A DNA stretch of 32,229 nt. Source: Candidatus Poseidoniaceae archaeon (GTDB lineage: Archaea > Thermoplasmatota > Poseidoniia > Poseidoniales > Poseidoniaceae). Both the position numbers and the translations under genes were made by a program. The notes below the pieces were generated by a model. That model was not told the origin of the DNA. It searched no databases and was given only the letters and a program-made list of their open reading frames with translations. Shown here piece after piece: positions 1-32,229 of this stretch. How positions within the stretch are numbered: position 1 is the stretch's first letter; each line of letters opens with the position of its first letter. The stretch is taken from NCBI GenBank assembly GCA_028821785.1, contig JAPKFC010000018.1, positions 1 through 32,229 of the forward strand, written 5' to 3'.

Positions 1-2239
1 ATTCTTCCTCTTGTCCAGCATTACGCCAAATTGTAGTTGGAATTCTAGCAGCCATTGGAATTAGATTCATTTTTCCGTTGAGTTCAATATCTACGCAATC
101 TGAACTACCTTCTAATTCAACTGCAAGGAAAGTTCTACTTCCAACATTAATTGTATCAACAAATACTTCCTCACCATTATGCAAAAACCTTGGATCTACA
201 TTAACAACTTTCCAAGGTTGTCCTTGAGGGGCATCGAAACGTAGTGCGGCCAATTCCCAATTGCCTTCTAATACATGAATTCCAATAATCAACGGCCAAC
301 TGCCACTGACCTTTACCAATCTCTCATCGACAGTCCATGCAGCGATTGCAATATTTTCAGTTCTATGCTGGGCTGTAGGCTTGCCCCATGTTTCTAGGCC
401 GGTTTCCCAGTCCAAAGTTGCGATTGCCATTAGCGCTGCAACTAACTCGCTACGAGAGGTCTTAACATCTGAAGTACCATCATCTAGGCGTTGTTTAAAC
501 CAAGCTAACCTTTCTTTTTTACTGGCCATTACCTTTGCGAATTTCTTCTTCTTTTGTAAATCGAATACTAAAAAGGCAACAGGGATTAAAAATAGTGAAC
601 CGAGTATCCACCTCATAATTCCTCCATAGCGAACGGCTTTATCGCTTGGAGGGAACCAAGGTTCTTGACCTTCATCAACGAGTGTGTATTGAGTGGATAA
701 TTGATACAAAATAGAATCATCCTCTTGACCCCATGAATTATTTTGTGAGTTCAAGTATAGGTCGCCATCAATCAGCGAAATACGCACAAAATGAGTCCCT
801 GGTCCAACTTGAAGGGCGGTTTGCAACTTTCCATTACTATAATTTGCTTCAATGAACTCATTCGCAATCCATGTTTCTTGGTCCATATTCCACATTTCTA
901 TTAGCAAATTTTGAACATCACCTTCAGCAGTAATTTGTACTAGGTGCAATGATTCTTCCCAAGCATCTATCTCAATTTTATAGACATCAGAAATATCATG
1001 GATACTAAGAGTTAGTTCAGCATGGTGGACTAAATCATCAATTGGCAGAATTGGATATGAATCATTATCGGATTCAGCGGTCATCGGTAACAGAGATGGT
1101 GCCTCGTTTCCTGAATTAAAATCCGAGTAATCTGATAGATACATGTCAAGCCAAAACACAGGTGCTTCAATAGTGATGATCGCAGCACTTGAATTAGGAT
1201 ATGCAAAAATTGATTGTGCTCTATCAGCCTCTATCTGAATAGAATCCATCGCTATCATAGTTCCATCAACGATATGAGTCAATTGAACAGTTACATTGTT
1301 TTGCTGAGGAACCAAAATCAATTCACTTGTTTCATTCCAATCTACAGTTGTAGTTGTTCTCGTATGGCCAGTGACACAAGCACCATATGTAATCGAATAG
1401 CATTCCGAATCGCTCATCTCACTCATTTTATGAATAGTACGAGCAACTACCCAAGCAGTGTTTTGTGATGCACTGTCAAATTTCATTATGATTCTACCAT
1501 CATCATCTGCAACCCAATATACAGGGTCTGGAGTTAGGGATGGTTCAAAGGCAACCATAGTGGAAATAATTGAAGAATAGGTCACTTCATCGGTTGCATT
1601 TTGGAAGAATGCACTAACCTCTAAATCAGCAGTTGAGTGAACCAAAGAAATCTCAAGACTATCACCCTTTTCAACTTCAATAGCAACATATTCGGAATTG
1701 TCATTGTCGAGAACTCCTGAAATATATGAATCACTATTCAACTCACCAATAGAAATAGCAGCCAAATATCCTCTATCCGCCTCAAGACAGGAGAATTGAG
1801 AATCACAAACCCCACCGCTATCTAGCGCAATAGTCTGCGAGGGGGCTGGTCTAACAGTAGGGTAATCTTCAGAAATCACATCTGTGAAAGTATACATTAC
1901 CGTTTCAGTAATATCTGAAACAATTTCTAAAGTTGCTAATCCCGATTCAGTTGCTTGAATTACAGCAGTATTGGTCGTACTAATATTTTGTTCAGCGATG
2001 GAAATCGTAGCAGTACATTGCCCACATTTAACAGTGACACTGAGCCACTGACCGGCTTCAACTGTTGTATTTACGCTGTGAACTTGGTCCACTTGAGATA
2101 GAAATCCCACAATCCTTCCATCAACAACTGATACAGTATTACTTTGTTGAGCATCAACAGTAGGAATTAACGAGAAAAGCATTAAACAGATTATCAAAAC
2201 AACAGCAGAGTTTGGTTTTGTAATACCACTTGGTATCAT
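1..2239 (-). CDS. Large secreted, membrane-anchored surface protein (partial, 3' end off window)
   Basis: The minus-strand frame is open from the window edge to a start near 2239, so at least 746 residues are present and the C-terminus is missing. The start ATG at 2239 follows GAGGTGAG directly; an in-frame ATG at 2257 is the alternative. Residues 1-30 form a signal peptide (hydrophobic VVLIICLMLFSLIP, then a likely cut after VDA). Next come about 500 residues of Thr/Ser/Asp-rich, beta-type sequence with several cysteines and many N-x-S/T sites. One membrane helix lies near residues 541-560 (RWILGSLFLIPVAFLVF), followed by KKKK and a charged, probably cytosolic region containing W-rich segments. 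I do not recognise a named family. The shape (exported N-terminus, single helix, inner tail) matches other surface proteins in this window. It is divergent from arcS with almost no space between them. Confidence 0.75.
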   Translation of the reverse strand, partial: MIPSGITKPNSAVVLIICLMLFSLIPTVDAQQSNTVSVVDGRIVGFLSQVDQVHSVNTTVEAGQWLSVTVKCGQCTATISIAEQNISTTNTAVIQATESGLATLEIVSDITETVMYTFTDVISEDYPTVRPAPSQTIALDSGGVCDSQFSCLEADRGYLAAISIGELNSDSYISGVLDNDNSEYVAIEVEKGDSLEISLVHSTADLEVSAFFQNATDEVTYSSIISTMVAFEPSLTPDPVYWVADDDGRIIMKFDSASQNTAWVVARTIHKMSEMSDSECYSITYGACVTGHTRTTTTVDWNETSELILVPQQNNVTVQLTHIVDGTMIAMDSIQIEADRAQSIFAYPNSSAAIITIEAPVFWLDMYLSDYSDFNSGNEAPSLLPMTAESDNDSYPILPIDDLVHHAELTLSIHDISDVYKIEIDAWEESLHLVQITAEGDVQNLLIEMWNMDQETWIANEFIEANYSNGKLQTALQVGPGTHFVRISLIDGDLYLNSQNNSWGQEDDSILYQLSTQYTLVDEGQEPWFPPSDKAVRYGGIMRWILGSLFLIPVAFLVFDLQKKKKFAKVMASKKERLAWFKQRLDDGTSDVKTSRSELVAALMAIATLDWETGLETWGKPTAQHRTENIAIAAWTVDERLVKVSGSWPLIIGIHVLEGNWELAALRFDAPQGQPWKVVNVDPRFLHNGEEVFVDTINVGSRTFLAVELEGSSDCVDIELNGKMNLIPMAARIPTTIWRNAGQEEE

Positions 2240-2255
2240 CTCACCTCTGCTGTCC

Positions 2256-4118
2256 ATGATGCATCGTAGAGTAAGAGGACTTTCAATCCATCTCTTTGAA
2301 ACTGTTCAAATGCTTCAAGAAGCCCTGCCATCAGCCCACGGCATGGCGGAAGGATTGGGGCGGGTTGTCATCGCCCGCGACCGCTTTGCCCGAAGTTGGG
2401 GTTTAGGTGATAGGAAAACGCCTACTGCTCACACGCCAGCCCTAGTATTGCTAGATGGGGATCAAGATGTATCTGTAAATATGGCACCCTTTAAGTCGAC
2501 TCGGAGCGGAGATATTCCGGCGATACTAACACTTCAATCAAGGCTACCATTATCGCCGCCGGATTTCACAGAAATTTCTCCCAACTATGAAGTTTCAATA
2601 GGTAATGTATTGCCTCCTTCACTCGATGAAGCAGATGCCGGTGAAGTGGCAGGGACTTCGAATCTATTACCAGTTTCTTGGCAGAGATTGAAGCATGATG
2701 ATACTCTGATGGATGCTGAATTATTTCCGGACATAGTAGTTCTGGTTGACGCATTGCAATTGACCGGCCAGCCAGGAAAATTGGTAGAAGCGATTTCTGT
2801 ATTGAAACGTAGATTCCCTGGTGCACTGTTGTGGACTCCTGGAATCGGTGGACCTGATAATCTAGCAGTATTGACTTGGTTCGGTGTAGATTTATTCGAT
2901 ATGGCAAGGTCTCGGCAAGCATCAGCTGCAGGCGTTCTGCTCAGTGTTGGCGGCCCAAGATATACTGTTGATTCTATGAATGAGAGTAGTGATATGGATT
3001 CGCAACTCTCACAATGGGTTCAAGCAATTGCAGAGACACGTGCTGCACTAGAGCAAGGAACTCTCCGTGCACTTGCCGACAAACAAAGTTTGAACAGTCC
3101 AAAATTGGTTGAACATTTGCGCCGACATGACACACTGGTCGCAGGTATGAAAGGTATTTTGACCTCACATGTTGACCGTAATAGAGTATTCAATTGCTAT
3201 TCACAATCGACTCAAACAGATCCGATTATAGTAGAATGGGAGAATTATATTTGTACTGATTATCGTGCACCAAATAATCTAGATCAAGTGCTGATTTTAC
3301 TTCCATGTAGTGCAAAGAAACCATACAGACTATCCAAGTCACATGGAAGATTCATTAGAGCGATAGGTACCAGTGCTTGCCATGAAGTAATAGTTACTTC
3401 ACCTCTTGGTTTAGTCCCTAGAGACTTAGAAGAAATTTGGCCAGCAGCCCACTATGATATCCCAGTAACTGGTGATTGGAGTAGTGATGAAGTATTGAGA
3501 ATTAAGAGAATGTTAACCGCATTGCTAGCAAATCACTCATACAAGAGAATAATCAATCACAGTGGAATGGATTTATCCTTTGTTGATGTTGAGATGATAG
3601 ATACTCGTCAAGGTCAATCAGCAGGCTCATTTGATGTATTGCAAGTTCTAACCGATACTGTAAAAACTGCTGTTTCAGACTTTTCATTATCACGTCGTCG
3701 CGGTGAGCAAATCAATATTGATAATTTTTCAAGTGTAGCGAGAAAACACATGAATAATGACCATTGGCTAGAAGGGGTAAAAGTTAGAGGAAAGCCTCCT
3801 CGCTGGAAGATTGAAGAAGGAGGCACTCAATTGGCACAGTGGTCGATAGACCGTGGTGGCTTTTCTTTGTCAAAGGCGGTTGTATTGAAATTGGCACAGC
3901 ACAAATCACTTCCAGAAGTTCATATCAACTCAGGGGTATCTTGGAAGGGTGATATTTTCCATCAAATCGTAGAGTCGTTTGATTCTTCAATCAAAGCAGG
4001 GCAAGACCTTTTGGTAATGCAAGATGGAGAGGTTATTGGTTTGGCAAGAGCCTTTGCTCCTGCTTGGGAATGGGCAGGAACACCTGGTCGTTTAGCCAAA
4101 TCACATCAAAGAATATGA
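2256..4118 (+). CDS. arcS: Archaeosine synthase ArcS
   Basis: ArcS acts on preQ0 at position 15 of archaeal tRNA in the making of archaeosine, after TgtA has inserted preQ0. The decisive motif is at residues 350-363, PCSAKKPYRLSKSH, which fits the ArcS pattern PC-x3-KPY-x2-S-x2-H exactly. Residues about 30-250 resemble the TGT-like fold that ArcS keeps without transglycosylase activity (for example LLSVGGPRYTV). The last ~80 residues (GFSLSKAVVLKL, then DLLVMQDGEVIGLARA) look like a PUA RNA-binding domain. Total length is 620 residues. The start is uncertain: ATG 2256 and 2259 lie almost against the divergent gene's start, and in-frame ATGs at 2310 and 2343 would still include the whole TGT-like domain. 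No Shine-Dalgarno sequence is clear at any of them. Partners TgtA and the radical-SAM RaSEA are not in the window. Confidence 0.88.
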   Translation: MMHRRVRGLSIHLFETVQMLQEALPSAHGMAEGLGRVVIARDRFARSWGLGDRKTPTAHTPALVLLDGDQDVSVNMAPFKSTRSGDIPAILTLQSRLPLSPPDFTEISPNYEVSIGNVLPPSLDEADAGEVAGTSNLLPVSWQRLKHDDTLMDAELFPDIVVLVDALQLTGQPGKLVEAISVLKRRFPGALLWTPGIGGPDNLAVLTWFGVDLFDMARSRQASAAGVLLSVGGPRYTVDSMNESSDMDSQLSQWVQAIAETRAALEQGTLRALADKQSLNSPKLVEHLRRHDTLVAGMKGILTSHVDRNRVFNCYSQSTQTDPIIVEWENYICTDYRAPNNLDQVLILLPCSAKKPYRLSKSHGRFIRAIGTSACHEVIVTSPLGLVPRDLEEIWPAAHYDIPVTGDWSSDEVLRIKRMLTALLANHSYKRIINHSGMDLSFVDVEMIDTRQGQSAGSFDVLQVLTDTVKTAVSDFSLSRRRGEQINIDNFSSVARKHMNNDHWLEGVKVRGKPPRWKIEEGGTQLAQWSIDRGGFSLSKAVVLKLAQHKSLPEVHINSGVSWKGDIFHQIVESFDSSIKAGQDLLVMQDGEVIGLARAFAPAWEWAGTPGRLAKSHQRI

Positions 4119-4239
4119 TGTGGCAAATTGGTAAATTATTCTTTGCCGTACACCGTTTACAAGATTGGTTTCACATGGCCTCCATACAAAGCGGTTAAGA
4201 GGGGGAGTTAAGTCGCCGAATCGTTAGGAGTAGTTTGAC

Positions 4240-4698
4240 ATGGCACGTATGTACAAATCCCGAAGTGGGAAAAGCGGTTCAAGTAAGCCATTTGTATCAG
4301 AAGCACCTTCTTGGTCTAATACAGACAAAGATGCTGTTACTGAACTTATTCTAGACCTTGCAAAGAGTGGAAAGACAACTGCTGAGATTGGAACTATCCT
4401 TCGTGACCAACACGCAGTTCCAAACGCCCGCCTTGTAATCGGCATGCGCATTGGAAAACTCTTGTCTGACAATAATATCGGCGGAAAATATCCTGAGGAT
4501 ATGATGAATCTAATGCGTCAAGCAGTTGCAGTCATCAATCATCTTGGTTCTGGAAACCACAAAGATCTTCACAACAAGCGTTCACTTGAATTAACAGAGG
4601 CTAAAATCCGCCGTCTTGCACGCTATTACAAATCTGAAGGAAAACTACCTGAAGACTGGCGTTACAAGCGTGACGAACTTCGTTTGATGGTAGAGTGA
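4240..4698 (+). CDS. rps15: 30S ribosomal protein S15 (uS15), archaeal type
   Basis: This is a primary 16S rRNA-binding protein of the small subunit. The 152-residue length and the N-terminal extension MARMYKSRSGKSGSSKP are typical of archaeal and eukaryotic uS15. The conserved core follows (GKTTAEIGTILRDQHAVP, then the helical segment through HNKRSLELTEAKIRRLARYY). GGAG lies nine bases before ATG 4240. A TATA-like stretch around 4153-4162 could serve as promoter in the 121-base gap after arcS. In many Euryarchaeota rps15 is followed by a RecJ/GAN-type gene; here the RecJ-like gene comes next on the same strand, but with a pirin gene placed between on the other strand. Confidence 0.95.
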   Translation: MARMYKSRSGKSGSSKPFVSEAPSWSNTDKDAVTELILDLAKSGKTTAEIGTILRDQHAVPNARLVIGMRIGKLLSDNNIGGKYPEDMMNLMRQAVAVINHLGSGNHKDLHNKRSLELTEAKIRRLARYYKSEGKLPEDWRYKRDELRLMVE

Positions 4699-4710
4699 AC
4701 CTCACGCTAC

Positions 4711-4727
4711 AACAATTTGTTATTGTT
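4711..4727. terminator. Hairpin between convergent S15 and pirin genes
   Basis: AACAAT, a five-base loop, then ATTGTT gives a 6-bp A/T-rich stem. It lies in the 49-base space between the S15 stop and the pirin stop, and T-runs follow on the plus strand. It could end transcription from either side. Function is inferred from position only. Confidence 0.35.
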
Positions 4728-4747
4728 TCTAGAGTCATTGTTGATTT

Positions 4748-5602
4748 TTAAGCAAGAGTTCCAGCGTTATAATCTGCATATGCTTGCATAATCTCTTGCT
4801 CAGTATTCATTACAAATGGCCCATAACGAGCGATAGGTTCGTCAATTTGTGGACCCGCTAAAAACAATATATTCACATCTTCTTTTGCAGAGTCATTAAC
4901 AGATAAATGTACTTCATCACCATCGCTGAGGATTCCTAATTGACCATCATTTAGAGTTTTTTGATCAATGCTTAAACTGCCTGAAAAGCAATATATCATT
5001 CCATTCAAACCCTTTTCGATAGATTGAACAAATTTCCCTCCGGGTTTCAATGTCATATGTAGAAATGTAATTGGAATGACCGTATCAATTACGGCAGATT
5101 TGTCCAAACTTTGACCAGCGATGATTCGAACTGTTACCAACTCATCTTGTGAATTGACCACCGGAATATCTTGCGCAGGAACATCTTGATATCTTGGTTG
5201 CATCATTTTATCCGCTGCTGGTAGATTAACCCAAATTTGGAAGCCATGCATAACTCCACCAGTTTTGTAGAAGTCGGGGTGAGGCAATTCTGAGTGAATA
5301 ACACCTCTACCAGCGGTCATCCATTGTACATCACCTTGGTTTAATTCTCCTGAGTTGCCTGCAGAATCAGCATGATTCATTCTACCTCTAAGTAAATATG
5401 TGACAGTTTCAAAACCGCGATGAGGATGATTCGGAGCACCGATTGCAGCGCTAGGAGGCCAATTTACTGGGCCCATTTCATCAAGCAAAAGGAAGGGGCT
5501 GGTCAAGGCACTCATCGGAATGGGCCGTCTTACTGGGAAACCGCCGCCCTCTAGAACAGTTCTTGTCGGTACAGTCGTTCTCAGTGTCCTCTTAACGGCC
5601 AA
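4748..5602 (-). CDS. Pirin family protein (cupin; possible quercetinase-type dioxygenase)
   Basis: Pirins are two-domain cupins binding one Fe2+; some have quercetin 2,3-dioxygenase activity and others are redox-sensing cofactors. All four expected metal ligands are visible: His59 and His61 in NHPHRGFETVTYLLRG, His103 and Glu105 in GRGVIHSE. The length, 284 residues, is normal. The C-terminal cupin half is present but lacks metal ligands, as usual. The start is TTG 5602 (caa on the plus strand), preceded by GAGGGGG with about six bases of spacing, so a TTG start is well supported. It stands alone on the minus strand between rps15 and the RecJ-like gene, and shares the 5603-5741 divergent promoter region. 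The true substrate cannot be read from the sequence. Confidence 0.92.
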   Translation of the reverse strand: MAVKRTLRTTVPTRTVLEGGGFPVRRPIPMSALTSPFLLLDEMGPVNWPPSAAIGAPNHPHRGFETVTYLLRGRMNHADSAGNSGELNQGDVQWMTAGRGVIHSELPHPDFYKTGGVMHGFQIWVNLPAADKMMQPRYQDVPAQDIPVVNSQDELVTVRIIAGQSLDKSAVIDTVIPITFLHMTLKPGGKFVQSIEKGLNGMIYCFSGSLSIDQKTLNDGQLGILSDGDEVHLSVNDSAKEDVNILFLAGPQIDEPIARYGPFVMNTEQEIMQAYADYNAGTLA

Positions 5603-5670
5603 TAAATCCCCCTCAGTGGAATGTTATTGGGCATGGGTGATAATGTAGACGGTTACAATTTTGACACCTA

Positions 5671-5681
5671 TCTATAAATTT
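5671..5681 (+). promoter_or_regulatory. TATA-box-like element for the RecJ-like gene
   Basis: TCTATAAATTT lies about 70 bases before ATG 5742. Transcription would begin near 5700, leaving a ~40-base leader that contains the GGAGGGG ribosome-binding site at 5729-5735. The reverse strand reads AAATTTATAG, so the element could also serve the divergent pirin gene. It falls inside the region that would be coding if a TTG at 5661 were the start, which argues against that start. Confidence 0.45.
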
Positions 5682-5741
5682 GAATCAATCACTGAGATTA
5701 AAGAAGGGTTGCATATAGCAGGATTACTGGAGGGGTCAACA

Positions 5742-6647
5742 ATGCATGATTTATTGTCAACAGCCCCATTCGCAGATGTGCGAAATATTCTAACAGAAAT
5801 CGCATCCAAAATTATGCAAGCTAAGATAGTTCACATCCATGCACCGGCTGACCTCGAAGGAGTTCTTGCTCTATCGCAAATTGAATCTGCTTGTCTTGAT
5901 AATGGCATTAGATATCAACGAAAGTTATTACCTAGTCATAGAAATATTCCGCGAGATGAAGTCCCTCAACCGCAACCGATTAGTGAAGGATTGCTTGTTC
6001 ACATCGACCCCTTTGATGATACTTGGCAGATCAAGGAAATTCCAGCCACTGAATATATTCACATAATGCCTCTTTCAGTTGGCGTGAGGATGGGTACAAA
6101 AAAATCCGAACGTATGGGTGGACTAGATGTGGTTGCGCAGTGCTCAGCAATCGCTGCTATAATCGCACCAAATGGAACACGAGTTCGCAGGTTACGACCA
6201 TTTTCAGGAAGTGGACTTTGGCTACGTGAAGCCCTCGATACAACATTTGACCCGATACACACTTTCCTCCGAGATCACCTTCGGGATGAAGGCTCATTGC
6301 GTACAGTTAGTTTACCTGAAGTGGAGAAACCAGCTAGTGCAATGATTCCAAATTTGGCCGAAAGAATGCTTTCTCGTCTATCTAAGAGTTGGCCGAAGAT
6401 GAACATTGATGAACGCAGTCAAGCACTAAGTGAAATGATACTTCCAACATTAACCGACTCAACACTTTCAACCCCACGGTTAGAAGAATTAGTTTGGCAT
6501 CGCTGTGTAATTAGTACATCACCAATCGATATTGCAAGTCAATTATTTCTAGCATCAAAGCAATGGCCAGATGAGGATGCTAAGGTCAAACTATTCGCTT
6601 CAGAACTTCTTGATGATTTCATTACAACTGGTAATTTGATTCAATAA
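5742..6647 (+). CDS. Degenerate RecJ/DHH-like protein (possible Cdc45/GAN relative)
   Basis: The 301-residue product has no clear close relative I can name, but residues 27-60 follow the opening of DHH phosphoesterases: a strand KIVHIHAPADLEG at the place of the usual H-x-D-A-D-G motif, then a helix and IRYQRKLLP. A second strand LLVHIDPFDD lies where the DHH triplet would be, but no DHH is present. The first metal Asp is Pro35 and the Gly after the second Asp is lost, so nuclease activity looks unlikely. Location supports the idea: in Euryarchaeota a RecJ/GAN gene commonly follows rps15, and inactive paralogues can act as Cdc45-like replisome scaffolds. ATG 5742 was chosen because GGAGGGG lies six bases upstream and a TATA-like box lies at 5671; an upstream in-frame TTG at 5661 has no ribosome-binding site. 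The family call is inference. Confidence 0.45.
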   Translation: MHDLLSTAPFADVRNILTEIASKIMQAKIVHIHAPADLEGVLALSQIESACLDNGIRYQRKLLPSHRNIPRDEVPQPQPISEGLLVHIDPFDDTWQIKEIPATEYIHIMPLSVGVRMGTKKSERMGGLDVVAQCSAIAAIIAPNGTRVRRLRPFSGSGLWLREALDTTFDPIHTFLRDHLRDEGSLRTVSLPEVEKPASAMIPNLAERMLSRLSKSWPKMNIDERSQALSEMILPTLTDSTLSTPRLEELVWHRCVISTSPIDIASQLFLASKQWPDEDAKVKLFASELLDDFITTGNLIQ

Positions 6648-6690
6648 TTTGCACCGACGGGTTGAAACCACACAACACATTGGGTTAATC

Positions 6691-7041
6691 ATGGCTATTG
6701 AGCGATTGTTGACCGGAAGCATACGTGACCAAGTCAAAGACCTAATGTCTACAGAAGACTTGGTAATTGAAGCATTTAGAGATTTAGTAAAAGATGAATT
6801 GAAAGCACATATCAGAAATGTTGTTGATGCTGACCCAGAATTGAAAGCGGAAGTAAAAGAAGCCGTTTCATATTATTTTCATACCAAAGCAAGAACAATT
6901 TATGCTGAATTAAAAGCAACCCGTGCTGCAACACGCCTTGGCTTGAGATTACTACCAGATGAGTTGCAAGGTGAAGTTGGAGAGGCAGTAGTTTCATTAT
7001 TCGAGAAAGAGTTAGGTACATTGCTAGAAAAGGCGTTGTAA
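6691..7041 (+). CDS. Small all-helical charged protein of unknown function
   Basis: The 116-residue protein starts at ATG 6691 (MAIERLLTGS); a TTG at 6649 would add 14 residues but lies next to the stop of the upstream gene. The sequence is rich in Glu, Lys, Ala and Leu with heptad-like spacing, for example LVKDELKAHIRNVVDADPEL and LLPDELQGEVGEAVVSLF. It contains no cysteines, no signal peptide and no membrane segment, so it is probably a cytosolic helical bundle. It sits 43 bases after the RecJ-like gene on the same strand and is probably co-transcribed. In some archaea the KEOPS subunit Pcc1 occupies this neighbourhood, but this protein does not look like Pcc1. I do not recognise it. Confidence 0.7.
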   Translation: MAIERLLTGSIRDQVKDLMSTEDLVIEAFRDLVKDELKAHIRNVVDADPELKAEVKEAVSYYFHTKARTIYAELKATRAATRLGLRLLPDELQGEVGEAVVSLFEKELGTLLEKAL

Positions 7042-7079
7042 AATTTCACTTTCGTTCAATCGATTAGTCGCGTATTTTG

Positions 7080-9164
7080 ATGCATAGACGATTTTTCAAT
7101 CGTTGGGGTTATGTGTTATGCCCTATCCGTTGGGTATTAGTGGTGTCAATGTCACAACAGCCGTTTTTAATTTTGACACTTTTCCTTTGTTCATTAATGG
7201 CTCCTATGGCTATTTCACCGGCCATGATTGCAACTGCAGATGAAGTGGTGGTTTGTTGTGATCCGGAAACAGTTGACTTACATCTACTAGGTTCATCATC
7301 CTCAGGCACATTATCCCCTTTCTCTCAGAAATTAGCTGATGTTTCACAAATGGCAACAATTTCTAATGCCGTTACATCAGAAGAAGAAGTTGGAGTTTGG
7401 ACTCTCAATTCAGTTTGGACGGGGTCTTATCCTTCAGATGTCTGGACATTATCTATTCCCTATGAAGTTAGTAATGCAGGTGGTGCCCAAATCAATGCCT
7501 CAGTTACAATTACTGCGGGATCTATAACTATCGGTGAAGCATTCACTAGTGATTCATTTCTCCCACCAGGAGAAGGAACTATTGATTTTGATATTGATGT
7601 TGATCAAGGAGTGTTATCCAATCCGATTAAAGTTAAATTAACAGCGAGAACAATAGTATTTAGCGTTCCTGCAGGTGATGCTAAATTGGAATTAAAGTGG
7701 GGTTCATCTGATGATGATGCAATACTAACTGCTACAATTCCGCTACTTGAATTAAAGTTACTTGACCCTGAAATAGAAGGCTCAAACGTCTACTTGCCTC
7801 TAATTATTGATTCACCTTGGGGGATGGAAACACTAGCCCACTCCGATTCAATTACTTTGAAAGTGAACGGAATTGAAATGACAGATGACCCGATTGAAAC
7901 AGCAGTCGGTAATGCAGTTAGGATCACTTGGACATGGGGTGATGCCAGTGGTGGGATAGAAAATATCAACGTTGAAGTTATTTTCAACTTACAGGCTACA
8001 GGGCCGACATTATCGGGTTCCAGTACATTTGAAATTGAAACATTTGACACCGGTGGAGGTACTGGAAGTTATTATCCTCCCGATGAGCCACTACGTACAA
8101 ATGGAGATGGAAGCCCACTTCATATTACTTCAAATATGGAATTAGAGTCGGTCAATGGAAAATTGAAACTATCCCGTGTTACTACTATTGAGGTCGGTGG
8201 GGAAATGGCCTTTTGGATGCGCTGGGGTATGGACCATATTGGGGATGACAACCCACAGTTATCTCCAGTACTAGGTCACTTTAACGCTGGAGCTGTCGGT
8301 GAGGCAGAAAGAGTTAGCAGATTCATTGAGCCAGTAGAAGTTGATGAATTTGAAAGGCAATTAAGCAGCCTTGCAACTGTATATCTAGCCTCTGGAATGT
8401 CAATAGATGCCGAGGAGTTATTAGGTTCCTTCAGGGATTTTGAGACGATTGGAATCGAATTAGACTTGCAAGGTGAAGATGCAGTCGTAAATCATCCATT
8501 AACACTTAAATTCTCCACCACAGAATATGTAGAGGATGGTAAAGGAATTGATTTGATTCGCAGTTTCATCGTAGTTCAACCTGCTCCAATATGGGCTGAC
8601 TACAAGTTAGAAGTTAATGGTAAGACTACAGCAACAACTTCATTCTCAGCAGCAACTTTACGTGAAAGCAAAGACTTGACATTCAAACATTCAAGGTTAC
8701 CTTGGGGTGAAGTACTCTCACTTGAAGGCGATAATATTCCACAAGATGAGGATTTCACCCTTTCAATCAACCCAACTTCATCACCAGTACATTCACCAGC
8801 CCCTCTGTTTATTCTTGTAGTGATGACTTTCCTTGCAGGTTGGTGGATTGCTTTGCGTATGACAGCTAAGAGGCATCGCCGTTGGTTATACGGTGAAACA
8901 GTATTAATTCTCATCGTAGCAGCGATACATTACTTTGCATTCCCGGCACTCTTTGTAGCAGGTTCAATTGCTGCGGTAGTTATAATCTGGTGGTTTACTG
9001 CAATAATTAGTCCAAGGCGTTTGGATATAGCAGAAATGGATGATCCGGTAATCCCTACCATACCATGTCCTGCTTGTTCTGCTTCCAACTCAGTCGATAG
9101 CGATGAACGCCCGTTCAGATTCCCTTGCAATGGTTGCGGAAGGGTCATCAAATTGGTTGCTTGA
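7080..9164 (+). CDS. Membrane protein with extracytoplasmic beta domains and a C-terminal zinc ribbon
   Basis: About 694 residues. The N-terminus is exported: hydrophobic stretches run through FLILTLFLCSLMAPMAIS. Start choices are ATG 7080 (basic MHRRFFNR in front) or ATG 7149 (GGTG three bases upstream, but no positive charge in the signal). Residues ~50-560 are acidic and beta-rich. Membrane helices follow near 573-595 (LFILVVMTFLAGWWIAL) and two between about 605 and 645. The protein ends in a likely cytosolic zinc ribbon, CPAC...CNGC, within the last 32 residues. An exterior sensor-like part joined to an inner zinc ribbon suggests a link to intracellular partners, but no family is recognised. 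The stop codon is three bases from the convergent CBS-domain gene. Confidence 0.72.
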   Translation: MHRRFFNRWGYVLCPIRWVLVVSMSQQPFLILTLFLCSLMAPMAISPAMIATADEVVVCCDPETVDLHLLGSSSSGTLSPFSQKLADVSQMATISNAVTSEEEVGVWTLNSVWTGSYPSDVWTLSIPYEVSNAGGAQINASVTITAGSITIGEAFTSDSFLPPGEGTIDFDIDVDQGVLSNPIKVKLTARTIVFSVPAGDAKLELKWGSSDDDAILTATIPLLELKLLDPEIEGSNVYLPLIIDSPWGMETLAHSDSITLKVNGIEMTDDPIETAVGNAVRITWTWGDASGGIENINVEVIFNLQATGPTLSGSSTFEIETFDTGGGTGSYYPPDEPLRTNGDGSPLHITSNMELESVNGKLKLSRVTTIEVGGEMAFWMRWGMDHIGDDNPQLSPVLGHFNAGAVGEAERVSRFIEPVEVDEFERQLSSLATVYLASGMSIDAEELLGSFRDFETIGIELDLQGEDAVVNHPLTLKFSTTEYVEDGKGIDLIRSFIVVQPAPIWADYKLEVNGKTTATTSFSAATLRESKDLTFKHSRLPWGEVLSLEGDNIPQDEDFTLSINPTSSPVHSPAPLFILVVMTFLAGWWIALRMTAKRHRRWLYGETVLILIVAAIHYFAFPALFVAGSIAAVVIIWWFTAIISPRRLDIAEMDDPVIPTIPCPACSASNSVDSDERPFRFPCNGCGRVIKLVA

Positions 9165-9175
9165 GGCTTAAGCCT
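9164..9175. terminator. 12-bp palindrome at convergent stop codons
   Basis: AGGCTTAAGCCT is a perfect palindrome covering the last base of the plus-strand stop, the three-base gap and the minus-strand stop with its neighbouring codon. It may be a shared end signal or simple chance; with no loop it would make a poor RNA hairpin. Confidence 0.2.
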
Positions 9176-9608
9176 TGAATACCTGCTTCAATGATTTGAC
9201 AATGCTTCTTGCTTGTGCATAATCAGATGGTGAAAAGTATCCAGCAAATTCTCCATCATTTACAGCAACTACTGCCTGAGGACTACGCTTTTTTATTTCA
9301 GCAAGAACTTCACTTAGTGGAGTTGCTAATTCTACTTGAAGAAAATCCATTTCCATTATTTGATTACATTTTGTTGAACTAATATCAGAACCCTTTGCTA
9401 TTGCAGTTAACATTTGTTTTGTTCCGATTACACCCTTAACTTGGCTATCGTCATTAAGAACAATCAGCACTCCACCAGGAACGCTGAGGAGTCTATTTGC
9501 CCCCTCTTGTAATGAATCATCCAAGCCCGCAGTAATGTGTTCATCGTCAAGTTCTAAGTCTGCAACAGTCTTCGTCACTGGTTTCACCACTCCCAGTTCC
9601 ATTGCCAT
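9168..9608 (-). CDS. CBS-domain pair protein
   Basis: The 146 residues form a tandem CBS module and nothing else. CBS 1 covers about residues 14-72 (DSLQEGANRLLSVPGGVLIV, then VKGVIGTKQML), and CBS 2 about residues 78-135 (TPLSEVLAEIKKRSPQAVVAV, then FAGYFSPSDY). Such pairs usually bind adenine nucleotides or SAM and regulate a partner. ATG 9608 is used; an in-frame ATG at 9602 is equally possible. The gene begins 40 bases after the GluRS stop and is probably the last gene of the minus-strand run. The partner is unknown. Confidence 0.85.
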   Translation of the reverse strand: MAMELGVVKPVTKTVADLELDDEHITAGLDDSLQEGANRLLSVPGGVLIVLNDDSQVKGVIGTKQMLTAIAKGSDISSTKCNQIMEMDFLQVELATPLSEVLAEIKKRSPQAVVAVNDGEFAGYFSPSDYAQARSIVKSLKQVFKA

Positions 9609-9648
9609 GCTCTATGATTGTTTTGGAGATTGAATATGTTCAGTAATC

Positions 9649-11391
9649 TCAATTATGTGTAAAAACAATTTTATTTTTAGCGACTATGATCCCGTAACCG
9701 ATTCGTTCCATTTGTACAGCAGTACCTATTGGATAGTCATGGTTTTCGAGTTTACCTTGAGTAGAAACTAATTTACCATCTTCAACCATTACCAATTCAG
9801 CATCTTCACAATTGCTACCAACCCAGTGAATAATCGACCTTTTGTCAATTCTTTCAGTTGAAGTGATTTGTGCAATACTTCCATCGATTGAGATATTACA
9901 GAAATCTTTCAATCTTGTATCAGTTTGATTTGCATCTTCAGCACTAATGTATACTGAGTTGTCATTGAGGTTAAACACACGTTGGCCCATACTTTTGTCA
10001 TTCGGATGCGTTGCAATGCTAATATTGTCTGGGCAGTCACCTTGGAGGGATATTTTTACAGGGTTTTTAACGAATGAAATACGAGGTGCAGTGGCATCAA
10101 TTACCTTGGTATTATGACTATACAATGAAGATAATGGAACACTAATATCCTTTTGAGTGACTCCAAGTTCTACCCAAAAGTGCCGTAATGCGCTTGCGGT
10201 AATGCCTCTTTCCTTTAGTGCAGATAATGTTGGTAGCCGAGGGTCATTCCACCCTTCAAATAATCCGGCTTCAATATCTCTTCTCATTTGTGAAGTTGAG
10301 AATCCTCCCCATTCGTGGACTTTCACTCGACCCCAATACATTGTTTCAGGATATTTCCAGCCGAAGTGCTGGTACAGTAAAGTCTGCTTTCTGGTTGAGT
10401 CCATTAGATCTTTTCCTCTGATAATATGTGTTACTCCTTGTAAGTAATCTTCTACAGCAGATTGGAAATCTAGTAAAGGCCAGACTTTGTATTTACTTCC
10501 AATTCCTTCACGAGGATGTGGATGTTTTTCTGTATCCTGCATTCGTAATGCAGGCCAATCTCTTAGAGCAGGATTCTTTAATTCCATATCGGTTTTGACT
10601 CTGACAACAGCATCACCTGGGACGAAAGTACCATCATTCATTTTGTTCCATAATTCAATATTGATTTCAACAGAATTATTACGGCAAGGGCACTCGGTCT
10701 TGGATTCTCTAAATACCTTAAATGCTTCACCAGAGCATTGGCAAACATAACCAAAACCTCGGTTTAACATCAGAACTGCATGTTCATAATAGTGAGCAAT
10801 TCTTTCACTAGCGAAGACAATTCTATGAGGTTTGAAGCCAATTAGCCATTCTGCTTCCTGTGGTATTTGCTTATACGCAGATGGCAGTGGTGGTTTGACG
10901 GTAGTATCTGTATCATCAAATCTTAGAATCAGTTCACCATCCCATTGTTTGGCATATGTGGAATTAATAACCAATCCTCGGGCATGTCCGAAAGATAGTG
11001 GTCCATTTGGATTGGGTGCAAATCGTAATACGACCTTACCCTTAACCGCATTTGCAAGTTCTGGTAATCCGGTCCTTCTTTCCTTCTTTTCACGCTTTAA
11101 GAGAAGGTGTGGTGCTTCATTTTGAAGTATTTCAATCAGGGCATCCACTCCTTGTGATGATGCAATATTATTTGCTTCAATAACAGCTTGAATAATGATC
11201 GGACTAACCACGTTTCCATGTTGGCGTAAATCTTCCATTGTGCCCATTACTCGACCAATGACTGAGCCTGGAACGGCCTTACCTTCATACTCAATAGCGT
11301 TTTGAATTGCCAAGTGACGGATGGCCGCTAATGTTTCCTCATCTGGTGTCCAACTCATACGCTTCAACACTGCCAGCGGCCAACCATTCAT
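9649..11391 (-). CDS. gltX: Glutamyl-tRNA synthetase, archaeal type
   Basis: A class Ic aminoacyl-tRNA synthetase charging tRNA-Glu. The archaeal/eukaryotic-type architecture is visible: an N-terminal helical domain (SWTPDEETLAAIRHLAIQNA), the Rossmann catalytic domain with RFAPNPNGPLSFGHARG (HIGH-like FGHA at 134-137), LRFDDTD at 157-163, a cysteine cluster C217/C219/C234/C236 that probably binds zinc, the KMSKS-like loop GGFSTSQMRR near 362-371, and a beta-barrel anticodon domain. The length of 580 residues is normal. ATG 11391 is taken as start; the in-frame MSWTPDEE at residue 12 is an alternative. It follows rnhB by 21 bases. A GatDE or GlnRS partner for glutamine is not in the window. 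Confidence 0.95.
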   Translation of the reverse strand: MNGWPLAVLKRMSWTPDEETLAAIRHLAIQNAIEYEGKAVPGSVIGRVMGTMEDLRQHGNVVSPIIIQAVIEANNIASSQGVDALIEILQNEAPHLLLKREKKERRTGLPELANAVKGKVVLRFAPNPNGPLSFGHARGLVINSTYAKQWDGELILRFDDTDTTVKPPLPSAYKQIPQEAEWLIGFKPHRIVFASERIAHYYEHAVLMLNRGFGYVCQCSGEAFKVFRESKTECPCRNNSVEINIELWNKMNDGTFVPGDAVVRVKTDMELKNPALRDWPALRMQDTEKHPHPREGIGSKYKVWPLLDFQSAVEDYLQGVTHIIRGKDLMDSTRKQTLLYQHFGWKYPETMYWGRVKVHEWGGFSTSQMRRDIEAGLFEGWNDPRLPTLSALKERGITASALRHFWVELGVTQKDISVPLSSLYSHNTKVIDATAPRISFVKNPVKISLQGDCPDNISIATHPNDKSMGQRVFNLNDNSVYISAEDANQTDTRLKDFCNISIDGSIAQITSTERIDKRSIIHWVGSNCEDAELVMVEDGKLVSTQGKLENHDYPIGTAVQMERIGYGIIVAKNKIVFTHN

Positions 11392-11412
11392 CAATTAAGT
11401 GGCTTAACCAAA

Positions 11413-12135
11413 TCAAAATAATGTGGTTTGAACATTTGCCGAATCATTCCTAATCGGTGGTGGAGTATCGTATTTCTCCATCCACTTGTTTTTGATAGTA
11501 GCCCACGCCCACCTTAATTCACTGTACGGAAGAGGCTCGGTAACTAATTTGTCCAATATTTTCGTGGTATTAGGATCGCTCGGGTATCCGGACCCGACCG
11601 AAAAACCAACTTGTTGTGAGATTTGTTCTACCGCTTGGTCTCTTGCAACCTTTGCAAAAACACTCGCCATACCAACGACGGGGTCAATCGAATCGGCTTT
11701 GTGAAGACTCTCCATTTCGCTTTCAGGCCATGGCCAATTGTCAATTCTCGCAACAATTCTATCAGTGAATCTTTGCGGGATTACATCACATGCATCAGCC
11801 AAAATGGACACTTTTTCTGATACCCGTTGCGATAACAAATTAAGACACTCAGCAAATAAATCGACCTCAAGAATATTGAGGCCATCTCCAGATAAAGCAA
11901 TATCTATTCTTTCGGGACTACAAATATTGACTTCATATTCCCATCCCCTTGAATCCTTTTGCTGTTTGAACCAGTCTACTAATTCCACTCTTTTTTTGCT
12001 GCTCAAATCCTTTGAATCTTTGACGCCCGCATCAATTAACAATTGAATGTCCTCATAAGGAACAGCACATATTCCTACCACTAAAGGTCCAAGGCAAGGC
12101 CCTCTTCCAGCCTCATCTAGACCTACTCGCCACAT
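11413..12135 (-). CDS. rnhB: Ribonuclease HII
   Basis: It cuts RNA in RNA-DNA hybrids and at single ribonucleotides in DNA. The metal-binding carboxylates are all present: Asp7 and Glu8 in GLDEAGRGP, Asp114 in ILADACD, and Asp148 in KADS. The later GSGYPSDP motif is also typical. The 240-residue length includes a C-terminal tail ending QTTLF, which looks like a shortened PCNA-binding motif (Q-x-x-L-x-x-F-F), consistent with recruitment to replication forks. The start is ATG 12135 with GAGGGA eight bases upstream, formed by the TGA stop of the preceding surface-protein gene; a TTG at 12138 is less likely. Confidence 0.95.
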   Translation of the reverse strand: MWRVGLDEAGRGPCLGPLVVGICAVPYEDIQLLIDAGVKDSKDLSSKKRVELVDWFKQQKDSRGWEYEVNICSPERIDIALSGDGLNILEVDLFAECLNLLSQRVSEKVSILADACDVIPQRFTDRIVARIDNWPWPESEMESLHKADSIDPVVGMASVFAKVARDQAVEQISQQVGFSVGSGYPSDPNTTKILDKLVTEPLPYSELRWAWATIKNKWMEKYDTPPPIRNDSANVQTTLF

Positions 12136-12144
12136 CAAAATCCC

Positions 12145-14628
12145 TCAAATATCTAAATCATCTAAATCTGGTGCCGATGGAATAGATTTAGGTAACGGGA
12201 CACTAGATACACTTTCTGCAACAGGGGGTTCTCCAAGTATCTGTTGCGGGTCATGCCTAGTTGTCATATCCGTTTCGTTACTTTTGACTTCTAATGATTC
12301 ATTAGCTTGGTGAGGAATGGCAATTCCATGTTGCTCAATCGTTCCAAGTAACTCATCCGCCCCCATCTTCACATTTGCGGTATCATGAACTTCTAGTACA
12401 GTGGCTGCAGCATCTCTTAGAGATGGTTCCATAGGTTGGGTTGCTGGTTGACTTACACCTGCGCGTGAAGTAAATGCCTGTTCAAAATGTTCCTTTTGAA
12501 CATGTAATGCAGATTCGATTTCAGGTTGTTGACTCCTTTGAGAGAATTTCCCCATCCAATCATCAACTTGTTCAGGGGCTTTATTTTTCTGAGCGTACAA
12601 CTCACTTTTTATCGCTTCCTCAGCCTTGCGAGTAATACGGTCAGTGTTCGCTTTGAGAAGAAGCATACTAGAAACAAAGATCGCCAATATTACAAATGAC
12701 CAAGCCTTGAGAACTAGCCAAGTAGTTGACATTATTTGAGCAAAATCAATCAACGGTTCATCTTCTCCTGCTGCAGGTTGCCAAGGAATTCCTTTATAAT
12801 CGGCTGACGATGTATGAATAAACTCAATTTCAGGAGAAAATTTGGAACGTACCGTCGTATTAATCCAAATTGTTCCATTTGCTTGTTGGTCCACCGGTAT
12901 CTCAACCCAGGCTCTCAATGTAAAGTTAGCACCGATTGGGATGTCATCTATTTCAAAGGACCTCGGATGTTCAACTCCCTCTTCTACAATCGCAATAAAA
13001 GGCGGAATGAATGCCATCTCAGTGGAATGTGATGATTGTAATTGAACGATTAATCCATCGAATGCATTACCCTCATTACGCAAAGTCATTACGATTGAGA
13101 GCCTGCCCTTTGAATCAATTTCTTCGCTAACATTTTCAAATGACCAATTTATTACAGGAGATATTTTTACTGGAATGTTAATGATTTGCAACTGTTCACT
13201 ATTAAGAAAATTTACAGCGATGCTAACATTACCATTTTCAAATGCGATTGAATCATTACTCGCAGTTATTGTAATGTCCGGAAATTGGTCGCTAAATGAA
13301 TTAGCAATTTCTATGCCAGTAGATGGAACACTAACATCGACAAATGCAGGTGCGCTCAACAATTCAAGAGAATAATAATCAATTGCATTACCTGTATTGG
13401 TGACTTCAATAGTAGAATTGCATGATTGTAGTGGTAGTAAATCATAACAACCAGCAGTACTAAGAGATGCTTCTCCAGCTCTTTCTCTAACAATTGTAGC
13501 ACCAACATCAATTGAATAAGTGCGCTCATAAGCCCCTAATGCAAAAACAAAGAAACGAACATTAATTGAGCCGCTATATTGCACTGGTGATTGGAAACCA
13601 ATCTCTATCGTTCTTGATTGATTAGGTGCTAGAAACTGGTCTTCTAATCCATTGAATAATGCTACAGTCCACCCATCATTTTCAAAACGATCGGATTTGG
13701 CAAATCCATTCAAAGTATCACCGTTTTCATCTATTGCTTGCATTGTGAGATTCATTCTATTATCTACATTTCCGGTGTTGCGTAGTGTAATTTCTAACCT
13801 TCCATCTTCACCCGGTGCTAATTCTAAATCAGGCTCAGCAAAGTCAATACTTGCATTGCGAAAGGAATCATAAATCAAATTAAATGACCACTGGCTTAAG
13901 GCCCTATCTAGGCCAGATACGGCTTTCAAGGTAAATTGAGGGCCTTGACCTTGCAAAGGCGCACCATCTATTACTTCTGGAATATCAATCCATACAAAAA
14001 CATAAGATAATTGGCCTGGAACTAAAGTTTCAAAGGCATTATTTCCAGAAGTTTCATTCATCGTCCAACCCCAATTAAAAGTTGATGTTGAGTAAATATC
14101 GTAGGTGATATTATCATTCAATATCGCATTATTTGTAATATTGACTGCAACAGAAGTTCTGCTTCCAGCTTCAACAGTAAATGTTGAAATTCCGCTGACT
14201 CCAAAAGTTAGATTACTTTGTGGTGCGATGGTTATGAGAATTTGTGATACTACAAAACTAGAGTCCATATCCGTTGTAATATTTAGAGTGATAAAAGTAG
14301 AACCATATTCAGAACTGCCACTAGCGGTGACATTAAATTTTAATTGTTGCAGGTGATTCTCTACCAATGTGTAGTTTAGTGGCAATCCAGTTATGGATAA
14401 ACCAGAACTAACATTTTCGATATTAGCGGTAAAAGTTTGGACACTATCTGCAATATTATGAGTTGTAAAGAACACTTCTGACATTTCACCTCGATGAACT
14501 ATTACTTCAGAGGGAGTGTGTAAAGACATTATTTCATTACTTTCTCTTGCCTGTGATTCAACCGATGCTATCGCCATTGGGAATAGGCTCGGAATGATGA
14601 AAAGTGCAAGAACAATCCATCTGCTCAT
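12145..14628 (-). CDS. Large secreted surface protein with beta-sandwich repeats and one C-terminal membrane helix
   Basis: 827 residues from ATG 14628, which opens a clean signal peptide (MSRWIVLALFIIPSLFPMAIA); an in-frame ATG at 14667 would add 13 residues without signal character. The outer part (~30-630) consists of repeated ~100-residue Ig-like units with the wording typical of NEW3/CARDB-type domains, such as LEITLRNTGNVDNRMNLTM and IEVTNTGNAIDYYSLELL. N-x-S/T sites are dense. A single membrane helix lies near 634-660 (WLVLKAWSFVILAIFVSSML), followed by a Lys/Glu/Gln/Pro-rich cytosolic tail of ~165 residues ending in DDLDI. It leads the run with rnhB and gltX. No catalytic motif was seen; adhesion or envelope structure is a guess. 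Confidence 0.8.
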   Translation of the reverse strand: MSRWIVLALFIIPSLFPMAIASVESQARESNEIMSLHTPSEVIVHRGEMSEVFFTTHNIADSVQTFTANIENVSSGLSITGLPLNYTLVENHLQQLKFNVTASGSSEYGSTFITLNITTDMDSSFVVSQILITIAPQSNLTFGVSGISTFTVEAGSRTSVAVNITNNAILNDNITYDIYSTSTFNWGWTMNETSGNNAFETLVPGQLSYVFVWIDIPEVIDGAPLQGQGPQFTLKAVSGLDRALSQWSFNLIYDSFRNASIDFAEPDLELAPGEDGRLEITLRNTGNVDNRMNLTMQAIDENGDTLNGFAKSDRFENDGWTVALFNGLEDQFLAPNQSRTIEIGFQSPVQYSGSINVRFFVFALGAYERTYSIDVGATIVRERAGEASLSTAGCYDLLPLQSCNSTIEVTNTGNAIDYYSLELLSAPAFVDVSVPSTGIEIANSFSDQFPDITITASNDSIAFENGNVSIAVNFLNSEQLQIINIPVKISPVINWSFENVSEEIDSKGRLSIVMTLRNEGNAFDGLIVQLQSSHSTEMAFIPPFIAIVEEGVEHPRSFEIDDIPIGANFTLRAWVEIPVDQQANGTIWINTTVRSKFSPEIEFIHTSSADYKGIPWQPAAGEDEPLIDFAQIMSTTWLVLKAWSFVILAIFVSSMLLLKANTDRITRKAEEAIKSELYAQKNKAPEQVDDWMGKFSQRSQQPEIESALHVQKEHFEQAFTSRAGVSQPATQPMEPSLRDAAATVLEVHDTANVKMGADELLGTIEQHGIAIPHQANESLEVKSNETDMTTRHDPQQILGEPPVAESVSSVPLPKSIPSAPDLDDLDI

Positions 14629-14711
14629 AACACACTGCACGCAGTTTAGTTCTTCAAACAGTCGCATTTGGTGTGCAGGTATTCAATCAATAATAAATTC
14701 GAAACTCTAGT

Positions 14712-15278
14712 ATGGCCAATGACAGGTTTCTTCAAAGAAGTGGTTTTGGCCGAACCATGGCACCAATTTGGCCTTTCGGCAAAAAGAAGGAACCAGACCA
14801 GCTTGAAGAAGAGGCACCAACTCCAATAATGTACAAGATGGGTGAAAATGCAAGTCAGCAAACATTAGCAGATGAGTCTCACAAAAGTTCAGATGATTAC
14901 AAATCTGCACTTGCACTATTTGGTGATGGAGCAACTGAAGTAACTAAGGCTGCAGATCAATCTTCTCAATATGATGGGGTTGTTTCTGGGGATGGACAAT
15001 TGTCTCCGAGTAAAGCAGAACCTGCGGTAAAAAGACAAAATCTTCCTGAGATTAGTGTAAGAACCGAGAAGCCTAAGCAAGTCCAATCATCTCCACCTGC
15101 AATTCCTACTAAGCCAGCAGTACCATCCAAAGCAGCGCCACCAGCAGTGCCTAAATCTCCAGCGTTTACTTGGATTCATCATACTGATGGATATCATTAC
15201 AAGAAAAAGGCCGATGGAAGTTTTGATGCAACCCCTCACGTCAAGAAAAACAACGGCTCGTACATTCCATACTCGTGA
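14712..15278 (+). CDS. Proline-rich protein with conserved-looking C-terminal His/Tyr/Lys segment
   Basis: 188 residues from ATG 14712; an in-frame ATG at 14757 (MAPIWPFGKKK) could be the real start. There is no signal peptide or membrane helix. Residues ~40-115 are polar and probably disordered. A Pro/Ala/Lys run follows (AIPTKPAVPSKAAPPAVPKS, ~130-149), then a compact end, FTWIHHTDGYHYKKKADGSF and a short basic tail. The layout is linker plus short binding module. It is divergent from the large surface-protein gene, with an ~80-base space that must carry both promoters. I do not recognise a family. Confidence 0.7.
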   Translation: MANDRFLQRSGFGRTMAPIWPFGKKKEPDQLEEEAPTPIMYKMGENASQQTLADESHKSSDDYKSALALFGDGATEVTKAADQSSQYDGVVSGDGQLSPSKAEPAVKRQNLPEISVRTEKPKQVQSSPPAIPTKPAVPSKAAPPAVPKSPAFTWIHHTDGYHYKKKADGSFDATPHVKKNNGSYIPYS

Positions 15279-15285
15279 GATTCAA

Positions 15286-15302
15286 AATGCCTAATTGGCA
15301 TT
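15286..15302. terminator. Hairpin between convergent genes
   Basis: AATGCC, a five-base loop and GGCATT form a 6-bp stem in the 26-base space between the stop of the proline-rich gene and the stop of pheT. Its location suits a shared terminator; no long T-run follows on either strand. Confidence 0.4.
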
Positions 15303-15304
15303 GA

Positions 15305-17053
15305 TTAAACTGGGTCTGGAAGTGCAGAATTAAGCAATGTCACATCAAATTCTGCTCCATTGATTGGTACTTTGAGTTCAAACTCATTTGATACAGAAGG
15401 GTCTATTTCACCAAAGCATCCCACCCATGTATCTCCAATCAATACTTTTGCAGATCTTCCAGTCAACCAAGGACCTTCTCCATCTGGTAGCGCCTCAATT
15501 GTGTAATCCTTTGCGCCTAAGTCTCTCAGCATTGCTTGGATTCTACCGCGAACAGCAGCAAAACCGCCGCCCTTTTCAGCCATCAAGAATGCAACACGGT
15601 CGCAATTCTTGTGATCTCTAACAACAGTTCCTAATTCGTATACCCCTTGAGGTAATTCATGATGGCGGTTGCTTGCAAGTAATCTAAATAATCCTGGAAG
15701 GATATATTGCCGTAGTAGTGTATGGTCGATTGTAATTGGGTTGGTGATTCTGGTAACCTTTCCACTTTGTTGCCATCGCATCAATTCAAATTGGTCACGG
15801 TCATTTGACAGAGTCAGTGATTGGATTTGCATAAATCCAAGACCTTGTAATGAATCTCTAATTCTCCTTCTAATATGATTATCAGAGCGTGGAATTGCGG
15901 TTAGTGGTGCCTTTGCAACATCTTGACCTAGATCTTCATATCCATGGCCAATAGCGATTTCTTCAACTAAATCTACTGGATGCAAGATGTCAAATCGCCA
16001 ACGAGGCATGATGAAATTAAGCATCTGCTCTCCTGCAGCAGCATCAGCCATACGCTTTGGAATCGTTGGAGAGTTTTCAGGTGCAGGACTGAGTCCAGAA
16101 AAAATACCACCCATGCGATTTATTGAAGTAGACAGTTCATCAGATGAAAATTCTCGTCCCAATAGACCATTTACCAATCGTTGTGGTACGCTATGAGTTA
16201 TTCCATTACCATTAGGAAGAGTCTCGTTTACTCCATCTATTCCATTGACAATTACTGATTCAACGACTCCGCCATGCTCCGCTAATTGCATTGCGATCAG
16301 CATCAAAGATGATTCACAAGCACGGCGATCCCAACCGGTGACATCAATGAAAAATTCGGTGGTCGAATGTGTTACAGTGGTATGGTCTCCATTGATGATT
16401 GGAGGGAAGGATAGAACTTTATCGCTTGAGTCCAGTATAATCGGATAACGTTCCATATCTGCCATTAGGTGAGCATAATCAATTCCTTTAGGATGATTTT
16501 CCAATATTTGTGTAATAGTCATATCTTCTTCCATAGCGAGTGGGGTGAAAGAATAATCCTTATCGACACCTATTACTCTAAACGGAGGCTGTAATTTTGC
16601 TAGGTCATGAACTCCAATAGAAGCACGCTTTCTGCCACGTCCTAAAGCGAAATGTAACTTTTCTTGATGGTCCATCAGTGTTTGAATGAATGCATCCTTT
16701 TCAGCCGAAGTTGTGCCAATATTGACACCCCTAACAACCGCTCCGAGTATAACTGGTCTAATCGTTGCAAGTTCCGAATCTACATTCATCTCAATTGTTC
16801 CTTCAATGACATTCATATTTGGTTCTGCGGTAGTTCCATGCAAAAATGGTCTGAGTGCAAATGCTAATGTTTCTCCAGATAGCAAGTCTGGCCTATCAGG
16901 AAATATTTCAATGTCTAGAACCTCATCATCACAATTGTCAACATCAGTTCCCATCAATGGTAATTGGTCTGCGAGAATTGCGATATCATGTACAAGTCCA
17001 TGTGACTTCATAATCTCGGCCAATAAGCTCTGTTGAACAGAAATAGTCGGAAT
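15305..17053 (-). CDS. pheT: Phenylalanyl-tRNA synthetase beta subunit, probable AUU start
   Basis: The beta subunit of the heterotetrameric class II PheRS. The archaeal short form (582 residues) contains DIEIFPDRPDLLSGETLAFAL near the N-terminus, the B3/4 editing-type region, the B5 region, and the pseudo-catalytic end. The first canonical start in frame is TTG 17023, but coding-like sequence continues upstream as PTISVQQSLL, matching the usual archaeal PheT opening MPTxxV. No ATG, GTG or TTG precedes it, whereas ATT 17053 sits seven bases after GAGG within GAGGTGATC, a near-perfect Shine-Dalgarno match. The upstream gene's TGA (17058-17060) lies inside that site, so the two genes are probably coupled. 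The alpha subunit pheS is not adjacent. Confidence 0.93.
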   Translation of the reverse strand: MPTISVQQSLLAEIMKSHGLVHDIAILADQLPLMGTDVDNCDDEVLDIEIFPDRPDLLSGETLAFALRPFLHGTTAEPNMNVIEGTIEMNVDSELATIRPVILGAVVRGVNIGTTSAEKDAFIQTLMDHQEKLHFALGRGRKRASIGVHDLAKLQPPFRVIGVDKDYSFTPLAMEEDMTITQILENHPKGIDYAHLMADMERYPIILDSSDKVLSFPPIINGDHTTVTHSTTEFFIDVTGWDRRACESSLMLIAMQLAEHGGVVESVIVNGIDGVNETLPNGNGITHSVPQRLVNGLLGREFSSDELSTSINRMGGIFSGLSPAPENSPTIPKRMADAAAGEQMLNFIMPRWRFDILHPVDLVEEIAIGHGYEDLGQDVAKAPLTAIPRSDNHIRRRIRDSLQGLGFMQIQSLTLSNDRDQFELMRWQQSGKVTRITNPITIDHTLLRQYILPGLFRLLASNRHHELPQGVYELGTVVRDHKNCDRVAFLMAEKGGGFAAVRGRIQAMLRDLGAKDYTIEALPDGEGPWLTGRSAKVLIGDTWVGCFGEIDPSVSNEFELKVPINGAEFDVTLLNSALPDPV

Positions 17054-17055
17054 AA

Positions 17056-17064
17056 GATCACCTC
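17056..17064 (-). promoter_or_regulatory. Ribosome-binding site of pheT, placing an AUU start
   Basis: The minus strand reads GAGGTGATC, the complement of nine bases of the usual archaeal 16S 3' end. The next triplet at correct spacing is ATT at 17053-17051. The site overlaps the stop codon of the upstream gene. Confidence 0.7.
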
Positions 17065-18665
17065 GCGAACCAATGTGGCAATGGCCGTTCGTATCCGGCT
17101 AAGCGCAATCCGCTAACCGCAGCAGTTTCATGGTCTAAAGCACGTAGATGGGTTCGCTTTAATTCATCTATTGAGGACAAACCTAGGCGGCGAAGTATGG
17201 CGGTAATGTCAGTACTTATGCTACTCAACCAATTGGCTAAATCAGTCGCTTCAACCATTGGTACTTCACAACAGATAACTGAGATTCCACTGGCTTTTAA
17301 TATCGCCAAGTCATGCCCATCAGCAGAAAAACCCAGCAGGATTCCTGCCTGTGTTACAGTTCCTTCAAGATGGCTTTTACTAGAACGTCCAATCAATGGT
17401 AATGATGCAGATTCTGGCAGCCCCGAACCATCTTCAATACGGGTTACTGCAAGGTCTGTGTTGTGGTGTGAACTGCGAACGTGTAGGGATTGAATTCTTC
17501 CCAATCCTTGGATAAATATGACCGGTGCTGAATATCCGACAAGATATGTCGTGGCAACGAGCATACCATCCATTTCTTCCGAATTCATCGCTGGTAAATC
17601 ATCAAGGTCAAAGGCGATCCCTCCGGCATTGGATAGCAATCTTGGCATATCTGGTAAATTTTCTGAGTTTATCATCACTATATCGATTGGGCGTGGAGAA
17701 TCTAGAGTAATGAAAGGCTGTTGCGATAGTATGTTTGATGCTATTGCATCTTCATTTTTGTCAATAAACAAATCCTTGCCGCTTGGTACAATGGGTAGTA
17801 GGGGGAGTGGTAATGCGATTGGTGTATTTTTCCCTTTTCTTTCACCAATTAATGCAATTGTGTCTGTTACAGAATAATTTGCCAATTGATGGTCATCGGA
17901 AGGAACTAGTCCTATTCCGGTTAAATCTCCACTTGAAACAACATCTCCTCTGCCTTCAACATTTAATGTTGGGCTCGGAGTTAAGCAAACAGCATCTTTA
18001 GGAATCTCTAAATCAGCTTCACCGAGAAGTGCATTAATCTCTTTCACTTCCTTTGCAGCCAGTGGTCTAAGAGAAACTCCACTCGGAGGAGTAGGGCATC
18101 TTCCATTGATTACAATACGTCCGCCGGTCATTCCTGAACCAGGTTCACTACCTACATCGCCATGAACGACTATTAATCCATCAGACATTCCACCACCGAT
18201 TCTCGAACCAGTCGAGCCACGGATTACAATTAGTCCGCCAGTCATATTACCACCAGCATCATTTCCAACACCATCTAGAATCGTAATTCTTCCAGTTCTC
18301 ATGGCATATCCAGCATGATTCCCTGCCATTCTTTCACATAGGATTGTGTTTCCATCATTACCAGCACCCAAGAATGATCCAGCATCTCCTTGGATAGTAA
18401 ATGCTCCACCTTGTCCATATGAAGCAATCCAAGAACCAAATACTCCAAGACCTCTCATTCTGGAGCCCTTTGGCAATGCAGGACATAATCCGAGTTCTCC
18501 ATTTTTGGGAACTTTATCCCCTGCAGGGTTCCATCCAATACGAAGAATTGCATTTTGTTCAGCAGCCGCAAGTAACTTTGGTCCGAGTTTATCATTGATG
18601 TTGATAGACCTTTCAACTACTTCAAAACTTTCCGCCATAACCTGCGGTGTGCGCGACCTGCTCAA
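17058..18665 (-). CDS. Glutamate-synthase-like GXGXG protein with eroded synthase domain
   Basis: 535 residues. Residues ~70-195 hold the right-handed beta-helix of the GXGXG family (GltB C-terminal domain, FwdC/FmdC), seen as repeats such as GGNMTGGLIVIRGSTGSRIG and GGMSDGLIVVHGDVGSEPG. The C-terminal ~200 residues recall the end of the GltB FMN domain, including the last helices (LRRLGLSSIDELKR, ALDHETAAVSGLRLAGY). The Cys cluster that should hold the 3Fe-4S centre is reduced to VICC at 463-466, and no FMN-binding signature is apparent, so this is probably not an active synthase alone. The start is TTG 18665 behind GGGAGG; ATG 18638 is an alternative. It lies four bases upstream of pheT's start. 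Its real reaction is unknown. Confidence 0.72.
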   Translation of the reverse strand: MSRSRTPQVMAESFEVVERSININDKLGPKLLAAAEQNAILRIGWNPAGDKVPKNGELGLCPALPKGSRMRGLGVFGSWIASYGQGGAFTIQGDAGSFLGAGNDGNTILCERMAGNHAGYAMRTGRITILDGVGNDAGGNMTGGLIVIRGSTGSRIGGGMSDGLIVVHGDVGSEPGSGMTGGRIVINGRCPTPPSGVSLRPLAAKEVKEINALLGEADLEIPKDAVCLTPSPTLNVEGRGDVVSSGDLTGIGLVPSDDHQLANYSVTDTIALIGERKGKNTPIALPLPLLPIVPSGKDLFIDKNEDAIASNILSQQPFITLDSPRPIDIVMINSENLPDMPRLLSNAGGIAFDLDDLPAMNSEEMDGMLVATTYLVGYSAPVIFIQGLGRIQSLHVRSSHHNTDLAVTRIEDGSGLPESASLPLIGRSSKSHLEGTVTQAGILLGFSADGHDLAILKASGISVICCEVPMVEATDLANWLSSISTDITAILRRLGLSSIDELKRTHLRALDHETAAVSGLRLAGYERPLPHWFAR

Positions 18666-18669
18666 ATAT

Positions 18670-18684
18670 CCTCCCGTAGGGAGG
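18670..18684 (-). promoter_or_regulatory. Hairpin covering the Shine-Dalgarno of the GXGXG gene
   Basis: On the minus strand CCTCCC, loop TAC, GGGAGG gives a 6-bp nearly all-GC stem. The 3' arm GGGAGG is itself the ribosome-binding site four bases before TTG 18665, so the stem would hide it. A TATA-like stretch at 18711-18721 would put the mRNA start just before the hairpin. Regulation is inferred. Confidence 0.45.
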
Positions 18685-18809
18685 GCACTCGATACGTAGG
18701 TTTTGCCTGCATTATTTTGAACACAATACGCAATTCATACCAATAATTAGACGCCTTCAAGCGCATTGTTTATTGAGGGGGCGCATAGGCAAAGCAAATA
18801 GGGAACACT

Positions 18810-19847
18810 ATGGCAATCAAAGTGGCAATAAATGGGTATGGTACCATCGGTAAGCGTGTTGCAGATGCAGTTGACGCTCAGGATGACATGGAGATTGTTG
18901 GAGTTACGAAGACCCGTCCTGCATTTGGCTGCGATTTAGCCGTAAGGAAAAACTTTCCAATTTATTGTACATATGATGATGCCGATAAAATAGCAGCATT
19001 TGCTGATGCTGGATATGAATGCCATGGCGGCTTAGAAGAATTGCTCGCAATTGCCGATATAGTAGTCGATTGTTCACCTGGCAAGGTTGGTGCTGCAAAT
19101 AAAGAAAAATATGAGGCTGCAGGAATTAAGTGGATTTTTCAGGGTGGAGAAAAGCATGCAATGACCGAGATGTCTTACAGTTCTTCAGCAAATCATTCAA
19201 CTAATTTGAATTGCAATGGGACTCGTGTAGTTTCATGTAATACAACTGGGTTATCGCGAACCTTAGTACCTCTTTACGATCACTGTGGGCAACTCAAGGT
19301 TGAATGTACAATGATTAGACGTGCAGCAGATCCTGGAGATTCTAACAAAGGGCCGATAAATGCTATCAAACCGGTATTACATGTTCCATCTCATCATGGT
19401 CCGGATGTAATGACTGTTAAACCTGAAATTGAAATCAATTCGATGGCGGTTGCAGTACCTACGACACTAATGCACTGCCATTCAATTGTAGCAACACTTC
19501 CAGAAGGTCACGGCCTTACCACCGAATCGGTTATTGAGATGTGGAAAAACTCTCCGAGAGTAATTGTAATGAATGGGGCAGAGACTGGTATTTCAACAAC
19601 AGCTGAAGTAATGGAATTTGCTAGAGACATCGGTCGGAAGTGGGGAGATTTGCATGAAATTTTTGTATGGGAAGATGGTGTCAAATTATCTGGTAATACT
19701 CTATATTATTTCCAAGCGATTCACCAAGAATCTGATGTTATTCCAGAGAATGTGGATGCGATTAGAGCCCTGATGGGAACCGAGTCTGATTGGAAAGCAA
19801 GCGTTGCAAAAACCGACGCAGCAATTTCGCGATATAACAATATTTGA
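18810..19847 (+). CDS. gap: Glyceraldehyde-3-phosphate dehydrogenase, archaeal type II
   Basis: Phosphorylating, NAD(P)-dependent oxidation of glyceraldehyde 3-phosphate in glycolysis/gluconeogenesis. The nucleotide-binding loop INGYGTIGKR is at 7-16, and the catalytic Cys143 is in VVSCNTTGLSR. The 345-residue length and the HVPSHHGPDV segment fit the archaeal type II enzyme rather than bacterial GapA. Start ATG 18810 follows a short leader; a TATA-like TTGTTTATT lies about 40 bases upstream (near 18762-18772). The gene is divergent from the GXGXG gene and is followed by two hairpins before the S8 peptidase, so it probably forms its own transcript. Confidence 0.96.
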   Translation: MAIKVAINGYGTIGKRVADAVDAQDDMEIVGVTKTRPAFGCDLAVRKNFPIYCTYDDADKIAAFADAGYECHGGLEELLAIADIVVDCSPGKVGAANKEKYEAAGIKWIFQGGEKHAMTEMSYSSSANHSTNLNCNGTRVVSCNTTGLSRTLVPLYDHCGQLKVECTMIRRAADPGDSNKGPINAIKPVLHVPSHHGPDVMTVKPEIEINSMAVAVPTTLMHCHSIVATLPEGHGLTTESVIEMWKNSPRVIVMNGAETGISTTAEVMEFARDIGRKWGDLHEIFVWEDGVKLSGNTLYYFQAIHQESDVIPENVDAIRALMGTESDWKASVAKTDAAISRYNNI

Positions 19848-19878
19848 TTCCTCCGTAGGAGGAACTGTTGAAAACAGT
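19848..19878 (+). terminator. Two tandem hairpins after gap
   Basis: Hairpin 1 (19848-19864) is TTCCTCC, loop GTA, GGAGGAA: a perfect 7-bp stem starting right after the gap stop. Hairpin 2 (19864-19878) is ACTGTT, loop GAA, AACAGT. They could protect or end the gap mRNA or separate it from the peptidase gene. Hairpin 1 resembles the one in front of the GXGXG gene. Confidence 0.5.
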
Positions 19879-19919
19879 CAAGGAACGCATTCAAAAGCGG
19901 TACGAACTTCGCGAGTGAT

Positions 19920-22900
19920 ATGATGTCCTCTCGCAATGCCATACTAATGCTAGCATTGTTGTTGATTACATCTCTTTCTCCCGTACTGGCAAATAACCCG
20001 ACTTCACAAGGTGATTCTGAAATAATAACCGATAATAGTTTTGTATTGACGAGCACACAACAGGATTTTTTGTCCACCTTGAATGAAGAACAAAAATTAC
20101 AATTGGCTGTTGACCATTGGAATCAAATGGCAACTCCACAATCGATTGAATCAAATATCAAGGCTTCAACTGGAATACTCAATTTGGCCATTGGTTCATT
20201 TGACCCACTCAGTGAGCAATTACCACTTCTGGATTCTAATTTATTACGCTATGATGATAACTTAGTGACAGGTTTAGCCCTTATACAATTATTTTCACAT
20301 GATGGAACAGTTCTTGAATCATTATCAAATGATTATGATTTTACAGTTCTTGATTTTATTTCAGATGAAGGTTGGTTAATTCGTCTACCACAATTTGGGG
20401 TTACGCTAACAGATTTACAACAAGACTCTAGAATTAGATGGGCTGGAGTTGACCATCCTGCAATGAGGATATCTCCACTGATTCTTGATAATCCACAGTT
20501 TTCGTCAAAGATAGCAATCGTTCCTGCTTCTGATTTGGCAGTTGCAGGTTTGAGCACTCTAGCAAGAGACATAGTCTCATACGGTGCTGAATCTGCATGG
20601 TGTGGAATTGGTATTTGTGAAGTTAATATTGCAAGTGATAATATCGCAACGGTAATCAGACAAATCGCCTTTGATGGTCGTGTAATTTGGCAAGAACCGA
20701 GTTATGACTTGGAATTACATAATGCGGTAGCAGGTGCATTATCTGGCGTACTAGGTGTGTCAAATAACGCAACATTCACCCTCGATGGTTCAGGTGAGAT
20801 GATCGCAATAACGGATACTGGACTTGACAGAGACCATCCAGATATCAATGGAAGAGTGATTGGAGTATATACTCAATTTGGGCTTGACCCATCGCCTGCT
20901 GATACCAATACTGGCCATGGAACTCACATCGCTCTAACAGTTGCTGGTGATGGAACCAGTGATTCAGCAGCAACTGGTATAGCACCAGGTGCAAATATTG
21001 TTTTCTATGCTTTAGAGCATGACGCCACTGGAGTATTTGGCCGCCAAGGTTCAATTTACAATATGTTAAAGGACGCTGAACAGATGACTGCAAGAATTGT
21101 GGTCAATGCTTGGGGGTCAAATGGAAATTACGGTCAATACACAGCAGATTCACGTTCGGTAGACATCTTGGTCGTGGATAAGCCTGCAATGATGCCAGTC
21201 TTTTCTGTAGGCGATAGAGGTTCAAGTGGTGCGAGTCAAGTAACAGCACCTGCGACCGCAAAGAATGTTCTCGCTGTAGGGGTATCAACTACTGGGTCAG
21301 GTGGTACTGCAGCAATTGGTAGTGTGGACGCAATTTCCTCACTCGGCCCTAGTCTTGATGGTAGAATCAAACCGGATGTAGTTGCACCTGGTATGGAATT
21401 ATGTTCTGGCCGTGCAGAAGAAGCGAAATATCCCGCTGGCAATGTATGTGCTACAGGAACTCATGCAAATGGTGAATCACTGTATATGTCTGTTTCAGGG
21501 ACAAGTCAAGCTGCTGCTGTTGCAGGAGGGGTTAGCGCCCTTACTCGAGAATTTATCCGTGAAGAAATAGGAATTAGTGCGCCATCCGGCTCCCTAGTTA
21601 AGGCAGCAGTAATCAACGGTGCTGTGGATTTAGGTGCTGCAGATATTCCTAATAATGCTGAAGGATGGGGGCAAATAAATCTTGAAAATACCGTATTGCC
21701 AATGGATGGAAGCACAGTTCTCGATAATTATTTTGATCACAATAATGAGATAAATGCTGGTTATGGGCTACTATATGCATTTGATCTAGACCCAAGTCAT
21801 GGAATTGATATTACTTTGGTATGGGCTGATGAAGCAGGTAGTGCAAATGCACCTCAGAGTGAATCCCGTCTTGTAAATGACCTTGATTTAATTCTTGTTG
21901 ACCCATCTGGCAATGAATGGCTTGGCAATGTATTCAGCAATGGTTTCACTCAAAGTGGTGGTCAAGCTGATGATGTTAACAATGTTGAGAGGATAAAAAT
22001 TGCACCAGGTACATCATCAAATTCAGGTCAATGGCTGGTCAAAGTAATGCACAGAGGTGGTACTTCACAGGCATTTGGCTTAGTAATGAGTGCCAAAGCA
22101 ACCCCTAACCCAATGGCAGATTATACAACATTCGATGGTAGTATCGTATCTTCTTCAATCAATCCTCTGAAGAATGATCTAGTGAGGATTACAATTGCTT
22201 GGAATAACCAAGGTACAATCAATGCAGGTACAATGCATGTGGTTCTTGAGGATTTGACAACTCAAACAGTTCTTTATGAGGGTGATACTTCCCAATTAGG
22301 TCCGGGGGAGTTAACATCAGTTTCTATTTATCATTCATTCGCAACCACAGGTAATCATCAATTAAAATTGAGTCTAGATACCAACGACCAAGTTAGTGAA
22401 ATGAATGATGCCAATTTAGGTACAGATAACAATATTTGGCTTGAGGATATTGAAGTGATGGCATTGGGTGTGCGTGTAATAGCACACAATCTTGATGGAA
22501 CAGTTCCTACTACTAGCGAGGCAAGAGAAAATTCAGCATTACGTACTTTTGATGTTGCCAATGATACTGGAATAGATATTCCGTTGACAATTTTACACGA
22601 AGGAACAGGTAATCAAAGTGTCTCTATCTATGTCACAAATGTGCAAATGCCAGACCTTCAACGACCTGATTTACTATTGCCTCCTACCGATGTGTGGTCA
22701 AAATCATTGTCAGTGATTGGACCCTATCCGCTAACTGCTCAAGGCACTGCAGGAGATAGCACAACAGTCACTCTTCATCTTGAAGATGATTCGGCTAACT
22801 TAGATGATATGGATGAACCAAGGTATGCTAGATCTGGAGTATTCGTTGTCGATGTTACAGTTCGTTATCAATTCCAACCGACAGTGGCTCACACGCAGCG

Positions 22901-24917
22901 ATTAACAATCACAGTTGACACCATTGATGACGTCCATGTAGTCGCAGCAGGAACTAATGGTTTAACGGCAGAACCTGGTGAATCAACAATCTTTTCAATC
23001 TCTGTAATGAATACAGGAAATGCGCCCTCTCAATATCAAGTGGATTGCGTATCCGAAAATAGATGGCAAGTAATGCTCGGAGGATCTAACTCCTCTTCTT
23101 TACAATTTGAACCATTGGATATTAGAGAATATTTACCGATGCCAATAAAAATCATCGTACCACCAGTTGCACAAGGTCTACCTTTGGCAGGCTCTATAGA
23201 CACAGTAACTTGTTGGGTAACTTCTTTGACAGATTCATCCATGAACCATACAGAAGTGGTCATGATTGAGGTACTGCCTCAGCGTAATTTCAAGACAGAT
23301 TTGAACGACGATTTTGGTCCGATTGGGCCGAGTTCTATGGCGAAGAATATAGCAGTCGATGGTGGTCAGCAAATTCATTTGAATCTAACAATTGAAAATA
23401 CAGGAAATTTAGATATTGACCTAGATGTATCAATTCAACCTGCAGACCCAATGTGGGCTATACAAGTTACCATTGACCAACAAAGTGATTCTAGGGAGGT
23501 TTCACTCTCTTTAACACCTGGTCAAATTAAAGTAGTCCACTTTATTCTTGGAGTTCCAGCAGGAGCGGTTGAAGATGACTACAATTCCTATACAATTCGG
23601 ACCGAAAGAACATCTCAAGATTTCAGATCAAATACCACCTCATTAACCGTAGGGGACGAATTAGCTATCGACCTAAGAGCGCCAGCATCAGGGGTAATTG
23701 AAACAAGTATCTTTTCTGAATTTTCATTCGGAGAATTTGAAGTTGAAAATATTGGGAACACGGGATTAGCACTCAATTGGACTCATGGATTGGCACCGGA
23801 TGGTTGGGTAATAGGCTATGCAAATCCAACACTGTGGCTTGAACCAAGAGAAATCAAAACTATTCGCTTAGGATTTATCCCGCCTGCCAATTCTCCAGTG
23901 ACCAATTCTGCATTTGATCTCTTAGTTTCAGTTTCAGCATCTAACGCTGGAAGGGTTGTAGAGGATTCGGTGAGAATAGATGTCGCAGTATTGGAATCTG
24001 TATTCGCTAATATTTCAGCTGAAGATGATTCTAAACGTCCATTTATCGGTGTCACGAGAGAAGAAACAACTAGTCAAAACATCATAATCAGAAATGATGG
24101 TAATGTCCCTATTAGTGGTGATATGTCAATTGATTTACTAGATAAGGACGGATTAACTCGTGGAGATTGGACTGTTAGTTTCTCACCACAAACGATTCAA
24201 AACTTAGCTATTGGTGAATCGGTCACAATTGAAGTTTCAGTGACTCCTAACCAGGATGCTACTTCCAAACGTGTAATGGTGACCTTGAACATGACAGTAC
24301 AGGGCACAGCAGTAGGGCAATTGGTTATCGAATCAAGCGTACAAGCAGGTACCGGAAATGGTGGTTTGCTCAATATATTGCCGTTATGGATTTCAATGCC
24401 ATTGATTTCAGTTCTTGTTATTGTGGCAGTAATTTATGCAAGGAAAATGAAGAAGAGTGGTGAATTATCCGATTCCGGTGAGGATTTAGTATCTCCTGAT
24501 GCCCATGCCAATCCAGATCATTTGGGTGTTCGTCGAGAACTGGCAACTGATATCGGTGGTGCCGTAAATGAACTAACAAGTGGCGAAGTTACAGGTGACG
24601 AAATCGCTGCAGCACTCGCTCAATCAATAATAATTCCAAAGGAGAAAAAGGAAGTTCCAACAGGCCTTCCTCCATCTGCGATGATTACGCTTGGTTCAAT
24701 GCCACTAGGATTGCCTCCAGCCGGCCTTCCACCATCGGGACAACTACCATCTAAGCAATTACCAGCTTTACCGTCCTTGCCGCCATTACAACAACCGATA
24801 CCAGATCCTGTAACTAGTGCACCGCCAGTTCCTGCGGAAGGATTGCCTACAGGTTGGACAATGGAACAATGGACACATTATGGCCATCAATGGTTAGAGA
24901 GAAACGGCAAAGCGTAA
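19920..24917 (+). CDS. Giant membrane-anchored subtilisin-like (S8) peptidase
   Basis: 1665 residues. A signal peptide (NAILMLALLLITSLSPVLA) begins at ATG 19920/19923. A ~270-residue pro-region precedes the S8 domain: Asp299 in AITDTGLDRDHPD, His333 in NTGHGTHIA, and Ser529 in VSGTSQAAA. The place of the oxyanion-hole Asn (usual AAGNxG) reads SVGDRGSSG, with Asp432. A jelly-roll P-like domain follows (DITLVWADEAG, NDLDLILVDPSGNEW), then several CARDB/NEW3-like repeats (FSISVMNTGNAPSQY, LNLTIENTGNLDIDLDV). A membrane helix lies near 1484-1506 (PLWISMPLISVLVIVAVIYA). The cytosolic tail is Pro/Leu-rich and ends GLPTGWTMEQWTHYGHQWL. The enzyme probably degrades proteins outside the cell while anchored, fitting a protein-eating marine heterotroph; the substrate is unknown. 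Confidence 0.92.
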   Translation: MMSSRNAILMLALLLITSLSPVLANNPTSQGDSEIITDNSFVLTSTQQDFLSTLNEEQKLQLAVDHWNQMATPQSIESNIKASTGILNLAIGSFDPLSEQLPLLDSNLLRYDDNLVTGLALIQLFSHDGTVLESLSNDYDFTVLDFISDEGWLIRLPQFGVTLTDLQQDSRIRWAGVDHPAMRISPLILDNPQFSSKIAIVPASDLAVAGLSTLARDIVSYGAESAWCGIGICEVNIASDNIATVIRQIAFDGRVIWQEPSYDLELHNAVAGALSGVLGVSNNATFTLDGSGEMIAITDTGLDRDHPDINGRVIGVYTQFGLDPSPADTNTGHGTHIALTVAGDGTSDSAATGIAPGANIVFYALEHDATGVFGRQGSIYNMLKDAEQMTARIVVNAWGSNGNYGQYTADSRSVDILVVDKPAMMPVFSVGDRGSSGASQVTAPATAKNVLAVGVSTTGSGGTAAIGSVDAISSLGPSLDGRIKPDVVAPGMELCSGRAEEAKYPAGNVCATGTHANGESLYMSVSGTSQAAAVAGGVSALTREFIREEIGISAPSGSLVKAAVINGAVDLGAADIPNNAEGWGQINLENTVLPMDGSTVLDNYFDHNNEINAGYGLLYAFDLDPSHGIDITLVWADEAGSANAPQSESRLVNDLDLILVDPSGNEWLGNVFSNGFTQSGGQADDVNNVERIKIAPGTSSNSGQWLVKVMHRGGTSQAFGLVMSAKATPNPMADYTTFDGSIVSSSINPLKNDLVRITIAWNNQGTINAGTMHVVLEDLTTQTVLYEGDTSQLGPGELTSVSIYHSFATTGNHQLKLSLDTNDQVSEMNDANLGTDNNIWLEDIEVMALGVRVIAHNLDGTVPTTSEARENSALRTFDVANDTGIDIPLTILHEGTGNQSVSIYVTNVQMPDLQRPDLLLPPTDVWSKSLSVIGPYPLTAQGTAGDSTTVTLHLEDDSANLDDMDEPRYARSGVFVVDVTVRYQFQPTVAHTQRLTITVDTIDDVHVVAAGTNGLTAEPGESTIFSISVMNTGNAPSQYQVDCVSENRWQVMLGGSNSSSLQFEPLDIREYLPMPIKIIVPPVAQGLPLAGSIDTVTCWVTSLTDSSMNHTEVVMIEVLPQRNFKTDLNDDFGPIGPSSMAKNIAVDGGQQIHLNLTIENTGNLDIDLDVSIQPADPMWAIQVTIDQQSDSREVSLSLTPGQIKVVHFILGVPAGAVEDDYNSYTIRTERTSQDFRSNTTSLTVGDELAIDLRAPASGVIETSIFSEFSFGEFEVENIGNTGLALNWTHGLAPDGWVIGYANPTLWLEPREIKTIRLGFIPPANSPVTNSAFDLLVSVSASNAGRVVEDSVRIDVAVLESVFANISAEDDSKRPFIGVTREETTSQNIIIRNDGNVPISGDMSIDLLDKDGLTRGDWTVSFSPQTIQNLAIGESVTIEVSVTPNQDATSKRVMVTLNMTVQGTAVGQLVIESSVQAGTGNGGLLNILPLWISMPLISVLVIVAVIYARKMKKSGELSDSGEDLVSPDAHANPDHLGVRRELATDIGGAVNELTSGEVTGDEIAAALAQSIIIPKEKKEVPTGLPPSAMITLGSMPLGLPPAGLPPSGQLPSKQLPALPSLPPLQQPIPDPVTSAPPVPAEGLPTGWTMEQWTHYGHQWLERNGKA

Positions 24918-24933
24918 ACAGGTTGTAAATAAT

Positions 24934-24942
24934 AAGTATATT
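24934..24942 (+). promoter_or_regulatory. TATA-box-like element before adk
   Basis: AAGTATATT is centred about 33 bases before ATG 24971. With the usual ~25-base spacing the mRNA would start within a few bases of the ATG, so adk would be leaderless or nearly so. No Shine-Dalgarno is seen at correct spacing, which agrees. Confidence 0.45.
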
Positions 24943-24970
24943 GAAAGAGTGATGCCTTTTCGCCACTGAT

Positions 24971-25597
24971 ATGAGCAGTATTGTTTTATTCGGACCTCCT
25001 GGTGCAGGAAAAGGAACTCAGGCAGCGCGAATAATGGAAGCAACAGGCCTACCTCAAGTCTCTACAGGGGATATGCTTAGGGCTGCAGTCAATGCAAATA
25101 CTCCTACTGGAATCGAAGCGAAAGGGTATATGGATGCCGGTAACTTAGTTCCTGATGAAGTTATTATTAATTTGATCAAAGATAGAATTCTTGAAGATGA
25201 TGCTGTAAATGGAGTTATGTTTGATGGGTTCCCTAGAACAATTCCACAAGCAGAAGCATTGTCGCAAATAACTGCTGTTAGCCATGTGATTGCCATTGAA
25301 GTCCCTGATAACAAAATAGTTGATAGGATATGCGGAAGATACTCGTGTGGAGGTTGTGGACTGGTATATCATGATACATTCAATCCTGTTGCTGCTTCTG
25401 GTTGTGATTGTGGTAACTGGCAGGAAAAGCGCCGTGCTGACGATAACGCAGCCACTGTACAGTCAAGATTAGATACGTATCATCAACAAACTTCACCTCT
25501 TGCACAATGGTACATGGAGAAAGGAATTCTCCATTCAATCGATGGTGATAGAGCAATCGACGAAATCACGGGCGACATTCTTGTCGCTTTAGAGTGA
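24971..25597 (+). CDS. adk: Adenylate kinase, bacterial-like long form with Cys lid
   Basis: Converts ATP + AMP to 2 ADP. The Walker A loop GPPGAGKGT is at 8-16, STGDMLR at 31-37, DGFPRT at 85-90, and the lid Arg/Asp segment RRADDN at 154-159. The lid carries Cys126, Cys129, Cys145 and Cys147, likely a zinc site, though the second pair is C-x-C instead of the usual C-x2-C. The length of 208 residues and the lid are those of the ordinary bacterial/eukaryotic family, not the trimeric archaeal AdkA. It leads a run with the RNase P protein, YhbY and the permease. Confidence 0.95.
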   Translation: MSSIVLFGPPGAGKGTQAARIMEATGLPQVSTGDMLRAAVNANTPTGIEAKGYMDAGNLVPDEVIINLIKDRILEDDAVNGVMFDGFPRTIPQAEALSQITAVSHVIAIEVPDNKIVDRICGRYSCGGCGLVYHDTFNPVAASGCDCGNWQEKRRADDNAATVQSRLDTYHQQTSPLAQWYMEKGILHSIDGDRAIDEITGDILVALE

Positions 25598-25608
25598 AGG
25601 TGACTATT

Positions 25609-25950
25609 ATGGGTAGGGGGCGCAATCGCTCAAAATCCAAAATTGATAAAAAGATGAATGCCAAATTTAGTTTAGATAAGTTAATGCTAATCATCAAGCA
25701 TCCAAATCAACATGATGAGCGATTAATTCGTTCTGCATCTGCACATTACGTCAAAATTTCTAGGCGTAATAGAATGCCTTTGAATGCTGAAGCAAAGTTA
25801 CTAATTTGTAAGAAATGTACTGCTCCTCGCCTATATGGCTCGAACACTCAGGTTAGAATTTCTAATGGTCAGAAAATTATTACTTGTTTGGAATGCGCTG
25901 ATATTCGCCGCTTCGGCGGTGGCCCAAAGTCACACCGTAGGCAAAATTGA
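25609..25950 (+). CDS. rnp4: RNase P protein component 4 (Rpp21/Rpr2)
   Basis: A protein subunit of archaeal RNase P, which removes tRNA 5' leaders; it pairs with Rpp29. The 113-residue protein has the basic N-terminus (GRGRNRSKSKIDKK), a helical region (ERLIRSASAHYVKISRRNR) and the zinc ribbon with Cys67/Cys70 (CKKC) and Cys93/Cys96 (CLEC), then RRFGGGPKSHRR. ATG 25609 is preceded by AAGGTGA, five bases upstream; a GTG at 25594 overlapping the adk stop is a weaker choice. It starts 11 bases after adk and is surely co-transcribed. Confidence 0.93.
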   Translation: MGRGRNRSKSKIDKKMNAKFSLDKLMLIIKHPNQHDERLIRSASAHYVKISRRNRMPLNAEAKLLICKKCTAPRLYGSNTQVRISNGQKIITCLECADIRRFGGGPKSHRRQN

Positions 25951-26010
25951 ACTATTTTCAACGGTCATCTTGATGAATAGGTGATTGCCGCAATGAGTTG
26001 AGGGAGCCAG

Positions 26011-26277
26011 ATGGACAAGGAAATTCCAAAGTCAATTCATAACCTCGCTACATCGCACGATTTCCAGCCAAGCGTTAGAATCGGCAAATCCGGTATCACT
26101 GATTTGTTAATAGAAGAAATCGATTCACAATTAACCAAAAAGAATGTTGTAAAAATAAAAATCAATAGAGGATTATTTGAGAAAAAGGATATCAAAGCTG
26201 TATGGAACTCCCTTGCTGATGAAACTAACTCAACTGTTGTCTTGGCTAGAGGTAATGTGGGCGTTCTTTGGCGTTAA
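26011..26277 (+). CDS. YhbY-like CRM-domain RNA-binding protein
   Basis: 88 residues forming a single CRM (CRS1-YhbY) domain. Bacterial YhbY binds pre-50S particles; the archaeal role is thought to be in RNA or ribosome assembly. Seen here are FQPSVRIGKSGITDLLIEEI, the basic strand VVKIKINRGLFEKKDIKAV, and the typical end VLARGNVGVLWR. GAGGGAG lies a few bases before ATG 26011. It follows the RNase P Rpp21 gene by 60 bases; the pairing of these two genes is seen in other archaea and suggests an RNA-processing unit. Confidence 0.93.
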   Translation: MDKEIPKSIHNLATSHDFQPSVRIGKSGITDLLIEEIDSQLTKKNVVKIKINRGLFEKKDIKAVWNSLADETNSTVVLARGNVGVLWR

Positions 26278-26329
26278 TAGTGAAATTTTTAGGCAAATAG
26301 TCAAAGGTTGATTTTCACACGGTGACAAT

Positions 26330-28069
26330 ATGGTAGCGGGGATCTCACTCACTGAGCGTCTAAAACGCCATCCAGCACAAAATGTTGCAATGCTGCTTTT
26401 ACTAGTTGTTGGCAGCCTAATGTTTGCTAGTGAAGTATTTGCTCAAGGTGATGCTAATGACCTGCATCTAGATTTACATGTAAAAGAGGGGTATGAAAGT
26501 ACAGCCATCTGGGTCGGTCTTGCGATTTTACTCGGCGTATATGGATTAATTATTACTGAAATAGTTCATCGTACCTTAGCTGCGGCTCTCGGCGGTTTGA
26601 TTGCCGTAGTAGCATTGAACTATTTCACAGTGGAATCGGCTCTAACGCTCGCTGCGGTCACCACAATGATAGATTGGGAAACGATAGGTCTGCTACTCGG
26701 CATGATGGTAATGGTTGGAATATTATCTAATACGGGTATTTTCGAGTGGTTTGCTGTTGAAGCATATAAAAAATCTAAAGGTTCTATTTGGACTCTGGTA
26801 GTGATTTTGTGTAGCGTTACTGCAGTTCTATCGGCCTTTTTAGATAATGTTACCACTATGTTATTGATTACTCCTGTCACAATACAATTAGCTAAAGTAT
26901 TGGACTTAAAACCAATTCCAATTTTAATTTCAGAAGTATTATTTTCTAACGTTGGAGGTGCTGCAACGATGATTGGAGATCCACCTAATATCATGATTGG
27001 TTCGGGTCTATCTCCAACAGCAATCGCAAGTAAAGGATACGAGGACCTTGCTAGTTCTGGCGTCACTTTCAACGACTTCATAACTGAAATGGCCCCTGGT
27101 ATTTTGATGACAATAGTTCCAACATTCATGCTAGTTAGATATCTCTATCGTGATGAATTTACTGGAGAGCGCCAGCGTGATGTTGCAGAACTTGAAGCCA
27201 AATACGGAGTTAAAGATGTAAAATTATTGAAAATTAGCGGGTTGATTCTAGGGCTAGTTATTTTAGGATTTTTCCTCCACCCTATACTGCACATAGCGGT
27301 CTCTTGGGTTGCTCTTTTGGGAGCAGTTCTAATGTTGTTGGCGACAGATAGGCATGATATCGAAGAATCACTAGAAAAAGTGGAATGGACAACACTTCTA
27401 TTCTTTGCCGGATTATTTGTTCTGGTTCATTCACTCCAGTACCTCGGTGTAATAAATTTCATAGGAGAATATGTTGAGAAAGGAATCCAATTATTCCCTG
27501 AAGGTGAGGGGGGATATATTCGTCTATCTGCAGCAATTTTAATCATTTTATGGGTTTCAGCATTCGCAAGTGCTTTTATTGATAATATTCCATATACGGC
27601 AACAATGATTCCTATTGTTCTACAAATTTCACATTCACTTTCCATTGAATTAGGGCCACTAATTTGGGCTTTAGCATTTGGTGCATGTTTGGGTGGAAAC
27701 GGTACGCTAATCGGCGCCTCAGCGAATGTTGTGACTGCAGGTATGGCTGAGGAAGCAGGTTATCCAATATCTTTCAAAGAATTTTTCAGAGCAGGATTCC
27801 CTGTAATGATATTGACTACAGCGATCATATCAGTCTATATGATTGCAGTTTACGTGTTTTCTGCTGATCACACACTATATGCGAAAATAGTCCTATTAGG
27901 AATCACTCTAGTAGGGATAATCTTACAATTTTCACGTGGTATAGCCAAGGGTAAATCTTTCTCAGAATCTCTAATCGATGATGATTATGATGAAATTAAG
28001 GAAGTCGTTTTGGACACAATAGATGATGTCAAAAGTACGATAATATCAAAAATAAGCGAAGAAGAGTGA
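26330..28069 (+). CDS. ArsB/NhaD-type ion permease (SLC13/P-protein-like)
   Basis: 579 residues with 11-13 predicted membrane helices; an N-terminal hydrophobic segment ending EVFAQ may be a signal or a first helix. The two-fold repeat of the ion-transporter superfamily is clear: FLDNVTTMLLITPVTIQLA near 171-189 with GDPPNIMIG near 215, and FIDNIPYTATMIPIVLQIS near 415-433 with GASANVVTAG near 461. Such proteins move anions (arsenite, dicarboxylates) or exchange Na+/H+; the DPPN and IDN signatures resemble the P-protein/NhaD side. The ion cannot be read from the sequence; a Na+/H+ role is plausible in a marine cell. GGTGA lies four bases before ATG 26330. The tail (~545-579) is acidic and cytosolic. 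Confidence 0.87.
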   Translation: MVAGISLTERLKRHPAQNVAMLLLLVVGSLMFASEVFAQGDANDLHLDLHVKEGYESTAIWVGLAILLGVYGLIITEIVHRTLAAALGGLIAVVALNYFTVESALTLAAVTTMIDWETIGLLLGMMVMVGILSNTGIFEWFAVEAYKKSKGSIWTLVVILCSVTAVLSAFLDNVTTMLLITPVTIQLAKVLDLKPIPILISEVLFSNVGGAATMIGDPPNIMIGSGLSPTAIASKGYEDLASSGVTFNDFITEMAPGILMTIVPTFMLVRYLYRDEFTGERQRDVAELEAKYGVKDVKLLKISGLILGLVILGFFLHPILHIAVSWVALLGAVLMLLATDRHDIEESLEKVEWTTLLFFAGLFVLVHSLQYLGVINFIGEYVEKGIQLFPEGEGGYIRLSAAILIILWVSAFASAFIDNIPYTATMIPIVLQISHSLSIELGPLIWALAFGACLGGNGTLIGASANVVTAGMAEEAGYPISFKEFFRAGFPVMILTTAIISVYMIAVYVFSADHTLYAKIVLLGITLVGIILQFSRGIAKGKSFSESLIDDDYDEIKEVVLDTIDDVKSTIISKISEEE

Positions 28070-28142
28070 AACTCGAACCAACTTAGTTTTGATGAACTCA
28101 ATTATCCGTTGTATTGAATAGGCTTAGTCACTTGGTTGCTTT

Positions 28143-28157
28143 GAGGGCGAGTCTATT
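28143..28157 (+). promoter_or_regulatory. Ribosome-binding site and AUU start of the zinc-ribbon/TPR gene
   Basis: GAGGG (28143-28147) is followed, eight bases after GAGG, by ATT 28155. No ATG, GTG or TTG exists in this frame between the upstream stop (TAG 28125) and TTG 28242, although zinc-ribbon cysteines are encoded in between. Confidence 0.6.
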
Positions 28158-29543
28158 TACGAGTGCAAAGTTTGTGGCCTTCTTTCACTAGGCGGAGATG
28201 CTTGTCCCGCTTGTGGTAGTCAGATTCGTACTGATTTAACCTTGGATGATCAAGATGATAGTCCACTCCCACTTGAAATCCCTGGGCTCGATGAAGCCAC
28301 AGAATCATGGTACCAATTAGATGGTAATGAACATATAGAGGTCGTTCAACAAGCAGAGCCTGTTGATGAACAATCTAACTCAAATAAAAGTCAAGGTGGC
28401 TTGCCATTTGGATATAATGGTGATTCCAACACCAATGTACCTAATCTCCCATTTGGTATCGGCAGTAATGCACAAGGAGTACCTTTTGAAGTAGCGGGAA
28501 TGGACAGACTACCTAGTGTTGTAGCAGAACAACCACTGGTGGTTAATGAGGTGCCAATTTCTGAGCCATCTATAACTCAGAACCAACCAATAGTTCCTGT
28601 AGTTGAAACACCTGTTGAGGTTGTTGTAAAGGAGAAAATTAACCCTCTATTTGAATCTACAGTCGAGCAACAAAAAACAGTAGAATCTCCAGTAATTGAG
28701 TCTAAAGAAATTGTTAGTACTCCACAAATAACCGAAGCGGAAATGGGGGCTGAACTGTGGACAATTGACGCCGAAGCCCCTGATATGGAACAATTATATT
28801 CTGTTCACGAAGAGGTGGTTGAATATGTTCACGAGTCGGATGAGCCTGTACTATATACTACAAATTCACAATCTTATTTCAATCCCGAACTGGACTCAGA
28901 GTCACAGCATCAGGCACAAGATTTCCATTATCCACTCGAGTCAATACCAGTTGATAATCAATCACAGCTGATATTGAAGTTGCACCCTGCTAAAGCCCTT
29001 GGAGTTGATTTGAGTCAGCACCCAGGACTAGAGAGTTTACTGGCAGAAGCATTCTATGCAATCGGCGCTGAGGAATGGGATGACGCAACAGAATCATTCC
29101 AACAACTGGCAGCATCCAAGCCGGAAGATGCTAATATCTTCAACAATTATGGACTTTCTTTATTGCAAAAAGCACTGGCTATGACCAAGAGCCAAAACCC
29201 TGAAACAGTTGCACAATCTGAGATGCAATTTCGTTCTTCTATACTGTCGCTAAGAGAGGCTGCAAAGAAGCAACCAGGTAATCCAACAATTCTACTAAAT
29301 CTTTCACATGCACTACTGGCTAGTGGCAGAGTTGACAAGGCATTGCAAATAATTAGAGTCCACAATTCCACTAGTGATTCTAATGAAGGAAAAAATCTGG
29401 AGGCTGCAGTCCTAGCAGCTCAAGGGCAGAGTGCAATGGCAAAACAGATTCTGGAAACAGTGTCTAGTCAATTAAAACAATCTTCAAATTCACATCTTGC
29501 GGATGATGTAATTGACTCCAATTTGGCAAAACTCAGCCAATAA
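28155..29543 (+). CDS. Zinc-ribbon and TPR-repeat protein, probable AUU start
   Basis: 462 residues if begun at ATT 28155; a TTG at 28242 would give 433 residues but would lose the zinc ribbon C4-x2-C7...C17-x2-C20 (YECKVCG, DACPACG). Residues ~30-270 are acidic, Pro/Gln/Val-rich and probably disordered (repeated VVEVP-like wording, plus two LPFG boxes, GGLPFGYN and NLPFGIG). The C-terminal ~190 residues are helical TPR-like units: AFYAIGAEEWDDATESFQQL, then IFNNYGLSLLQKAL, then ILLNLSHALLASGRVDKALQ. The protein is a likely cytosolic scaffold. It starts 85 bases after the permease and may share its transcript. The exact family is unrecognised. Confidence 0.75.
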   Translation: MYECKVCGLLSLGGDACPACGSQIRTDLTLDDQDDSPLPLEIPGLDEATESWYQLDGNEHIEVVQQAEPVDEQSNSNKSQGGLPFGYNGDSNTNVPNLPFGIGSNAQGVPFEVAGMDRLPSVVAEQPLVVNEVPISEPSITQNQPIVPVVETPVEVVVKEKINPLFESTVEQQKTVESPVIESKEIVSTPQITEAEMGAELWTIDAEAPDMEQLYSVHEEVVEYVHESDEPVLYTTNSQSYFNPELDSESQHQAQDFHYPLESIPVDNQSQLILKLHPAKALGVDLSQHPGLESLLAEAFYAIGAEEWDDATESFQQLAASKPEDANIFNNYGLSLLQKALAMTKSQNPETVAQSEMQFRSSILSLREAAKKQPGNPTILLNLSHALLASGRVDKALQIIRVHNSTSDSNEGKNLEAAVLAAQGQSAMAKQILETVSSQLKQSSNSHLADDVIDSNLAKLSQ

Positions 29544-29565
29544 AACATCTGGCGATCCGCAATAA

Positions 29566-29581
29566 TTCTTCAATTGAAGAA
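29566..29581 (+). terminator. 16-bp palindrome after the TPR gene
   Basis: TTCTTCAATTGAAGAA is a perfect inverted repeat 22 bases after the stop codon, followed by an A/T-rich run. It may end the adk-to-TPR transcript and separate it from the rRNA unit. Confidence 0.45.
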
Positions 29582-29620
29582 GCAAAAATTATAATTTCTT
29601 AGTGTTGATAATTACATTAT

Positions 29621-29631
29621 TATTATATATT
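29621..29631 (+). promoter_or_regulatory. TATA-like element for the 23S transcript
   Basis: TATTATATATT is the strongest TATA-like sequence in the 437-base gene-poor stretch 29544-29980. Transcription would start near 29655, about 325 bases before mature 23S. The surrounding region is very A/T-rich, so the match could be chance. Confidence 0.35.
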
Positions 29632-29789
29632 TCAGGAGTGATTAAGTCCAAAATCACTACAATTTTTGTCTCAAACCAGTATCTTATTTGAACTATTTTG
29701 AGCATGCTAAAATGGCAAAAAAACCACTAAATTCTCTCGCTGCTAAATGTGGTGCTGTGCCTTCATTTAGACGCTATGTCAGTGAGTGA

Positions 29790-29980
29790 ATAGACGGCGC
29801 CCAAACCGAGCCTTTGATATATGGGTGGTAGGTCGGGGGCTTGCTTAAGCACCCTTGTATGCTCGGCGTATAGGGGGAAGGGCTGAGGAGAACCACCTTG
29901 AGGAGTGGTTTTCTGTGGAGGCCGAATTGGCATTACTAGATACCGAAGGGTTACTCATATGGTGTGGAAATACATACATG
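29790..29980 (+). ncRNA. Structured leader of pre-23S, or separate small RNA
   Basis: A GC-richer block between the A/T-rich promoter zone and mature 23S. ATATGGGT (29819-29826) can pair with ACTCATAT (29953-29960), closing a region with three internal hairpins: 29835-29854 (GGG-x-GCTT with AAGC-x-CCC), 29889-29912 (AGAACCAC with GTGGTTTTCT) and 29921-29931 (GCC with GGC). It could be part of the rRNA processing leader or an independent RNA of ~145 bases. No known family is assigned. Confidence 0.4.

Positions 29981-32229
<2,249 letters not shown>

Follow-up and report, generated by a model that had tools for sequence, protein, structure and literature searches.

An essential translation gene that starts with AUU is known from bacteria: infC of E. 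coli begins with ATT (ATC in Streptomyces), encodes a fidelity factor and is autoregulated, and Streptomyces sigR begins with GTC, a non-canonical start that gene finders misplace and whose control by IF3 has been shown experimentally (PMC5472188; this and the other papers given by PMC number are drawn on from partial texts). In E. coli AUU is a weak start, for which PMC10666635 cites a value of about 0.3% of AUG. The archaeal factor aIF1 destabilizes complexes on non-AUG mRNAs and thus disfavors such starts (PMC6237735), and the available part of a review of archaeal initiation mentions AUG, GUG, and UUG starts only (PMC7531240). Where start codon switches have been counted, 1 of 61,358 ancestral AUG starts became AUU, and weak starts accompany stronger Shine-Dalgarno (SD) sequences (PMC5622118). 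Reinitiation has been described in E. coli (PMC2268962), and in both Haloferax and E. coli it is favored by very short distances (PMC10666635).

In several separate lineages of the marine Poseidoniales the start codon of pheT appears to be AUU or CUG, both very rare as starts, instead of AUG. Like infC, pheT is an essential translation gene with an apparent AUU start, but it is archaeal, its product is an aminoacyl-tRNA synthetase subunit (PheRS beta) and no start-codon fidelity factor, and it differs further in its repeated switches among AUG, UUG, CUG, and AUU. As in sigR, the start is one that gene finders would misplace. With the termination-reinitiation pairs of Haloferax and E. coli it shares a very short stop-to-start distance, whereas the available part of PMC10666635 mentions ATT just where it might account for rare -5 overlaps. 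The replacement of AUG and the trend toward a stronger SD recall the switches of PMC5622118, but AUU, so rare among the switches counted there, seems to have arisen more than once at this one gene. The open-licence PMC literature yielded no paper joining Poseidoniales with start codon and none joining pheT with noncanonical start codon, which is no proof of absence.

The window, that is, the whole stretch of 32,229 nucleotides that was analyzed, belongs to a genome (G000) of 1.82 Mb in 92 contigs, and its features near the pheT start are collected in Table 1. On the minus strand the junction reads ...TTCGCGAGGTGATCTT-ATT-CCGACTATTTCTGTT... with ATT at 17053-17051 (in codons, TTC GCG AGG TGA TCTT ATT CCG ACT ATT TCT GTT), and PTISV is encoded directly after the ATT in the pheT frame. 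The original prediction placed PTISV upstream of every in-frame ATG, GTG, or TTG, and this is correct: in the window's genome the frame is open for 15 codons between the preceding stop and ATT, none of them one of these three, and the first NTG below is the TTG at codon 11, followed by an ATG at codon 15 (17011).

Table 1. Features around the start of pheT in the window
Feature	Position	Strand	Basis or remark
Proposed AUU start codon of pheT	17051..17053	-	Sequence and start codons of relatives
Shine-Dalgarno GAGGTGATC	17056..17064	-	9-base match to complement of 16S tail
TGA stop of upstream gene	17058..17060	-	Inside SD; 4 bases from pheT start
pheT, PheRS beta subunit	15305..17053	-	582 aa if read from AUU; PF17759, PF03484, PF03483, TIGR00471
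Downstream TTG (codon 11), mechanical start	17021..17023	-	Rejected; G071, of the same clade, has TTA
Upstream gene, weakly GXGXG / formylmethanofuran dehydrogenase subunit C-like	17058..18665	-	Matches below curated cut-offs; transcript shared with pheT presumed

The protein read from ATT is an archaeal-type PheRS beta subunit. It matches the archaeal PheT model TIGR00471 over its full length with 412 bits (cut-off 282.65), residues 1-572 lying on profile positions 1-548 and the alignment thus starting at residue 1, and it carries the Pfam B3_4, B5, and CLM domains. The PDB chain 7dpi_B has an identical PTISV from its residue 2 on, which aligns to residue 2 of the window's PheT. Pro-Thr follows the start without exception in 201 full-length PheT records; it also does so in every genome of the start-codon tally below, whose pattern requires it.

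The gene before pheT encodes 535 residues and ends at the TGA 17060-17058, with pheT the next gene. It is not pheS; its product is weakly GXGXG or FwdC-like, with matches that fall below the cut-offs. A comparison of 35 genomes shows this gene directly before pheT on the same strand in 34, the remaining one being cut by a contig end. In the single-contig genome G059 the upstream gene (L123:5884-7375) has a shorter open frame that lacks the usual N-terminus. The pheS gene lies on a different contig in the window's genome (contig 45, L152) and about 140 kb from pheT in G059. It was matched in full in 9 of 12 genomes, and in these 9 its start, read by eye, appears to be ATG. The pheS of the window's genome likewise seems to start with ATG, with no obvious SD, so that expression of the two PheRS subunits seems to take separate routes.

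The N-terminus was compared with those of Poseidoniales relatives. Among 58 genomes of the same genus (g1) in which the pheT start codon was read, 7 have ATT and the other 51 have ATG at the same codon. The 7 ATT genomes, the window's and six more, form a clade with 83-100% PheT identity (83-97% between the window and the six further genomes), and a 21-base pattern across the SD and start occurs in these genomes only, among 318 genomes of the order. One member is AH-273-O19, which we take from its style of naming to be a single-cell genome. All differences in codons 2-10 are synonymous in 21 of 21 pairings (seven rows from six genomes, one present twice), and over all 7 clade genomes the variable sites in these codons fall seven times at the third position and once each at the second and first. 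Since the differences there are almost all synonymous, codons 2-10 are coding, and a start at the downstream TTG or ATG is therefore rejected. The TTG at codon 11 is also not conserved, being TTA in G071; all 7 genomes have the codon-15 ATG, but a start there would discard the conserved N-terminus and, by eye, it lacks a conserved SD. Four of the 7 have an in-frame NTG above the ATT, the window's genome not among them; these codons fall inside the preceding gene and are not conserved. Other upstream in-frame starts occur at -3 in G035 (GTG) and at -26 (ATG) or -15/-28 (TTG) in some genomes of genus g2.

On this comparison it is very likely that pheT is initiated at AUU, as originally predicted. 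Two findings that could have overturned that prediction did not materialize: the homology of the relatives extends upstream of TTG 17023, and a sequencing error for ATG is untenable with seven assemblies agreeing on ATT. The alignment of the archaeal PheT profile from residue 1 and the recurrence of ATT in another family support it as well.

The pheT start codon could be read in 181 genomes, where it is ATG in 137, ATT in 20, TTG in 13, CTG in 8, and GTG in 3. In f2, another family of the order, pheT again lacks a canonical start in many genomes. There 132 of 148 genomes have a pheT match and nine of the 132 were not read at the N-terminus; the 123 read have ATG 86 times, ATT 13, TTG 13, CTG 8, and GTG 3. 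By genus, ATT is found there in g4 (5 of 22 genomes) and g2 (8 of 10), and CTG in g3 (6 of 17) and g4 (2 of 22). Within each of the genera g3 and g4 the start flips among ATG, TTG, and CTG (and ATT in g4), which is unusually labile for an essential gene. Eighty public loci, all of family f1 as far as identity tells and overlapping with the 181 genomes, have ATG 69 times, GTG 5, ATT 4, and TTG 2, the ATT ones belonging to the window's clade. In the g4 genomes G056, G308, G309, and G310 three codons are open above the ATT and the next NTG lies 22-33 codons downstream; the next NTG is 81-88 codons below the CTG of G301 and G296 and 62 codons below the start in G201 and G202. A canonical downstream start in these genes would cost conserved protein. 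A scan of the 318 genomes of the order with a non-NTG pattern gave 38 hits, among which the 30 with loci include PheT from the 7 clade genomes only; because it requires I at residue 4 together with Q at residue 8, the pattern misses family f2.

A PheT tree was built from 97 proteins with the first residue left out (201 records reduce to 174 distinct ones, from which 53 f1 public-locus rows and 24 g1 ATG rows were omitted). The fewest changes on it, a count that gives no direction, are 6 for ATT versus other codons, 3 for CTG, 8 for non-NTG versus NTG, and 16 for all start codons. ATT occurs in four separated groups of the tree: the g1 clade (99, starred), a g4 clade of four genomes (99, starred), G303 (neighboring forks 88-90, unstarred), and g2, a group that contains ATG in G200 and G049.

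The genes around pheT served as a control, in 35 genomes and 14 ortholog groups with 313 members, pheT included; the groups are the 14 of 32 clusters whose window member lies on a gene judged real, the other 18 being dropped. A member was flagged if it has no NTG from 30 codons before to 6 codons after the conserved onset. This flags pheT in 13 of the 35 genomes, which is a contrast between genes and not a rate since the genomes were partly chosen by their pheT start; as pheT starts with a non-NTG codon in 20 of these genomes, the sensitivity of the test is 13/20. By a test of that sensitivity, the other 13 groups show no convincing non-NTG start in the 35 genomes. The flagged neighbors have an NTG 7-13 codons past an onset that the rule set too early, except for the upstream gene in G059 (a short open frame) and G295 (a contig end). 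A special initiator tRNA was also looked for: 30 of 35 tRNA matches were examined, 28 of which ARAGORN named, and they include Met (CAT) twice and Ile (GAT) once and none with an AAT anticodon.

Two genomes of the ATT clade, and G059 as well, have GGATCACCTCCT as their 16S tail; a search of the window's own assembly found no 16S gene. Over 9 bases GAGGTGATC matches the complement of this tail, and the match ends 2 bases before ATT. The nearly full match to the anti-SD in the original prediction thus stands, and its distance of seven bases is that from GAGG rather than from the end of the full match. With the A of GGTGA as reference point, ATT lies at a spacing of 4, which is the modal value among the SD-led genes of the window's genome (20 of 35); in 372 kb of that genome, window included, 35 of 231 ORFs have an SD of at least 6 with a canonical start and 196 lack one. 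Among codons between an upstream stop and the first canonical start in the same 372 kb, ATT 17053 is the sole non-NTG codon with an SD of at least 7 and the next NTG more than 5 codons away, and no other ATT start with a long SD was found; leaderless ATT starts are invisible to that scan. Elsewhere in this genome (L140:16584, contig 11, minus strand) there is a possible ATA start at the usual spacing, with a TGA overlapping GAGGT (a 5-base SD), the next NTG 11 codons on, and an ORF of 597 aa whose protein gave no useful family.

A spacing of 4 is also found in 19 of 20 ATT rows and in all 8 CTG rows, and among 33 distinct ATG rows of the same genus 32 share it. The median SD duplex energies are -13.4 kcal/mol for ATT, -12.5 for TTG, -10.75 for ATG, and -9.5 for CTG. 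With a cut of -11.6 for a strong SD, picked after the medians were seen, independent pairs for non-ATG versus strong SD are about 4 concordant and 0 opposite (median p 0.125), and for ATT alone about 1 concordant and 0.1 opposite; compensation of non-ATG starts by the SD is thus a trend only and not significant.

The stop codon of the upstream gene is very near the start wherever ATT is used. In the 20 distinct ATT rows it lies 4 bases (12 rows, as in the window) or 1 base (8 rows) away, whereas 88 of 126 ATG rows have a gap of 8-10 and the CTG rows of g3 a gap of 9. Put the other way, ATT is found in 20 of 51 rows with a gap of at most 4 and in none of 120 with a larger gap (3 rows were undetermined). 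Such a distance in every ATT genome suggests coupled initiation, and the association of ATT with a short gap or a strong SD is not significant because independent contrasts are few and genus confounds them.

It is very likely that pheT is translated from AUU 17053, which the ordinary initiator tRNA would read as methionine. The strong SD, which overlaps the stop codon of the upstream gene, would hold the small subunit, and a ribosome finishing the upstream gene would sit on the pheT start, so that the start could be chosen by termination-reinitiation or by SD-directed initiation at a fixed spacing. AUG may then not be strictly needed, because the SD and coupling do the placement, and it would have been swapped for AUU, CUG, UUG, or GUG several times in the Poseidoniales; the output of PheT after its loss was probably lower but sufficient. 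Of the reasons for which AUG may have been lost repeatedly (a relaxed need for it, lowered output, or regulation), a relaxed choice of start codon under SD-directed, coupled initiation is probably the best, and it fits at least as well as the lowered or regulated output of PheRS beta that was originally suggested; we rank a tuning of output next and regard regulation as possible.

Tuning would mean that AUU or CUG was selected to keep PheT low relative to the upstream gene, as a fixed device that is neither relaxed nor regulated, and it is a somewhat unlikely account of the locus. It would suit the position of pheS on another contig with a seemingly ATG start, since the two PheRS subunits are then not translated from one junction, and it would suit the retention of T at the third base of the start codon in three ATT clades, where fourfold T sites stay T at 13 of 86, 20 of 51, and 29 of 66 sites (the g2 group, in which G049 has ATG, was left aside; there 6 of 40 sites are all T). 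That retention points to a constraint on the codon, of the kind a working start would have. It is no test, however, since uniform ATT was the reason for choosing the three clades, and a simple failure of AUA and AUC as starts would preserve T as well. Nor is the absence of reversion to G informative, as just 21 of 86, 12 of 51, and 9 of 66 of these fourfold sites show G, and the SDs that accompany ATT are stronger, not weaker.

A regulatory role of the AUU start is very doubtful. It would subject PheT to start-codon fidelity (aIF1) or to a signal of starvation, much as IF3 controls infC. Precedents are infC and sigR (PMC5472188), and the recurrence in one translation gene, with none detected in its neighbors by a test of limited sensitivity, would agree with such a role; on the other hand PheT is no initiation factor, no regulatory element came to notice in these comparisons, and close relatives start pheT with ATG or TTG. 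A joint version, which we hold to be doubtful, would make pheT of the Poseidoniales an archaeal counterpart of infC, its repeatedly acquired non-AUG start tying synthesis both to start-codon fidelity and to the upstream gene and acting, through aIF1 activity or the supply of initiator tRNA, as a growth-linked brake on PheRS.

The readings that deny an AUU start are highly improbable. A start at TTG 17023 or ATG 17011 with loss of the N-terminus would use the nearest NTG codons, and the codon-15 ATG has the merit of being present throughout the clade, but codons 2-10 evolve as coding sequence, codon 11 varies, and 22-88 codons separate the start from the next NTG in several further lineages with ATT or CTG. 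Equally improbable is a sequencing error, against which the seven assemblies agree, or a fusion produced by a +1 frameshift out of the upstream gene: pheT is in +1 relative to the upstream stop and, with an identical 4-base gap throughout, the g1 ATT clade taken alone would be compatible with a frameshift, but the gap, and so the frame relation, varies in relatives (it is 1 in the g2 ATT genomes), and a fusion is therefore not conserved.

Under the preferred reading, a relaxed choice of start codon with coupled initiation, near-cognate starts would be tolerable in archaeal initiation when an SD and coupling place the ribosome, and pheT would offer a conserved AUU start that arose more than once at a single locus, in an archaeal housekeeping gene. 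Limiting gene calls to NTG would miss this start and leave PheT 10 residues short here and up to about 88 short in other lineages. Species with ATT beside species with ATG at equal spacing are natural pairs in which the roles of aIF1, SD strength, and reinitiation could be compared, and pheT would lend itself to testing, in a natural setting, how the start of a protein is selected in archaea.
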